Shown here in pieces: positions 1-64,000 of a stretch of 64,000 nucleotides of DNA. The stretch comes from Anaerolineae bacterium (GTDB lineage: Bacteria > Chloroflexota > Anaerolineae > Aggregatilineales > Phototrophicaceae). How positions within the stretch are numbered: position 1 is the stretch's first letter; every line of letters starts with the position of its first letter. The translations under genes were made by a program, and so were the position numbers. The notes under the pieces are model-generated. The model did no database searches, had not been told where the DNA came from, and worked only from the letters and a program-made list of their open reading frames with translations. Location of the stretch: the NCBI GenBank assembly GCA_022821805.1, contig JAJECX010000024.1, forward strand, positions 86,306 through 150,305, read 5' to 3'.

Positions 1-1
1 A

Positions 2-265
2 GTCTCTGCGCCTGTGGGATTTGCCACAGTCATGTCGGCGACCGCCGAGTTTGGCGACCAGCTAAACGATGAAGCAGCGTTTCAAGCTTGTCGCGCGTTG
101 CTGAAGTGGCTGGAGACGGACGAGGCGGCGACGATACTCGCGCGGAATCTGCTCGCCGGCTCCGATCACTTGCCAATGCTCAGGCGCTGGTCGCGCTCGA
201 CCGAGTTCCGACTGGCGAAAAGCGCGGATGCGGTCATCAAGCTGGCGCAGCGGCTGTCTGAGTGA
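2..265 (+). CDS. C-terminal fragment of a protein that starts before the window; function unknown
   Basis: Open frame from base 2 to stop at 265; no recognised motif. Confidence 0.5.
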   Translation, partial: VSAPVGFATVMSATAEFGDQLNDEAAFQACRALLKWLETDEAATILARNLLAGSDHLPMLRRWSRSTEFRLAKSADAVIKLAQRLSE

Positions 266-422
266 CGTGAACCCTCAGCGGCGCAGTCAATTGCTCTTCA
301 CCCTTGCAACCTTGCTGGCAGCGCTATGCACGGCTCGTGGATACGTCGCGCAGCCCTCCAGGAACCAAAACCGGGCTGCCGATTTGAGTGGGACGGAGAT
401 TCCCGATTGCCAGGAGCAATCT

Positions 423-451
423 TAGGACAAGGCGGCAATCTGCACTATAAT
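423..451 (+). promoter_or_regulatory. Putative sigma70-type promoter (TTAGGA-N17-TATAAT) for the 490 ORF
   Basis: Perfect TATAAT at 446-451, weak -35, about 40 nt before the ATG. Confidence 0.5.
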
Positions 452-489
452 GGGTACGGGCGCAAAGCGGCAAGACGCGAGACGACTTC

Positions 490-1242
490 ATGTCTGATCT
501 TTTTGAGAAAATTTCCACCCTGATAAACGCGCAGCTCAGTGATTTCCTGGGCAAGAACCCGCGGTCGCCATTGGCGCGCATCCGGTTGGACGCGGACGAA
601 GCGGAAGAGAATCCGCAGCGGTCGGCGCGAAGCTTGCGTCAGCGCCTCGACCAGGCGATCGACTACGAGGATGAGCTGCAAGCGAGAATCGACCAGCGAA
701 TGCGCGAAGTTGTGGAGCTCGACAAGCTGGTGGACGACATGCTGCGCAGCGGCGACGAACACTCGGCGCAGCGCCTGCAAGGGCAGCTCAATATGAAACA
801 GCAGCAATTGACCATCGCCGAATCGGAGCTCCGTGACCATCGCTTGATGACGCAGCATCTTATGCAGGAACTGGGCGCGCTCGAGATGGCGCTGGACAAT
901 CAGCAACGGCGCGAGCAAGCGCAAAGCGGGGGCGGCTCGTCTTCGGGCGGACGGACGCGCATCCCGATCGACGGCGTCGCATCGTCTGGCAGACAAAGCG
1001 GAAGCGCCGACCGGACGATCCTGGATACGATGTCCGAGAAATTCGAGGAGACGCGCGCAAACCTCGAAAGTCTACTGAACAATTCGCCAGCCTCTGAGCG
1101 TACGACGCCGCCCGGCCGCGCGCAACGATTCGAAATCGTCGACGAAGAGCCCGATCCACGTAAGCCCAAGCCCCGCAAAAAAGACGAGCCCGATATGAGC
1201 GCGCGCTTGTCACGCCTTAGCAAACCGTCTGAAGACGAATAG
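490..1242 (+). CDS. Coiled-coil protein, possibly PspA/Vipp1-like
   Basis: Long ORF with promoter; N-terminus MSDLFEKISTLINAQLSDFLG and long charged helical region. Confidence 0.6.
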   Translation: MSDLFEKISTLINAQLSDFLGKNPRSPLARIRLDADEAEENPQRSARSLRQRLDQAIDYEDELQARIDQRMREVVELDKLVDDMLRSGDEHSAQRLQGQLNMKQQQLTIAESELRDHRLMTQHLMQELGALEMALDNQQRREQAQSGGGSSSGGRTRIPIDGVASSGRQSGSADRTILDTMSEKFEETRANLESLLNNSPASERTTPPGRAQRFEIVDEEPDPRKPKPRKKDEPDMSARLSRLSKPSEDE

Positions 1243-1245
1243 CCT

Positions 1246-2022
1246 TCAAGACCAGCCGATCCTTTGACGATCGGACTCCAGCGGTTCGATAAGATCCTGC
1301 ATCGAACGCTCGATATAGGGGAAGCCCAGCCAGGCGCTCATCAAGCCGAATAGCCCGCCAGTGAAGATGCGAAATATTGGCGCCGTCTCTCGCACAGGCC
1401 AAAACTCGAATGGCGGGTAGCTCAGGAGCTGGCTGAACCCGTCCAGCCCAACAGGACCCAAACCAGCAAATACGTACAGCCAAAATGGCAGTGGACGGAT
1501 CCGCCAGCGATAACGGCGATAGATCACGCCGCCAACAAAGATCATCGTGTAGATTGCGAGGTCGCGCGCGCATAGGCTCGTCTTGTAGCCGAAGGATTCG
1601 TCGCCGATGAAATGACGCGCGGCGAACTGTTGGGCGATGCTGAAGTCGCCTAGTCCCTCAACATTCGCCGGCGGAGCTGGCGCTCGCCCCTCATAAAAGC
1701 GCGACCAATAGCGATACTGCTCCAAAAACGCTCCTGATTGACTGGCGTAGGCTTCAAACGATTGGTAGCCGGTGCCGGCGGCGCCGCGCGGATAAAAGGC
1801 TTGCTCGCCAAACAGAAACGGCGACCGAAAGGCAAATTGGTGGCAGAATGGACTATAGAGCGTGTAAATGATATCGGCTGGCGCTTTCAGTCCCAGCTTC
1901 GCCAGCGTCGGCGCGACCCAGGGCAAGCTGATGTAAATCGCCAACGCGACCAAAGCGAAACGCAGCCAATTGCGCGCGAAACCCAAGAATACGCGCTTGC
2001 TATAAACTTCCGCAGTTCTCAA
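1246..2022 (-). CDS. DUF2085-type integral membrane protein
   Basis: CHQ motif (LYSPFCHQFAFRSPF), CARDLAIY, multiple hydrophobic segments. Confidence 0.75.
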   Translation of the reverse strand: MRTAEVYSKRVFLGFARNWLRFALVALAIYISLPWVAPTLAKLGLKAPADIIYTLYSPFCHQFAFRSPFLFGEQAFYPRGAAGTGYQSFEAYASQSGAFLEQYRYWSRFYEGRAPAPPANVEGLGDFSIAQQFAARHFIGDESFGYKTSLCARDLAIYTMIFVGGVIYRRYRWRIRPLPFWLYVFAGLGPVGLDGFSQLLSYPPFEFWPVRETAPIFRIFTGGLFGLMSAWLGFPYIERSMQDLIEPLESDRQRIGWS

Positions 2023-2046
2023 GGCTCTTCGCAGCCTGGAAATCGA

Positions 2047-2610
2047 TCAAGCCTTTCTGCCGAAGCGGGCGAGATCGCCCTGCAGGGATTTCAACCGCAC
2101 TGGTCCGTAATGCACGCGTCGAATGACATGGGCTTTATCCAGCACAAAAGTCGTAGGCAGTCCACGAACCTGATAAAGATGGGACACCGCTCCGCGAGCG
2201 TCCAGCAGAATGTCAAACGTCAATCCGAGGTTAGCAGCCCAGTCGCGAACAGCGTGAACGTTGTCGCCGACATTGACCGCCAGGATTCGCAGGTCATCGG
2301 GATAAATCTCGTAGAGCGCCTGCAACTCGCGCATTTCGCGCTGGCACGGCTCGCACCAGGTCGCCCAGAAGTTGATTATGGTGAACGCGCCACGCGCCTC
2401 TTCCAGCGCAAGCGCGCGCGACGATGGGGTCAAGAGTGTGAACGGCGGCGCGGGCCAACCCTCTTCCGGCGCGACAGCGCGTGCGCCGCCACGCCGAAAC
2501 CCAGAGTAATCGGCGCGGTCGGGCAATCCCGCGTGGATCAAAACAGCCAATGCCGCGCCCAGCGTAAGGAACGCGGCAAGCAAATGCAGGACCCGATTCA
2601 GCTTGGACAT
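2047..2610 (-). CDS. TlpA/ResA-like thiol-disulfide oxidoreductase
   Basis: INFWATWCEPCQREM thioredoxin active site; N-terminal membrane anchor. Confidence 0.88.
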   Translation of the reverse strand: MSKLNRVLHLLAAFLTLGAALAVLIHAGLPDRADYSGFRRGGARAVAPEEGWPAPPFTLLTPSSRALALEEARGAFTIINFWATWCEPCQREMRELQALYEIYPDDLRILAVNVGDNVHAVRDWAANLGLTFDILLDARGAVSHLYQVRGLPTTFVLDKAHVIRRVHYGPVRLKSLQGDLARFGRKA

Positions 2611-2619
2611 GCTACGGAA

Positions 2620-4584
2620 TCACGGTTGCGCGAAAGCCTCATGCAGCAATTCGCTGAGTTGCGATTCGGTCATGATACCAAAGTGCCGCGCCAGAATGAC
2701 ACCGTCTCTGTCGATCAAATAGGAACTCGGTCGGGTCTGGATTCCATAGGCGTCATTGATTTCGCCACTGTCATCCAGCGCCAGCGAAAAGCTTAAGCCG
2801 AATTCATCGCGAAACGACTCCATCGCCGCCTCGGTGTCGTTGTAGGCGATGGCGAGGATCTCAAACCCTTGCTCGTTCCATTCCTCGTAGGCTTTTTGGA
2901 ATTCCGGCATTTCTCGCCGGCAGGGACCGCACCAGGTTCCCCAGAAGTTCAGTAGGACGACATGATCGCGCAAGTCAGAAAGCGCGACAAGCTCATCGGC
3001 GAGCGTCTCAATTGTGAATGCGGGCGCGCGATTGCCCTCCGCCAATCCAATCGCTGGCGCCAGATCATCGGCGATATCGGTAAGACTGGTCATCGCATCA
3101 TCAGCGGCTGCGGTCTCAACTTCAGGCGCTTCTGGCTCGCTTTCAGGCGAAACCGCGGATGCCGCCTCGAACGGCTCAGCATCGCGCGCCCTTACGCGAA
3201 AGCGCGCGCTTTCGCCGGCCGCAGAATGGCGCAGCGCCAGACGATACATGCCATCGCCGTCAAGCTCGAAGCCGGTCAGCGGATAAAATCGACCATCGGA
3301 CTCCAGACTGTCGGCCTGGCTCGCGCGCGCCAGCTCCTCGTCGGCGGGACCATAGAGCATCATGTCGAATTCCGGAACAGCTTCGTTGACGCTGCGCACT
3401 TCAATATCAATGATGCGCCCCGCCTCTCCATGAAAGAGGTACTGGAGCTCCGGCATATCAGGCGCGAACTGACCGCTGGCGCTCTGGTTAATCGCCACCG
3501 GTACCAGCGAGCCGCTCAAGCAGGCGCCGACGTGGCTCAAAGCCAATTCGCCATCGAAAAAGCCGACTCCGCACTCCTCAACGCGGAAGGTGAAATCAGC
3601 GAACTCGCCCTGCGAAAACGTTTGGCTCAGGCTCTGCAGCTGTCCGCTGGCGACCAACACGCCAATGGCGATCAAGAGCGAACCGCTGATGAGCTCAATC
3701 TTGTGCATATGGCGCTGCAGTCGGCGGAGCAGGCCTTGCGCGCTGTTCATGAGCAGGGCGGTGATAACAAAGGGAATGCCCAAGCCGATGGAGTAGGCGG
3801 CCAATAGCAGCATGCCCTGGACGATATCGCTGCTGGTGGCGCCGCTCGCCGCCGCCACCGTCAAGATTGTTCCCAGCAGCGGACCGATGCAAGGCGTCCA
3901 GCCGGCGGAAAACACCATGCCCATAAACGTGGAGCCGATCAAGCCGTCGCGTCCGCCGCCGCCGATATCGGCGCGCGTATCGGAATACAGCATGGATTCG
4001 AGCCCTTCCAATGCGCCGTGCCAGAACTTCGCCGGCTCGCTGAAGGCGCCCTTGAAGAATAGCGCGGCGAGCAGGATCGCGATCAAGGGCAGCGCGATGG
4101 CTGATTGTTCGAGCAGGCTCCAGTAGATCATTGCGCTGGCGAGAACGGAGAATCCAATGCTGAACAGGATGTTGTCCAAGATTCCCGCTTGCCCTTTCTT
4201 TCGCAGCCAGCTGAAGAAGCGCGGCAAAACCCCCATGAACTGGAAGCCGAAGAAAATGATCACCACGCCGCCGACTCGCCCAAGAATCTCGGTGAACGCG
4301 CTGACGTGCTGGCCCGCCAGGCTAGAAAGGGCAGTTGTGAAGAGACCGATCAATACAAAGACGATGGTGAAGCCGAGGACGAAAGCAATGCCGTGCAGCA
4401 GCATTTGCAGCCGAAGCGCGAGGCTAACGCTGGCGGTCGTTCCTGAGGCGGTCTGTCGACTGACATTATGCGTCAGGCGCCCGCCCATATATCCGATATA
4501 AGCCGGCACCAGTGGCAGAACACAAGGAGAAATGAAGGACAGAATGCCCGCCACTAGCGCCAATCCAATTGTGACATTATCCAT
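2620..4584 (-). CDS. CcdA/DsbD-like membrane protein fused to an extracytoplasmic middle region and a C-terminal TlpA thioredoxin domain
   Basis: N-term GILSFISPCVLPLVPAYIGYMGG (CcdA); C-term LLNFWGTWCGPCRREMPEF (TlpA); internal ATG chosen at 4584. Confidence 0.85.
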   Translation of the reverse strand: MDNVTIGLALVAGILSFISPCVLPLVPAYIGYMGGRLTHNVSRQTASGTTASVSLALRLQMLLHGIAFVLGFTIVFVLIGLFTTALSSLAGQHVSAFTEILGRVGGVVIIFFGFQFMGVLPRFFSWLRKKGQAGILDNILFSIGFSVLASAMIYWSLLEQSAIALPLIAILLAALFFKGAFSEPAKFWHGALEGLESMLYSDTRADIGGGGRDGLIGSTFMGMVFSAGWTPCIGPLLGTILTVAAASGATSSDIVQGMLLLAAYSIGLGIPFVITALLMNSAQGLLRRLQRHMHKIELISGSLLIAIGVLVASGQLQSLSQTFSQGEFADFTFRVEECGVGFFDGELALSHVGACLSGSLVPVAINQSASGQFAPDMPELQYLFHGEAGRIIDIEVRSVNEAVPEFDMMLYGPADEELARASQADSLESDGRFYPLTGFELDGDGMYRLALRHSAAGESARFRVRARDAEPFEAASAVSPESEPEAPEVETAAADDAMTSLTDIADDLAPAIGLAEGNRAPAFTIETLADELVALSDLRDHVVLLNFWGTWCGPCRREMPEFQKAYEEWNEQGFEILAIAYNDTEAAMESFRDEFGLSFSLALDDSGEINDAYGIQTRPSSYLIDRDGVILARHFGIMTESQLSELLHEAFAQP

Positions 4585-4795
4585 TTGCGAAACCTCCGCT
4601 CTTCCGAGGCGCCTGAGGAGCCTCATTTCTGGGTACCGATATCAGCCAGTTTGACGCCAACTGATTACGAGAGCCTTGCTCAAGCCTAAATGATTCCTTA
4701 TCGTCCTGTATTCGACGCCTGAACCCACACCGTACTAGCTTACTGTTAACGGGAACTGTCTTGGTCGGCAATTGCTGCCTGTCGCTTGCCGGAAT

Positions 4796-6136
4796 TCAGT
4801 CAGCCGCATCCAGAAGCTTTTGCAGCAACTGCCGCTCTTCTTCCACCGAACGCACATCGCCGTCAATCCAGGCGAAGCGCAGCCGGTCCAGGATGCGGCG
4901 GTAACGCGGTCCCGGCGTCATTCCCCTTGCTTTGAGATCATTCCCGCTTGTCGAGGGAACCCGCTGACGCCAATCGGAGGCATAAGCGGCAATCAATTCT
5001 TGCGCTTGCGGGTTTTCCGCGGCAAGCAGCCAAGCCGCCTGTAATGCTATATCGGGAAACTCATCTAGAATCTTTGTGATCTGGCTCGGGCGAAGCGAGC
5101 GATACTCGAGGCGGCTGATTTGCGCTCCCAGCCTTGCGCTCGAAGTAATCGAACGCGTAAGCGAATTCGTCAGTGCCAGGCGTTCGCAAACGCCCTGCGC
5201 CTCATCAGCGTCGATTCCGGTAAAGAGCGTTATCCAGCGGAGTGTCTGACGATCAACGACAGCAGACGGCCATGGCGGCGTGATTTCGTTGCAGCGCTCA
5301 ATCAATTCAGGCAGCTGCGAATTGACGCGAAACGCCGAGTGAATCTTTGCCAAGGCGCCCATATTTTGCAGCCGCAGCGTCACTTCGCCAGCGCGCCCTT
5401 CGCGCAAGATGAGGTCGATTTCGTTGCGAAGTCGCTGTCCGCTGACTCGTCCAAGCAGTGGAAGCGCCGCTCGCATCCATTGGTCCGTTGTCGCTTCAAT
5501 TGCGAATTCAAGCCGCGAAGCGTAGCGCGCCGCGCGCAGAATCCTTGTCGGATCGTCCACAAAGCTGTTTTCATGCAAAGCGCGAATCAGTCGCCGCTTG
5601 AGGTCATCGCCGCCACCACAGCCATCAAGCAGAATTTCCAAGCGTTGCGCCGGGCTTAACTGGATCGCCAGCGCGTTGATGCTAAAGTCACGCCGCTGCA
5701 TATCGCGCTGAATGTCACTCGCAGACACCGCGGGCAGCGCGGCCGGATGCGCGTAGGTTTCGCAGCGCGCCGTGACGAAGTCCACATGAGCTGGCGTCTC
5801 GCCCGTTGCCAGCGTCAGCTTGTCGGCGGCGGGCGCATCCAGCGTCCAGGTGGCTGTTCCGAATGGCTTGTATTCTTTTAATGTACCGCCGCAGTCGATT
5901 GTGAGCGACTTGGCAAAGGCGGTTGCGTCGCCCTCGACGACGAAATCAAGATCAAGGTTGCGCCGACCCAGCATCAAGTCGCGAACCACGCCTCCGGCCA
6001 GGTACAGCGGCAAATCCTTGTCTTGCGCTCGCCGAGCGATGCAATCAATCAAGGAGGCAGCTTGTTCACCAAGAACGCGCTTCATCTCGCTAAGTGGATA
6101 CCTTGGCGCGCCGCTGGCGCCTCCCGGATTGGGCAT
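4796..6136 (-). CDS. CCA tRNA nucleotidyltransferase / poly(A) polymerase family
   Basis: LYLAGGVVRDLMLGRRNLDLDFVVEGDA; RRDFSINALA; DPTRILRAARYASRL. Confidence 0.9.
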   Translation of the reverse strand: MPNPGGASGAPRYPLSEMKRVLGEQAASLIDCIARRAQDKDLPLYLAGGVVRDLMLGRRNLDLDFVVEGDATAFAKSLTIDCGGTLKEYKPFGTATWTLDAPAADKLTLATGETPAHVDFVTARCETYAHPAALPAVSASDIQRDMQRRDFSINALAIQLSPAQRLEILLDGCGGGDDLKRRLIRALHENSFVDDPTRILRAARYASRLEFAIEATTDQWMRAALPLLGRVSGQRLRNEIDLILREGRAGEVTLRLQNMGALAKIHSAFRVNSQLPELIERCNEITPPWPSAVVDRQTLRWITLFTGIDADEAQGVCERLALTNSLTRSITSSARLGAQISRLEYRSLRPSQITKILDEFPDIALQAAWLLAAENPQAQELIAAYASDWRQRVPSTSGNDLKARGMTPGPRYRRILDRLRFAWIDGDVRSVEEERQLLQKLLDAAD

Positions 6137-6156
6137 GGCTCAAACCAGCATCGGGT

Positions 6157-6549
6157 TTACGCTGGCGCTACCCACGGTCCGACCAGCTCTCTCTCCATCA
6201 TGCTGAGCGAGGTGGTGAAGTTGAAGAAAGCCAATAAGGCGTAGGAGAGGGCAGCGCGCTGGTCATCACGACCGCTCATCAGGCTGAACAAGCCCGGCAT
6301 GATGATCGCTAGCCACAACATATAGAGTACATAGACGACAACGCGTCCGGAGCGCGGCTGCAATCCAGAAGCGAGCAGCGCAGCGCCAACCACTAGCGTC
6401 ACAGCCGCCAGCAGCGCATAAGTAGCCACTGCGCCGATATAATGTCCGGAGATCGCCGCTTGCCGGGTAGCGATATAAGCCGCCCAGATCCCCAAAGCCA
6501 GCGAATACAGGATGTGCATATTGAAGAGAATCTGATGAATTTCCGCCAT
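6157..6549 (-). CDS. Small integral membrane protein of unknown function
   Basis: 131-codon ORF with several hydrophobic segments. Confidence 0.6.
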   Translation of the reverse strand: MAEIHQILFNMHILYSLALGIWAAYIATRQAAISGHYIGAVATYALLAAVTLVVGAALLASGLQPRSGRVVVYVLYMLWLAIIMPGLFSLMSGRDDQRAALSYALLAFFNFTTSLSMMERELVGPWVAPA

Positions 6550-6610
6550 TTGCCGCTGCTATGGAATCTCGAGTACAAAGCCATTTTATCACATAGCGCC
6601 GCTCTGCCGC

Positions 6611-7525
6611 TTAAAGGATTGTGATCAGCCCCATATTGGACGCCAGCCAAACCAGCGCCAGCAGGTTGGCGACGATCAACCCGGGCCGCTGCACATTTCC
6701 GCCGTCGCTCGCCAGATTGCCGCGCATATCTAACTCCCAGGGGAAGATAACTGTTGTGATGACGCCGATGACCAGTATCGTGCCGAGCCACGCTGGAAAG
6801 AGCCCCTGCAAGATGGCGGCGAGCATGCAGAGCAGCGCGACCGCTATGGACAGATGCCCCAGAATTGACGTTGGTCCCTTGCCCAGGAGCACGGCGGTAT
6901 TCTTCAAACCCGCCTCTTTGTCCACATCGTAATCGACTACTTGATTGTAGAATTGCCCGTAGGCTGAAAAAAGGCTCGCCGCGGTTATCACCAGCCAAAC
7001 TTCGCGCGGTTCAGCGCCATAAGTGAAATAGCCGACAGCGACCAATAATCCGCTCAGCATCAGCGCGTGTGATATAACATCAGTGAGCGGACGCGCCTTA
7101 AAGCGAAACGGATGCGCCGAATACAGGTAACAGAGCGCGAGTGTTACGCCGCCGATGACGAGCGTCAAAACGCCGCTCGCCAAATACAAACCAAGCGCAG
7201 CGGCGAAGGCAATGATTGTAAACCAAACGCCCTCGCGGCGGCTCAGTTGGCCGTTGCTGATGACATTCCGCCGCATTTTCTGCGGATCCAGCGCGTCATC
7301 GCGCGCGTCTTCAATATTGTTCAGCATAAAGGCAAAAGACATCGTCAATACGTTGCCAGCCAAGACGGCGAACAGGCGCCAGTCGGCAGCCGCCGCCTGT
7401 GGCTCGAGCGCCAACAAGCCGCCGAAGACCGTCAGCGGGATCGTGTAGGGCACGTGCTCGCGCCAGCGCGACAAGCGGATGACGGCGACGAACTTGCTGT
7501 CTTTTTTTGTTGCGTCAGTTTTCAT
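6611..7525 (-). CDS. UbiA-family prenyltransferase
   Basis: NNIEDARDDALDPQKMRRN and YNQVVDYDVDKEAGLKNTAVLLG Asp-rich motifs; multi-TM. Confidence 0.85.
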   Translation of the reverse strand: MKTDATKKDSKFVAVIRLSRWREHVPYTIPLTVFGGLLALEPQAAAADWRLFAVLAGNVLTMSFAFMLNNIEDARDDALDPQKMRRNVISNGQLSRREGVWFTIIAFAAALGLYLASGVLTLVIGGVTLALCYLYSAHPFRFKARPLTDVISHALMLSGLLVAVGYFTYGAEPREVWLVITAASLFSAYGQFYNQVVDYDVDKEAGLKNTAVLLGKGPTSILGHLSIAVALLCMLAAILQGLFPAWLGTILVIGVITTVIFPWELDMRGNLASDGGNVQRPGLIVANLLALVWLASNMGLITIL

Positions 7526-7652
7526 TATGTCGAATCCGACGGCTGCGGCACGATTGGTCGACACAGTCTGATAAGCATAGCATAAGACGACGCAACCATG
7601 TTACGCTGCGCTTGCGAACGCGGAATAATCTACGAGAATAGAGCCTAGTATG

Positions 7653-9302
7653 ATGTCGAATACATTCCGTCTGTTCTCTCTGTGCATCGCTGGCGCTATG
7701 GCGCTGGCTGGCTGCAATCTCGCCAAGGATTCGCCTCTTTTTGCCACAGTTGCGGCGGGCAACGGGCATGTCCGTTTGGAAGCGAGCCCATTATCGCCAA
7801 CGGATTCCGCCGACGCTTTGGCGATAGACGCAATCATAGGCGGGAGCGCCACCGTGACAGCTTCTCCGGCCGCTCCCGCGCGCTGTAACATTGTGGAAGT
7901 CGCGAAGCCCGCCAGGCGCGTCCGCGCCGATATCCACATTGACTACGAATCCAAAACCGCCGATGTTGTCCAATCGAATGTATTCCACAATCGCGAAATC
8001 AACTCGCTCGCTGCGATCGTCCTGGATGTTCAGGCGAACCAATGGGCCGAAGGCTTTGCGCTGATGGATTTGACCGTCAACGACGAGCCAGCCGCTTATG
8101 AGCTTGACCTGAATCGACTTCATGTCATGCTGGACGAGCCTTTGGAAAGCGGCTGCTGGCTTGAGATCGGCTTGTCGTTCCGCCTGCAACCGGCGGAGAT
8201 TCGCGATGGATTGCGTTCGTACCGCGGGTTCTACGGCTACAGTCCGCGTCAGCTCAACCTGGGTCACTTCCTGCCGACCATAGCGGCGCGATTGGATGGC
8301 GACTGGCGGATTCATGAACCGATCGGCATCGGCGAACAGGTGGTCTATGACGTAGCCGACTGGCACGTAGAATTGTCCGTCGACAATGCTCCCGATGGTC
8401 TCATTCTTGCCGCGCCCGGAAGCGTCAATGCGCTTGGCTCGAACGCATGGGAGATCGCGCTGGCAAATTCGCGCGATTTCGCCATCAGCTTGAGCGATCA
8501 GATGATTGCCTCCGAATTGCAAGTCAGCGATAAGCTGGCGGTCGAGGTATATTCCTTCGCCGATGCGCAGATCAACGCCAACGGCATCCGACTGAATGGC
8601 GCTGAGCACGCGCTGCGAGAGGCGGAAAAGGCGCTGAGCCTGTATGAACGGCAATTTGGACCTTATGCCCGTGAGCGATTTGTCATCGTCCAGGGAGACT
8701 TTCCCGATGGCATGGAATTCACCGGTCTTGTTTTTGTCGGCGGCGCCTGGTTCACAAATTTTGACGGCGGCACGAGGAATTACCTGACGCTGATTTCCGT
8801 GCACGAAATCGCCCATCAATGGTGGTATGCGCGGATCGGCAACGATTCAGCGCTTAATCCCTGGCTGGACGAAGCCTTGGCGACCTACAGCGAATACCTC
8901 TTCATCGAAGAACATTATCCGGCGGACAAGAACTGGTGGTGGACCTTCCGCGTCGCCGGCTTTTTCCCGCAGGGCAAGGTGGACAGCAACGTGTATGAAT
9001 TCGCCACCGCGCGCGCTTATATCAATGCGGTTTATCTGCGCGGTGTGCAGATGCTGCATAATCTGCGCGTCGACATTGGCGACGATGAATTCTTCAAGTT
9101 GCTGCGCCAGTATCTTGCCGCCGGCGACGGCAAGATCGCCGATCCGACGCTGTTTTGGCGCCAGCTCCCGACCGAGCATCGCGCATTGACACAGGCGACG
9201 CGTAATGAATACTTGCGTTACGCGGACGATGATGCGCTCTTTGGCGAAGCCCAAAGCGGAATCCCAAGGGAAGAGCCCGCCGGTCAGGAGGAGTCGCCAT
9301 GA
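7653..9302 (+). CDS. M1-family zinc metallopeptidase (aminopeptidase N-like), exported lipoprotein
   Basis: HEIAHQWWY zinc motif, downstream LDEALATYSEYLF, lipobox-like ALAGC. Confidence 0.88.
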   Translation: MSNTFRLFSLCIAGAMALAGCNLAKDSPLFATVAAGNGHVRLEASPLSPTDSADALAIDAIIGGSATVTASPAAPARCNIVEVAKPARRVRADIHIDYESKTADVVQSNVFHNREINSLAAIVLDVQANQWAEGFALMDLTVNDEPAAYELDLNRLHVMLDEPLESGCWLEIGLSFRLQPAEIRDGLRSYRGFYGYSPRQLNLGHFLPTIAARLDGDWRIHEPIGIGEQVVYDVADWHVELSVDNAPDGLILAAPGSVNALGSNAWEIALANSRDFAISLSDQMIASELQVSDKLAVEVYSFADAQINANGIRLNGAEHALREAEKALSLYERQFGPYARERFVIVQGDFPDGMEFTGLVFVGGAWFTNFDGGTRNYLTLISVHEIAHQWWYARIGNDSALNPWLDEALATYSEYLFIEEHYPADKNWWWTFRVAGFFPQGKVDSNVYEFATARAYINAVYLRGVQMLHNLRVDIGDDEFFKLLRQYLAAGDGKIADPTLFWRQLPTEHRALTQATRNEYLRYADDDALFGEAQSGIPREEPAGQEESP

Positions 9303-9685
9303 ACGCCGCCCCGCTGGATGCCCAGATTACATTTCTTTATACGCGCGATCTAAGCCGCTCGGCGCGATTCTACGAGGATGTGCTCGGTTTCGAGCTCGCG
9401 GTTGACCAGGGTTCCTGTCGAATCTATCGCGTCCAGGAGCGCTGCGCCTTCTTGGGTATCTGCCAGCGCGACGACGCGCCTGAGGACGCTGCGAGCCTGA
9501 TCTTTACCTTGGTCACGAATGAGGTGGACCTGTGGCACGAGCGGATCATCGTGCGTGGCTGGAATTGCGAGCATCCGCCACGCCACAACGCGACTTACGG
9601 AATCTACCACTTCTTTCTGCGGGACCCGTCGGGTTATCTCATCGAAATTCAGCGTTTTGACCGAGTAAACTGGGACCGTTCGTGA
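9299..9685 (+). CDS. VOC (glyoxalase/bleomycin-resistance) family protein
   Basis: FLYTRDLSRSARFYEDVLGFELAVDQG and FFLRDPSGYLIEIQRF; ATGA overlap with upstream gene. Confidence 0.85.
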   Translation: MNAAPLDAQITFLYTRDLSRSARFYEDVLGFELAVDQGSCRIYRVQERCAFLGICQRDDAPEDAASLIFTLVTNEVDLWHERIIVRGWNCEHPPRHNATYGIYHFFLRDPSGYLIEIQRFDRVNWDRS

Positions 9686-9692
9686 GCGGCGC

Positions 9693-12374
9693 CTAGCCGG
9701 TTGTCTTCATGCCGGCGGCGATGCCATTGATGGTCGCCAGCGTGGCATCCAAGACGGGCCGCCAGTGGTCATCGTCTTCGTCCAGTTGTCGCAACTCGCG
9801 CAATAAGGCGACTTGCATAAAATTCAGCGGATCGACATAAGGGTTGCGCCGCTCAATTGAGGTCTTGATGGCGGACATATTCGCCAGGAGGCCGTCCTGC
9901 TCGGTCACGCGCATGATCATCTCGCTGCTGAGTTGGTGCTCATCCTTGATCCAATTGAAAAACCGCTCGCGCAGTTCAATTGGCTCGACCAGCGACGCGT
10001 ATAGCTCGGCGATTCCCATATCGGCTTTTGCGACATCGAGCTGGGCATTGTCTATCAGCGAGCTGAAAAATGACCAGTTGCCATACATCTCCCGCAGAAT
10101 CCGCATTCCTCTCGGTTCCGCTTCGGCGTATGTCGCAAAAGCCGTTCCCAGCCCGAACCAACTCGGCACGATCGCGCGGCTCTGCATCCAGCTGAACATC
10201 CAGGGAATCGCGCGCATGGCTGAAAAACCGCCGGCCGCCTTGCGCTTGGCGGGCCGAGAGCTAATCTGCATCCGCGCCAACTCATTGATTGGCGTCGCTT
10301 GCTGCCAATAATCCAGAAATCCGTCGCTCTCGTATACAAACTTGCGATAATACTGCTGGCTGATCTCTGACAAGCGCGCCATCACATCGTAGTAGTTGGA
10401 TGGCGCGTGATGCCGCTCCTGCATGCCCATGCCCATCAGCACCGCGTTTAACACCTGATTTAGATGGCGATGCCCGATGCCCCGATTGCTGTAACGATAA
10501 GCGATCACTTCGCCCTGTTCCGTAATCTTGACGCCGCCGCGCAAGGATTCGGGCGGTTGCGAAAGTATCGCGCGGTTGGTTGGTCCGCCGCCCCGGCCAA
10601 TGCTGCCGCCGCGCCCATGAAAGAGCTCGAGCGAGACGCCTTTGTCCACGCACTTCTGGCTTAGAATGCGCTGCGCATTGTACAGATTCCAATTCGACGC
10701 CAGGTAACCGCCGTCTTTGCTGCTGTCGGAATATCCGATCATCACCTGCTGTCGCAGCCCCCGTTTGCCAGCGCGCGCCACCAGATGCTTGTGATATTCG
10801 GCATTGTCGAAGAGCTGCTCCATAATCGCGGTTGACCGGTAGAGGTCGTCGATCGTCTCAAATAGGGGCACGATATATACATCATTGTCGATGCCGACTT
10901 CACGCGCGAACAAGAGCATCGCCAGCGCATCGCTCGGCTGCCTTGTCATGCTCGCGATGACAGTGTCGATGACAATTGAATCGTACTTGGCATGCGCTTC
11001 CGCAATCATGCGCCAGGTACGAATGATTCGCTGCGTTGTCTCGGTGAAAACGCTGATGTCATTGGGGAAGAGCGGGCGCTTGCTGCGAATCTCAGCCGCG
11101 AGCAACTTTTGCTTCTCGCCCTCGGGCAAGCCGCTGTAATGCCGCGCAATGTCGTAGTGATCAAAAAGCTCGTCGAGCGCGGCTATGTGCAGGTTGGCGT
11201 CTTCGCGCACTTCAAGCGGGACCAGGTGCAAACCGAAGAGCCGAACCTTGCGCACCAGTCGCTGCACCGCGCCCATGGCGGCGCGCCTTCCACGATGCGA
11301 TTTGAGACTGTCTTGAATCAGCAGCAGATCGCTCAGCAATTCCCGGCTGGATCGATATTGATCCTGCTCAAGCTTGGCGCGGATAATCGCCAGCATCTGG
11401 CGATAGACTTCGCCCGGGTATAGCTCGCTGGCTGATCCCGCCGCCGATACCGCCCGCCGCAGTTCATCCGACACGCCAAAGTGACTGGTATCTTGTGTCA
11501 GATTTTGCGTCAGCGATTCGATCTCTTCCAGATAAATCTGGCGCGCTGTATCGCGCAAGGTCGCCAGCGTCTGCAGCGTGACATCTGTGGTCACATTGGG
11601 ATTGCCATCGCGGTCGCCGCCAATCCACGACGCGTAGCGCAATACCGGTGGCAGCTCCGACCAATCCTCATTCGGATAATACCGTTCGAGCGCCAATTGC
11701 AGGTCTTCATAGATGTCGATCACAACCTCAACGATGACCGAGCGAATGAAATAAATGCCGAAGTCGACCTCATCCGAGACCTGCTTCTTGGATGCGCGCA
11801 CTTGCCGCGTCTGCCAGAGCTCTTCCACCTCCTCAGCCAGATTGCTCTCCAGCTTGCGCAGCTCGCGCGGCAATAGATTGTGGCGGTCTCGCATTTCCAT
11901 CATCTGGGCGATCTGTCGCAAAATGACCAGAATCTCTTGCCGCTTGGCTTCAGACGGATGCGCCGTCAGCACTAGCCGCAGCCGCGCCTGTTCCAGCAGC
12001 GAACGGATATCGTCGGCCGTTTTACCGCTGTCGCGCAAGCGGCCTATCGCATTGACGATGGATTCCCGCAGTGTGCTTCTGGCTTCGCGCTGGCGGATTA
12101 CGCGGATGCGTTGCAAGTCTTCGGCGATATTGATCAGTTGAAAATAATTGGAGAAGGCTTTGATCAGAATGTTCTTGGCATCCAGCGGCAGGTTCTCCAG
12201 GCGCCGCGCCAGCTTGAAGGCGGCTTCTGAATCGCCGCTGCGCCGCGCTTTGGATATCGCGCGGATCTCCTCGACCAACTCGTACGCGTGCATGCCATTC
12301 TGTTCTTGGATGATGACGCCAAGCCAGTTGCCAAGCGTACGGATATCCTCGCTGAGGGATGAATTGTTTGCCAT
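9693..12374 (-). CDS. ppc: Phosphoenolpyruvate carboxylase
   Basis: LTAHPSEAKR; WIGGDRDGNPNVT; MIGYSDSSKDGGYLASNW; FHGRGGSIGRGGGPTNRAI. Confidence 0.96.
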   Translation of the reverse strand: MANNSSLSEDIRTLGNWLGVIIQEQNGMHAYELVEEIRAISKARRSGDSEAAFKLARRLENLPLDAKNILIKAFSNYFQLINIAEDLQRIRVIRQREARSTLRESIVNAIGRLRDSGKTADDIRSLLEQARLRLVLTAHPSEAKRQEILVILRQIAQMMEMRDRHNLLPRELRKLESNLAEEVEELWQTRQVRASKKQVSDEVDFGIYFIRSVIVEVVIDIYEDLQLALERYYPNEDWSELPPVLRYASWIGGDRDGNPNVTTDVTLQTLATLRDTARQIYLEEIESLTQNLTQDTSHFGVSDELRRAVSAAGSASELYPGEVYRQMLAIIRAKLEQDQYRSSRELLSDLLLIQDSLKSHRGRRAAMGAVQRLVRKVRLFGLHLVPLEVREDANLHIAALDELFDHYDIARHYSGLPEGEKQKLLAAEIRSKRPLFPNDISVFTETTQRIIRTWRMIAEAHAKYDSIVIDTVIASMTRQPSDALAMLLFAREVGIDNDVYIVPLFETIDDLYRSTAIMEQLFDNAEYHKHLVARAGKRGLRQQVMIGYSDSSKDGGYLASNWNLYNAQRILSQKCVDKGVSLELFHGRGGSIGRGGGPTNRAILSQPPESLRGGVKITEQGEVIAYRYSNRGIGHRHLNQVLNAVLMGMGMQERHHAPSNYYDVMARLSEISQQYYRKFVYESDGFLDYWQQATPINELARMQISSRPAKRKAAGGFSAMRAIPWMFSWMQSRAIVPSWFGLGTAFATYAEAEPRGMRILREMYGNWSFFSSLIDNAQLDVAKADMGIAELYASLVEPIELRERFFNWIKDEHQLSSEMIMRVTEQDGLLANMSAIKTSIERRNPYVDPLNFMQVALLRELRQLDEDDDHWRPVLDATLATINGIAAGMKTTG

Positions 12375-12547
12375 CCGTCTTCGCGCTCCCGTCAGCGAAA
12401 CGATTCACTGACCTTTCGTTGCGGCTCGCATCGCACTATAGTGCAACTTAGAATCGTATTCCAGTAGGAGATGAAAGACGGAGAGCTCATGCCTGTTTCA
12501 CGCATTCTGTTGCTGCTTTCATTCTTCTGCAAGGAGTAAGCTCTTTT

Positions 12548-13444
12548 ATGGAGAAGCTAGTTGAATGCGTCGCCAACATTTCTGAAGGGCGGCGCGCGCA
12601 TGTCGTCGACGAAATCGTAGGCGCGATCGCCGGGCAGGCTGGCGTTTGCTTGCTCGGCGCCGAGAGCGACATCGATCATAATCGCTCCGTCGTGACCTTT
12701 GTTGGCGCGCCACAAGACGTATCCGCTGCCGCCTTCGCTGGAATCCGCGTCTCGGCCGAGCTCATCGACATGACCCGCCACCGGGGCCAGCATCCGCGGA
12801 TCGGCGCCGCCGATGTCACACCCTTTGTGCCGCTGCGTAATATCTCCATGGAAGAATGCATCGAATTGGCGCGGTCGCTTGGCGCGCGCGTCGGGCGCGA
12901 GCTGCGCCTGCCGGTCTTTCTCTATGCCGATGCCGCCTTGCAGGAAAGCAACCGAAAACTCTCGGCGATTCGGCGCGCCGGCTACGAACGACTTCGAGAC
13001 TCGATCAAAACGGGGAAGGCGCCGCAGCCCGATTACGGACCGCGCAACTTGGGCAGCGCTGGCGGCTGCGCCATTGGGGCGCGCGATATCCTCATCGCCT
13101 TTAACGTATACCTGACGACAGCGGATCTTGCCGTCGGCCAGGCAATTGCGCATGCGATACGCGCGTCTTCCGGCGGGCTGCCTCACGTACAGGCGCTTGG
13201 TTTCTTCGTCAAGGGCAGGGCGCAGGTCTCGATGAACCTGACCAATTATCGCGCGACCTCAATGCGCGATGTTGTCGAGCGGATTCGCCACGAGGCCCGC
13301 GGTTTCCATGTCGCGATCGAAGGTTCCGAGATCATCGGCTTGCTGCCGCGCGCGGCGCTCGCGGGCGCATCGGCATCGCAACTGCAAATCGCCAATTTTA
13401 GCCCGGAGCGCCTCCTTGAATTCCATCTGGGCGCTTTGGACTGA
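12548..13444 (+). CDS. ftcD: Glutamate formimidoyltransferase
   Basis: VECVANISEGRR, SDIDHNRSVVTFVG, HPRIGAADVTPFVPL. Confidence 0.92.
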   Translation: MEKLVECVANISEGRRAHVVDEIVGAIAGQAGVCLLGAESDIDHNRSVVTFVGAPQDVSAAAFAGIRVSAELIDMTRHRGQHPRIGAADVTPFVPLRNISMEECIELARSLGARVGRELRLPVFLYADAALQESNRKLSAIRRAGYERLRDSIKTGKAPQPDYGPRNLGSAGGCAIGARDILIAFNVYLTTADLAVGQAIAHAIRASSGGLPHVQALGFFVKGRAQVSMNLTNYRATSMRDVVERIRHEARGFHVAIEGSEIIGLLPRAALAGASASQLQIANFSPERLLEFHLGALD

Positions 13445-13466
13445 GACGCGCTGGGCGGCGCGCCGT

Positions 13467-13495
13467 TTGTTTGAGCCGAAGGGCTGTGATATAAT
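13467..13495 (+). promoter_or_regulatory. Putative sigma70-type promoter (TTGTTT-N17-TATAAT) for the ABC transporter/hyu operon
   Basis: Perfect TATAAT at 13490-13495 about 55 nt before the ORF. Confidence 0.55.
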
Positions 13496-13558
13496 CCAAG
13501 CCTCTATCGAGACTGCGTACACTGGCAAGAGAAATACAATCGCAAAAGGATGACGCAC

Positions 13559-15103
13559 ATGAAACGGCTACTGCTTTTCTGCATCGCGCTTTCGCTGCTG
13601 TTGACGCCCCTGTTTGTATCGGTTGCGCAAGACCGCAACGTATTCGTCTACGGGCATCCCGTCGCTTTTCCTAACCTTGATCCCAGCTCGGGCAATTCAA
13701 ATGAAAACGTCGTGATGGGCAACGTTTATGAAACTCTCACCTTTTACAACGCGCCCGGTAGCGACGAGATTCTCAGCCCCAAATTGGCGGTATCTTGGGA
13801 AGCCTCCGAAGACTCGCTGACCTGGACCTTCAATCTGCGCGAAGGCGTAACCTTTCATGACGGCGCCGCCCTGAACGCCGAGGCGGTCAAAAAAGCGCTG
13901 GACCGCACCATTTCCATCGGCGAAGGCTCCGCCTGGATATTCTGGATGATTGACTCCATTGAAGCTGCCGACGAACTTGTCGTGCAATTCAATTTGAATA
14001 CGCCGGCGCCGCTTGATCTTGTCCTTTCGGCTGGCTATGCCGCCTGGATCATGAGCCCGAACGCGGCCGACCAGGACAACGCCTGGTTCAACGACGGCAA
14101 CGCCGCCGGCACCGGACCCTATATGATCGCCAGCAATGAACCGGGCCAGCGCATGGTCTTGGAGGCCTATCCCGACTATTGGGGCGGTTGGACCGTGGGC
14201 CAGTTCGACACCATCGTCTTCGAAATCGTGGAAGATCCCACCGTGCTCGAACAGATGATTCGCTCCGGCGACGCCGATTTCACCTATAGCTTGCCCTTCG
14301 ACAATTACGGTCCGCTGGCCGATGCTTCCGGCGTTTCTGTGGTCGTGACGCCGTCATTCCAGAACCTGCTGATTCTTTTGAACACGGTCAAGGAACCGAC
14401 CAGCAACAAATTGGTGCGGCAGGCGCTTTCGTATAGCTTCCCCTACGCTGATGTGGTAACCAATTTGTACGCTGGCATGGGTACCCAGGCTCGCGGTCCA
14501 ATTCCGGCAAACATGTGGGGGCACGGCGCGGGGCTCTTGCAATACAGCCAAGATCTGGACAAAGCGCGTGAGCTGCTGGCCGAAGCCGGTTATCCCGACG
14601 GTGGATTCTCCCTGGTTTATACTCACGTGGCCAGCGATCTGGATGAACAGCAGGTCGGTGAATTGTGGCGCGCCAGCCTGGCTGAGATCGGCGTCGATCT
14701 GGAGATCCGGGGCCTCGCCTGGGAAGCGCAGTGGGACCTGGCGATCAACGATCCCGCCAGCGCCCAGGAGGCTTTTGGTTTCTACTGGTGGCCCGATTAC
14801 ATCACACCCAATTCATGGCTGACTGGCATGTTCGTCAGCGAAGAAGAGCCCTTCTTCAACCTCAGCTACTACAGCAACCCGGACTTTGATAGTCTGGTTG
14901 CTGGCGCTTCGGCCATTAGCGGTACCGATCGCGTCGCTGCCGAGGCAATGTACGTGGCGGCGCAGGAACTGCTGCTAAACGACGCCGCGGCCATATATGT
15001 CGTGGACCTGCCTGACATCCACGTGGTCCGCGATGACGTCAGCGGCTACGTCAACAATCCTGGTTATCCGCATGTCGTATTCTTCTACGACCTGACGCGG
15101 TAG
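13559..15103 (+). CDS. ABC transporter substrate-binding protein, family 5 (oligopeptide/nickel type)
   Basis: Signal peptide; WTFNLREGVTFHDGAALNAEAVKKALDR family-5 signature. Confidence 0.92.
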   Translation: MKRLLLFCIALSLLLTPLFVSVAQDRNVFVYGHPVAFPNLDPSSGNSNENVVMGNVYETLTFYNAPGSDEILSPKLAVSWEASEDSLTWTFNLREGVTFHDGAALNAEAVKKALDRTISIGEGSAWIFWMIDSIEAADELVVQFNLNTPAPLDLVLSAGYAAWIMSPNAADQDNAWFNDGNAAGTGPYMIASNEPGQRMVLEAYPDYWGGWTVGQFDTIVFEIVEDPTVLEQMIRSGDADFTYSLPFDNYGPLADASGVSVVVTPSFQNLLILLNTVKEPTSNKLVRQALSYSFPYADVVTNLYAGMGTQARGPIPANMWGHGAGLLQYSQDLDKARELLAEAGYPDGGFSLVYTHVASDLDEQQVGELWRASLAEIGVDLEIRGLAWEAQWDLAINDPASAQEAFGFYWWPDYITPNSWLTGMFVSEEEPFFNLSYYSNPDFDSLVAGASAISGTDRVAAEAMYVAAQELLLNDAAAIYVVDLPDIHVVRDDVSGYVNNPGYPHVVFFYDLTR

Positions 15104-15169
15104 ACCTATAGTCTGGGTCCGGCGCAGGGGGCGCTGCTCCGGGCCCGCTTCCGCAGCCATTCAGCGGAT

Positions 15170-16192
15170 ATGGTTTACCTTAGCTTTCTCCTCCGCCGTA
15201 TGGGACTATCGGTCTTCGTCCTGGTCGGCGTCTTGATACTGACCTTCATCGTCTCGCGCGTTATTCCAAGCAATCCGGCAGCGCTTTATGCTGGCGCTCG
15301 GCCGCGGCCGGAACAGGTCGAGGAGATCGAAAAGAAACTTGGCTTGGACAAACCGCTAACTGAGCAGTTTCGCGTTTATCTTGCCGACTTACTCGACGGC
15401 GACCTTGGCGAATCCTATCACTCGCGGCGCTCAATCAACACCGACTTGAGCATTTTCCTGCCGGCCACGCTGGAATTGGTCATCGCTGCTGTCGTCATCG
15501 CGCTCGTCTTCGGCATTCCCATCGGTACGCTTGCTGGCGCCTATCCCCGCAGCCCCTTCGACTATGCCACACGCTTTGTGGCGATCGCCGGTGTGTCGGT
15601 ACCCTCGTTCTGGCTGGCGCTGATCGCCCAGTCGGTATTCTTCAGCCAGTTGGGATGGCTGCCGCTGGGCAGCCGCATCAGCCGCGACGCCACTCTCTTT
15701 TATCCCATCGCCGCGCAGACCGGCTTCTACCTGATTGACGCCGCTATCAGCGGCAACTGGGATGCCTGGTTTGACGCCTTGCATCATTTGATTCTGCCGG
15801 CGCTGGTATTATCAGCCTATCCCTTGGGCGTCACCATTCGCATGACGCAAGCCTCCATGCTGGAGGTGCTTTCCGAGACCTACATCACCGCGGCGCGGGC
15901 GGCTGGCTTGTCGCGCCCGGTCATCCTCTTCAAGCTCGCCCTGAAGAACGCGATCATGCCGGCGCTCACCGTGGTGGGTTTGTCATTCGCTTATTCGATC
16001 ACCGGCGCTTTCTTGGTGGAGGTCATATTTTCCTGGCCCGGCGTTGGAAAGTACGTCACCGAAGCGGTGCTCAATGTTGATTTTCCGGTGATCATCGCCG
16101 TAACCCTTGTCGTGACCGTATTCTACATCGGCGTTAACCTGGCCGTGGATCTGATTCAGGCGCTGCTCGATCCGCGCGTGCGTTTGATTTGA
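15170..16192 (+). CDS. ABC transporter permease, DppB/OppB-like
   Basis: Multi-TM, EAA-like region ITAARAAGLSRPVILFKLALKNAIMPALT. Confidence 0.9.
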   Translation: MVYLSFLLRRMGLSVFVLVGVLILTFIVSRVIPSNPAALYAGARPRPEQVEEIEKKLGLDKPLTEQFRVYLADLLDGDLGESYHSRRSINTDLSIFLPATLELVIAAVVIALVFGIPIGTLAGAYPRSPFDYATRFVAIAGVSVPSFWLALIAQSVFFSQLGWLPLGSRISRDATLFYPIAAQTGFYLIDAAISGNWDAWFDALHHLILPALVLSAYPLGVTIRMTQASMLEVLSETYITAARAAGLSRPVILFKLALKNAIMPALTVVGLSFAYSITGAFLVEVIFSWPGVGKYVTEAVLNVDFPVIIAVTLVVTVFYIGVNLAVDLIQALLDPRVRLI

Positions 16193-17067
16193 AGGGACGA
16201 GCCTTGGCGCGCATCGAAGTTGGCTCAAGCGCCTGGTTTCTCATTCGAGACCGGGCCGCCCTCATCAGCATGGCGTTTCTCCTGCTGATTGCCGTTTCGG
16301 CGATCTTTGCGCCGCTCCTGACGCCCTACGCCAAACAGGGAATGGGCGATCCCGATTTGACCGCCAAGTTCAAGCCGCCCAGCATCGAGCATCCTCTCGG
16401 CGCCGATAGCCTTGGACGCGACCAGGTCGCCCGTCTGATGTTCGGCGCGCGCCGATCGCTGTCGATGGGTTTGCTCGTCGTGCTGATCGCCATTGCAATT
16501 GGCGCGCCGCTGGGCATGATCGCCGGTTACCTTGGCGGCTGGATCGACGAAGCGATCATGCGCGTCACCGATGTTTTTCTGGCTTTCCCGCCGCTGCTTC
16601 TGGCAATCGCGATCGCTGCCGCCTTGGGCGCCAGTTATATCAACGCGGTGATGGCGATCGCGGTGACCTGGTGGCCCTGGTACGCCCGCCTGGCGCGCGC
16701 GCAAACGCTGAGCGTCCGAGAGCGCGCCTACATCGAGGCGGCGAATAGCATCGGCGTTCGCGATCGTGTCATCATCAGGCGGCATATTCTGCCCAATATC
16801 ATGACGCCGATTATCGTGCAAGGCACATTGGATGTCGGTACCGCGATCCTGGTCGCCGCCGGATTGAGCTTCATCGGTTTGGGCACACAAGCGCCCTTCG
16901 CCGACTGGGGCGTGATGATCAGCGATGGACGGCTGTTCTTCCTTTCGGGCCGCTGGTGGCTTTCGACTTTTCCCGGTCTGGCGATTTTCCTCACGGCGAT
17001 GGCTTTCAATTTTCTCGGCGACGGAGTGCGCGTCGCCGCCGATCCGCGCTTGCGAAGGCTGCTCTAA
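16189..17067 (+). CDS. ABC transporter permease, DppC/OppC-like
   Basis: HPLGADSLGRDQVARLMFGAR; EAANSIGVRDRVIIRRHILPNIM. Confidence 0.9.
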   Translation: MKGRALARIEVGSSAWFLIRDRAALISMAFLLLIAVSAIFAPLLTPYAKQGMGDPDLTAKFKPPSIEHPLGADSLGRDQVARLMFGARRSLSMGLLVVLIAIAIGAPLGMIAGYLGGWIDEAIMRVTDVFLAFPPLLLAIAIAAALGASYINAVMAIAVTWWPWYARLARAQTLSVRERAYIEAANSIGVRDRVIIRRHILPNIMTPIIVQGTLDVGTAILVAAGLSFIGLGTQAPFADWGVMISDGRLFFLSGRWWLSTFPGLAIFLTAMAFNFLGDGVRVAADPRLRRLL

Positions 17068-18041
17068 TGGCGATTTTGACCGTCGAGAATCTTCGCGTCC
17101 AGTTCAAGACGCCTTATGGCGCTGTCTATGCCCTGCGCGGGATCGATTTAGCCTTGGCGAAAGGGGATATCCTGGGGCTGGTGGGCGAGACCGGCTGTGG
17201 CAAATCGGTGACGGGCCGCAGCATCATCCGCCTGCTGGATGAAAACGCGCAGATCACCGACGGCAAAATCATTTTTGAAGACAATGACCTTCTGCAAGTG
17301 GACGATGCCGAAATGCGCCGTATCCGCGGCAACCGGATCGCCATGATCTTTCAAGACCCAGCCGCGGCCTTGAATCCGCTTTTCACCATTGGACAGCAGA
17401 TCAACGATGTGCTGCGCGCTCACGCGTCAGAAGCCCGCGAAGATCGCCGGAATCGAATCGTTGAATTGCTTGCGAGCGTGGGATTGCCCGATCCGGCGCA
17501 AATGGTGGACGTGTATCCGCACCAGCTTTCAGGCGGCCAGCAGCAGCGCGCCATGATCGCGCAAAGCCTGGCGGCTGAACCAGATGTGATTATCGCCGAT
17601 GAACCGACCACCGCGCTTGATGTGACGATTCAAGCCCAAATCCTTGACTTGCTCCGAAAGCTGCAGCGGGAGCGGGCGATCAGCGTCATCCTCATTACCC
17701 ATGATCTGGGCATTGTGGCTGAGACCTGTCAGCATGTCGTAGTCCTTTACGCCGGTCGCGTTGTCGAACAGGGTTCTGTCGCCGCCATTTTTGCCGATCC
17801 GCAGCACCCCTACACCCGGGGCCTGCTGGCGGCGCTGCCGCGACCAGGCGGCCGCGGCGCTGATCTAAAGGTCATACCGGGCAGCGTCCCCAGTGGATTG
17901 GAACGTATCGTTGGCTGCGCTTTCGCCCCGCGCTGCGAGCATGTGATGGAACGCTGTCGCCAGCAGCAACCGGCGCTCGCCGAAATGGGATCCGCGCATC
18001 TGTCAGCCTGCTTCTTGCACGCGAGCGCGCAATATGACTGA
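17067..18041 (+). CDS. ABC transporter ATP-binding protein, OppD/DppD-like
   Basis: Walker [43 protein letters not shown] overlaps upstream TAA. Confidence 0.93.
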
Positions 18042-19062
18042 TAGCCTGCTGATTGTGCGCGATCTGTCAATGACCTTCCGGCGCCGGTCCGGCCTTTTCG
18101 GTCGCCGCGCCCAGCAGATCAACGCCTTGAGCCAAGTCAGTTTCGCCATCGAAGCGGGTGAAACCCTCGGCATCGTCGGCGAATCCGGCTGCGGCAAAAG
18201 CACGCTGGCGCGCTGTTTGCTCCGCCTGCTGCGACCGACCGGCGGCAGCGTGCGCTTCGACGGAGTTGAACTTCTCGCCCTCGGCGATGAAGACATGCGG
18301 CGAATGCGTCAACAGATGCAAATCGTCCTGCAGAATCCTTTTTCTTCGCTGAATCCGCGTTTGAACGGCTTCGATTTGATCGCCGAACCGCTGCGTACGC
18401 ACACGGAAATGTCGCGGAAAGAAATGACCGACAGAGTCGCATCGCTGCTGGCGGAGGTCGGCTTATCCAGCGAATTCATGAGCCGGCATCCGCACCAATT
18501 GAGTGGCGGGCAGGCGCAGCGAATTGCTCTCGCGCGCGCATTGGCGCTGAATCCCGCCTTCCTCATCCTTGACGAGCCCACCTCCTCATTAGATGTATCG
18601 GTGCAGGCGCAGATAATCAATCTGCTCTTTCGCCTGCAGCGCCAGCGCGGCCTGACCTATTTGTTCATCACCCATGACCTTGGCGTGATACAGCATATCA
18701 GTGACCGGATCGCTGTCATGTACCTGGGAAGAATCGTCGAGGAAACTACCAGCGAAGAAATCTTCGCTCATCCGCAACATCCCTACACGCAAGCGCTGCT
18801 ATCCTCGACGCCCGTGCCTGATCCGGCAAGTGGGGGGCAGCGGATCATCCTGCCGGGCACGGCGCCAAGCGCCGCCAATCCGCCGGCTGGCTGCGCCTTT
18901 CATCCGCGCTGCTCGCAGGTGATGGAGGAATGTCGAACACTGTTTCCGACGCCAAGAGCTACCGCGCCGGATCATCAGGTTAGTTGCCATCTATACGACT
19001 TTGCGCAGTATCAGCGGATAGCGCCAACGATCACAATTCCAGAGGAGGAACGACAGCAATGA
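18034..19062 (+). CDS. ABC transporter ATP-binding protein, OppF/DppF-like
   Basis: Walker [40 protein letters not shown]. Confidence 0.93.
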
Positions 19063-21092
19063 CGCGCCAGCGGCTGGCAATAGATGTGGGCGGAACATTC
19101 GTTGATTTCGTCTCGCTGGATGAAGATACGGGCGATGTGAGGATTGAGAAATCGCCTTCATTTGGCTCTCTGGAAGAGCGCTTTTTTGAAGGCATCGATA
19201 ATCTTGCCCTGGATCTCATGTCGCTCCAGACGATCATTCACGGCTCAACTTTGGTGATTAACACGATTGTGCAAGAAAAGGGCGCGCGCGTCGGCTTGAT
19301 TACAACCAAGGGTTTTCGCGATGTGCTGGAGCTCGGCCGCGGCAACCGCGAGGAAATCTACAACTTATTCTATCGACCGCCTGCGCCATTGGTCGAGCGC
19401 TACCTGCGGCTGGAAGTCAGCGAGCGCCTCGACGCGAGGGGCGAAGTGGTAACTCCGCTGGACGAAAACGAAGCGCGCGCCGCCATTCGGCAGCTGCAGG
19501 CGGAAGGCGTCGAAGGCATCGCCATCATCTTCTTGCATTCGTATCTGAATCCAGCTCATGAAGAGCGCATGCGCGCCCTGGTTGATGAAGAAGCCCCCGA
19601 CCTGGAAGTGACCATCTCGTCGGAAATCTGCCGCGAGTGGCGCGAATTCGAACGCGCGTCTACCACCGTGCTCAATGCCTACGCCAAGCCCAAGCTTGCG
19701 AGCTATCTGTCAGGGCTGAAGCGTCGGTTGGACCGCCGCCGATTTGCCGGAACGCTCAGCATCATGCAGTCATCGGGCGGCATTACCTCGCTGCGAGCGG
19801 CGAGCGAGGGTCCGGTGCGCACCATCGTTTCGGGGCCGGCTGGCGGCGTAATCGGCGTGGCCGCGCTCGGGCGTCAACTGGGCGAAAGCAATCTGGTCGC
19901 GGCTGATGTCGGCGGCACGACTTTCGATGTGGCGCTCATCACCGACGGGAAGCCCCTGGAGCAGACCGAACACCGCATCAATCGGCGGCCCGTTCTCCAG
20001 CCGACTATCGACATCGTGTCGATCGGCGCCGGCGGCGGCAGCATCGCCTGGCTGGACAATACTGGCGGATTGCAGATCGGGCCACAAAGCGTGGAGGCCG
20101 ATCCAGGACCAGCCTGTCTCGATTTGGGCGGTCATTTGGCGACTGTCACCGACGCTCAACTGCTGCTCGGTTACCTGGATCCCGACTATTATCTGGGCGA
20201 GCGTATGAGCCTGAACCTTAGCCGCGCCGAGCAGGTTATCCAGGAGCAAGTGGCGGACAAGCTGGATTTGAGTTTGGCCGATGCCGCCGCCGGCATCGTA
20301 CAACTGGCCAACATGAATATGGCTTATGCAATCCGCAATATCACCATTGAGCGCGGCCATGATCCGCGTGAATTCACGCTGGTTTGCTACGGCGGCGGTG
20401 GCGGCTTATTTGCCGGCTTTCTGCTTAACGAGCTGGGCGCGGCCCGCGCGATCATTCCGCAAAATCCGGCGACCTTTTCCGCCTGGGGCTTGCTCAACGC
20501 CGATTACCGCGAAGATTACCTGCGCACTTACTTGATTGCTTTTGAAAACCTCTCAGTCGAAGCGCTGCAAGCGGAACTCGAGGCTTTGGAAGCTGAAGTA
20601 CGCGATCGCTTCGCGGTGAACGGCATCGCCCCCGCGCATACGGTCGTCTCGTTTCATGCGGCGATGCGCTATCACGGGCAGGAGCATACGGTGAAGGTAG
20701 CGATCATGCCTGACGATCTTTGCCAGGATCTGGTCCCGCTGCGCCGGCGTCTTGATGAGGCGCATGAGCGCGCTTATTCGCTTAAGCTGCCGGAATCAGC
20801 CGCCGAAATTGTCAACCTGCAAGCGTCGATTCTGGGCATCGCCAGCAAGCCGGTTATGAAGCGAATCAATGCCGCTGTCGCCTGCCAGCCGCTGAAGGGC
20901 GAGCGCCCTGTCACCATCCGCGGATACGGCGCCGATCTGCCCGCGCAAGTATATGATCGCGAAGAGCTATCCGTCGGAACCATCATCGTCGGTCCCGCCA
21001 TCATCGAAGAATGGACATCCACGATCCTCATCCTGCCCGATCAGTCGGCAATTGTTGATGAATTTGGCAATCTGAACATAAAGCGAGCGTAA
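19059..21092 (+). CDS. hyuA: Hydantoinase/oxoprolinase family protein, subunit A
   Basis: IDVGGTFVDFVSLDED, STLVINTIVQEKGARVGLITTKGFRD, ADVGGTTFDVALI. Confidence 0.92.
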   Translation: MTRQRLAIDVGGTFVDFVSLDEDTGDVRIEKSPSFGSLEERFFEGIDNLALDLMSLQTIIHGSTLVINTIVQEKGARVGLITTKGFRDVLELGRGNREEIYNLFYRPPAPLVERYLRLEVSERLDARGEVVTPLDENEARAAIRQLQAEGVEGIAIIFLHSYLNPAHEERMRALVDEEAPDLEVTISSEICREWREFERASTTVLNAYAKPKLASYLSGLKRRLDRRRFAGTLSIMQSSGGITSLRAASEGPVRTIVSGPAGGVIGVAALGRQLGESNLVAADVGGTTFDVALITDGKPLEQTEHRINRRPVLQPTIDIVSIGAGGGSIAWLDNTGGLQIGPQSVEADPGPACLDLGGHLATVTDAQLLLGYLDPDYYLGERMSLNLSRAEQVIQEQVADKLDLSLADAAAGIVQLANMNMAYAIRNITIERGHDPREFTLVCYGGGGGLFAGFLLNELGAARAIIPQNPATFSAWGLLNADYREDYLRTYLIAFENLSVEALQAELEALEAEVRDRFAVNGIAPAHTVVSFHAAMRYHGQEHTVKVAIMPDDLCQDLVPLRRRLDEAHERAYSLKLPESAAEIVNLQASILGIASKPVMKRINAAVACQPLKGERPVTIRGYGADLPAQVYDREELSVGTIIVGPAIIEEWTSTILILPDQSAIVDEFGNLNIKRA

Positions 21093-21094
21093 AA

Positions 21095-22747
21095 ATGAAT
21101 CGAGTCGATCCGATAACCACGCAGGTGATTCGTAACGCGCTGAAGGCGGCTGCTGATGAAATGATGATCAGCCTGATTAAGACGGCGCATAATCCCCTTA
21201 TCTACGAAGTCCAGGATTTCGGATTGGCGATCACCAATCATCGTGGAGAGATGCTTGCCGAAGGTTCGGGCTTGCCTGGTTTCATGGGCTGCCTCGGTCC
21301 CACCGTGCGCAGCGGTATTCGCGAGCTCGGCTGCGATGGCTTCAGCGAAGGAGACATCCTGCTGGCGAACGATCCTTACGAAACCGGTACCCATATCAGC
21401 GATACTGCCGTCTACATGCCGATTTTCTATGAGGGCAAGCTGGTCGCGTTTTCGGCGCTGATGGCGCACTGGGCTGATATCGGCGGCAAGACGCCCGGCG
21501 GCTGGTGTCCCGATACCACCGATGTTCACCAAGAAGGCTTGATCTTCTTCCACGATAAGCTGGTCGAAGCAGGCGCGCTCAATCAGACGTTCATGCGCTT
21601 TATCTTGAATAATGTGCGCTTTCCCGATTTGGTGCATGGCGATTTGAATGCCATGATCGCCGCTTGTCGCACCGGCACGAGACGTTACATCGCTCTCTGC
21701 GAACGATACGGCGCCGACACCATCCAGCGCGCCATGGATCAGGTCTTCGACCAATCGGAAGCGATGATGCGCGCCAAAATCGGCGAGATCCCCGACGGCG
21801 CCTACTCCGCCAGCGTTTACATGGATCACGATGGCGTCGAGCTGGACAAGCCCTATAAAATCGCCGTCACCGTCGAAGTCGACAATGACGAAATGCGCAT
21901 CGACTGGACCGGCACCGACCCAACCGTTACCGGACCCACCAATCATCCATTTATCGGAACGGTCGCGATGTCGGAATGCGTCTTGAAGTCGCTGACAATG
22001 CCCTTTGATCCGATGAATCACGGGCATACGCGCCCGCTGACGGTAACCGCGCCCGATAATACGGCGGTCAGCCCGCTCTATCCGGCGCCGACCGATTCCT
22101 ATGGTTACGTCGCTGAAATGGTCGTGCATCTGATTGTCAAAGCGCTATCCGATGCGATTCCCGATCGCTGTCCGGCCGCCTCCTACCAAATGTTCGGCTG
22201 CGTCTTCTATCGTATGGATCCGCTGCACGGCGAGCCTTTTATCTTCATTGAGCCGCTCGATGGCGGCGGCGGCGCCTTCCCGCATGCCGATGGACCCAGC
22301 GGGCTGGTATTCGTCGGCAACGGCAACGCGCCCAATACGCCGACCGAGGTAATCGAGGGCCGCTATCCCTTAAGAGTGACTCGGCATACTTTCAATCTGG
22401 AGGGGGCGGGCGCGGGCAAGTACCGCGGCGGTTTCGGCGTCATCCGCGAATACGAAATGCTGGAAGACAATATCCTAATCCAGACCATGAATGAGAATAC
22501 GATTAACACGCCCTGGGGACTGCATGGCGGCGGCGATTCCGGCGTCAGCCGGGCGATCGCCTGGGTGGGCAGCGAGCGAGAAGAAGCAATCACGAAACGC
22601 GTTTACTTCTACGGTCCCTTCAATCGGGGCGATATTGTCACCCAGATTTCGGCTGGCGGCGGCGGCTGGGGCGACCCCGCCGAGCGCGAACCGGCCCTGA
22701 TCGAATACGACCGGCGCAACGGTTACCTCCAGCCTGAAACAACGTAG
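21095..22747 (+). CDS. hyuB: Hydantoinase B/oxoprolinase family protein
   Basis: GDILLANDPYETGTHISDTAVYMPIF; GGGGWGDPAEREP C-terminus. Confidence 0.93.
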   Translation: MNRVDPITTQVIRNALKAAADEMMISLIKTAHNPLIYEVQDFGLAITNHRGEMLAEGSGLPGFMGCLGPTVRSGIRELGCDGFSEGDILLANDPYETGTHISDTAVYMPIFYEGKLVAFSALMAHWADIGGKTPGGWCPDTTDVHQEGLIFFHDKLVEAGALNQTFMRFILNNVRFPDLVHGDLNAMIAACRTGTRRYIALCERYGADTIQRAMDQVFDQSEAMMRAKIGEIPDGAYSASVYMDHDGVELDKPYKIAVTVEVDNDEMRIDWTGTDPTVTGPTNHPFIGTVAMSECVLKSLTMPFDPMNHGHTRPLTVTAPDNTAVSPLYPAPTDSYGYVAEMVVHLIVKALSDAIPDRCPAASYQMFGCVFYRMDPLHGEPFIFIEPLDGGGGAFPHADGPSGLVFVGNGNAPNTPTEVIEGRYPLRVTRHTFNLEGAGAGKYRGGFGVIREYEMLEDNILIQTMNENTINTPWGLHGGGDSGVSRAIAWVGSEREEAITKRVYFYGPFNRGDIVTQISAGGGGWGDPAEREPALIEYDRRNGYLQPETT

Positions 22748-22768
22748 TCAGTGACGAATTTGCCAGTG

Positions 22769-24304
22769 TCACTCAACCGGCGGGCGATATTGCAGCGCCT
22801 CGGCGATATGCGGCACCTGGATATCGGCTGCGCGATCGAGGTCGGCGATTGTGCGGCTAAGCTTGAGCACGCGGTGATAGCTGCGCGCGCTCAGTTGGAG
22901 CTTCCTCACCGACAGCGTCAGGATCTGGCGCGCTTCTTCGTTCAGCGGGCAAAACTGGTCGATTTCGCTGACGCTCATATCGGCATTGGCGAATAGCCCA
23001 GTATGCGCATCAAAGCGATCAATTTGACGGCGCCGCGCTTCCTCCACCCGCTGGCGTATATCGCCCGAGCTTTCTGCTTTGGCGTCGCCCAGCAGTTTGT
23101 CAAAGTCCACACGCGGCACATCGACATGGATATCAATACGGTCGAGGAGAGGACCGGAAATCCGCGATTGATACCGCTGTATCTGATGCGGTGTGCAGGT
23201 GCAGGCTTGCAGCGAATCGCCATAAAAGCCGCAGGGGCAGGGGTTGCGCGCGCCCACCAAGAGGAAGTTCGCTGGAAATGTGATGCTGCCCTTGGCTCGG
23301 CTGATCGTTACGACTTTGTCCTCTATCGGCTGGCGCAGCACCTCCAGCACTTTGCTCGAATGCTCGTTGATCTCATCCAGAAACAGGACGCCGCGATGCG
23401 CCAGGCTGATCTCGCCCGGTTTTGGTATCGTGCCGCCGCCGACCAGCCCAACCTGGGAGATCGTGTGGTGGGGCGCGCGAAAAGGTCGCTGACGAACAAG
23501 GGGCTCGTCCTGCGATAGCATGTCCACAATAGAGTAGATTCGGGTCACCTCAAGCGCTTCCTGCATCGTCAAGGCCGGCAAGATGCCTGCCAACGCCCGC
23601 GCCTGCAAGCTCTTGCCCGCGCCGGGCGGTCCCGACATCAAGATATTGTGATTGCCAGCGGCCGCCACTTCCAAGGCCCGCTTGACATGCTCCTGCCCGC
23701 GGATGTCAGCGAAATCTTCAACGCCATCGGCCAGCAATCTCCCGGCCTCTCGCTCAGCGAGATCGGAACGATAAGGCTCAATCGGATTCAGTTGATATAG
23801 ATGTTCCACCAACTGCCCAACCGATTGCACCGGGATGATCGAAATGTCTTGAATCAGCGCGGCTTCGGCCGCGTCCGCTTCCGGCACATACACCGTGTCC
23901 AAGCCCTGCTGCATGGCGGTGTAGACCATCGGCAGCACACCCTGCACATGCCGGATGCTGCCATCCAGCGAAAGCTCACCGATGAACATGGCATTGTCCA
24001 GCACGTGAAGTGGGATCTGGTCGGTGGCGGCTAGCACGCCGATGGCAATCGCCAGATCATACGAGGGACCGTGCTTGTGAATATCCGCTGGCGAAAGATT
24101 GACCACATAGGCTTTATTGGGGAAGCGGAGACCGCTGTTGCGGATCGCCGAACGGGCGCGGTCCTTGCTTTCGCGGACGGCGGCGCCAGGCAATCCAACC
24201 AGGTTAAAACTGGGCAGCGCCGCGCGCGGATTGAAATCCGTTTGCACTTCGACGATATGCCCGTCCAATCCGATGACGGCGCAGGTGTTGACGATGGCTA
24301 GCAT
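22769..24304 (-). CDS. YifB/ComM family Mg-chelatase-like AAA+ ATPase
   Basis: GLPGAAVRESKDRARSAIRNSG, MSGPPGAGKS, RPFRAPHHTIS, NPCPCGFYGD. Confidence 0.94.
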   Translation of the reverse strand: MLAIVNTCAVIGLDGHIVEVQTDFNPRAALPSFNLVGLPGAAVRESKDRARSAIRNSGLRFPNKAYVVNLSPADIHKHGPSYDLAIAIGVLAATDQIPLHVLDNAMFIGELSLDGSIRHVQGVLPMVYTAMQQGLDTVYVPEADAAEAALIQDISIIPVQSVGQLVEHLYQLNPIEPYRSDLAEREAGRLLADGVEDFADIRGQEHVKRALEVAAAGNHNILMSGPPGAGKSLQARALAGILPALTMQEALEVTRIYSIVDMLSQDEPLVRQRPFRAPHHTISQVGLVGGGTIPKPGEISLAHRGVLFLDEINEHSSKVLEVLRQPIEDKVVTISRAKGSITFPANFLLVGARNPCPCGFYGDSLQACTCTPHQIQRYQSRISGPLLDRIDIHVDVPRVDFDKLLGDAKAESSGDIRQRVEEARRRQIDRFDAHTGLFANADMSVSEIDQFCPLNEEARQILTLSVRKLQLSARSYHRVLKLSRTIADLDRAADIQVPHIAEALQYRPPVE

Positions 24305-24390
24305 AGGCGCTCCACGGCAAACCTTGATTTCGAAACAATTCTACCGCTGAATGTTTCGATAATCACCGGCAAAGATTTGTCAGGACGCGC

Positions 24391-24882
24391 TCAGCCTTGC
24401 CCCTGCAAATAAGCGATTATCCCGCCCGCATCCAGTATCCGCCGAACTTGCTCGGGCAGGGAAGAGAATGAAAGGGCGTGGTTATTCAAGTGTATCCGCG
24501 CCGCCTCCATATCGATCTCGATCGAATCGCCGCTCTCGACGAGGTCGACAAGCTGCGGGCAGGCAATAACCAGCAAGCCATTGTTGATGGCGTTGCGATA
24601 ATATATGCGCGCAAAGCTTTTCGCGATGACCGCGTGGACGCCTGCGGCGACTAAACAGGTGACAGCCTGCTCGCGACTGCTGCCGTTGCCCCAGTTGCGC
24701 CCGGCGACGATGACATCGCCAGCTCGCGCGCCATTGGCGAAACTTGGGTCGAGGTCTTCCAGCGCGTGGCGCGCCAATTCCGCCGGGTCGTGGCTGATGG
24801 TGTAGGTGAATTTGCCCGGGAAGATCACATCGGTGTTTACGTTGTCGCCGTATTTCCAGACGCGATGCTTGCTGCGAGTCAT
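24391..24882 (-). CDS. 3-isopropylmalate dehydratase / homoaconitase small subunit
   Basis: GDNVNTDVIFPGKFTY, VAGRNWGNGSSREQAV, YRNAINNGLL. Confidence 0.9.
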   Translation of the reverse strand: MTRSKHRVWKYGDNVNTDVIFPGKFTYTISHDPAELARHALEDLDPSFANGARAGDVIVAGRNWGNGSSREQAVTCLVAAGVHAVIAKSFARIYYRNAINNGLLVIACPQLVDLVESGDSIEIDMEAARIHLNNHALSFSSLPEQVRRILDAGGIIAYLQGQG

Positions 24883-24922
24883 TGCTCGACCATTTTCCTA
24901 AACGTTGTGTTTTCTATGCGAG

Positions 24923-26224
24923 CTAGCTTTCGTCAGCCAAATCAGCCGGATGTATCAAACGTCCGGCTGCGCAACTGGCCGCCACTACCGCCGGATTCGC
25001 CAAGTAGATTTCGGCATCGGGCTCGCCCATGCGCCCGCGGAAGTTCCGATTGGCGCTGCTGATGCAGACTTCGCCCGGCGCCAAAACACCCATATGCACG
25101 CCCATGCAGGGTCCGCAGCCGGGTGTGCCGAAGGTCGCGCCTGCTTCAACCAGGTCGGCGACATAACCGGCTTCGGCTGCCTCGCGCAACACCATTGACG
25201 ATGCAGGAATGACGATCAAACGCGCCCGCAATCGCCGGCCCCGCAGAACTTCGGCCGCAGCGGCGATGTCTTCCAGGCGACCATTCGTGCAGGTGCCGAT
25301 GAAGCCGACATCTACCCTCGTATTCGCCACTTCTGAAAGTGGACGAATATTGTCAACAGCATGCGGACAGGAGACGACCGGTTCAATCTCACTCAAATCT
25401 ATTTGAAGACGCGCGGCGTAAACGGCGCCGCGGTCGGGATAGAGCGAGCGCTCTCGAAAGGACTCCAGGCGCTCCGCATGGTCATGGGGACGGGTCCGCT
25501 TCAAGGTTTTGCTCAGCCACCGCCATGTCGCGTCGTCCGGCGCGATGCAGGCGTTTTTGGCGCCCATTTCCGCCATCATATTTGTCAGTACAGTGCGCGA
25601 ATCCGGCGAAAGCGCGGCGACGCCGTCACCGTCGAACTCGACCGCCATATACGTCGCGCCGTCAGACGACAGCCGCCCGATCAGGCTTATCGTCAAATCC
25701 TTTGTGGTGACTCCAGACTCAAGCTTGCCTTTGAGCGTGATGCGCATTGTCTCGGGCACACGAAGCCACAATTGACCCGTCGCCCAAAGCGCGGCCACCT
25801 CGCTTCGCCCGATGCCGGCGCTGAAGGCGCCCAGCCAGCCATAATGCGTGCTGTGGCTGTCCGCGCCCAACAGCGTCATGCCCGGCCCGACGACGCCTTC
25901 TTCGCAAAGCACCTGATGGCAGATGCCGCGACCCACTTCAAAGAAATTCCGAACGCCTTGCTCGCGAACGAAATCTCGGACGCGTGCGTGATTCCGCGCG
26001 TGCTTGGCGCTGGGCGGCGGAACCGCGTGGTCAAGCGTGATCGCCAGCCGCTCCGGATATCTGACGCGCTTATGCGGTAGCCGCTTGAAGATCTCCGCAA
26101 TGGCGGCAGTATTGTCGTGGCTCAGCGCGACATCCGGCTCAATGTCGACGATCTCGCCGGGTTTAACCGTGGTTCGTCCGCCAGCGCGCGCCAGCAGTTT
26201 TTCCGTCAGCGTCTGCAGGCTCAA
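24923..26224 (-). CDS. 3-isopropylmalate dehydratase / homoaconitase large subunit
   Basis: [54 protein letters not shown]. Confidence 0.93.
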
Positions 26225-26376
26225 GATTGCCTCGCTTGCATTAGCGGAAGTCCCGATTCCGTCACGCCGAGTTGCTTTCGCGAATCAATCAATTGCGCTT
26301 CACTTTCTCCGTATGCCGAAGGCTACTGTCTGCTACAATTGCCGCTTGGCTCGAAACAAGCCCGCTTGGCATCCTC

Positions 26377-27663
26377 ATGCTGCCGCAAGATCTTCGCGAC
26401 AAACTTCGTCACAACACTTTTGTCAACCTCTGGGACGGCAGCCTGTTCGGCTTTGGCGTTTCGGGCTTGGCATCATATGTTACCATAATCCCGCTTTTCC
26501 TGTCTTTCCTCACCGAATCGACCGCCCTCATCGGCTTCGTCGCCACGCTCTTCCACATCGGCTGGCAAGTGCCGCAATTGCTCACTTCCAGCTATGTCGC
26601 CAGCATGCGGCGTTACAAGCCAATGGTGCTGGCGGCGACCCTGGCAGAGCGCGTGCCCTACTTTGGTTTGGCGCTACTGGCGCTAGCGATTCCCACCATC
26701 GGCATTGATATTGCGCTGATCTTGGCGCTTATTCTGCTGACGCTGCAATCCCTCGCTGGCGGCTTCACCGGAACCGCCTGGCAGAGCATGATCAGCAAAA
26801 TCATGCCGCCCCACCGCCTTGGATCCTTCTTCGGCATACAGTCCGCCTGTGTCAATCTTTTTGGCGCGGCCGGCGCCTTGCTCGCCAGCCTAATTCTGGA
26901 ACGGCTCGACTTTCCAGAAAGTTTCTCGCTCCTCTTCACACTTGCCGGCATCAGCCTTCTGCTGTCTTTCGTGGGTTTGGCTTTGACCTACGAGCCAAAG
27001 AGCCCGCCGCATAATATCGCCGAGCCGGTCAAATTGCGCCAATTTGGCGGACGGCTGCGGCAGATCCTGCGCGGCGACGACAACTTCCGCTGGTTCCTCA
27101 TCGCGCGCGGGCTCACCGCCGTCAGCTTGACCGCCATCTCTTTCTACACCATCTATGGCATTCGCCGCTTCGATATGTCGCCCGAATTCGTCGGCATATT
27201 GACGAGCGTCCTGTTGGTTTCAAATACGTTCAGCAGCTCGGTCATCGGCTGGATCGGCGACCGCTGGGGGCATCGACGGGTCTTGATCGCCGCGAATGCG
27301 CTGACCGTGCTGGCGATCACGATTGCCCTGTCTGCAACTGAGGTGAGCTGGTTTTTCGCCGTCTTTGCCCTGACCGGCGTGGTCAACTCGGCGCAGTGGA
27401 CGACGATCATGACGATAACGGTGCAATTTGGTTCAGTCGCGGAGCGCCCCTACTACATCGGCATGGCGAACACCTTCATTGCGCCGGTGACGATATTCGC
27501 GCCCATCATCGGCGGCTGGCTGGTGGACGCGGTCAACTTTGAACTGACCTTCGGCATCTTCGCGCTGGCGGGAATACTGTCAGTATTGGTCTACCTCATG
27601 CTTATGGATGACCCGCAAAATGTGACCAGCGTCGCGAAGCGGAAAGTCGCCACCGCCGACTAA
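26377..27663 (+). CDS. MFS transporter
   Basis: About 12 hydrophobic segments; GDRWGHRRVLI loop; start chosen at internal ATG. Confidence 0.8.
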   Translation: MLPQDLRDKLRHNTFVNLWDGSLFGFGVSGLASYVTIIPLFLSFLTESTALIGFVATLFHIGWQVPQLLTSSYVASMRRYKPMVLAATLAERVPYFGLALLALAIPTIGIDIALILALILLTLQSLAGGFTGTAWQSMISKIMPPHRLGSFFGIQSACVNLFGAAGALLASLILERLDFPESFSLLFTLAGISLLLSFVGLALTYEPKSPPHNIAEPVKLRQFGGRLRQILRGDDNFRWFLIARGLTAVSLTAISFYTIYGIRRFDMSPEFVGILTSVLLVSNTFSSSVIGWIGDRWGHRRVLIAANALTVLAITIALSATEVSWFFAVFALTGVVNSAQWTTIMTITVQFGSVAERPYYIGMANTFIAPVTIFAPIIGGWLVDAVNFELTFGIFALAGILSVLVYLMLMDDPQNVTSVAKRKVATAD

Positions 27664-28811
27664 TCGTCGAGCGGCAGCATCATTTTCGACAGGATTCTGT
27701 CCACATCTTCCAGCGTGATCGGTCCTTCGTCCGCCATGAGCTTGACCTGCGCCGTCGCCAGGTTGAGTACATCCTCGGGTAGCGCAAGGCCGCCGCGGGC
27801 GGCGTATTCGCGGATGGCGTTGCGCCCGACCAGGCGATGCGCCACATCAATGACGCGCGACATACCAAAGTCTTCCGGGTTGATCGCCTCATAAGTCATC
27901 GGGTTCTTCAAAACGGCATTGGTATGGACGCCCGCTTTATGATGAAAGGCAACCTCGCCCGTGATTGGGGTATTGTAGGGAATCTCGATGCCCAGCTTTT
28001 CGGCGACGACCCTTTCAATCTCGGGCAGCAGACAAAGATCATATTTGTCCACCAGCGCCTTGTCGCAGGTATAGAGACGGCCCACCAGCGCGCCCATCGG
28101 TGTTATGCCATTGCGTTCGCCGATGCCAAGTATAGTGGTGTCGATGTGGGTCGCCCCCGCCTGCAGGGCGCAGAAGGCGTTGGCCACCGCGCAACTGCTG
28201 TCGTTATGTCCGTGAAACTCAATATCGCAGCTGACCACATCGCGCAGGTTGGAGATGAGATTGTAGGTTTGCATCGGGTCGGCGATGCCCACTGTATCGG
28301 CGACGCCGACGCGGTCCACCCCCGCCAAATCCATCGCGCGGTACACCGTCATCACATCGGCGAAATTGCTGCGAAAGGTGTCCTCGGTGCTGAAGCGCGT
28401 TTCGATGTCTTGTTCATTGAGATAGGCGACCACCTTCTGGCCAATCTCGATGACCTGTTCCAGGCTCTTGCCATGGCTGTATTCACGCATATAGTTGGAG
28501 GTCCCGATATATACGTCCGCGCCATCAATGCCGCAGTCAACCGCCAGCTTGGCATCGTCCATATTCGCGCGGATATGCGTGAGCAGCTTGTAGCGGCGCC
28601 GCATATCGGCAAGCGTGCGGATCGCATCGGCGCTCTGCGGGCTGGCCACCGGCGTCGATAGTTCCATATACTCCACACCGAATCGATCCAGCAGCGAGGC
28701 GATTTCGCGCTTGTCATCAATGCTGAAGTGCGTGCCGCGGAATTGTTCGCCTTCGCGCAAGGTGGAATCAATGAAGTTAAATTCGTGTATAGAGTTGTTT
28801 CGACTGCGCAT
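27660..28811 (-). CDS. Homocitrate synthase (DRE-TIM metallolyase family)
   Basis: [44 protein letters not shown]; last gene of the lys operon. Confidence 0.87.
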
Positions 28812-28829
28812 TGGGTCACCCGGTTACCG

Positions 28830-29882
28830 TCAGATGGTCTCAAGGACTGTTTTCAATATGTCTATCGCCCGCAAGTAATCGTCGAGGTTGGTATGTTCAT
28901 CCGGAGTATGATCCAGCGCCGAATCGCCCGGTCCATAAGCGACAATCGGGCAATCCCAGCGTGGACCAACGATGTTCATGTCGGAGGTGCCGGTCTTGTA
29001 AACGAAGCGCGGAACGCCGCAAGAAGCGCGAATGGCGCGCCGAAACTGCCGGCTCAGGGCGCTATTCTTGTCTCCGCGAAAGGCGCATTCCGCGCCCCTC
29101 GCCCTAACCGCTGCGCCGTCGCCGGCGGGAAACTCGCGCGCGATCTGAGCCGGCGCTACATTTGGCGGCAGACGAAAGCCGATCGTCATCTCGGCGATGC
29201 CATTGACACCCTCCTGCCAGGTATTGATATCGCGGATCGACGCGTCAAGGCGCGCAAACAGCGAGGAGATGCCTTCATTGAAATCGTTACAGTATGATTC
29301 GATGCCCCGCCAGTACCGCAGCGCGCGTTCGGCCGGGCTGGGCGCTTCGCCCGCGCTATGCGCTAAGCCGCCTTCCCAACGCCAGTCGAGCAGCAGCCGT
29401 CCCTTGTAACCCAGGGTGATGCGGTCCCATTGCGACGGCTCGCCGATGACGCAGAAATCCGGCTGGTACTGGCTTAAGGCGTAATGCGCGCCGCGGCTCG
29501 TGGCCGCCTCTTCTTCCACCGCGCCAATGACGATGACTCTTAAATCGTCAGGCAGCCTGGCTCGGCTCGCCGCCACCGCGAAGGCGCATAGCGGACCCTT
29601 GGCGTCGACCGCGCCGCGGCCGTACAACTGCCGTCCCGCCAGCCGAACCGGCGGGAAACCGGCGAAGGTATCAATATGCCCTAGCAGAACGATATGCCGC
29701 GCGCCCGAACCCATGATGCCGACAGCGTTGCCAGCCTCATCAACGAAGCTTTCGTCGTAGGCTTTGCTCGCCATCCAGGTGGTAAGGAATTCGGCCGCCT
29801 CCGCCTCTTGACGCGATGGACTGGGAATGGCTACCAGATCGCGCAGCAGTTCTTCGGCTTTGCGGTCAGATACTCCGCTCAT
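28830..29882 (-). CDS. lysK: [LysW]-lysine hydrolase (M20-type deacylase)
   Basis: [37 protein letters not shown]; lys operon context. Confidence 0.88.
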
Positions 29883-29884
29883 GC

Positions 29885-31051
29885 CTATCCCAATACTTCT
29901 GCAATGGCTGCTGTTATCAGCGAAAGTTGCTCCCGACTGATGATAAGCGGCGGCAGCAGGCGCAAGGTATTGAGTCCGGCGGGCAGGGCGAGTGCACCCT
30001 CTTCCTGCAGCGCCTTCAAAACGGGCGTCACGCGCCCTCGTAACTCCAAGCCCACCATCAAGCCTCGTCCGCGCGCCTGGCGCACGGCGCGCAATTCAAG
30101 CGCGGCCAGCTCCTTGATGAACCACTCGCCATTCACGCGCGCCTTCTCCACCAGACCTTCATCGCGAATCGCCGAGATTGCGGCGACCGCGGCGGCGCAA
30201 GCCAGCGGGTTGCCGCCGAAGGTGCTGCCGTGGGTAGCGCGCCCGATGGGACCATGAGACTCGCGCCAGCAAACCGCGCCCATCGGCACGCCGCCGGCGA
30301 TCGCCTTGCCAACCGCTATGATGTCGGGCACGATGCCCGCGTGTTCAAAGCCAAACCACCTCCCAGTTCGCCCGAACCCGGTTTGGATCTCATCGATAAT
30401 CAACATGGCGCCCGTCTGGTCGCAGCGTTCTCGCAGCGCCTGCAAATAGCCCTCAGCGGCGGGATGCACGCCACCTTCGCCTTGGATCGGTTCGACGACA
30501 AGAGCCGCTGTCGACTCGCTGATGGCGCCTCGCGCCGCGTCGATATCGTTGTAGGCGACATATTCGACGGTCGGCAGCCACTCTTGAAAAGGCTTGCGAT
30601 ATTTCTGCGTCCAGGTCAGCGAAAGCGCTCCGGCGGTACGACCATGAAATGAGCGCTTGGCCGCGACGATGCCATCGCGTCCCGTCAGCAGTTTCGCCAC
30701 TTTCAGCGCGCCTTCGATCGCTTCGGCGCCGCTGTTGCATAAGAAAAATCGATTGAGATCCGCTGGCGTGACGCTGGCTAACAAGGGGTAAAGTTCCGCC
30801 CGCCGGTCGTTGTAGAAGGATTCGTGGCTCGTGATCAGCCTGGCTGCTTGCTCGCTGATCGCCGCGACGACCGCCGGATGGCAATGCCCCAGTGCCGCCA
30901 CGCCTTGACCGCTGGTTGCGTCCAGATAGCGATTGCCCAACTGATCAAAGGCGTACACGCCTTCTCCGCGCACAAGCGCAGTCGGGCGTTTGCCGTAGGC
31001 GCCAGAACCGTATTGATCTTCGACTTCGAATAGCGTTGCCGTTTCAATCAT
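29885..31051 (-). CDS. lysJ: [LysW]-aminoadipate semialdehyde aminotransferase (AcOAT-like)
   Basis: [36 protein letters not shown] aminotransferase class III; context. Confidence 0.88.
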
Positions 31052-31857
31052 GCGCTAAACCTCGTGCCAGCTCCAGAAAGCGCCCGCGATACCGGATCCT
31101 TAACTCTTCCATCAGCGATGATGACGCGCCCTACACCCTGCGTCAGCGCCTCCTGCGCGGCGAGCACCTTTCGTTTCATGCGACCCTGCGCCCAATCCAA
31201 GGCGCTGTCAATCCGCGTCAAGGGCACTTCAGCGACCAACGACGATTCATCCGGGAAGCGGCGGTACAGCCCGCCAACATTGCTCAAGATGACGAGCGCT
31301 TCGGCTGCGAGCGCGCCGGCCACCGCGGCCGCCGCGCGGTCGCCATCGACATTGAGCAAACCATCGCTGCTCTGCGCCATCGGCGGCAGCACCGGCGCCT
31401 GCGCCTGGGCCAGCGCCCTTCGCAGCAGCGCCGCATCGACATCAGTGATGGAACCGCTGTGATCATCACGGACTACGCGCACCCGTCCCTTCACAACCGC
31501 GCGGATCGCCGTCTTGCGCTTGCCTAACAGCGCCACATCTTCGCCGACGAATCCGATCGCCTTTATCCCGCGCTCTCGCAAGGCAGTTTCCACCTGCGCA
31601 TTCGCCAATTCGGAGGCGCGAACGTAAATGTCGCGCACCGCCGGCGGCGTATAACGCGAGCTGTGCCCGGAAGGCGATGTAAGCGATTGCACCTTGACGC
31701 CACTTTCGCGACAAAGTTGATTCATAATCGCGCTGACGCCATGGACAACCACGATAGGACGCCGCTTCCCGATTGCCGCCAGATCATCGCAAGCGGCGTG
31801 AAGATCCAAGCCTTCGCCGCCGCCCAGCTTCACCACCAGCAGTCCTGCTCCCGACAT
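31048..31857 (-). CDS. lysZ: [LysW]-aminoadipate kinase (ArgB-like amino acid kinase)
   Basis: VVKLGGGEGLD, IVVVHGVSAIMNQL, NVDGDRAAAAVAGALAAEALVILSNVGGLY. Confidence 0.88.
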   Translation of the reverse strand: MSGAGLLVVKLGGGEGLDLHAACDDLAAIGKRRPIVVVHGVSAIMNQLCRESGVKVQSLTSPSGHSSRYTPPAVRDIYVRASELANAQVETALRERGIKAIGFVGEDVALLGKRKTAIRAVVKGRVRVVRDDHSGSITDVDAALLRRALAQAQAPVLPPMAQSSDGLLNVDGDRAAAAVAGALAAEALVILSNVGGLYRRFPDESSLVAEVPLTRIDSALDWAQGRMKRKVLAAQEALTQGVGRVIIADGRVKDPVSRALSGAGTRFSA

Positions 31858-31871
31858 TGCCGCGCCGCCCT

Positions 31872-32897
31872 CTAGGGATAAATGCCGGGAAACTCGAGCC
31901 CGGCAGTTTCTTCCAGCTCGTACATGAGGTTCATCGATTGCACGGCGCTGCCGGCCGCGCCCTTGCCCAAATTGTCCAGCGCCGCGATGACAACCAGGTG
32001 TTTCCCGTCGTCATCGAGCTCGAAGCCAATATCGCAGAAGTTCGTTCCCGCCACGACGCGCGGTTCAGGCAGGCGGTGCAAGCCCGCCTTGCCGCTCACC
32101 AGGCGCAGGAATGGCTCATCCCGATATTGCCCGCGGTAGAGCCGCCATATATCGCGCTCCACTTTGGCTTCCTTCAAATAGCAATGCGCCAGCAAATGTA
32201 CGCCGCGCACCATCTCAATCGCGGTGACAGAAAAATGTATCGGTATGTCTTCGCCCAATACCAACTGCGCCTCCGCCAGGTGGCGGTGTCCGGTGGCTTT
32301 ATAACTGCGGACGGCGCCGCTGCGAATTGGATGATGCGATCCGGGATTGCTTTTGTTGCCGCCCTCGGATGAACCGACCTTTATCTCGATGGCGGCGCGC
32401 TCAAGGATGCCCGCCCGCGCCAGCGGCAGCAGCGCCAGATTGACCGCCGTGGCGTTGCAGCCAACCCCGCTGACGTATTTCGCGCCGCGCAGGGACTCGC
32501 GATTGACCTCGGGCAAGCCGTAGATGAAGCGGAAGAGCCAGCGCGGCGCCGGATGCGCTTGGCCATAAAATCGCTCATAGGTGGCGGCGCAATCGAGGCG
32601 AAAATCAGCAGAGAGATCAATCAACTTGTCCGCCAGATTCGCGTAATGTTCAATGTTGCGCGCGACCGCGCCATGCGGCAGCGCCAAAAACAGGAGATCG
32701 CATGCTTCCAAAGCATCGGGATGAATGAACTTCAGTCGAGAGACGTCGCGCAGATTCGGATGTACTGTGTGCGCGTAGCGCCCCGCATGTTCGCGGCTGG
32801 TGATCTGCGTCGCCTCGACCTGCGGGTGAAAGCGCAGCAGGCGCAGCAGTTCGCCGCCGGTATAGCCGCTGCCGCCAACGATGCCGGCGCGAATCAC
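31872..32897 (-). CDS. lysY: [LysW]-aminoadipyl phosphate reductase (ArgC-like)
   Basis: GIVGGSGYTGGELLRLL; VSGVGCNATAVNLAL. Confidence 0.9.
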   Translation of the reverse strand: MIRAGIVGGSGYTGGELLRLLRFHPQVEATQITSREHAGRYAHTVHPNLRDVSRLKFIHPDALEACDLLFLALPHGAVARNIEHYANLADKLIDLSADFRLDCAATYERFYGQAHPAPRWLFRFIYGLPEVNRESLRGAKYVSGVGCNATAVNLALLPLARAGILERAAIEIKVGSSEGGNKSNPGSHHPIRSGAVRSYKATGHRHLAEAQLVLGEDIPIHFSVTAIEMVRGVHLLAHCYLKEAKVERDIWRLYRGQYRDEPFLRLVSGKAGLHRLPEPRVVAGTNFCDIGFELDDDGKHLVVIAALDNLGKGAAGSAVQSMNLMYELEETAGLEFPGIYP

Positions 32898-33772
32898 GCC
32901 ACCACTCCGATTTGCCCGATGACGAAGTCTATGACCTCTTGCGCGATGTCGACGCCGGTGGGTTGGCTGCTGTTGCGAAATTCCATCGTATGGTTGATCT
33001 CGTTGACGACGAAATTGCCGCGCGCGTCTTCCAGCAAATCAACCGCAAGAATGCCGCCGCCGACCGCATCAGCCGCGCGCGCGCAGATATCATCGAGCTC
33101 GTCGGTCACCGGGCAATTGGTCGCCAATCCACCGCGAGCGGTATTGGTGATCCAGTGATTGGATTCGCGGTAGATCGCGGCAATCGTGCGGTTGCCAACC
33201 ACGAAAGCGCGGATATCGCGTCCCGGCTTGTCAACATATTCTTGCACGTAATAAGTGTGATGATTGTAATCGCCCAAGGTCTGCCGATGCTCCAATATCG
33301 CCTCGGCGCTGTCGCGGTTGTGGACGCGCGCCAGCAGTCGGCCCCAGGAGCCGGTCACCGGCTTCAGCACCGCTGGATACTTGACATCTTCAATCGCCTG
33401 CATCGCGCTCTCCGGCGTGAAGGCGACGCGCGTATGCGGCTGCGGGATGCCGCGCTTCATGAAGGCGATGCTCGTCCGCAGCTTGTCGCTGCACGTCGCC
33501 GCCGTCTCATACGTGTTGAACGCGCGCAATCCCCAACTATTGAGAATCGCCAGCGCGTACATGCCGCGCGATGTGCTTACGCAACGCTCGAAGACCAGGT
33601 CGTATTCGCGCCAGGCAATGCCAGAGGGCGCCAACTGCTGGGCGCCACAAGTGATATCGAAGTTTAATTCGCGATCGAGGATGATGTCCGGGCTGATGTC
33701 GCGCTTGTTAAACGCAGCCAGTATCAATTTTTCTTCCGCGCGTATATGGGTGACGAGCAGGGCGATTCTCAT
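32894..33772 (-). CDS. lysX: LysW-alpha-aminoadipate ligase (RimK/ATP-grasp family)
   Basis: ATP-grasp ligase pattern (AVLKPVTGSWGRLLARV, FVVNEINHTMEFRN) directly after lysW. Confidence 0.9.
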   Translation of the reverse strand: MRIALLVTHIRAEEKLILAAFNKRDISPDIILDRELNFDITCGAQQLAPSGIAWREYDLVFERCVSTSRGMYALAILNSWGLRAFNTYETAATCSDKLRTSIAFMKRGIPQPHTRVAFTPESAMQAIEDVKYPAVLKPVTGSWGRLLARVHNRDSAEAILEHRQTLGDYNHHTYYVQEYVDKPGRDIRAFVVGNRTIAAIYRESNHWITNTARGGLATNCPVTDELDDICARAADAVGGGILAVDLLEDARGNFVVNEINHTMEFRNSSQPTGVDIAQEVIDFVIGQIGVVA

Positions 33773-33777
33773 GTGAG

Positions 33778-33954
33778 CTATTCTCCCCAGTCCTCTTCCA
33801 CCTCGGGCGCCAACTCAAGTTCAATCGGCGCCAGGCACATAATTTCGAGCTCGGTACCGCATTCGGCGCAAGACACCAACTCATTCTCCATGGCGTCAGA
33901 CGGGATATAGACTACGCCATCGCATACCGGACAAATTGGCATTTGATTAGTCAT
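33778..33954 (-). CDS. lysW: Amino-group carrier protein LysW
   Basis: 58 aa; CPVCDG...CAECGTELEI zinc-ribbon-like pattern; C-terminus EEDWGE; AGGAG RBS before ATG. Confidence 0.93.
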   Translation of the reverse strand: MTNQMPICPVCDGVVYIPSDAMENELVSCAECGTELEIMCLAPIELELAPEVEEDWGE

Positions 33955-33985
33955 CGCGCATTCTCCTGAGGCACTGCCGCACAAC

Positions 33986-34008
33986 AAAAAACCCGCCGTA
34001 TGGGCGGG
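33986..34008 (-). terminator. Intrinsic terminator in the lysW leader, proposed attenuator
   Basis: Minus strand CCCGCC-CATAC-GGCGGG followed by TTTTTT, about 30 nt before the lysW ATG. Confidence 0.85.
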
Positions 34009-34041
34009 CGCGTGTTCGATTTCTTCATCCAGCGCAATCAA

Positions 34042-34049
34042 GCCCATAC
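34042..34049 (-). promoter_or_regulatory. Proposed antiterminator segment GTATGGGC
   Basis: Perfect 8-nt complement of GCCCATAC inside the terminator (plus-strand 33998-34005); sits directly after the leader-peptide stop codon. Confidence 0.7.
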
Positions 34050-34109
34050 TTAGCGGGTGCGGGTCTTCTTCACCTTCTTGCTGCCGTTTGCACTGCTGAT
34101 CGCGCTCAT
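34050..34109 (-). CDS. Putative 19-aa attenuator leader peptide MSAISSANGSKKVKKTRTR
   Basis: ATG at 34109-34107, TAA at 34052-34050; codons AAG AAG GTG AAG AAG ACC CGC ACC CGC at the end. Confidence 0.7.
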   Translation of the reverse strand: MSAISSANGSKKVKKTRTR

Positions 34110-34173
34110 CTTTACTTGCCACGAATCTCCGAGCCGATTCAAGCGCTAACTTTATCGCTTGTAACGCGTTTCC

Positions 34174-34202
34174 ACTATAATCACTTTGTACGAAAAAAGC
34201 AA
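34174..34202 (-). promoter_or_regulatory. Putative promoter of the lysW operon (TTGCTT-N17-TATAGT)
   Basis: -35 at 34202-34197 and -10 at 34179-34174, 17-nt spacing, upstream of the leader peptide. Confidence 0.55.
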
Positions 34203-34222
34203 CACTTTATACCGTATTCTAA

Positions 34223-34999
34223 CTAACTTTCGAATTTCGCTATCGTCTCATGTAAAGGTGGCAAGTATTTTGCGCCAAATATGATCAAATGTATGAGCAG
34301 GGGATACAGATTGTAAATGTGGCGTCTCGTCGTATAGAAGTCATCTTCAATCGGGATCTTCGCCGCGTAGGCGCGAAAGAACTCGTCCCCCGTGCCGCTG
34401 AACAAGGTCATGTAAGCGAGCTCCATTTCGTTATGCGCGTAATATAAGGCTGGATCGATTATGCCCGCCACCCGGCCAGCGCGGGAAATCACATTCGTCT
34501 TCCACATATCGCCGTGGATAAGCGCCGGCGCCGACGGCTCAACGAGAAACAGATGCAAACGCTCGGCAATCGCATAAAGCCGCCGCTCAAACTCGGCAGG
34601 CAGTTCACCCGACGCCCGCGCAAGGCCGATCATGTAAAGCAGCCGCCTCTCGCGGAAAAACTCGATCCAGGATCCCATCTGCCCATTGGGCTGATGCAGT
34701 GGACCGATCAAGGTATCGCGTTCATGGCCATAACGTGAACTCGTCGCCTGATGGCAGCGGGCGAGCAATTCGCCGAGATGACGCAGGCTTTCGCCTTCCC
34801 ATTCGATTCGCCCCTCCACGAACTCCATCAGCAGCAGGTTCGCCTCAGCGTGCAAAACTTCGGGAACGGGCAATCCGGAATGCTCGCGCAAATAGCGCAG
34901 CATATACGCTTCGATTCTCAGGTCGTGGCCGCCATCGCCGATTTTAGCCACGACCGATTCGCCCTTTTCCAAATCGACGCGCATAACCTGGCTGATCAT
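34223..34999 (-). CDS. Fructosamine kinase family protein; true N-terminus probably extends to about 35053
   Basis: VVAKIGDG, LIHGDMWKTNVISRAGRVAGIIDPALYYAHNEMELA. Confidence 0.88.
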   Translation of the reverse strand: MISQVMRVDLEKGESVVAKIGDGGHDLRIEAYMLRYLREHSGLPVPEVLHAEANLLLMEFVEGRIEWEGESLRHLGELLARCHQATSSRYGHERDTLIGPLHQPNGQMGSWIEFFRERRLLYMIGLARASGELPAEFERRLYAIAERLHLFLVEPSAPALIHGDMWKTNVISRAGRVAGIIDPALYYAHNEMELAYMTLFSGTGDEFFRAYAAKIPIEDDFYTTRRHIYNLYPLLIHLIIFGAKYLPPLHETIAKFES

Positions 35000-35180
35000 G
35001 CCGCCGGCGAGAGGCTGCCACGCGATAACGCGCCGCTGAAGCGCTCGCTCAATTGTTCACTGATTCGCCCGATCGATGATGCCCTCCATATGTCCTCTTC
35101 AATGACATTCGGCTTGACAGCCACGCCTGCCAACCTGTACAATGCGCCGATTATGCTCGATATCAGGCAGGAGTAAAGAT

Positions 35181-35366
35181 ATGGGTCCGCTACCAAAGCG
35201 CAAAGTCTCGAAATCTCGGCGAGACCGCCGCCGCGCCCACGACGCCTTGACGCTCAAGCATCTGGTGGAGTGCGTGAATTGTGGCGAGTACCATATCGCG
35301 CACCGCGTCTGCCCCAAATGCGGCTTCTATCGTGGTGAACTGGTCTTCGAGGTAGATAACGATTAG
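35181..35366 (+). CDS. rpmF: 50S ribosomal protein L32
   Basis: MGPLPKRKVSKSRRDRRRAHDAL...CVNCGEYHIAHRVCPKCGFYRG; RBS GGCAGGAG. Confidence 0.95.
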   Translation: MGPLPKRKVSKSRRDRRRAHDALTLKHLVECVNCGEYHIAHRVCPKCGFYRGELVFEVDND

Positions 35367-35401
35367 AGCGCGGCGACCAATCGCAAGACAATGACAAAGG
35401 A

Positions 35402-35427
35402 CCGTGCCGCTGCAGCGCGGTTTTTTT
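35402..35427 (+). terminator. Probable intrinsic terminator after rpmF
   Basis: GC-rich inverted repeat around CGCTGCAGCG followed by TTTTTTT. Confidence 0.6.
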
Positions 35428-35504
35428 GCCCCTCCGCGCCTCGCTAACTAAGGCGCTGTAAAGCATAATGATGACAGATAGATGAAGATCCAAGCTGCGA
35501 GATA

Positions 35505-36455
35505 ATGGATTGGAAGACCTGCGCCGCTCTTTTCCCCGGGCAAGGCTCGCAAATCGTCGGCATGGGCGCCGATTTCGCGCGCGAATACGAAATCGCGCGC
35601 GATACGTTTGGGCAGGCTGATGAAATCCTTCGCTTCGACCTTTCGCGAATCTGTTTCGACGGACCGCGAGACCAACTGGATCAGACCAAGGTTACACAGC
35701 CGGCGCTCTACGTTTGCAGCGTTGCCATTTGGCGCGTTTTGCAGCAGCAGTTGCCCGCAGCGCAGCCAGCATGGATGGCTGGGCACAGCCTCGGCGAATT
35801 CTCCGCCTTGACCGCCGCCGACGCCTTAGCGTTTGAGAATGGCTTGCGGCTGGTGCATGCCCGCGGTCGCTTCATGCAACAGGCGGGAGACGTGAAGCCC
35901 GGCGCTATGGCGGCGATATTGGCGCTTGATATCGCGCAAGTTGTGTCGCTTTGCGCCGAGGTTTCAGCGGACTCAGACGGCGCCGTCGTGCTCGCCAATG
36001 ACAATTGCCCGGGCCAAGCCGTCGTTTCCGGCGATATCGATGCAGTTGAGCGTCTAATTGAACGCGCGACCGCCGCCGGCGCCAGAAGGGCGGTCAAGCT
36101 GTCAGTCAGCGTGGCCGCGCATTCGCCTTTGATGGCGGCGGCGTCAGATGGCTTTCAAGAGGTCGTGCATCGTACAGAGTTTTCGCCGCCACAGGTACGG
36201 GTTATCGGCAACGTATTGGCGCAGCCCCTTGAAACGGTGGCGGAAATCCGGACGGAGTTGGATCAACAGTTGACAGAATCCGTGCGCTGGACCGAGTCGA
36301 TGCGCGCGCTTGTCGATGAGGGCGCCGATACCTTCATCGAGATTGGCTCAGGAAACGTGCTCACCGGTCTGATGCGCCGCATTGATCGGTCAAAGAGGCG
36401 CGTCAGCCTCAATACAGTAGAGACACTTGACGCTTTTTTGGAGTCGCTCTCGTGA
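35505..36455 (+). CDS. fabD: Malonyl-CoA:ACP transacylase
   Basis: ALFPGQGSQIVGMG, AGHSLGEFSALTAA. Confidence 0.95.
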   Translation: MDWKTCAALFPGQGSQIVGMGADFAREYEIARDTFGQADEILRFDLSRICFDGPRDQLDQTKVTQPALYVCSVAIWRVLQQQLPAAQPAWMAGHSLGEFSALTAADALAFENGLRLVHARGRFMQQAGDVKPGAMAAILALDIAQVVSLCAEVSADSDGAVVLANDNCPGQAVVSGDIDAVERLIERATAAGARRAVKLSVSVAAHSPLMAAASDGFQEVVHRTEFSPPQVRVIGNVLAQPLETVAEIRTELDQQLTESVRWTESMRALVDEGADTFIEIGSGNVLTGLMRRIDRSKRRVSLNTVETLDAFLESLS

Positions 36456-36482
36456 GCTTTCAGACAGCTGGAGGCGCAGTAG

Positions 36483-37271
36483 ATGTCTGATCAGATTCTT
36501 GTTCGGCGCGCGGGCTTGGTCTTTGAAGTTACGCTCAATCGTCCGAATGAGCGCAACGCCATCAACGACGAGATGATGAATGCGCTTGCGGATGCCTTCG
36601 ACCGAGCCGAGCGCGAATTCCATGACGGCGCGCGTGTTGTGCTCTTGCGCGGCGCCGGGCGCGCTTTTTCTTCGGGCATTGACCTCAGTCAGTTCCTGAC
36701 GCTGGATGAGGACCTTCGCGATAACCTTTTCCCTTTTACCGCCCGCTATCAAGCGATTCTCAACAAGATTGAACGCTGCTCGCCGCCGGTCATCTGCGTG
36801 TTGCAGGGATACTGCCTCGGGCTGGCGCTAGAATTGGCGCTCGCCTGCGATTTTCGCATTGCGGCGCAGCGCACGAAGCTGGGGCTGCCGGAAGCGCGCT
36901 TGGGCATCATTCCGGATGTTGGCGGAACTGTGCGTCTAATCAAGCTCATCGGTCCCTCTCGCGCCAAGGATCTGATCCTGACCGGACGCACTATCGACTT
37001 GTCACAGGCGCTTGAATGGGGACTGGTGAATGCCGTTTTGCCCAAGGCAGAGCTGGAGCAGGGCGTCAAAGCTTTCGTCGAGGCGCTGGCTGCGTCGGCG
37101 CCGCTGGCGGTCAGCTATGGCAAGCGGGTTGTCAACGACATCATGGACAACGCGGCCGGATTGCAGCTGGAAGCTTGGGCGCAGGCGCAGCTATTCCGCA
37201 CGAACGACTTTCAAAATGCCATACGAGCAATGATGGACAAGACCTACCCGATAGACTGGGAGGGCAAATAG
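36483..37271 (+). CDS. Enoyl-CoA hydratase/isomerase family protein
   Basis: LNRPNERNAIND, GAGRAFSSGIDLSQF, LALACDFRIAAQRTKLGLPEARLGIIPDVGGT. Confidence 0.92.
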   Translation: MSDQILVRRAGLVFEVTLNRPNERNAINDEMMNALADAFDRAEREFHDGARVVLLRGAGRAFSSGIDLSQFLTLDEDLRDNLFPFTARYQAILNKIERCSPPVICVLQGYCLGLALELALACDFRIAAQRTKLGLPEARLGIIPDVGGTVRLIKLIGPSRAKDLILTGRTIDLSQALEWGLVNAVLPKAELEQGVKAFVEALAASAPLAVSYGKRVVNDIMDNAAGLQLEAWAQAQLFRTNDFQNAIRAMMDKTYPIDWEGK

Positions 37272-37279
37272 GAGCGCGC

Positions 37280-38194
37280 CTACTCCGCGACATCGCTGAT
37301 GACAGCGCGAAGTTTCCCGCTGGCGCCTTCCAATAATAGGCGCGCCTCATCGTATTCGACGCCCAGGCGCGTCATCACCACCGCTGCCTTCACCTCGTTG
37401 TTCGCCCCTGCCAGCAGCTCCCGCGCGCGCTCGGCATCCGCGCCTGTCAGACGCATGATCAATTGGCAGGCGCGCTCAGCCAGCTTCTGATTGGACACCT
37501 TCACATCGACCATCAGATTGCCGTAGACCTTGCCCAGGCGGATCATCGCGCCGCTGCTGAGCATATTGAGGATCATCTTTTGCGCCGTGCCCGCCTTCAT
37601 GCGGGTTGAGCCGGCGATCACCTCGGGCCCGACATCAACGCCAATCGAGATATCCGCCAGCGCTCCAATGGGCGAGTCCATGTTGCAGGCGATGGCGATC
37701 GTCTTGGCGCCCAGCGATCTGGCGTATTGCAAGCCTCCAATGACGTAGGGCGTGCGACCGCTGGCGGCGATTCCGCATACCACATCGGCTGCGGTCAGCC
37801 CGCGCTGCTCAAGATTTTGCCGCGCCAGTTCGGGTTGATCTTCCGCGCCTTCGATCGAGCGCGTAACCGCTGGTCCACCGCCGGCGATTAGACCTTGCAC
37901 TATGTCGGGTGGCGCGCTGAAAGTCGGGACGCATTCGACCGCATCCAAAATGCCCAGGCGGCCGCTGGTGCCGGCGCCAATGTATAACAGGCGTCCGCCG
38001 CCTGCTATCGCCTCGGCGATGACATCGACCGCTTCGGCGATTTCAGGCAGCGCAATTCGCACGGCGGCCGCTACTTTGGCGTCTTCGCGATTGATCAGGT
38101 TGACGATCTCGAGGGAATTCATCTGATCGATCGTCGCGCTTTCGGGATTGGCTTGCTCTGTCGTCAAATTCGTCATTTCTTTGCCGTGCCCCAT
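37280..38194 (-). CDS. murQ: N-acetylmuramic acid 6-phosphate etherase
   Basis: TEQANPESATIDQMNSLEIVNLIN, YIGAGTSGRLGILDAVECVPTF, GIAASGRTPYV, STRMKAGTAQKMILNMLS. Confidence 0.96.
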   Translation of the reverse strand: MGHGKEMTNLTTEQANPESATIDQMNSLEIVNLINREDAKVAAAVRIALPEIAEAVDVIAEAIAGGGRLLYIGAGTSGRLGILDAVECVPTFSAPPDIVQGLIAGGGPAVTRSIEGAEDQPELARQNLEQRGLTAADVVCGIAASGRTPYVIGGLQYARSLGAKTIAIACNMDSPIGALADISIGVDVGPEVIAGSTRMKAGTAQKMILNMLSSGAMIRLGKVYGNLMVDVKVSNQKLAERACQLIMRLTGADAERARELLAGANNEVKAAVVMTRLGVEYDEARLLLEGASGKLRAVISDVAE

Positions 38195-39102
38195 TCCATT
38201 TTCGCCAGCATTGCCGCGCCGATCACTGGCGGACGCTTGGCGACCGGGCGTTTTGCCAGCGCGAGTCGTCGCGTGACATCTTTCGACAGCCAGTTGTCGT
38301 TGTCCAGCAGCCCGCCAGCAAAGGCGATCGGCGCCTCCGCGTAATCCAGCCTCCGCCGCAGCGTCCGCACTTGATCGGCCAGATATCCCGAAGCGCGTCG
38401 CAGAATGTGCCTCGCCTGCTCATCGCCATCAGCCGCCCGCGCCAGAACCAATGGCGCCAAGCCCCCAATTCTAACCGCCGGCGCCGCATCAGACTGGTAC
38501 ACCCATGCCACCAACTCCCGCGGATGCGATAGTCCAAGCTCGTCAAGGCAGGCGCGAGCCAACGTGGCTTCGTTCGAATCCAAACCCAAATCATATTCCT
38601 GCAATGCCTGCCGCAGCAGCTCGCGTCCGATCCAGTAACTGCCGCCTTCGTCGCCGAGCAGGTATCCCCAGCCGCCCACTTGCAAGCGAATGTCCCCGGA
38701 CTTATATCCGTAGGCGCCACTGCCTGTGCCGGCCAGCAGCAAGATGCCGTGACGCGCTTCCAATGCGCCAACCAGCGCAATCTCGAGGTCGGAACTCGGT
38801 ACGAGATGACTTGTTGGCAAGAGGGGCTTCAGCGATTCGAGCAGCCATCGCTCGCTGTGAAGATTGGACGCGCCAGCGATGCCGATGCCCGCAGCGCTTA
38901 TGCGCTTCGGCTGAAAGTTCGCCTCGTCCAGGGCAGCGAGGACGCCGCGTTGGATCCGCGCCCGCGCCTCGGCATGCCCGACGACGCTTGGATTGACGGC
39001 ACCAGCCTTCAGCGACGACAACTCATCCAGCTTGGCATTGACGATGGCGATTCTCAGCGTGCTTCCGCCGCCGTCAATGCCCATAAACAGCGGCTCGTTC
39101 AT
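38173..39102 (-). CDS. BadF/BcrA-type sugar kinase, N-acetylglucosamine/MurNAc kinase-like
   Basis: MGIDGGGSTLRIAIV, LLAGTGSGAYGY, GDEGGSYWIGRELL. Confidence 0.88.
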   Translation of the reverse strand: MNEPLFMGIDGGGSTLRIAIVNAKLDELSSLKAGAVNPSVVGHAEARARIQRGVLAALDEANFQPKRISAAGIGIAGASNLHSERWLLESLKPLLPTSHLVPSSDLEIALVGALEARHGILLLAGTGSGAYGYKSGDIRLQVGGWGYLLGDEGGSYWIGRELLRQALQEYDLGLDSNEATLARACLDELGLSHPRELVAWVYQSDAAPAVRIGGLAPLVLARAADGDEQARHILRRASGYLADQVRTLRRRLDYAEAPIAFAGGLLDNDNWLSKDVTRRLALAKRPVAKRPPVIGAAMLAKMEWGTAKK

Positions 39103-40298
39103 CGCCCGTCAACGCTTTCGACAATGAGATCATGGAACGCCCGGCGAAAAGCATGAATGCCCTCGTCGTGCCGCCCGTGATAGACGCGATTCGTCAGCGC
39201 CGCGCTGACCAACTGCCGTTCCGGATCAATCCATAGCGATGTGCCGGTGAATCCGGTGTGCCCGTAGGCGCTTCCACTATAAAGGTCACCGGCTGAAGAG
39301 TCGCTGTCCGCTTTCAGCATCCAGCCCAAGCCCATTCGATACTGCCCGGCAACCTGTAGACGGTTTGCTTCAGCGCGCAGTTCGGCGCCGATGCCCAGGC
39401 GCTCGTCGCCGGCGAGCCAGGCTTGACCAAAACGGGCGACATCCAACGCCGTCGCAAAGAGCCCGGCATGTCCTGCGATGCCGCCGACGCCGCAGGCGTT
39501 TTCATCGTGAACCTCGCCCCAGGCGCGCCGCTGCCGCCAGTGATTGTCCAATTCCGTCGGAGCGATTCGATCGCGCTCTGCCCCATTCAGCATCGGATTG
39601 TACGTGAATGAGTCCAGTCCCAGCGGTTGCAGCGCCAAGTCATTGACCGCCGTATCCAGCCTGCTTCCATGCAAGCGCGCAACCGCTTCGCCAAGCAGCA
39701 TGATGCCGATGTCGGTATAACGAATGGTGTCACCGATTGTTCCAGCGAAGGGAAAACCGACCATGGCGCGTAAGCCGCTCCGCCAGCGCGCCTCATCATA
39801 GTGACGAACATGAGTGGGCGGTGGCGGCGGCCGATCAGCCGCCAGCAGGTAGACCGAAAACCAGGGTGGCAAGCCCGAGCTGTGCGTGAGCAGATGTTTG
39901 AACGCGACGTCGCCAGGATCAACCGACATGCCGCGGAAACGCCCTTCCACCGGCAGACGGGCGCGCGTATGCGGATCTTGCCCGCTGGCGATTTCGCGCG
40001 GATTCAACCGGCCGAATTCGGGCACGATGTCCACCAGGCGACTCTCCAAGCCGATGGCGCCCGCCTCGACCAGCGCCAGAAAGCTTGTCTCGACGATAAG
40101 CTTGGTCACCGAAGCGAGATCAAAGAGCGTGTCGGTGGTAACCGGCATCGTTTGATCATCCGGATCAATCCAGCCCCAGGCATCCTGCCAGACCTTCTCT
40201 CCCCGATGAATGACGCAGATGCTCAGCGCGGGAAATGTCCCCGGCAAATGACGTTCCAGGAGTCGTGCGAAAGAAGGGTGATCGGCGAAACAAGTCAT
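39099..40298 (-). CDS. Beta-lactamase-family serine hydrolase
   Basis: LFDLASVTKLI (SxxK), HLLTHSSGLPPWF; between sugar kinase and nagZ. Confidence 0.88.
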   Translation of the reverse strand: MTCFADHPSFARLLERHLPGTFPALSICVIHRGEKVWQDAWGWIDPDDQTMPVTTDTLFDLASVTKLIVETSFLALVEAGAIGLESRLVDIVPEFGRLNPREIASGQDPHTRARLPVEGRFRGMSVDPGDVAFKHLLTHSSGLPPWFSVYLLAADRPPPPPTHVRHYDEARWRSGLRAMVGFPFAGTIGDTIRYTDIGIMLLGEAVARLHGSRLDTAVNDLALQPLGLDSFTYNPMLNGAERDRIAPTELDNHWRQRRAWGEVHDENACGVGGIAGHAGLFATALDVARFGQAWLAGDERLGIGAELRAEANRLQVAGQYRMGLGWMLKADSDSSAGDLYSGSAYGHTGFTGTSLWIDPERQLVSAALTNRVYHGRHDEGIHAFRRAFHDLIVESVDGR

Positions 40299-41836
40299 CA
40301 GATCTCCACCGTAAGTTTGCCAGTTGGGATGGTTTCGCCGCAGATCGCGTCTACTGCCGCCAGCAACGAGGGTTTGCTGTCGCCATTTGTGCAGATGATT
40401 GTATCGGCGCCCTTGAGCAGTCCCGCGTCGTATGGATTGCGCGCGCAGACCAGGATTACCTTGCGGGCGCGCTCGCAGACTAACTGAGCCGACTGCAATT
40501 GCGCCGGCTGCATATGCGCGTTGCGCGTAACCAGGATGATCCTGTCCGCAACCCTTGCCATGCTGTCTACGTCCGCCGTCCGATTCGCCGCTTCCGACGA
40601 AGGATCAATCTTGACGCATTTGACACCGGGCAGCCGCCGCGACAGATAAGCGGCGAATTGGCTTGGAACCTCCGCTGCGGCGCCGTCGGCAGCTTGCGGA
40701 GCAGAGAATTCAATCAAGCCAACTTGCGCCGAATCCGCGTCCAGGGGAAGCGCCTCGCCTTGTCTCAAAAGCGCGAGGCCAGCGCGAGCGGCTCTTGCCG
40801 CCAGCGACCGATGCGCATCGCAGCCGACAATCTCGATAGGCGGCGCGTCATCAAGCGGGAAGCGTCGTTTAAGCATCCGGATCCGCCTTACTGACTGGTC
40901 AATTCGCTCCGCTGACCAGCGCCCGCTTCGCGCTGAGGCCAGCGCCGCTTCGTAAGCCGCTGTCTGCGCCGCGCGCGTATGAGAAAACAAGACCATATCC
41001 ACACCCGCCTCGATCGCGAGCGCGGCCGATTCTCCCGCGCCAAACTCGTCGGTGATCGCCTTCATTTCCATACAGTCGGTGCAGACCACGCCATCATAGC
41101 CGAATTCATCCCGCAGCAAACCGCTTGCGATTCGCGGCGACAGCGTCGCGGGCCGCTTGGCGTCAAGCTGGTCGTAAATGACGTGCGTCAGCATTATACA
41201 GCCGACATCGGCGGCGATTGCCGCGCGAAAGGGCGCAAGGTCTTCTTGAAAGAGGTCGTTTAACGAGCCCTTCGTTTTGGCTGGCGCATCGTGTGTGTCG
41301 ATTACGGAGCTGCCAAGGCCGGGGAAATGTTTTGCCGTCGCCGCCGCGCCAGCGCGCTGAAAGCCTCGTATCTGCGCCGCGACCGTATCGCTGACCAATT
41401 GCGGATCGCGCCCAAGCGCGCGTGTGCCAATCGAAGGGTTGTCTCGCTGGCGCGCGAGATCAGCGACTGGCGCGAGATTCCAATTGAAGCCCAGCGCAGC
41501 CAGCTCGCGCCCCATCATATAGGCGATATCTTCGGCTAGCTGGAGATCGCCGGCAGCGCCAAGCGACATCGCTCCAGGACTTTCCGTGAAGCCCTCGCGC
41601 AGACGGGCGACTGCGCCCCCTTCTTGATCAATGCCCACCAAGATCGGTTGTTTCGCCGCTGCCCGGCAATCCGTGACCAGCCGCTTGACCTGCGTCGGCG
41701 AAGCGACATTCCGCGCGAAAAGATAGACCCCGCCGATGCGCCCGCTCGCGAGCCAATGCAAGATATGCCGTGGCGGCCTCAGCCCTTCAAAGCCCACCAT
41801 CATTAGCTGCCCGACTTTTCCCGCAAGCGATTCCAT
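40298..41836 (-). CDS. nagZ: Beta-N-acetylhexosaminidase, GH3 family
   Basis: GIDQEGGAVARL, AKHFPGLGSSVIDTHDA, VVCTDCMEMKAI. Confidence 0.93.
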   Translation of the reverse strand: MESLAGKVGQLMMVGFEGLRPPRHILHWLASGRIGGVYLFARNVASPTQVKRLVTDCRAAAKQPILVGIDQEGGAVARLREGFTESPGAMSLGAAGDLQLAEDIAYMMGRELAALGFNWNLAPVADLARQRDNPSIGTRALGRDPQLVSDTVAAQIRGFQRAGAAATAKHFPGLGSSVIDTHDAPAKTKGSLNDLFQEDLAPFRAAIAADVGCIMLTHVIYDQLDAKRPATLSPRIASGLLRDEFGYDGVVCTDCMEMKAITDEFGAGESAALAIEAGVDMVLFSHTRAAQTAAYEAALASARSGRWSAERIDQSVRRIRMLKRRFPLDDAPPIEIVGCDAHRSLAARAARAGLALLRQGEALPLDADSAQVGLIEFSAPQAADGAAAEVPSQFAAYLSRRLPGVKCVKIDPSSEAANRTADVDSMARVADRIILVTRNAHMQPAQLQSAQLVCERARKVILVCARNPYDAGLLKGADTIICTNGDSKPSLLAAVDAICGETIPTGKLTVEI

Positions 41837-41845
41837 CGCCTGAGC

Positions 41846-43036
41846 CTATCGCGTCGCCGCGAAAATCTTCCGCGCTTCCCAGCGGATCATGAATTCATAA
41901 AGCGCCACCATCAGCAGCGCGCCCAGGAAAATGAAAAAGCTGATCGACTCCGGACCGACATATTCCGCAAATACGCCGCCCATGCCCGCCAGCGCCGCGC
42001 CACCCAAACCGGCGCAGCCAACTTGAAAACCAATTGCGTTTACCGCGTGGTCGCGCCCGACCCGGTCGTTGGTCTGCAGAATCAGGATCGGGAATACCGC
42101 CGCCAGACCGAATCCGATCCCGATGAGACCGAGGAGGCTGAGAACATCGCTAACATTGAGGAAGAGCAGCAGCGCGCCGATGACGGTGAAGCCGAAGCAG
42201 ATATTCAGCAGCGTTCGGTCGCCCAGGCGCATGGCGAGCAGCCCCATCGTAATGCGCCCCACCGTGAAACTGGCCCAATATGCGCTGACCCAGCTGCTCG
42301 CGATCTCCTGCGGCAGGCTGCGCGCTTCGATTAACAATGTATTAGCCAGCTGCCCGGTGCCGATCTCAACGCCGCCATAAAGGAAGAAAAACACCAGCCC
42401 AAGGATCACAATTGGCCGGCGCAATGTATAGCGCGCGGACGGACGAGCCTGGGCTTGCGTTGCAGTATCGCTCGATTGCCGGATTCTCCAGAGCGGCAAG
42501 CTGAGCAGTATGACCAGTCCAATCAGCAGCAAGATGATGCCGACGAGCACATAACTGGATTGCCAGCCACTGCCCTCGTAAATCACGAAATGCGTTACGA
42601 TCGCCGGCGCAATCGTCAAGCCGATGCCCCAGCAAGCGTGCAGCCAGTTCATCACGCTGGCGCCATAATTCGCCGAGGCGAAATTGTTCAAGCCGGCGTC
42701 CATCGTGCCTTTGCCGATGCTGGCGATGAAAGCGACGCCGAGCAGGACGATCCAGGCGGGCGCAATGGCGTAACCGAGAATGCCGATTCCCGCGAATACC
42801 ATGCCGCCGACAAGCACCGGACCAATAGAAAACCGGCTGATAATCGAGCCGCTGAGAAATGCGGCGAACAAACCGCCCAGCATCGCCGCCGGCGCCAGAG
42901 CCGCCAGCGAATCATGCGATACCTTGAACGTGTCCTGCATATAGGTCCAGGAGATATTCAGCAATCCCGACGCGATGCCAATCACGATGAAAATCAGGTA
43001 GGCGACCAGGATGGGGAAGGTCTTCTTGAATTTCAA
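41846..43036 (-). CDS. MFS transporter
   Basis: About 12 TM segments, downstream of nagZ. Confidence 0.8.
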   Translation of the reverse strand: MKFKKTFPILVAYLIFIVIGIASGLLNISWTYMQDTFKVSHDSLAALAPAAMLGGLFAAFLSGSIISRFSIGPVLVGGMVFAGIGILGYAIAPAWIVLLGVAFIASIGKGTMDAGLNNFASANYGASVMNWLHACWGIGLTIAPAIVTHFVIYEGSGWQSSYVLVGIILLLIGLVILLSLPLWRIRQSSDTATQAQARPSARYTLRRPIVILGLVFFFLYGGVEIGTGQLANTLLIEARSLPQEIASSWVSAYWASFTVGRITMGLLAMRLGDRTLLNICFGFTVIGALLLFLNVSDVLSLLGLIGIGFGLAAVFPILILQTNDRVGRDHAVNAIGFQVGCAGLGGAALAGMGGVFAEYVGPESISFFIFLGALLMVALYEFMIRWEARKIFAATR

Positions 43037-43317
43037 TTGAGCTCGTTTCGATTAGAGCAATGCAATCTATCATACTTTGTCCGAACGGTCGCGCAATGGT
43101 TTCGTGGCTGCTTTCCCGGCTGGTACAGTGCCCGGTCGCGCGTCAATCCAGTCGCCTTTTGTCCGGCTGGTATGCTTTCATGAATACGCAGCGCGTCTCA
43201 ACCGACAATTGCTGCCTAAAGCTCGCGCTTCGCATTTCGCCAGTCTTTGTGCACTTGGTCCCTTTGTGGTTAACTTAAGTTAGTTGCCGACAGGATTGAT
43301 CCGCTGGAACAGAAGAA

Positions 43318-44391
43318 ATGGCGCGAACGAATGAGCAAGACCTGATTGAAGTACGCCCCGATGAGGGATTTGACGAAGCGCGACTGCAGCGCTATCTGCG
43401 GGGAAAGCTGCCGGGCGCCGAAAATGCGATGAACGTGCGGCAGTTCGCCGGCGGCAAAGCCAACCTGACCTATCTACTGACCTTCGGCGAATCCGTGGAA
43501 TACGTCTTGCGCCGCCCGCCGCTGGGGACCTACGCGCCATCTGCTCACGACATGGGGCGCGAAAACCGCGTGCTGTCCGTATTGCCCGATGCCTTTCCCT
43601 TCGCGCCGCGTGTACACCATTATTGTGAGGATGAAGCGGTAATCGAGGCTCCTTTTACCATCATGCAGCGCTGCCATGGCACTGTAATCCGCGGCGCCAT
43701 GCCCGCCCGCTTCGCCGCCAACCCGCGTGCTCCGCAATTGCTAAGCCGGGCGCTCGTCGATACGCTGGCCGCTTTCCATGCAGTCGACTATCAGGCGCTG
43801 GGCTTGTCCCAGTTAGGAAGACCCGACGGTTTTATCAAACGGCAAGTGGAAGGCTGGTGGCGGCGCTGGAACGCGGCGGCGCCGGATGAGAACCCGCATG
43901 TTAACCGGATCTATCGCTGGCTGGCTCATCATCTGCCCGATTCCGACTATCACTCGCTGGTACACAACGATTACAAGCTGGATAACACCATGTTCGACGC
44001 TGACGATCCCGCCCGCGTTGTCGCCATCCTTGATTGGGATATGTGTACGCTTGGCGATCCGCTGTCTGATGTCGGCACGCTCCTGACTTACTGGACGCAG
44101 CCAGACGATTCGGAACCCGTACGGGCGATCGGCGCCATGCCCGCCGGCGATTATGACTTTTACAGTCGCGAGCAGATTCTACAACGCTATGCTGAACAGA
44201 GCGGGCGCGACCTGTCAAATATCCAGTTCTATCAACTGCTGGGGATCTTCCGGCTGCTTGTTATCATGCAGCAAATCTACATTCGCTACCTAAAGGGATT
44301 TACCAAAGACCAGCGATTTGCCAGTCTGGGTGATGCGGTCAACGGATTGGTGGCATGGGCGCTGGAGGTAATGGAAAGCCGCCAGGATTGA
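43318..44391 (+). CDS. Aminoglycoside-phosphotransferase-fold family protein (ACAD10/11-like)
   Basis: LVHNDYKLDNTMFDADDPARVVAILDWDMCTLGDPLSDVGTLL. Confidence 0.9.
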   Translation: MARTNEQDLIEVRPDEGFDEARLQRYLRGKLPGAENAMNVRQFAGGKANLTYLLTFGESVEYVLRRPPLGTYAPSAHDMGRENRVLSVLPDAFPFAPRVHHYCEDEAVIEAPFTIMQRCHGTVIRGAMPARFAANPRAPQLLSRALVDTLAAFHAVDYQALGLSQLGRPDGFIKRQVEGWWRRWNAAAPDENPHVNRIYRWLAHHLPDSDYHSLVHNDYKLDNTMFDADDPARVVAILDWDMCTLGDPLSDVGTLLTYWTQPDDSEPVRAIGAMPAGDYDFYSREQILQRYAEQSGRDLSNIQFYQLLGIFRLLVIMQQIYIRYLKGFTKDQRFASLGDAVNGLVAWALEVMESRQD

Positions 44392-44393
44392 CC

Positions 44394-45134
44394 TCAGCCG
44401 CCGGGCGCGACGAATTCGAGGCAATCGGTGGCAGCGTTTTCGATATCGCTGTAATAGCCGCGCAGATAGGCGTATTCGTCGGGCATGGTCAGCGCCAATT
44501 GATGCATGGCTTGTGTGATCATTTTGGCCAGTTCCGTCCGCCGCGCCCGTCTCGCTCCTTGCGCGCGAAAGCGAAAAGGCTTGCCGAATACGACCTTGGC
44601 ATAAGCGCGGCGAAAGCGCTTCAAACGCCGCCGCCAATCTTCCGCGCCGCAGATCGCCGTCGGTACGATGACGGCATCGGCTTTGGTGGCGATATAAGCC
44701 AAGCCCTCCTTCGCCTGCTGCATGCCGGCCGGATGGCGCGTGCCCTCGGGCGCCATCAGCACCATCTGTCCGCTCTTCAGCAGCGCGATAGTCTGCCTGA
44801 GCGCGCGCCGGTCATATTCGCCGCGGTGAATCGGATAATGCCCCCATTGCCGCAAGAACCAACCGGCCACCGGTATGCTGAAGTTTTCCGCCTTGGACAG
44901 CGAGATTGTATAACGAAACGGGATGCCTAAGGTTACGACGATCGGATCGAGATAGGAGACGTGATTGATCATCAGGCAGGTAGGTCCCTGCCGCGGAACA
45001 TTTTCCAGCCCGCAGACATCGACCTTGCAGAATGACGGCGCCAACGCTCGCAGAAGCGGATGCATGATGCGCCGCGCCCTGTCATACTGGGGCTGCCGCG
45101 CGATGTATTCTTCTATGCTCAATTCATGAGACAT
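44394..45134 (-). CDS. 1-acyl-sn-glycerol-3-phosphate acyltransferase family protein
   Basis: LMINHVSYLDPI (HX4D-like variant), MAPEGTRHPAGM. Confidence 0.85.
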   Translation of the reverse strand: MSHELSIEEYIARQPQYDRARRIMHPLLRALAPSFCKVDVCGLENVPRQGPTCLMINHVSYLDPIVVTLGIPFRYTISLSKAENFSIPVAGWFLRQWGHYPIHRGEYDRRALRQTIALLKSGQMVLMAPEGTRHPAGMQQAKEGLAYIATKADAVIVPTAICGAEDWRRRLKRFRRAYAKVVFGKPFRFRAQGARRARRTELAKMITQAMHQLALTMPDEYAYLRGYYSDIENAATDCLEFVAPGG

Positions 45135-45152
45135 GAGGCTGATCGCTCGAAA

Positions 45153-45974
45153 TCACCGGCGCGTCTTGCGCTTGCGTTCGCGCCGCTTGCTTCGGATCGC
45201 GCTCAATTCGGCAGCGGGTGTCAGCATGGCGCTGACTTCTTCTTCGTCAAGTTGATACCAGGCGCCTTTGCGCAGCGTCCCCAAGCCCAGCTGTCCAATA
45301 TGCGTGCGGACGAGGCGAATGACCGGATGGCCCAAGGTCGCGGCGACGCGTTTGATCTGACGCTTGCGGCCCTCGGTCATCACCAGGCGCAGAATTGAGG
45401 ATCGCTTGGACGATTGCAGCATCGTGACGGAGCAAGCGGCGGTGCGGCTGTCGTCAAGCCAAATGCCGCTCTCCCAGGCATTAACCGTGTCTTTGGACAC
45501 CTTGCCCTTCACGGTGACTTTGTAGGTCTTCGTATGTTCGTAACGCGGATGCGAGATTCTGTTGGCAAGCGCGCCATCGTTGGTCAGGATCATCAAACCT
45601 TCGCTGTCGGCATCCAGCCGGCCGATGGTGAAAAGATGACCCGGCACGTCGATCATTTCACGGATCGTCGGGCGCTCATCGCCTTTCTCAGCCTTATTCG
45701 TGCTGAGCACGCCCTTCGGCTTGTTGACAACGATGTATAGCGGCTCGAAAGAATCCGTGATTCGCTCGCCATCAACGAGGATGACGTCCTTAAGGGGGTC
45801 GGCGCTGGCGCCGACTTCGATGACCTTGCCATTCACCCGCACCCGTCCGGCGCGGATGATCGCTTCGCATTTCCGCCGCGAGCCGATATCCGCCTGCGCC
45901 ATGATCTTATGCACGCGCTGCCTTGGCACGGTCCGTCCTTTCTCCCACGTCATCGCGTCGCGCTCCAAGTCCAA
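45153..45974 (-). CDS. RluB/RsuA-type pseudouridine synthase
   Basis: S4 domain RVHKIMAQADIGSRRKCEAIIRAGRV; NKPKGVLST; IGRLDADSEGLMILTNDG. Confidence 0.93.
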   Translation of the reverse strand: MDLERDAMTWEKGRTVPRQRVHKIMAQADIGSRRKCEAIIRAGRVRVNGKVIEVGASADPLKDVILVDGERITDSFEPLYIVVNKPKGVLSTNKAEKGDERPTIREMIDVPGHLFTIGRLDADSEGLMILTNDGALANRISHPRYEHTKTYKVTVKGKVSKDTVNAWESGIWLDDSRTAACSVTMLQSSKRSSILRLVMTEGRKRQIKRVAATLGHPVIRLVRTHIGQLGLGTLRKGAWYQLDEEEVSAMLTPAAELSAIRSKRRERKRKTRR

Positions 45975-46053
45975 TAATAGGGAAGGCTGTTGTTTCGCGC
46001 TAGGGAGGTTTCGAAGCGCGCCGGGCGCTCACTTAGGCAGCTGGGCAGTTAGC

Positions 46054-47679
46054 TTACTTTTCGGTGGATTTCTCAGTGACGATGAATTGCAGGGGGATTC
46101 CTAGTAGCAGACGCGTCTGCGCCACCAAAGTGGGCAAGGCGACCACGAACAGAGTCAGGAGCAGCATGAAGGGAATGCTCAGCAGTTCCAACACCGACTC
46201 GCCAAATGTATAGGGAGAAACGCGTGGCGGACGGATACGATAATCTTGCACCTGAAACACTACGACCAGCACGAGCATGACGATGCCAGAAACGGCCAGC
46301 AGCGCCCAAGCCGGGTGGCTCGCGGCGAAGCCGTCCATTACATAGGTCAGTTTGTCACCGGCGGCCAGCAGCCCGTCGACCTTGATTGGCGCAATTTTGG
46401 GATGAAAGAAGACCGGAAGCTGTGAACCGACGGTCAGGATGATCCAGCCGGCGCCCGCCAGCAAGATATCATGGGCGATGCGCAGGAGCAGCTTAAAGGA
46501 GCTGAAGGAGACGACTTGCGGGTTTTCGATCAATTTCGCGAGCATATAGCCGACTTCTTTGCTGCCCCAGGCATGACGAAGCGTCTGGCTGTAGCGATTC
46601 TTGATCGACTCGAAGATATTCGATCCAGTTGTTGAATCGGCAAGGAAGGGCAGGTAAATGTGCTCCAGCTTCACCTGTCCTCCGGTGGCGAAATAAGCTT
46701 TGATCAACATGTGCCACTCGTCGGCGATAACATCGGTATCCCAGTTGCCGCTTTGCTCCAGCAGTTTCAGACTCAACGAGTATGACGACATCGGCATCGC
46801 CATCCACCAGGGCGCCGCCAGATAAGCCAGCTCGAAGGCGGTGGCGTAGGTGTTGATAATGCGCATCAGCGGATTCACTTGCCAGATGTTGCCGTGATAG
46901 CGAATCGGCGCTTGCCAAAACGCGCGATGGCGATTCTCGTTGATGGCGAAGTGATAGGTCAGCGCGGCAAAGTGTTTGTCGTGCCAGCGCGTATCGGCAT
47001 CCATTGTCGTCAGCACATAGTTCTCGACATCCAACCCTTCGTCGTCGACGATATTGTCGAAGAAGCGATTGATTGCCCAGGCGAGATTCGCCGACTTGCA
47101 TTGCATTTCGCCGATGAGTCCGCGCGGATGCACCGTGAAGTACATATTGGCGAAATGACCGGCAAACTGACGGTGCAGGCTTTGCGCCTTCTGGTAGCTG
47201 TCGGGTTCGGCCGCTTCCATCGCCAGCAAAACTGATATTTGTGTCGTTGCGTTTTCCTGCAAGCTTAGTTGGTCGAGCGTGCGAATAAGAATCTTCATCG
47301 ATTCGTTGTATATGGGGATGATGACCAGGTGGTGGACGCTGTTCCAGTCGAGAGATTTGGATCCCTTGTCTTGAAGATATTTGCGATACCAGTCTGTCGC
47401 TTCCCATTCTTTGATTCGGCGAATGCCCATGGCGTTTGCAATGCCCGCGAGAAAAAAGCGGAATGCCGTGTAAGTGGCCACCAGCGCCGCCGTAAGCATC
47501 AGCGTAAGCGGAAACGCGACTGCGCTGGCGATGGACACCAGTAACGCGAGCCAGGCGAAGAATCCAGGGATGCCATCCAGAAAGCGCTCGGGAATTGGTG
47601 GCAGCGGCGCGCCACCCCAAAGTGAGCGACCTACATCAGATGGGCGTGGAGGGCGCGGGTTACTCGATGTATATGGCAC
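46054..47679 (-). CDS. Membrane protein with glycosyltransferase family 2-like domain
   Basis: VIIPIYNESMKILIRTLDQL, VLTTMDADTRWHDKHF, C-terminal TM segments. Confidence 0.75.
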   Translation of the reverse strand: MPYTSSNPRPPRPSDVGRSLWGGAPLPPIPERFLDGIPGFFAWLALLVSIASAVAFPLTLMLTAALVATYTAFRFFLAGIANAMGIRRIKEWEATDWYRKYLQDKGSKSLDWNSVHHLVIIPIYNESMKILIRTLDQLSLQENATTQISVLLAMEAAEPDSYQKAQSLHRQFAGHFANMYFTVHPRGLIGEMQCKSANLAWAINRFFDNIVDDEGLDVENYVLTTMDADTRWHDKHFAALTYHFAINENRHRAFWQAPIRYHGNIWQVNPLMRIINTYATAFELAYLAAPWWMAMPMSSYSLSLKLLEQSGNWDTDVIADEWHMLIKAYFATGGQVKLEHIYLPFLADSTTGSNIFESIKNRYSQTLRHAWGSKEVGYMLAKLIENPQVVSFSSFKLLLRIAHDILLAGAGWIILTVGSQLPVFFHPKIAPIKVDGLLAAGDKLTYVMDGFAASHPAWALLAVSGIVMLVLVVVFQVQDYRIRPPRVSPYTFGESVLELLSIPFMLLLTLFVVALPTLVAQTRLLLGIPLQFIVTEKSTEK

Positions 47680-47903
47680 AGCAACCTTTGGCGGATGAAC
47701 GACAGGAACATAGCGGGGGAAGCCATTCTGGGCGCGATGAAAGCATTAATCTGCCGAAGCATTCCCGACAATGAAATGCATAATGCGTTGAGTGGCTCAT
47801 GCCTTAGGCTAACCCAAATCGCCGTAATCATATCATAGCGGTTACTGCTCACAAGTCACATACATGAGGTGAATTGAAACGGCAGCGCTCGCCGCCGGCG
47901 GAT

Positions 47904-49097
47904 TCATTTGGCGGATTTGCTCCTTTTAACTCCTCGCTGGCTGGCGACATCTATCAGGTTGGTTTCGTATTCGTAGATGTTTCGACGTTTTTCCGCATGC
48001 GCGTCAAGAGCCAGCTGCGCCAGCTTCTGAACAAGATCGGCCGATGTGTAGCCATCTTCACGCCACAGATAGAATGCGAGTGAACCGGGCATGGTATTGA
48101 TTTCGTTGAGGTAAAGGGCGCTGGCTTCAGGTCGCGCGAGGTAGTCAATTCGCGCGATGCCACGGCCATCAACTGTCTTGAAAGCGGCAATGCTCGTCTG
48201 CTTAATGCGCTCGGTAAACTCAGGACTAATTGGCGCCGGAACGAGTCGCTCCGCGCTCTTCATGCCTTCGCCTCCGCGCAGGTATTTGTCTTCGTAGGAA
48301 AGGAATTCATCCCAAGACATTGGCTGTTCCAGCGTGGACGCTTCAACCTCATCGCCGTAGCCAATGACCGAGCAGTTGATCTCGATCCCATCGGTCAGCG
48401 CCGGTTCAATGAGGATGCGGCGGTCGAAGTTGGCGGCGATATCAATACTTGCTCGCAGCATCGTCTCCGAATCGGCGCGCCCGATGCCGATGCTTGACCC
48501 CAGTGTCGCCGGCTTTATAAATAGCGGAAACGCGAATCTCTCGAGCAAGATGTCAACGACAATATCGGGGTCGTCAAACCACTGGTCGCGGGTGACCCAG
48601 TGATCATCCAAGACCGGAATACGGGCTTGCCTCAGGATTTGCTTGGTTATGATTTTGTCGTTGGTCAAGGCGGAGCCGAGGGTTGCGTAGCCAACGTAGG
48701 GGATATCCGCCAATTCAAACAGCCCTTGTACGCTGCCATCCTCGCCATGGCTGCCATGCAAGGCGGGAAAGGCGACATCGATACGCCGTACATCGCTTTT
48801 GCGGAAGCGCCCAGCCAGTGGATCGACAATCAAGCCATGATGTCGTGTATCGGGCGAAAGCAAGCAGGCGCGTATGTCATCGCGGCTCAATAGATTTTCG
48901 TCTTTGAAGCTGTCGAGCTTGGCGAGCGCCTCGCCAGTGAACCAACGTCCGTCGCGCGAAATATAGACGGGAACGACTTCGTAGCGCTCGGTAGGAAAGG
49001 CATTCATGATCTGATGCCCGGTGACGATGGAGACGTCGTGCTCAACGCTGCGGCCCCCAAATATTACCGCAACCGTTGTGCGGCGCCGACTGCTCAT
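47904..49097 (-). CDS. ddl: D-alanine--D-alanine ligase
   Basis: VAVIFGGRSVEHDVSIVTG, ALHGSHGEDGSVQGLFELADIPYVG, NEINTMPGS. Confidence 0.94.
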   Translation of the reverse strand: MSSRRRTTVAVIFGGRSVEHDVSIVTGHQIMNAFPTERYEVVPVYISRDGRWFTGEALAKLDSFKDENLLSRDDIRACLLSPDTRHHGLIVDPLAGRFRKSDVRRIDVAFPALHGSHGEDGSVQGLFELADIPYVGYATLGSALTNDKIITKQILRQARIPVLDDHWVTRDQWFDDPDIVVDILLERFAFPLFIKPATLGSSIGIGRADSETMLRASIDIAANFDRRILIEPALTDGIEINCSVIGYGDEVEASTLEQPMSWDEFLSYEDKYLRGGEGMKSAERLVPAPISPEFTERIKQTSIAAFKTVDGRGIARIDYLARPEASALYLNEINTMPGSLAFYLWREDGYTSADLVQKLAQLALDAHAEKRRNIYEYETNLIDVASQRGVKRSKSAK

Positions 49098-49125
49098 TTT
49101 GCCTTCCTCTTTGTCCGGTTCATCG

Positions 49126-50772
49126 TCAATAGGTATCAGGCAAGTCATTCAAAAATAGCACGGTATCGCCCGCTTTCAGATTATGCTGATACCACTCGAC
49201 TGATTCCTGCAGAGTCTCTACGACGCGCAAACGCGACCGGTCAAACGCGGTGGATTGTATGGCTTCGACGATCGGCTGCGTCTGCAATTTGCCGATCAAG
49301 ATGATATCGGTCGCATGTTGGGCGGCGAGAAGTCCCAGTTTGCGGTTCTCTTCATCCTGCAACTCGCCAAGTTCAATCATACCTGGCGTGATTAACAAGC
49401 GCGTCCCCGTTTCATGCATACCCAGTATTTTCAAGGCGCTGACTATGCCTTTTGGATTGGCGCTGTATGCGTCATTGATGATTGTGATCCCGGCCGCGGT
49501 CTCCTGCAGCGCGAGGCGGCTCTCGGCCGGCTGGAGACCGCGGATGCGCATGGCGACATCGCGCAGGGCGATGCCCTCATGACAGGCGACGGCAATACAG
49601 AGGAGCAGGTTGGTCACGTTGTGCTCGCCGACGATACGGGTCTTGATCTGCGCTCTCTCGCCGGACTCAACGCGCCACGCGTTAAACTGTAGACCTTCGA
49701 GCGTCTCACAGGTTTCGCTCGCGACCCAAGTGACATTTCGTTCTTGCGCCGCCTCCAAAGAAAGTTCGCGGCTAACGGTCAAAATCTTGCTTGGATAGCC
49801 ATGCGCGGCCATCTCGCGTATGTAGGGATTGTCCCAATTCAAGACGGCGACGCCATCCGCTGGCAGATTCTTGACCAACTCGTATTTTGCCTTGCGAACG
49901 TTCTCCAGCGATCCGAAGCGCTCCAGGTGCTGCGGTCCAACTTCGGTGACAATGGCGATATCGGGCGGCGTCAGTTGGCAGATGCGGTCGATTTCGCCTT
50001 CGACATAAGCGCCCATTTCGCTGATGAAATACTCCGTCCGGTAATCGTCAGCCAGGTCGCGATTGATCGCCAGCGAAATCCCCATCAAGGTGTTGTAGCT
50101 TTTGGGCGTGGCATAGGCGCTGAAGCGGGCGCTAAGGATGTCGCGCAAGAAGCTTTTGGTTGTTGTCTTGCCATAGCTGCCGGTGATGCCGATCACCTTT
50201 GGCTTGATTTTGTCCAGCGTGTTAGCCGCTTGACGCAGGTAGCGCCGGCGCAGGGCGGCTTCCAGCGGCTGCAACATCAGATTGCCCGCGATCAGCCATA
50301 TCGGCGCCAACAGAAAGACGGTCAAACCTGTTGTATTGGTCGCGAATAGGTGCAAAAGGCTCAACTCAAGGGGCAGGCGCGCGCTGAACAGGCCGATAGC
50401 TAGCGCCCAGGCAATGGCGCTCGCCAGCCAGGCGCCCGCCAGCAGGCGTTTCATGCGCGCGGTAGCGGCGAACGACTTCTTCATCTCACCCTGTCGCTGC
50501 GGGAATACAGCCGCCAGAGCGGCAAGTAAGGCGACGATGACAGGCAAGTCGCTTCCCGGCGCTTCCGCCATGAGCGCGCCAATCGCCAGCCCGAGTATTG
50601 CGGCTGCGATTGCGCGGGCTGGCAGCAATCGAGAGCGATCCGTCCAAACCCAGCGCAAATAGCGCCAACTCATGTACTCTTCGATCTGATAAAAGCGCGC
50701 TTGTTGATAGACGCGATGCCAAGCGCCTAGCAGCCAGATCGCGGCCAATACAGGCAGCAGAATCTCCGCCAT
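49126..50772 (-). CDS. murF: MurF-like Mur ligase with N-terminal transmembrane region
   Basis: VIGITGSYGKTTTKSFLRDIL, EMGAYVEGEIDRIC, NDAYSANPKGIVSAL; hydrophobic N-terminal ~170 aa. Confidence 0.88.
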   Translation of the reverse strand: MAEILLPVLAAIWLLGAWHRVYQQARFYQIEEYMSWRYLRWVWTDRSRLLPARAIAAAILGLAIGALMAEAPGSDLPVIVALLAALAAVFPQRQGEMKKSFAATARMKRLLAGAWLASAIAWALAIGLFSARLPLELSLLHLFATNTTGLTVFLLAPIWLIAGNLMLQPLEAALRRRYLRQAANTLDKIKPKVIGITGSYGKTTTKSFLRDILSARFSAYATPKSYNTLMGISLAINRDLADDYRTEYFISEMGAYVEGEIDRICQLTPPDIAIVTEVGPQHLERFGSLENVRKAKYELVKNLPADGVAVLNWDNPYIREMAAHGYPSKILTVSRELSLEAAQERNVTWVASETCETLEGLQFNAWRVESGERAQIKTRIVGEHNVTNLLLCIAVACHEGIALRDVAMRIRGLQPAESRLALQETAAGITIINDAYSANPKGIVSALKILGMHETGTRLLITPGMIELGELQDEENRKLGLLAAQHATDIILIGKLQTQPIVEAIQSTAFDRSRLRVVETLQESVEWYQHNLKAGDTVLFLNDLPDTY

Positions 50773-50862
50773 TTGCTTTCCTGCCAGTTCAGTACATCAG
50801 CATTATAGAGTGTAACCGAGGCGCGGGAAACAGGAGCGGAGATTCCATACCAGCGCAAAGGT

Positions 50863-51642
50863 CTACTGGCTGCGGTAGAGGGCGTCGATGATGCTCGCTG
50901 TCTTTTCAGGGAAGTCGAGATAAGCGTAATGACCGGCGCCCGGATGAACGATTAGCGCGGCGTCCGCAATGGTTTGCTCCAGCTTCTTTCCCATCCAGAG
51001 CGGCGTCTCTTCGTCTTTGTCGCCCCATACCAGTATAGTCGGGACGGCCACGCGTTTCGCGTAGCTCAGCAAGTCCTCATTGACGACATTGATCAGCGTC
51101 CGCCTCATGATTGGCGAGGCTGTTTTGTAATCGTCGGAACCGAAACGCCGGCTGTATTTTTTGCGCATGCTATCAGACACTGATTTGGCGCCAACGCGCT
51201 CGAGAGTCTGCCGCGCAGACTGATAGGCGCGCAAGCGAAGCCGGGCGCCGAGCGGCGCTTTCGGTTTGATGCCGGCGCTGTTCGAAAGCGCAAGCTTACC
51301 GATTCGGTCGCTGTAATCCGATCCAAGAATCAAGCCGATGCGCCCGCCGAGCGAATGACCGAAGAAGTTGACCGCTCCCAGTTGATGGTGATCCAGGTAG
51401 GCAAGGCAGAAGGCCGCATAGTCAAATATGGTCAGGGGTTCGCGCGGCTCGTCGCTTTCGCCGAAACCGGGCAGATCGAAAGCGTAGCATTGATGCCCGA
51501 GGCGGCTAAGGCATAGCGCGAGTGGCGCCATGAGCTCCAGGCTGGCGCCCCAGCCGTGAACCAAGAGCGCCGGCGCCCCGTCGCCGATGATGAATTCTCT
51601 GATGCGGATTCCGTTGATTTCGACCTTGCCGCGTGGGACCAC
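50863..51642 (-). CDS. Alpha/beta hydrolase
   Basis: LVHGWGASLELMAP, FFGHSLGGRIGL, VHPGAGHYAYLDFPEK. Confidence 0.88.
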   Translation of the reverse strand: MVPRGKVEINGIRIREFIIGDGAPALLVHGWGASLELMAPLALCLSRLGHQCYAFDLPGFGESDEPREPLTIFDYAAFCLAYLDHHQLGAVNFFGHSLGGRIGLILGSDYSDRIGKLALSNSAGIKPKAPLGARLRLRAYQSARQTLERVGAKSVSDSMRKKYSRRFGSDDYKTASPIMRRTLINVVNEDLLSYAKRVAVPTILVWGDKDEETPLWMGKKLEQTIADAALIVHPGAGHYAYLDFPEKTASIIDALYRSQ

Positions 51643-51648
51643 AGAACG

Positions 51649-53571
51649 CTAGCCAATTGCGCTTAAGGGGATTTCAGCATGACGGGCGCGCCGCCGTTCA
51701 CTAATCGGCGTTACCGGCGGGCATTCCCACGCCATGTCTTCGGTTGTCGAGCGTTCCTTGGCGAACTTGGGCAGTATCCCGCAGGCGAAGCACTTATCGC
51801 GACAGTCGACCCGCGTTTCGCGCCTGATGCTCATCAAGTAATCTTCGCGCAGAAACTTCTTGTGTATGCCGACATCAATATGATCCCAGGGAAATACTTC
51901 GTCCAAATCACGTTCGCGGAAGTTGTAGAAGTTTGGGTCGATTCCGGACTCTTCAAAGGCTTGCAGCCATTCGCGGTGCTTGTGCTGATCCTGCCAGGCG
52001 TCGAATTTGCAGCCGAGTTTCCAAGCGCGCAAAATCACCCTTCCGAGGCGTCGATCACCGCGGCTCAGCCAGCCTTCAAACTCGCTGTCCTCGTAATTGT
52101 TCCAGCGCAGGTGCATGCCGCCGCGGCGCATCTGCTGCTTGAGAAGGCGCTGCTTGCGGCTGACGTTTTCGAAAGTATCTTGCGGCGCCCACTGGAAGGG
52201 CGTATGCGGCTTGGGAATGAATGTGCTTACCCCAACATTAAGCGTCGCCTTCTTGCCCAGAATCCGCTTGCCTTCTTGCAGCGTCTTCATGCACAAGTCG
52301 ACAATCGCCTGCACGTCTTCCAGCGACTCTTCCGGATGACCAATCATGAAGTAGAACTTTATCGTGCGCCAACCCCGCGAGTATACGTCTCTGGCGGTTT
52401 GCAGCACTTGGTCATCGGGCACGTATTTGTTTATCAGATCGCGCATTTTCTCAGTGGCCGCTTCTGGCGCGAAGGTGAAGCCGCTACGGCGCGTGCCGCC
52501 GATCTTTTCCAGCAGGTCGGCGCTGGCGCTTTCGATGCGCAGGCTGGGCAGGCTGAGGCTGAGGCCGGCGTCCTTGTAAACGCGATTGACTTCTTCCGCC
52601 AACTCCTCAACCCAAACATAGTCCGAAGACGAAAGACTGAGCAGGCTAATCTCTTCAAAGCCAGTGTGTTGGACGATTTCATCAATGGCTGCCATGATTT
52701 CTTGCACGGGCCGTTCGCGCACCGGGCGCGTCACCATGCCAGCGTGGCAGAAGCGGCAGCCGCGCGTGCAGCCGCGCATAATCTCGATCGGCGCGCGATT
52801 ATGTACTGTATCGATATTGGGCACGATGAATTTGGTGAATGGCTTCGGCAAGGTGATAACAATGCGTTTCAATACACGCTCCGGTATGCCCGGCTCATTC
52901 GGCGCTATCGAGCGAACGGCGCCATCATCCTGATACTCCACATCGTAAAAGCGAGGCACATACATGCCCTGTATTTTCGCGATCGCGCGCAATTGCTCAT
53001 GGCGCGATTTGCCGCGCAACTCGCCGACAACCCTGGCGATCTCGACGATGATCTCTTCGCCCTCGCCGATGACAAATGCGTCAATAAAGTCGGCCATTGG
53101 CTCCGGATTGAAACAGGCGTGACCGCCGGCGATGACCAGTGGGAAGCGCTCGTCTCGCTCGCGGCTCAAGACTGGCATATCGCCCAGCTCGAGCAGATTG
53201 AGCGCGTTGGTATATAGCTGTTCGTAAGGCAAGCTGATCCCGAGCAGATCGAATTCGCGAAGGGGATGCTTGGTCTCCAGCGAATACAAGGGTATGTCCT
53301 GCTTGCGCATCAGCGCTTCCATATCGAGCCAGGGCGAGAAAACCCGTTCCGCCAGCATGTCCGGCTGCATGTTCACTTGATGGTAGAGGTTCATGATGCC
53401 CAAATTGGACATGCCCAGATCGTAGATATCGGGGAAAGCCAGCGCGACCTTGATGTCAACGCTTGCCCAGTCTTTGACGACGCTGTTGTATTCGCCGCCG
53501 ACATAACGGCCGGGTTTTTCCACTTGAAGCAGGTGGCGTTCCAATTTACGCTCGATCAACTGCGTTCGCAT
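51649..53571 (-). CDS. TIGR03960-type B12-binding-domain radical SAM protein
   Basis: GCTRGCRFCHAGMVTRPVRERP (CxxxCxxC), PDIYDLGMSNLGIMNLYHQVN, C-terminal Cys-rich segment. Confidence 0.9.
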   Translation of the reverse strand: MRTQLIERKLERHLLQVEKPGRYVGGEYNSVVKDWASVDIKVALAFPDIYDLGMSNLGIMNLYHQVNMQPDMLAERVFSPWLDMEALMRKQDIPLYSLETKHPLREFDLLGISLPYEQLYTNALNLLELGDMPVLSRERDERFPLVIAGGHACFNPEPMADFIDAFVIGEGEEIIVEIARVVGELRGKSRHEQLRAIAKIQGMYVPRFYDVEYQDDGAVRSIAPNEPGIPERVLKRIVITLPKPFTKFIVPNIDTVHNRAPIEIMRGCTRGCRFCHAGMVTRPVRERPVQEIMAAIDEIVQHTGFEEISLLSLSSSDYVWVEELAEEVNRVYKDAGLSLSLPSLRIESASADLLEKIGGTRRSGFTFAPEAATEKMRDLINKYVPDDQVLQTARDVYSRGWRTIKFYFMIGHPEESLEDVQAIVDLCMKTLQEGKRILGKKATLNVGVSTFIPKPHTPFQWAPQDTFENVSRKQRLLKQQMRRGGMHLRWNNYEDSEFEGWLSRGDRRLGRVILRAWKLGCKFDAWQDQHKHREWLQAFEESGIDPNFYNFRERDLDEVFPWDHIDVGIHKKFLREDYLMSIRRETRVDCRDKCFACGILPKFAKERSTTEDMAWECPPVTPISERRRARHAEIPLSAIG

Positions 53572-53781
53572 GATGCGCGCTCCGTCAGGAACCCATGCGG
53601 CGAGACGACATGATTGTAGCAGAAGCAGCACTGCCTGCCTAGCGAAGACGCGAGTTGGCAAGAGCGGTCGCAATTTGGACAAGGATGGCTGATATAGAAG
53701 GGATAATGGCCGGCATTAGTCCAGGGCTGCGGCGCCGGCTTTGATATCTGGCAGGTTCAAGCGGAAGGATGCGGATGGGCT

Positions 53782-54303
53782 ATGGATGGTAACGCTATTG
53801 GGAGACTGTTGCATTATCATTTCGGCATGTTTGAGCGAGTCTGGGAATGCGCAAATGATTTGACCGGCAGCCAATTTGTCGCCGAGTCAGATTATTCGTT
53901 TGGCTCGGTTCGCAACCACTTTGTTCACTGCCTGAACGTGGACCGGCGCTGGCTCGCGCGATTGGAAGGCGGCGCGCCTCCGCCGCGCTTGAACCCCGGT
54001 GACTATGCTGACCAGGACGCGCTACGCGATCGCTGGGAGCAAGTTCGTCAGCGCGTCCTCGCTTACGTGGGCAGCTTGACCGAGCAAGAGCTAAACGAGA
54101 CGGTACACGTCGAACTGGGGGGGCGCAATCTGGAAGCGCGGCGATTCCAGCGCTGGGAAATCTTGCTGCATATGGCGAACCATGGAACCGATCACCGGGC
54201 GCAGATTCTTGCGCGGCTCCACGAATTGGGCGCGGAAACGATCGAACAAGATCTGATTCTTCACTGGTGGCGGGATGAAGGACAAGGACCTACAGGCGGC
54301 TGA
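53782..54303 (+). CDS. DinB family protein
   Basis: FGSVRNHFVHCLNVDRRWLARL; EILLHMANHGTDHRAQILARL. Confidence 0.85.
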   Translation: MDGNAIGRLLHYHFGMFERVWECANDLTGSQFVAESDYSFGSVRNHFVHCLNVDRRWLARLEGGAPPPRLNPGDYADQDALRDRWEQVRQRVLAYVGSLTEQELNETVHVELGGRNLEARRFQRWEILLHMANHGTDHRAQILARLHELGAETIEQDLILHWWRDEGQGPTGG

Positions 54304-55201
54304 GCTCCAACGCGATCTCGCCAGCGACGCGCGCATTGTTGATGAGAAGCGCGATGTTCGCCGCCATCGACGCGCCATCAGTAAGCTCGCTGACGCGATT
54401 CAGTACATAGGGGGTAATGTCCTTGCCACCGACGCCGGCCGCTTCCGCTTCTTGCGTGGCTCGCGCGATGGCAGCTTCGGCGGTGGCGGCATCGAGCTCT
54501 TTGTCTGGGGGAACCGGCGCCGCAACCAGGATTCCGTTTCGGGCGCCAATATCCGCTGAGGCGCGAATGACGGCTGCGGCCTCGGCCGCCGACTCGATGC
54601 GCTGGTCGATAGGAAGCTCCGTTCGCGCCGAGTAAAATGCGGGCAGCACATCTGTCTGGTAGCCCAGGATCGGCACACCGTTCGTTTCCAGCACCTCGAG
54701 CGTAAGCGGCAAGTCGAGAATTGACTTGGCGCCAGACGAGACGACCGTTACCGGCGTTTTGCCGAATTCGGACAAGTCAGCTGATACATCATGCGGCTGG
54801 CCTCGGTGCACGCCGCCGATGCCACCGGTGGCGAATATTTTGATGCCTGCCATATGCGCGATGATCATAGTACTGGCGACCGTCGTCGCGCCGTCGCATC
54901 CTCTGGCAATCGCGATCGCCAAATCTCGCCGGCTGCATTTCCTCACTTCGTGAGCTGGCATTTGCGCCAGCGCTTCGATATCAGCGGGGCTAATGCCGAC
55001 AGTTATCTTTCCCTTCAGAATGGCGATGGTTGCAGGAACAGCCGCCGATTCGCGTACGGCCGCTTCCATCGCCAGCGCCGTTTCTACATTCTTCGGGTAG
55101 GGCAGGCCGTGCGTGATCAGGGTCGATTCCAAGGCGACAACCGGCTTTCCGCCTTCGAGCGCAGCCTTCACTTCAGCGTTGATCATCAAAGGAATTGGCA
55201 T
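54290..55201 (-). CDS. psuG: Pseudouridine-5'-phosphate glycosidase
   Basis: VALESTLITHGLPYPKN, FATGGIGGVHRG, TPVTVVSSGAKSILDL. Confidence 0.95.
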   Translation of the reverse strand: MPIPLMINAEVKAALEGGKPVVALESTLITHGLPYPKNVETALAMEAAVRESAAVPATIAILKGKITVGISPADIEALAQMPAHEVRKCSRRDLAIAIARGCDGATTVASTMIIAHMAGIKIFATGGIGGVHRGQPHDVSADLSEFGKTPVTVVSSGAKSILDLPLTLEVLETNGVPILGYQTDVLPAFYSARTELPIDQRIESAAEAAAVIRASADIGARNGILVAAPVPPDKELDAATAEAAIARATQEAEAAGVGGKDITPYVLNRVSELTDGASMAANIALLINNARVAGEIALELSRL

Positions 55202-55277
55202 TTGCTTCGCCTTCTCTCGTTATTGAATCTGGTCACTGGCGCCGACTGCGATTCCAACTTGGCGCGCAGATCCGCGG

Positions 55278-55949
55278 CTACTCCGCAAGGAAGTGTAGCT
55301 TGAAACGATGGACCGTGTGATGCAAGTCCTTCAGTCCAAGTAATTCAATCAGATGATCGGGTCGCAGGTTGCCGCGGTCGCCAACGGATAGATGGGCGAC
55401 CAAGCTGCCCCCGCTTTCAACTCGCAGCCCCAAAATCAAGGGGCGAATATCCATTACGCTGCGCTTGCGCCGGCGCGTTCGGTCTACGATGATCGACTCG
55501 CGGTTGAGCAGGTCATCGATCTTTCGCTGCAGATCTGGTCTTTCTGCATCGTCCAGAAAACGAATTCGGTATTCGGCGCTATTGACCAGCGAGTGCAAGG
55601 TTGACGCGCGTCTGTCGACTTCGGCGATCGCGCCAATTGTCAGTCCTTGCGGTGATACCGAAAGCAGGCGCTTGCGAAGCTGCTCTTCGCAGATGTCGAT
55701 TCGCTCGCGAAGCGAAATCTCGATGATCTCGCATTCGCTTGAGATTCCGAGCGGGAGCGGCATCGCCAGGGAAATCCGCGGGCGCGTATTGAATCCCTTC
55801 GTATAAAGAATTGGCAGGTCAGCGCGCCGCAGCACACGCTCCCAGATTTTGGCTGTATCTAGGTTGCTTGTGTAAACAAGCGGACCCGCTTTGCCAAAAG
55901 TGACCCGCACGCGCTGCGCGACCGGAGAAATATGGCTCATTTGTTCCAA
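55278..55949 (-). CDS. TIGR03936-type (DUF2344) radical-SAM-associated protein
   Basis: VRVTFGKAGPLVYTSNLDTAKIWERVLRRADLPILYTKGFNTRPRISLAMPLPLGISSECEI. Confidence 0.9.
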   Translation of the reverse strand: MEQMSHISPVAQRVRVTFGKAGPLVYTSNLDTAKIWERVLRRADLPILYTKGFNTRPRISLAMPLPLGISSECEIIEISLRERIDICEEQLRKRLLSVSPQGLTIGAIAEVDRRASTLHSLVNSAEYRIRFLDDAERPDLQRKIDDLLNRESIIVDRTRRRKRSVMDIRPLILGLRVESGGSLVAHLSVGDRGNLRPDHLIELLGLKDLHHTVHRFKLHFLAE

Positions 55950-56020
55950 AACCTGCCTGGAATCTCAGCTGCGGTTACGTTACAATATTGTAGGCGGTAG
56001 GCTTGAATGATGGAAGGTGA

Positions 56021-56497
56021 ATGAGCCAGCCCGACGAGCATAGCGAGGAAGCGCGCGAATTGCGATATCTGGCAAGGCGGCGCGCAGAACGGCGCCGGAT
56101 TTGGTGGAGTGTGCTGCTGCCTTTCATGGTTGTGCTGGTTGTCGCGCTGGCGATTATCGGTACTGTACTGTCGTTGCGGTCGCCGGTTCAAGTGTCGCTG
56201 CTGTCCGATTCAATGCTGACGGTGCTGGTGCTTTGTCCGCTCGCGCTTTGCATGTTCCCGCTCGTCATTTTGAGCATCGCTCTAGTGACCTTGCTCAATC
56301 GTTGGCGCCCGCAATCAAGGTCTCCATTGCGGCGTCTGGAAGCCTGGACGGCGCTGATGGAGCAGAATGTTGAGAAGTGGCTTGGGAACGTGGACGAGCG
56401 CGTACTGAACTGGGCGGTTCGACTTGCGCCGTTGCGACAGTTGCTGACCACCTTCGACCCGCCGGCAGCCGAATCAAGTGAAGAGGGAGTCGAATGA
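56021..56497 (+). CDS. Two-TM membrane protein of unknown function
   Basis: Two hydrophobic segments; overlaps the next ORF at 56494. Confidence 0.65.
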   Translation: MSQPDEHSEEARELRYLARRRAERRRIWWSVLLPFMVVLVVALAIIGTVLSLRSPVQVSLLSDSMLTVLVLCPLALCMFPLVILSIALVTLLNRWRPQSRSPLRRLEAWTALMEQNVEKWLGNVDERVLNWAVRLAPLRQLLTTFDPPAAESSEEGVE

Positions 56498-56769
56498 GCG
56501 ATGCGGAGAGCGGTAAACAAACGGAATCCCTTGGCGAGCGCAGGGCGCAAATCATTATCGCTGGCGCGGCTTTAGGCGCCGTGCTCGGCTTGATATCAAG
56601 CTACCTGTATACGCGCGCGGCCGAAGAAAACGGCAACGTAGAAGCGGGCGCGCCGGGCTCTGTTTCAACCGGACAGCTGCTTGCCGTCCTCTTGGCCATT
56701 CTCGGGCTGGTGCGGCAGATCGCTGAACTTGGCAAGCCGAAAAAAGACGACAAAGACGGAAAGAAGTAG
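56494..56769 (+). CDS. Small membrane protein of unknown function
   Basis: Two hydrophobic segments, charged C-terminus GKPKKDDKDGKK. Confidence 0.65.
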   Translation: MSDAESGKQTESLGERRAQIIIAGAALGAVLGLISSYLYTRAAEENGNVEAGAPGSVSTGQLLAVLLAILGLVRQIAELGKPKKDDKDGKK

Positions 56770-56772
56770 GCA

Positions 56773-57288
56773 ATGTGCGGACGCTATACCCTGACCGCTG
56801 ATGCCGAATCTATTCAGCTCGCCTTCAATTTGGATGACATTGACGGTTGGACGGAGCCGCGTTTCAATATAGCGCCAACGCAGCAAGTGGCTGTCATCAC
56901 TGATCGAGACCCGAAGTCGCTTTCCTTTATGCGATGGGGTCTGGCGACATCCTGGGCGAAGGATCCCAAGATCGGCAATCGCATGATCAATGCCCGCTCG
57001 GAGACGGCGGCGGAGAAACCGTCGTTCCGTACCGCCTTCAAACGGCGGCGCTGCCTGATTCCCGCGGATGGTTATTATGAGTGGAAGAAGCAGGGCAAGA
57101 AAAAGATTCCGATGTACATTCAGCACGCCGATCGCGCAATCTTCGCTTTCGCCGGCTTGTGGGAAAGCTGGAAGGATCCGGCTGGCGACTGGCTGCAAAC
57201 CTGCGCGATCTTGACCACCGAAACTGACGCCGCTTATCTGATCGCGCTTGAATACGTGCCGCCGGACGAGCGAGATCGTCATGACTGA
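56773..57288 (+). CDS. SOS-response-associated peptidase (SRAP/YedK) family, apparently C-terminally truncated
   Basis: MCGRYTLTADAESI, FNIAPTQQVAVI, MRWGLATSWAKD, NARSETAAEKPSFR, RCLIPADGYYEWKK; normal C-terminal HDRMP-type motif not found. Confidence 0.85.
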   Translation: MCGRYTLTADAESIQLAFNLDDIDGWTEPRFNIAPTQQVAVITDRDPKSLSFMRWGLATSWAKDPKIGNRMINARSETAAEKPSFRTAFKRRRCLIPADGYYEWKKQGKKKIPMYIQHADRAIFAFAGLWESWKDPAGDWLQTCAILTTETDAAYLIALEYVPPDERDRHD

Positions 57289-57776
57289 CGAACAGATCGC
57301 GGATATTCTTGGTGGCACATGGCCCGAATGGCTTTCAAGAAGGCAATCCGTTCGCAACACATCCTGACAGGCCTGCGACGGTGTGCCCGGGAGGTCCCTG
57401 TTAGCCAGCGCTGTTTGACGCCCTTGGCAGATTTATACGATCGTTGACATTGCACAGGTGCGGGACAAGCGTCTGATCGGAACGGTACTGCTAGCGCGCC
57501 TGACGGGTGACCAGGTGGTCATTGAACTAGGATCGGCATGACAAGTTACTGGTGGACGCGCTGCAGGCCTGTGGCGAGCCGGAATCACGGATTGTTCTCG
57601 CCTATCGTGAGGATGCGCTCCCCGCCTAAACGCTTTGTCGCGGATTTTCCAAGTTAACTACGGAGAAACGCCAGCAGTTGCGCGGTTATCTCAAACAGGT
57701 TCCTCAGAGCACGCCCCTTCCTTCTAAGCCCTGAAGAAAGAATGCAGCGCTTGACTGCGGAACCGGAAGTCCTTGT
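57289..57776. other. Decayed DNA with fragmentary frames
   Basis: No intact ORF; a plausible peptide DRHDKLLVDALQACGEPESRIVLAYREDALPA is out of frame with the upstream peptide IVDIAQVRDKRLIGTVLLARLTGDQVVIEL. Confidence 0.5.
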
Positions 57777-57881
57777 TTGGTGGAGGCGGCGAACTACGCG
57801 CATATCGCTACAATCGCTGGATGTTCGCAGCACCGATGTATAATGAAGAAGGTTGCATCACCGAGCGTGTTAAGGTGCGCT

Positions 57882-58973
57882 ATGTACAAGACATTTCGAG
57901 TCAAGAATTTCCGCTGTTTCAAAGACCTGCAAATCAACGATCTTGGTCGAGTGAATCTGATTGCGGGAGCGAACAACACGGGCAAGACGGCCTTAATGGA
58001 GGCAATGTATTTGCATACGAGGCCCTTCTCGCCTGGGGATCTGTCGAATCTACAGCAAGTGCGCGGTATCAATTTCAGCGATGACAACAGAGTGAGCAAC
58101 TGGAGACAATTCTTTTACCGATTGGATCCTGACACACCTATAGAGATTGAGGGACAGCGCATTCTTCCGGAGCCGCGCCCCATCCTTTGCATAGAGGAAT
58201 TGGCGAATACGATTGAAAACGAGGCGGAATTCCAACTCTACGCCAAGAATCTGCAATTGTTGGGCATGACTCAAATTGATGCGGCCAAGGCGGCGAGTGA
58301 GTTGGATATAGTTCTCCACTTTTTGGAGCGAGATGAAAAAACAACGCATGGATCTGCGTTCCTGCCCTCCAACCCGAAGCTGCCTGTCATTGGGTTCAAG
58401 GATAGAAAGGAAGATTCCCAGTTTTTCCCGGTACAAGGCAGGCCGACTAGCGAAGACCTCACTGACAAATACAGCCTGCTCAGATTTGAAAACAGACATT
58501 CTGCCATAGACAGCGCGCTGAAGCGGCTTGAGCCGAAGCTGACGAATGTAGAGGTCTTGTCGCCTGACGGACAGCGAAGAATTTGGGCAACGGTTGACGG
58601 CGTCATAATGCCATTTCACTTGCTCGGCGAAGGTTCAATTCGTTTCGCCAGTCTCCTGATGGTGATGTGCGGGGATAAACCTGAATATCTTTTCATCGAT
58701 GAGATCGAGAATGGCATCCACTACTCGGTTCAACAGGATGTATGGAAGGACATCGGCAAAGCCGCGCGCGAGCACGACATACAGGTCTTTGCCACCACAC
58801 ACAGCTGGGAAATGATCGAGGCTGCCCACGAAGCCTTCAAGAGCGATCACAACTATGAATTCCGTTTCCATCGCCTTGACAGAAGCCTGCAAACGGGCGA
58901 TATAGAAGCGGTGACATACAATGAGTTTGGCATGGATGCGGTGACCAGTATCAGTTATGAGGTTCGCGGGTGA
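57882..58973 (+). CDS. AAA family ATPase (AAA_15/AAA_21-like, OLD/PARIS-ATPase class)
   Basis: Walker A LIAGANNTGKTALME; GEGSIRFASLL; Walker B YLFIDEIENGIHYSVQ; FATTHSWEMIEAA; start ATG 57882 with AAGGTG RBS. Confidence 0.85.
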   Translation: MYKTFRVKNFRCFKDLQINDLGRVNLIAGANNTGKTALMEAMYLHTRPFSPGDLSNLQQVRGINFSDDNRVSNWRQFFYRLDPDTPIEIEGQRILPEPRPILCIEELANTIENEAEFQLYAKNLQLLGMTQIDAAKAASELDIVLHFLERDEKTTHGSAFLPSNPKLPVIGFKDRKEDSQFFPVQGRPTSEDLTDKYSLLRFENRHSAIDSALKRLEPKLTNVEVLSPDGQRRIWATVDGVIMPFHLLGEGSIRFASLLMVMCGDKPEYLFIDEIENGIHYSVQQDVWKDIGKAAREHDIQVFATTHSWEMIEAAHEAFKSDHNYEFRFHRLDRSLQTGDIEAVTYNEFGMDAVTSISYEVRG

Positions 58974-59674
58974 GGAATATCAAGATCGATGAAAGGTATG
59001 GTCGCCTGCTGTTTGTCGAGGGCCGCGATGATGAGGTTTTCTTTCTCAAGCTTTTCGAGCATATGGGCATCAGTGGTGACATTCATATCGTTGTCTACGG
59101 CGGCAAGGACAATCTTCAGCGTCATCTTCTCGCGATCCTGAGCGACGCAAATTACTCGATCAATCGGCAGCACATCGGCATCGTTCGCGATGCCGATTAC
59201 AATACCGACGCGTTTGACTCGATTGTTTCCGCGCTCAGGCACGCTAACGAACATCGAGGCACACGACACCAGTTTTCTATTCCAGGAACAGCGCAGGCGC
59301 GATCGGAAGCAGCGCCCTATGTATCGGTCTTGGTATTGCCGCCGGATGGTGAGGGTACGCTGGAAGACCTTGTCGTCGATGTGCTCAAGACCGAACCTGT
59401 CATGACTTGCGTCGACCAGTATTTTGAATGTTTGACCGAGAATGGAATTAGCATATCCAGGGAGCGGTTCTCCAAGAGCAAGCTCAGCGTCTTCATATCG
59501 GGAGCGGCGGTTGATACCGATTATGCAACCAATAGAGACTCGCGCCGGAAGTTTCTGCGGGAAGCTGTGGCCATGCATTGGTGGCGTGCTGCGCTCTGGC
59601 AACATGACAACTTCAGAGTGATACAAGACTTTCTCACGCAACTTCGCACAGACCAACCCTCGTCCGCGACCTAA
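58970..59674 (+). CDS. TOPRIM-like protein (DUF3226/DUF4435-like), partner of the upstream ATPase
   Basis: LLFVEGRDDEVFF, GGKDNLQ, IGIVRDADYN, GEGTLEDLV; GTG start overlaps the ATPase TGA (GTGA). Confidence 0.75.
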   Translation: MRNIKIDERYGRLLFVEGRDDEVFFLKLFEHMGISGDIHIVVYGGKDNLQRHLLAILSDANYSINRQHIGIVRDADYNTDAFDSIVSALRHANEHRGTRHQFSIPGTAQARSEAAPYVSVLVLPPDGEGTLEDLVVDVLKTEPVMTCVDQYFECLTENGISISRERFSKSKLSVFISGAAVDTDYATNRDSRRKFLREAVAMHWWRAALWQHDNFRVIQDFLTQLRTDQPSSAT

Positions 59675-59832
59675 TGCTGAACGCTCGCTGATGCGTCCAT
59701 AAAACCTTTCATATAATGACGGTCGTAATCGTTGCTGTGAACGAGGTCATTGGGTAAACGGCAACGGACACCATTCCGGGATCAGCCACGGAATATATTG
59801 CTATACACCAGACCGGCGCGTCATCAATTCTG

Positions 59833-60548
59833 TCAGATTTGAGCGACAAAAATCGCGAAAAATAATAGGACGTAAATAATCCGGTACACGCAGATATCGG
59901 TGATGTCTTCCGGTGTGCCCTTCGGCGCCGAGCGGAAGTTCGATGAGAAGCGGTAGCGACCGTGAATGGGCAAGACGCGGTGCCAGGTGTGCCCATGCAA
60001 AAGAAGCAAGGTACCCTTCTGCGGAGAAATGACCACCTGATTTTCTAAATCCGCGTGGGGGTCACCAGCGGCAGCAGGCCCTTTTTGTGCGTACCGTGCA
60101 TGACAACTGTCTGACCGCCGATGCTCTCATCAATAGAATGCGTATACACAAGCCGGTTGAGGTTGAATTGCGCGAGGTCCTCTGGCGCGCAATCTTGATG
60201 CCACGCCTGACCCTTGGAGCCCTGCCGCGAGAACATCATTATGCAATACTGTTCTTGCCATTCTTCTCCGATGATCTCAGCCGTGAGGCGGTGCAGGCGC
60301 GGGTCGTCGGCCAGGATATCAAAGTCAGTGATCCCTTCGCGCTGAGGGAACCAGGGGATCACTTCCACCTGCGATTTTGTCAAGAACTCGTCATTATGCC
60401 AGTAGTCTGGCGCCAGGCCGAAGTAGTCTAGGATCAGTTGATTGAGACGATCTATGACGTCGACCTCGAAGAAGTCTTCCAAAATGAGGTAACCGTCTCG
60501 CCAAAATTGCTGTGACAGCTGCCCTATGCTTTGCATCACCCCTTCCAT
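59833..60548 (-). pseudogene. Phytanoyl-CoA dioxygenase (PhyH)-like gene split by one frameshift
   Basis: N-part ends AWHQDC...QTVVMHGTHKKGLLPLVTP; continuation HADLENQVVISPQKGTLLLLHGHTWHRVLPIHGRYRFSSNFR lies in another frame; break at a C run near 60060. Confidence 0.75.
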
Positions 60549-61289
60549 TCGCTCGGTCTAGCCCGGCGCGCCTTCAACTCATTAAGCAATCTTATACGTA
60601 TTTGGCTCGATACAGCAAGGCTTCTGCGTTAGCCAAGACTGCGATACAAAGCTGAATACGGACTGCGCGGCAACCGCTCCGTGCATTGTGTGTGCCGCAG
60701 ATGCGCGAAAGTTACGCGCCTTCAGCGCAAATGTTATGCCGTGTAAAGCTTCCTCGCCCGAGATTCAAACATCCATTTCCCGCGCCCCGGCGGCGTAGAT
60801 GGGCCAAGGGGCACAGCTCAAAGCCTACGCGCCTCGCCGTCGAGGATGAAACTCTGTCTCGCAACCGCATATCGAGCCTTGTTCACTCGAAGAGCATGCG
60901 GGTTTTCTCTCGCCGCGCCTGAGCATTCGGTTCGTCCCGCCACACTATCAGGAGCCGAGTCACTCCGTGCCGCTTCAAGACCTGCTTGACCTGATAGGGA
61001 CGATCCCTAGCGCTGTCCTCAGTTTTACTTTTAGAACTGACCTTACCGCTTCGAAATGCTGTTCATAACGTTCTCTGTCGGCAATGGCCTGCGCTTTCAA
61101 GGCCTTGCGCATATGACTGAGCCGGTTTTGACACGCCGTCTCGGCCTATTCTGCCTGAAAGATAAATGACCGCACATGGACGTAAGTCTCTACGCATACC
61201 ACTGAAAAGGAACGGTGGCCATTTTTTCTATGACTGGGGCTCGCTCATACCAGCATTGCAGATCGGCGAAAGTGAGGGGACGTATCCGG

Positions 61290-61337
61290 AAACCCTAAGG
61301 TGTCGTATATTTATCCCAATGCGACACTTTAAGGTTT
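61290..61337. repeat. 16-bp imperfect inverted repeat with 16-nt loop
   Basis: AAACCCTAAGGTGTCG / CGACACTTTAAGGTTT, 14 of 16 paired. Confidence 0.65.
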
Positions 61338-61497
61338 ACCGATGCGCTCTTACATTGATGCCGACGTGGGCTGCCGTTGTGAAGAAATTCCGCGCCTGGG
61401 AGTAAAGAACCTGCATGCCTGCTTCTAGTATGCAAAAGATTAGCTTACGCATATACTGACCGCTGTGTATGGTGCTTTGTCTACCGTCCGCCAGGAT

Positions 61498-61690
61498 CAG
61501 GGCAATCGCATCAAATTGAAATTGCGCTGGCATTGACTATTTTCCCCGCAACTTTGGTGATCTGTAGGGGCGATTCGGTGAATCGTCCGAAATTTACAGA
61601 CCATTTTCAACGAGCGTCTCACGAAAAGCCTCTGGATTTTCGCAATTTTCGTGGCGAACGGCGCATTATGATTTTGATGCGATTGCCCCG
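61498..61690. mobile_element. MITE-like element, 193 bp, 18-bp terminal inverted repeats, flanked by a 10-bp direct repeat
   Basis: TIRs CAGGGCAATCGCATCAAA and TTTGATGCGATTGCCCCG (17/18 match); CCGCCAGGAT at 61488-61497 and 61691-61700. Confidence 0.7.
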
Positions 61691-61777
61691 CCGCCAGGAT
61701 GGAATCACTTGTGTGTGAGTCATTCAATGTGTTATAGTCCAGATGAGCTAGCCGTCTAAATTCGCGGATGTGGTGTC

Positions 61778-61987
61778 ATGGAAGTCGCAAAGCCTCTCAA
61801 AGACGATTTGGTGCGCCGACCAAAACGCCGGCGTTCTGCAGCAGCGAGCGACGAACCAACTAAAGAGGAAATAATGGAAGATATCCGCGTCGGCTTGCAG
61901 CAGGCAGCGGCTGGTGAAGGCCGGCCTGCGCGTGAAGCATTCCGAGAACTCCGCCGGAAAATCGCAAGCGATGCCCACGCTCGTTAA
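61778..61987 (+). CDS. Putative antitoxin of a RelE-type module
   Basis: 69 aa, basic N-terminus, overlaps toxin ORF by 17 nt. Confidence 0.65.
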   Translation: MEVAKPLKDDLVRRPKRRRSAAASDEPTKEEIMEDIRVGLQQAAAGEGRPAREAFRELRRKIASDAHAR

Positions 61988-62318
61988 AACACTACCGAAA
62001 TTCGAAGATCGACTCGAAGCTCTCGAAAAGAAATACCACAACGCAATCAAGCAAGCTGAGAAGTTCACCCGGCGCTTGGAAAGAGGTGAGCGTCCTGGAG
62101 ATGTAGTTCCTGGCGTCGGTGCCGCCGTCTACAAAGCGCAGGTGCGAAACCCGGCGGTGCGAGGGGGACCGCCCAAGGGCTACCGCATCATATACTACGT
62201 CATAATGCGGAATCAGATATACCTGCTCACGATGTACAGCAAAAGCCAGCAGAAGGACATCAGTACTGCTGAACTAAAACGGCTCGTGGCAGCGGCTAAA
62301 CGGCATCACAGCACTTAA
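61971..62318 (+). CDS. RelE/ParE-superfamily toxin-like protein
   Basis: VYKAQVRNPAVRGGPPKGYRIIYYVIMRNQIYLLTMYSKSQQKDIS. Confidence 0.75.
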   Translation: MPTLVKTLPKFEDRLEALEKKYHNAIKQAEKFTRRLERGERPGDVVPGVGAAVYKAQVRNPAVRGGPPKGYRIIYYVIMRNQIYLLTMYSKSQQKDISTAELKRLVAAAKRHHST

Positions 62319-62602
62319 AAACCGCCTTTGAAATGTCCACCTGTCCTCTACTGTCGACATTTCGTATAGTATTGGCCTGTTCTTTCAGAGCGCGATTCCA
62401 CGTTTTCAATCCAACATAGGCCAAGTTTGAGTCCGGCGCTGAGAAACATCGTCGTTTGACGCACCGAATACTTATCGACTCACGTCATTTACGCTACCGA
62501 TAACAGTCAATGGTACATCAATTGTCTCTCTGAGATAAAGCTCGGTTGCCCTGAGTAGATCGAGGATATCCTTCTCTATATGCAGCACATGAAACGATAG
62601 GA

Positions 62603-63984
62603 CGGTACACCCCCACGCCTGTGGGGACAACTGGAAGTGAAGCTGTCATGGATTGACGCTTTGACGGTTCACCCCCACGCCTGTGGGGACAACTGAACCG
62701 GCGCCTGGAAGCGTACGAGGGTCAACGGTTCACCCCCACGCCTGTGGGGACAACGTCAGATTTAATCCCGAACCGATTCTTGATGTGCGGTTCACCCCCA
62801 CGCCTGTGGGGACAACGGTCGCGCACCCGCGGCGCCAGAGGACGCACAACGGTTCACCCCCACGCCTGTGGGGACAACAATCGGTCTGGCGCCGGCGGAG
62901 ATTTTGTTCTCCGGTTCACCCCCACGCCTGTGGGGACAACAATCGGTCTGGCGCCGGCGGAGATTTTGTTCTCCGGTTCACCCCCACGCCTGTGGGGACA
63001 ACCAGAACCCCTTCCATGAAACTGCGCACGTCACTCGGTTCACCCCCACGCCTGTGGGGACAACCTCTCTCGAATCGCCAACGCGAGACGATGCCACGGT
63101 TCACCCCCACGCCTGTGGGGACAACGGGGAAGAGCCGCCGAAGGAATTGGCGGAGCGCGGTTCACCCCCACGCCTGTGGGGACAACGCATCTGGCGTTGG
63201 AGGAGAGTGACCACGGACGGTTCACCCCCACGCCTGTGGGGACAACTCATCCTGCGGTGTTGGTTGTGCGGGTTGGAGCGGTTCACCCCCACGCCTGTGG
63301 GGACAACCTCGTCACGAAACTGCTGCAACCCGCCGCTGCCGGTTCACCCCCACGCCTGTGGGGACAACGGGGCAACGCCCTGAATTAAGGCTGCGCGAAA
63401 ACGGTTCACCCCCACGCCTGTGGGGACAACGCCGCCAGCGTGGAGGGGAATAATGTGATCCACTGGTTCACCCCCACGCCTGTGGGGACAACGCCGCCAG
63501 CGTGGAGGGGAATAATGTGATCCACTGGTTCACCCCCACGCCTGTGGGGACAACTGCGCGGCGCTGGATGTGTCTATCGCAATCGACGGTTCACCCCCAC
63601 GCCTGTGGGGACAACGATGGCACGCTAGTACCCTGCTTCAACCACAACGGTTCACCCCCACGCCTGTGGGGACAACGCTTGCATCTACACGTACTCGATT
63701 GGGAGTGGCGGTTCACCCCCACGCCTGTGGGGACAACGCTTGCATCTACACGTACTCGATTGGGAGTGGCGGTTCACCCCCACGCCTGTGGGGACAACTC
63801 GGGGCTGCGCGGGGCTGTCGTAGGCCGATCAGCGGTTCACCCCCACGCCTGTGGGGACAACTCTGATTTCTCGATGGCGGCATTATTACCCACCGGTTCA
63901 CCCCCACGCCTGTGGGGACAACGATGGGGGCGGGGGCGCCTCGAAAACGGGAGCGCGGTTCAGCCCCACGCCTGTGGGGACAAC
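62603..63984 (-). CRISPR. Type I-E-like CRISPR array: 23 repeats of 29 bp and 22 complete spacers (31-34 nt); array or spacer continues to the window edge
   Basis: Plus-strand repeat CGGTTCACCCCCACGCCTGTGGGGACAAC; minus-strand repeat GTTGTCCCCACAGGCGTGGGGGTGAACCG with CCCCAC/GTGGGG hairpin and GTGAACCG handle. Confidence 0.98.
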
Positions 63985-64000
63985 GCCTTGGTTCGTTTTT

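Follow-up and report, generated by a model that had tools for sequence, protein, structure and literature searches.

The question raised by this locus is how a lysine operon of the LysW (alpha-aminoadipate) type is controlled in a member of a large, mostly uncultured bacterial class. The 64-kb stretch of Anaerolineae DNA analyzed here, referred to as the window, carries lysW on its minus strand (33778..33954). This first gene of the operon encodes the amino-group carrier protein (Pfam PF21344, 1.5e-13), and its best NCBIfam matches were LysW models, with scores under the model cut-offs. The remainder of the operon comprises lysX, lysY (argC-like), lysZ, lysJ, lysK, and homocitrate synthase (27660..33772, minus strand), the last of the listed genes being homocitrate synthase (28811-27660). 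The homoaconitase genes lie beyond it (26224-24391), and an MFS-like transporter gene on the plus strand (26272-27663) sits between the two. DapB was absent from the genome in a search that was positive in 12 of 14 controls, and ArgJ was found; therefore, we consider the LysW operon to be the lysine route, with arginine made separately.

The sequence upstream of lysW was reread, and the promoter, mini-ORF, GTATGGGC segment, terminator, RBS (33967-33963), and lysW start (ATG 33954) described in the first-pass annotation were all located in their places on the minus strand. The promoter-like element TTGCTT-N17-TATAGT (34174..34202; TTGCTT at 34202-34197, TATAGT at 34179-34174) was missed by a strict consensus scan of the window; the nearest relatives retain its TTG and TATAGT/TATGGT when the leaders are compared. 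The leader ORF MSAISSANGSKKVKKTRTR (34050..34109) begins with ATG 34109 and extends over 19 codons to the TAA at 34052-34050. The peptide ends in KKVKKTRTR, and its four Lys codons (AAG AAG GTG AAG AAG) occupy 34079-34074 and 34070-34065. A poor Shine-Dalgarno precedes the ATG, and it is weak throughout the window's genus. The GGAG fitting a GTG at 34122 in another frame, raised earlier as a caveat, is indeed present, but relatives do not preserve the GTG, and it was rejected as the leader start for this reason.

Immediately 3' of the stop codon lies segment 2, GTATGGGC (34049-34042), the predicted 5' arm of an antiterminator. It is the exact complement of segment 3, GCCCATAC (34005-33998), the predicted 3' arm, and the claimed 8-nt complementarity overlapping the terminator is therefore confirmed. 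Segment 3 overlaps the 5' arm and loop of the intrinsic terminator CCCGCC-CATAC-GGCGGG-TTTTTT (33986..34008; stem-loop 34008-33992, T6 33991-33986), which is placed between the promoter and lysW, and between the leader ORF and the first gene. Segment 1, CCCG (34054..34057), can form a protector hairpin round the stop together with the UGGG of segment 2. The terminator was predicted to fold at -13.7 kcal/mol. For the antiterminator, the predicted energy was -20.7 kcal/mol (z -3.4), which no shuffled sequence equalled. The second GCGC:GCGC pairing, earlier proposed to extend the antiterminator, did not stand out, as a slid control was equally good and partner swapping gave no difference.

We regard the window element as very probably a ribosome-mediated lysine transcription attenuator that senses charged lysyl-tRNA. 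Its design is most likely that of classical ribosome-mediated attenuation, in a form that serves lysine, occurs in Chloroflexota, and among relatives is tandem and codon-swappable. From the sequence, we infer the following course of events in the cell, from stalling to termination or read-through. A ribosome would follow RNA polymerase, translating the 19-codon leader. With ample Lys-tRNA, the ribosome would arrive at the stop codon and mask GTATGGGC, so that the terminator would form and transcription would stop before lysW. With scarce Lys-tRNA, it would stall some 18 nt earlier, at the AAG codons, and leave GTATGGGC free; the freed segment would pair with GCCCATAC, block the terminator, and allow lysW-X-Y-Z-J-K-hcs to be transcribed. 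Without translation, the small stop-codon hairpin (CCCG/UGGG) may hold segment 2, and the operon would stay off. The classical attenuation read into this leader by the first-pass annotation is supported by Lys codon conservation, antiterminator covariation, ribosome geometry, and agreement between leader codons and pathway across the class.

The LysW leaders of relatives came from two sets, 30 genomes of the family and 80 named Chloroflexota/Anaerolineae contigs. Of the 85 distinct leaders, most have a mini-ORF bearing KKxKK or KKKQSKK right before the stop. In leaders of the window's kind (type 1), positions K1 to K4 were Lys in 55/58, 69/70, 68/70, and 69/70 (95-99%), with AAA/AAG third-base swaps, and the homologous leaders thus keep the Lys codons. 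The residues that follow vary among relatives (TRTR, TDTH, TNTH, TGTG, TCTR, TATH), and the ACCC.C RNA sequence adjoining the stop is largely retained despite this variation. These data bear on the dual sensing offered as a speculation in the first-pass annotation, in which the leader would report arginine as well as lysine through the TRTR following the Lys codons. Two Arg codons do occur in the window and in L031, with a single Arg in some relatives; however, they are unconserved, and the retained part is the ACCC.C at the stop, as expected of an RNA segment pairing with UGGG. Moreover, ArgJ gives arginine its own route, and the arginine genes of other Anaerolineae have separate RR leaders, which makes dual sensing very unlikely. 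Within 12 kb of ArgJ in the window's own genome, no Arg leader was found.

The paired segments were then considered as RNA. Over the 70 type-1 leaders, 92.7% of antiterminator cells were paired, and covariation reached 0.355 vs 0.156+/-0.013 after shuffling and no more than 0.08 with slid partners, the segment 2/3 pairs co-varying as AU/UA, CG/CG, UG, GC, and others. By duplex energy, the own antiterminator partners beat swapped partners in 300/300 trials (31 unique segment-2 sequences). The antiterminator is thus kept via compensatory changes in the 70 leaders. Conservation extends to the type-1 terminator, which shows some compensatory change as well. The putative type-1 protector hairpin round the stop has moderate support: own partners (CCCG/UGGG in the window) were better in 295/300 swaps, whereas swapped partners did as well in 5/300. 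No covariation was found for the type-2 protector hairpin.

Counted from the first base of the codon in question, segment 2 of type-1 leaders starts a median of 18 nt past the last Lys codon and a median of 3 nt past the stop codon. A ribosome reaches about 12 nt beyond the first base of the codon in its A site; given this reach and the spacing, segment 2 would stay exposed when the ribosome is held at Lys and would be covered when it stands at the stop. The geometry agrees with ribosome footprints in 61/70 leaders for the Lys position and 69/70 for the stop. The corresponding type-2 segment (TCTGGATAG) overlaps the stop codon, and the same footprint logic applies.

A model, R1, matched the window at E 3e-14, its sole match in the window's own genome, and had matches in 52/61 family genomes. 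Four R1 matches (L149-L152) fall in unrelated places, look like chance, and were discarded. In about 29 relatives, the type-1 element is followed by a type-2 element (..KKKQSKKPDTRSG and stop, TCTGGATAG, CCGCCGTCCAGA) and then by lysW; both members of the pair bear Lys codons, and the type-2 antiterminator and terminator covary too. The window's genus has type 1 only, as a single putative attenuator. In sister lineages, additional R1 matches lie ahead of a second lysine operon, homocitrate synthase-homoaconitase, which stands apart from the lysW operon; there too the element is often tandem. In several relatives, homocitrate synthase and homoaconitase are adjacent under one common candidate Lys attenuator.

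The type-2 scaffold was followed across Anaerolineae. Model R2 matched 119/250 class genomes at E 0.01, a count in which the weak matches include plain terminators, as do matches above E ~1e-5 generally; the weak R2 matches were set aside as attenuators since many are plain terminators. In the scans of the class and the phylum, only a small number of candidates was scored in each genome (10 in the phylum scan, where absence says little), and therefore the taxon range is approximate. Leaders were also read individually, with the downstream genes named by NCBIfam. The type-2 scaffold with Lys codons precedes lysW and homocitrate synthase, whereas with Arg codons it precedes argC, argG, and carA (L204, L208, L219, L220, L228, L230, L231, L234, L236, L238, L239, L245, L246, L256, and L261; for example, EIRRRTDERSDPASG, IRRTLRYLPDYMSG, and RKPRRPRKQPDLVSG, each up to the stop). 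In L237, a Pro-rich leader, INPPCPVEPSDKPDLRSG, stands on the same scaffold before proS (proline--tRNA ligase).

For the codon counts, leaders were listed by hand, a few lysine leaders being without a visible ATG. An RR doublet was present in 15/15 arginine leaders vs 1/22 lysine leaders, L240 being excluded because its frame is ambiguous, and KK was present in 20/22 lysine leaders vs 2/16 arginine leaders. The Lys-versus-Arg majority gave a Fisher p of ~2e-9 with kinship ignored, three arginine leaders belonging to one genus and two to another. We consider it likely that Anaerolineae possess a modular attenuator family with one RNA/stop-codon scaffold (..PD..SG and stop, TCTGGATAG, its complement, and a terminator) and pathway-exchanged sensor codons, often as tandem Lys attenuators, replacing riboswitches, T-boxes, and repressors where these pathways' amino acids are concerned. 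As part of the same joint and likely reading, the exchanged codons would be Lys for lysW/hcs, Arg for argC/argG/carA, and Pro for proS.

The codon swaps also weigh on the idea that the nascent peptide arrests the ribosome upon a small-molecule signal, independently of tRNA charging. The strongly conserved C-terminal KKxKK motif would be in keeping with such an arrest, but the N-terminal residues vary freely among relatives, and codon sensing fits better because on the sister scaffold KK gives way to RR or Pro depending on which pathway lies downstream. Peptide arrest is thus highly improbable.

The attenuator reading was also set against an ordinary terminator next to a chance mini-ORF, with no regulation. 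Terminator-like sites are common, as the terminator search of the window found this site within a total of 2 vs 1.2 expected; however, the terminator sits between the promoter and lysW, and the complement, Lys codons, and covariation are conserved, so that chance is hardly credible. A mechanical scan for a Lys-rich mini-ORF, a terminator, and a complement of 6 nt or longer returned one match over both strands of the 64-kb window, the lysW leader only. Applied to the lysW loci of relatives, the scan returned 68 matches, all within the 41.8 kb that lie upstream of lysW in the sense orientation; another 747 kb of these loci yielded none. A ligand riboswitch or T-box operating the terminator, which the terminator/antiterminator pair might suggest, is just as implausible, since the promoter-ORF interval conserves nothing but a short inverted repeat, and Rfam covariance models run over the whole window gave no family at the gathering score, lysine riboswitch and T-box included, and both identities were rejected.

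Leader-peptide attenuators for amino acids are known from enteric bacteria (trp, his, thr, leu, ilv, and phe). The proposed lysine attenuator resembles them in the regulatory codons near the mini-ORF end, the mutual exclusion of antiterminator and terminator, joined by a putative protector, and the operon for the same amino acid. Unlike them, it would sense lysine, occurs in Chloroflexota, and has an antiterminator arm that abuts the 3' side of the stop codon or overlaps it; because of this position, the terminating ribosome itself would mask the arm. Leader-peptide attenuation has reportedly been described for the lysine cluster of Thermus, which has the LysW pathway in common with the window operon. 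The lysine riboswitch (L-box) and T-box likewise control lysine or amino-acid genes via alternative terminators, whereas in the proposed attenuator a translating ribosome would do the sensing; neither family matched in Rfam. In Salmonella, mgtCBR has serial leader ORFs, mgtM and mgtP, with attenuators that answer different signals, ATP and proline, mgtP sensing charged tRNA-Pro (PMC3641672). The Anaerolineae tandem pairs similarly place two leader ORFs with attenuators in series, although they carry Lys codons in both leaders, and the window has a single leader.

A search of a limited open library returned no description of such an Anaerolineae attenuator system, and we believe that leader-peptide attenuators for lysine and arginine are unreported beyond the well-studied phyla. 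The attenuator would explain how the LysW pathway may be controlled in this class. With the natural Lys/Arg/Pro swaps on one scaffold, evolution has in effect run a codon-swap experiment; the mechanism is thereby open to direct tests, and there is a route to annotating amino-acid regulons purely from sequence.

Some further features were observed. Two leaders on the type-2 scaffold have no evident sensor codons: L200 (near 1407-1502), with MSFKNAQRNKKYTRKLDSASG before a GlmS/SIS-like gene, and L218, with MTTLATINQRNPQPAFGSG. A U-rich run (GGGAUUUUUGG, GGGCUUUUUCG) follows the stop-codon hairpin in type-1 leaders such as L071, L099, and L030, and might cause transcriptional pausing or act as a weak terminator. 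Between the promoter and the leader ORF of the window, a conserved inverted repeat, CAAGCG-ATAAAGTTAG-CGCTTG (34138-34164, minus strand), has one arm that is imperfect in places. Its arms vary among relatives (L016, L055, L009) round a conserved TAxAGT, and the repeat may represent a further -10 element, a hairpin in the 5' UTR, or an operator.

What the first reader, a model, noticed from the sequence alone, without database searches (positions are those of the whole stretch)
57882..59674. Overlapping AAA-ATPase + TOPRIM-like gene pair near a CRISPR array: candidate anti-phage system
The ATPase has Walker A GANNTGKT, Walker B LFIDEIENG and a THS motif. The second protein has TOPRIM-like acidic motifs (FVEGRDDE, RDADYN, GTLEDLV). 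The genes overlap by GTGA, implying translational coupling. ATPase + TOPRIM partners define OLD-class defence systems (Gabija, PARIS AriA/AriB, split OLD). The second protein looks closer to DUF3226 than to a typical AriB, so this may be a distinct branch. The module sits in an accessory region with decayed genes, a TA pair and a CRISPR array.
Basis: partly seen in the sequence, partly recalled or inferred. Interest (0 to 1): 0.72.

Follow-up and report, generated by a model that had tools for sequence, protein, structure and literature searches.

The report
Mix-and-match ATPase–TOPRIM immunity gene pair
The window holds a two-gene unit (an ABC-type ATPase plus a TOPRIM-type putative nuclease) of a catalogued but untested class of candidate phage defences; its relatives sit at one fixed chromosomal site in almost every species of this genus, where the sensing half and the effector half have been swapped independently between species, so nature has already made the chimeras needed to ask which part senses and which part kills.

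Summary
In detail: an ABC/OLD-type ATPase (57882-58973) and a DUF3226/TOPRIM-type protein (58970-59674) overlap by GTGA. The pair matches PADLOC's uncharacterised candidate system PDC-M38. It resembles PARIS and AbiL but is neither: the own genome carries separate PARIS-like and true AbiL pairs. A defence role is inferred, not shown.

The main result lies outside the given coordinates. In 28 of 34 genomes of the genus, own included, a relative sits at one site, between tsaD and a conserved 455-aa gene. Two genomes have empty sites, one has tail-like phage genes there, two contigs break there, and one lacks the downstream gene. Flanks are about 73% identical between species and the pair about 40%.

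The pair is a mosaic. Promoter and ATPase residues 1-42 follow the chromosome. Residues ~43-300 (S) and ATPase C-terminus plus TOPRIM (E) each have their own history. The S, E and flank trees reject one another. There are 19 S types and 9 E types in 24 combinations over 29 loci, and one S type is found with four E types.

The window copy is a second, off-site copy of S type 1 with E type 3. Best reading: an abortive-infection unit whose trigger sensor and effector are exchanged independently.

The parts
57882..58973 (+). ATPase gene (363 aa), ABC/OLD-like, PDC-M38A/AbiLi-type
   Evidence: AAA_15 1.8e-21, PDC-M38A 1.2e-54 and AbiLi 1.3e-52, both full length; AF2 model pLDDT 80, Foldseek PtuA/Rad50/GajA/OLD
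58970..59674 (+). DUF3226 / TOPRIM-type putative nuclease gene (234 aa), overlaps ATPase by GTGA
   Evidence: DUF3226 3e-18, PDC-M38B 3e-8, mad4 1e-5, AriB 4e-5; PH0156 6e-7, AriB 0.29; invariant E17, D74 and others
57839..57844 (+). -10 box TATAAT, shared with the tsaD-site copies and with empty sites
57882..58007 (+). Constant block: ATPase residues 1-42 including Walker A (57966-57989)
   Evidence: aa id 0.92, 4-fold-site id 0.61-0.65, as in the flanking genes
58008..58781 (+). S module (ATPase residues about 43-300): exchangeable, putative sensor; right boundary floats over codons 260-320
58782..58973 (+). E module, first part: ATPase C-terminal about 63 residues, inherited with the TOPRIM gene
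   Evidence: Mantel rho 0.585, 0/2000
58970..59674 (+). E module, second part: TOPRIM gene
59627..59645 (+). Counterpart of the conserved 3' tail of the TOPRIM gene (GACTTTCTCACGCAACTTC)
57806..59652 (+). Extent of the off-site block: DNA homology with the second copy in G022 (82%), no homology beyond

Best explanation
The pair is a two-gene abortive-infection type unit that works like PARIS. The ABC ATPase forms a ring or scaffold that keeps the TOPRIM nuclease inactive. The variable middle of the ATPase (S module, residues ~43-300, including the poorly ordered insertion at ~95-180) recognises a phage product. The TOPRIM protein is then released and cuts host nucleic acid, tRNA being the leading guess by analogy with AriB, which stops phage growth. 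In this genus the unit lives at a fixed site between tsaD and a conserved downstream gene. Promoter and Walker A segment stay with the chromosome, while the S module and the E module (ATPase C-terminus plus TOPRIM) are replaced independently by recombination with alleles of other species, giving new trigger/effector combinations. The window copy is an off-site duplicate of one such allele. Shown here: the pair, the fixed site, the mosaic structure, independent histories of S and E, and transfer of S between species. Inferred: defence role, ring and release mechanism, sensing by S, nuclease target, homologous recombination as the route, and selection by phages as the cause.
For: Family: (hhalign TOPRIM profile vs AriB: probability 70, E 4e-5, over the VEG...DAD region). 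Obligate pairing with overlap; also on plasmids and in viral contigs. Fixed site. Empty sites and other occupants. Mosaic: 4-fold-site identity drops from 0.61-0.65 to about 0.3 after codon ~42; sister genomes L048/L050 differ only in S; L046/L050 share S but not E; L043/L067 differ in both; AU: S, E and flank trees mutually rejected, p<=0.0013, deltaL >2000; Mantel S-T 0.01, S-flank 0.04, T-flank 0.02, all n.s.; ATPase C-term-T 0.585, 0/2000; 24 S/E combinations; shared S modules with 4-fold id 0.79-0.81 against 0.55-0.64 in flanks, i.e. moved after the species split; L057 and L058 carry a left-over copy of the old 3' tail after the new stop codon. Mechanism by analogy: PMC12409363, PMC11455837. 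AbiLii of F. nucleatum is toxic in E. coli (PMC3985639).
Against: No functional data exist for this class; PADLOC calls it only a candidate. Foldseek found no significant match for the predicted second protein, so TOPRIM is supported by sequence profiles, motifs and strand order rather than by a fold hit. Breakpoints fall where ATPase motifs are conserved, so they may mark recombination opportunity rather than functional modules. ATPase C-term and TOPRIM are adjacent on DNA, so their correlation need not mean contact, and some pairs (L045/L055) share the C-term but not the TOPRIM. tRNA as target is analogy only. All 34 genomes may be metagenome assemblies.
Confidence: 0.66

Rival explanations
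1. It is an OLD/Gabija-like DNA nuclease split over two genes: ATPase and TOPRIM act together on phage DNA, and the variable region recognises DNA ends or structures rather than a phage protein.
For: ATPase model is closest to PtuA, Rad50, GajA and OLD; OLD-like_TOPRIM hits weakly.
Against: Separate short TOPRIM gene and AriB/mad4 profile hits resemble PARIS/MADS more; a DNA-end sensor would not be expected to vary to 17% identity between species whose flanks are 90% identical.
Confidence: 0.2
2. The unit is an anti-plasmid, anti-element or addiction (toxin-antitoxin) system: the ATPase is the antitoxin and diversity keeps competing elements apart.
For: Relatives occur alone on small plasmids, e.g. 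4 kb ColRNAI plasmids of Klebsiella; AAA antitoxin/TOPRIM toxin pairs were validated as TA in PMC10440598.
Against: In this genus it is fixed at a chromosomal site in 28 of 34 genomes and its modules are exchanged independently, which addiction alone does not predict. The same molecules may do both jobs.
Confidence: 0.2
3. The variable halves are simply fast-evolving genes inherited vertically, and the mosaic is an effect of alignment or conserved motifs.
For: Boundaries coincide with conserved ATPase motifs.
Against: Synonymous-like sites are saturated in S and E but not in residues 1-42 or flanks; near-identical S modules occur with unrelated E modules; AU tests reject shared trees; left-over 3' tails.
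Confidence: 0.03

Closest known systems
PDC-M38 (PADLOC candidate system, PDC-M38A + PDC-M38B)
   Same: Both genes match, the ATPase over its full length (1.2e-54) and the TOPRIM partly (3e-8); relatives on the same site match too.
   Different: PDC-M38 is only a catalogue entry; no paper found under that name. Fixed site and module exchange are not part of it as far as found.
PARIS (AriA/AriB)
   Same: Two genes, ABC ATPase plus TOPRIM; profile link between the TOPRIMs.
   Different: AriB model hit is weak (3.8e-5, residues 12-79 only); TOPRIM is shorter (234 vs ~300 aa); AriA hits weaker than PDC-M38A. The own genome has a separate PARIS-like pair on C16.
AbiL of Lactococcus (AbiLi/AbiLii)
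   Same: ATPase matches one AbiLi model full length (1.3e-52).
   Different: AbiLii is an RloB-type protein (PMC10440598); the second protein has no AbiLii hit. The own genome has a true AbiL pair on C5 (AbiLi 5e-70, AbiLii 1e-18).
MADS mad3/mad4
   Same: mad4 hits the TOPRIM N-terminal half (1.4e-5).
   Different: MAD3 model far below cut-off (37 vs 420 bits); no other MADS genes recognised among the ORFs around the pair (not scanned one by one).
hsd immigration control region and Rhs/polymorphic toxins (from memory)
   Same: Fixed site with highly diverged alleles; constant start with exchangeable rest and left-over tails.
   Different: Those are restriction systems or secreted toxins; here the joint runs through an ATPase and separates sensor from effector.

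Membership tests
PDC-M38 (PADLOC) | ATPase matching PDC-M38A | tested here: met
   1.2e-54, residues 1-362 of 363
PDC-M38 (PADLOC) | Adjacent partner matching PDC-M38B | tested here: met
   3.2e-8, partial (residues 12-142); relatives 2.5e-12 to 6.7e-79
PDC-M38 (PADLOC) | Protects against phage | not testable with these tools
   Never shown for the class as far as found
DUF3226 (PF11536) | Score above the curated cut-off | tested here: met
   66.8 bits against 27
TOPRIM fold | Glu after strand 1, DxD after strand 3 | tested here: met
   E17, D74, D76 invariant; strands 12-16, 38-42, 68-74, 117-123 with helices between
TOPRIM fold | Structural match to a solved TOPRIM domain | tested here: not met
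   No Foldseek hit with E<0.001; profile hit to PH0156 6e-7, AriB 0.29
PARIS | Partner matches AriB over its length | tested here: not met
   Only residues 12-79, 3.8e-5
PARIS | Hexameric AriA sequesters AriB; Ocr-type trigger; tRNA cleavage | not testable with these tools
   Needs experiment
AbiL | ATPase matches AbiLi | tested here: met
   1.3e-52
AbiL | Partner is AbiLii/RloB-type | tested here: not met
   No AbiLii hit at E<=10; hhalign vs RloB probability 3
Gabija / class 1-2 OLD | ATPase and TOPRIM fused in one protein (plus UvrD-like helicase in Gabija) | tested here: not met
   Two separate genes; no helicase recognised beside the pair
MADS | MAD3 above cut-off and the other mad genes | tested here: not met
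   37 vs 420 bits for MAD3

The most novel reading that the evidence does not exclude
A genus-wide combinatorial innate-immunity locus: one fixed chromosomal site with a constant promoter and ATPase start, into which sensor modules (S) and effector modules (E) are recombined independently, so that a population tests many trigger/effector pairings much as hsdS or Rhs tips are exchanged. The joint inside the ATPase would mark the natural boundary between phage sensing and effector control in ATPase-TOPRIM defences.
Probability: 0.6. Interest if true: 0.85.

Novelty: new variant of a known kind. Interest (0 to 1): 0.72.

Why it matters
ATPase-TOPRIM defences (OLD, Gabija, PARIS, AbiL, MADS) are widespread, but which part of the ATPase recognises the phage and which part controls the nuclease is known for few of them. 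Here some thirty related units differ as natural chimeras: same sensor with four effector types, same effector with six sensor types. Testing a handful against one phage panel would assign trigger specificity and effector function to segments directly. It also shows that a defence unit can be almost core in a genus while its content turns over faster than its neighbours, which presence/absence surveys would record as one conserved system.

Tried and rejected
AbiL and PARIS as the identity: rejected on the partner protein. A simple accessory-island gene: rejected, since relatives sit at a fixed site in most species. Vertical fast evolution: rejected. Silent donor cassettes in the own genome: a search with the constant 5' DNA found only the window copy and a 32-bp match at the tsaD-site copy; partial copies exist in G009 and G022 but look like decay, not an archive. 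Functional link to the CRISPR array: nothing found. Link to tsaD (AriB targets are tRNAs that read ANN codons, which carry the t6A base made by TsaD): considered, but tsaD is transcribed away from the pair, the off-site copies lack it, and AriB cleavage does not need modifications (PMC12409363), so kept only as a curiosity. Foldseek on the second protein (PDB and viral): no useful hit. Literature searches for DUF3226, for PDC-M38 and for module exchange in antiphage genes found nothing relevant. Organism name was not established; genome handles carry none.

Full report
What is in the window. Two overlapping genes stand at the stated place: an ABC/OLD-type ATPase of 363 aa (57882-58973) and a 234-aa protein (58970-59674) that starts on the GTG of the GTGA overlap. 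The ATPase is AAA_15/AAA_21 and matches PADLOC's PDC-M38A (1.2e-54) and one AbiLi model (1.3e-52) end to end. The second protein is DUF3226 (3e-18) with PDC-M38B (3e-8), mad4 (1e-5) and AriB (4e-5) behind it. A profile of 32 relatives finds the solved DUF3226 protein PH0156 (6e-7), then AriB twice and OLD at chance-like E-values; profile-profile comparison with AriB relatives gives probability 70 over the VEG...DAD stretch. E17, G18, D74 and D76 are invariant and the predicted strand order is that of a TOPRIM domain with the acids at the ends of strands 1 and 3. Foldseek gave no significant match for this model, so the TOPRIM label rests on sequence and topology. The ATPase model matches PtuA, Rad50, GajA and OLD.

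Recurrence as a pair. The same two genes, nearly always overlapping by 4 or 1 nt, occur in every relative examined that is not broken: 29 of 31 same-genus loci, other genera of the order, small plasmids of Citrobacter, Acinetobacter, Klebsiella and a large Plesiomonas plasmid and viral contigs.

Identity. It is a PDC-M38-type pair. It is not AbiL: AbiLii is RloB-type (PMC10440598), the window protein has no AbiLii hit, and the own genome carries a real AbiL pair elsewhere (C5; AbiLi 5e-70, AbiLii 1e-18). It is not PARIS in the strict sense: AriB similarity covers only residues 12-79, and the own genome has a separate PARIS-like pair (C16).

A fixed site in the genus. Of 34 genomes of the genus held, one per species, 28 have a DUF3226 pair next to tsaD and/or a conserved 455-aa gene (comp3, no Pfam family), own genome included (contig C34, L040). 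Two genomes have the empty site, 114 and 133 bp between tsaD and comp3 (G015, G024). One has 11 kb with tail-like genes there (G029). Two have contigs that end at the site on both sides (G003, G004). One lacks comp3 (G033). The pair stands downstream of a TATAAT box that the empty sites also have. In four genomes an ABC-3C-like set (DUF2326 protein plus HNH) is inserted next to tsaD as well, so the region is a defence hotspot.

Mosaic structure. Flanking proteins are 71-77% identical between species, the ATPase 42% and the TOPRIM protein 37% (medians). ATPase residues 1-42 are 92% identical, and four-fold sites there agree at 0.61-0.65, as in the flanks. From about residue 43 on both drop sharply: amino acids to 0.2-0.4 and four-fold sites to about 0.3, close to saturation; the C-terminal third of the ATPase recovers in amino acids (0.56-0.70) but not at four-fold sites (0.31-0.46). 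Pairwise identities fall into three blocks: constant start plus flanks; S (ATPase ~43-300); E (ATPase ~301-363 plus TOPRIM). Within S rho is 0.44-0.74 and within E 0.31-0.57, while between S and E, and between either and the flanks, it is about zero, except that A241-300, which spans the floating junction, correlates weakly with E (0.04-0.25). Mantel tests agree: S-T 0.01, S-flank 0.04, T-flank 0.02, all not significant; C-term-T 0.585 with 0 of 2000 permutations. Maximum-likelihood trees of S, E and flanks each reject the other two (AU p from 0.0013 down; deltaL 2000 to 4000).

DNA-level joints. Sister genomes L048 and L050 (flanks about 92%) are alike up to ATPase nt ~110, fall to 25-50% and return to 80-97% at nt ~780, before Walker B: same E, different S. 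L046 and L050 are alike (85-97% for most of it) up to nt ~930 and differ from there to the end of the TOPRIM gene: same S, different E. L043 and L067 (flanks 92-97%) differ in both. The 3' joint lies in the last codons of the TOPRIM gene, which carry a conserved tail (GCCAAAGCCTTCCTCACCCAACTCCTC..TAG). In L057 and L058 the new TOPRIM has its own stop and is followed by a left-over copy of that tail.

Combinations and transfer. At 50% identity there are 19 S types and 9 E types in 24 combinations among 29 loci; S type 0 occurs with E types 0, 1, 2 and 4, E type 0 with six S types. Shared S modules have four-fold identities of 0.79-0.81 where flanks have 0.55-0.64 (L043/L047, L046/L050, L050/L058), so S moved between species after they parted.

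The window copy. It is not the tsaD-site copy. It is S type 1 with E type 3. Its homology with a second copy in G022 runs from 57806 to 59652 and stops there (82%). A further G022 copy is broken, and G009 holds remnants. It keeps the genus-type start and -10 box, while the own tsaD-site copy has a different start (L040). E type 3 is also found at the tsaD site in G002 (L059) with another S.

How it probably works. By analogy with PARIS (PMC12409363, PMC11455837) the ATPase would hold the TOPRIM nuclease and release it when a phage product is met. The S module contains the low-confidence insertion at ~95-180 and the most variable stretch, which fits a part under pressure from changing phage proteins; the C-terminal part that travels with the TOPRIM fits a dock. 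Both are inferences. Joints also lie where ATPase sequence is conserved enough for recombination, so position alone does not prove function.

Limits. No function has been tested. The genomes are drafts. Most literature searches were phrase searches in an open-access library, so prior description cannot be excluded.

Noticed in passing
window 62591-63987: CRISPR array of 23 repeats (CGGTTCACCCCCACGCCTGTGGGGACAAC, type I-E-like by eye), with three spacers duplicated in tandem; the contig ends at the window end, so no cas genes are visible there.
   Followed up: partly
window 57427-57633; L098 9549-9754: Frame-shifted remnant of an XisI-like gene 200 bp upstream of the pair; G022 has an intact XisH/XisI-like pair beside its broken window-type copy (81% DNA identity; XisH/XisI named by eye).
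   Followed up: partly
L166 1486-3566; L162-L165: A true AbiL pair (ATPase plus RloB) lies next to the same 412-aa gene in at least four species of the genus (G000, G002, G026, G031): a possible second fixed defence site.
   Followed up: no
L161 2-2367 (G000:C16): A PARIS-like AriA/AriB pair in the own genome, so the genome holds at least four ATPase-TOPRIM type units.
   Followed up: partly
L049, L051, L060, L063: ABC-3C-like genes (DUF2326/CTD10 protein, small protein, HNH) inserted between the amine-oxidase-like gene and tsaD in four genomes.
   Followed up: partly
L118 2713-12853 (G029): 11 kb of tail-like/structural phage genes with repeated 'MAWTTPKTDWTTGELV' proteins in the tsaD-comp3 gap in place of the pair.
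   Followed up: no
L039 and about 139 Klebsiella plasmid records: A related ATPase-DUF3226 pair makes up almost the whole non-replication cargo of ~4.1 kb ColRNAI plasmids common in K. pneumoniae.
   Followed up: no
window 56773-57288: SRAP (YedK-like) gene that lacks the C-terminal part of the family.
   Followed up: no
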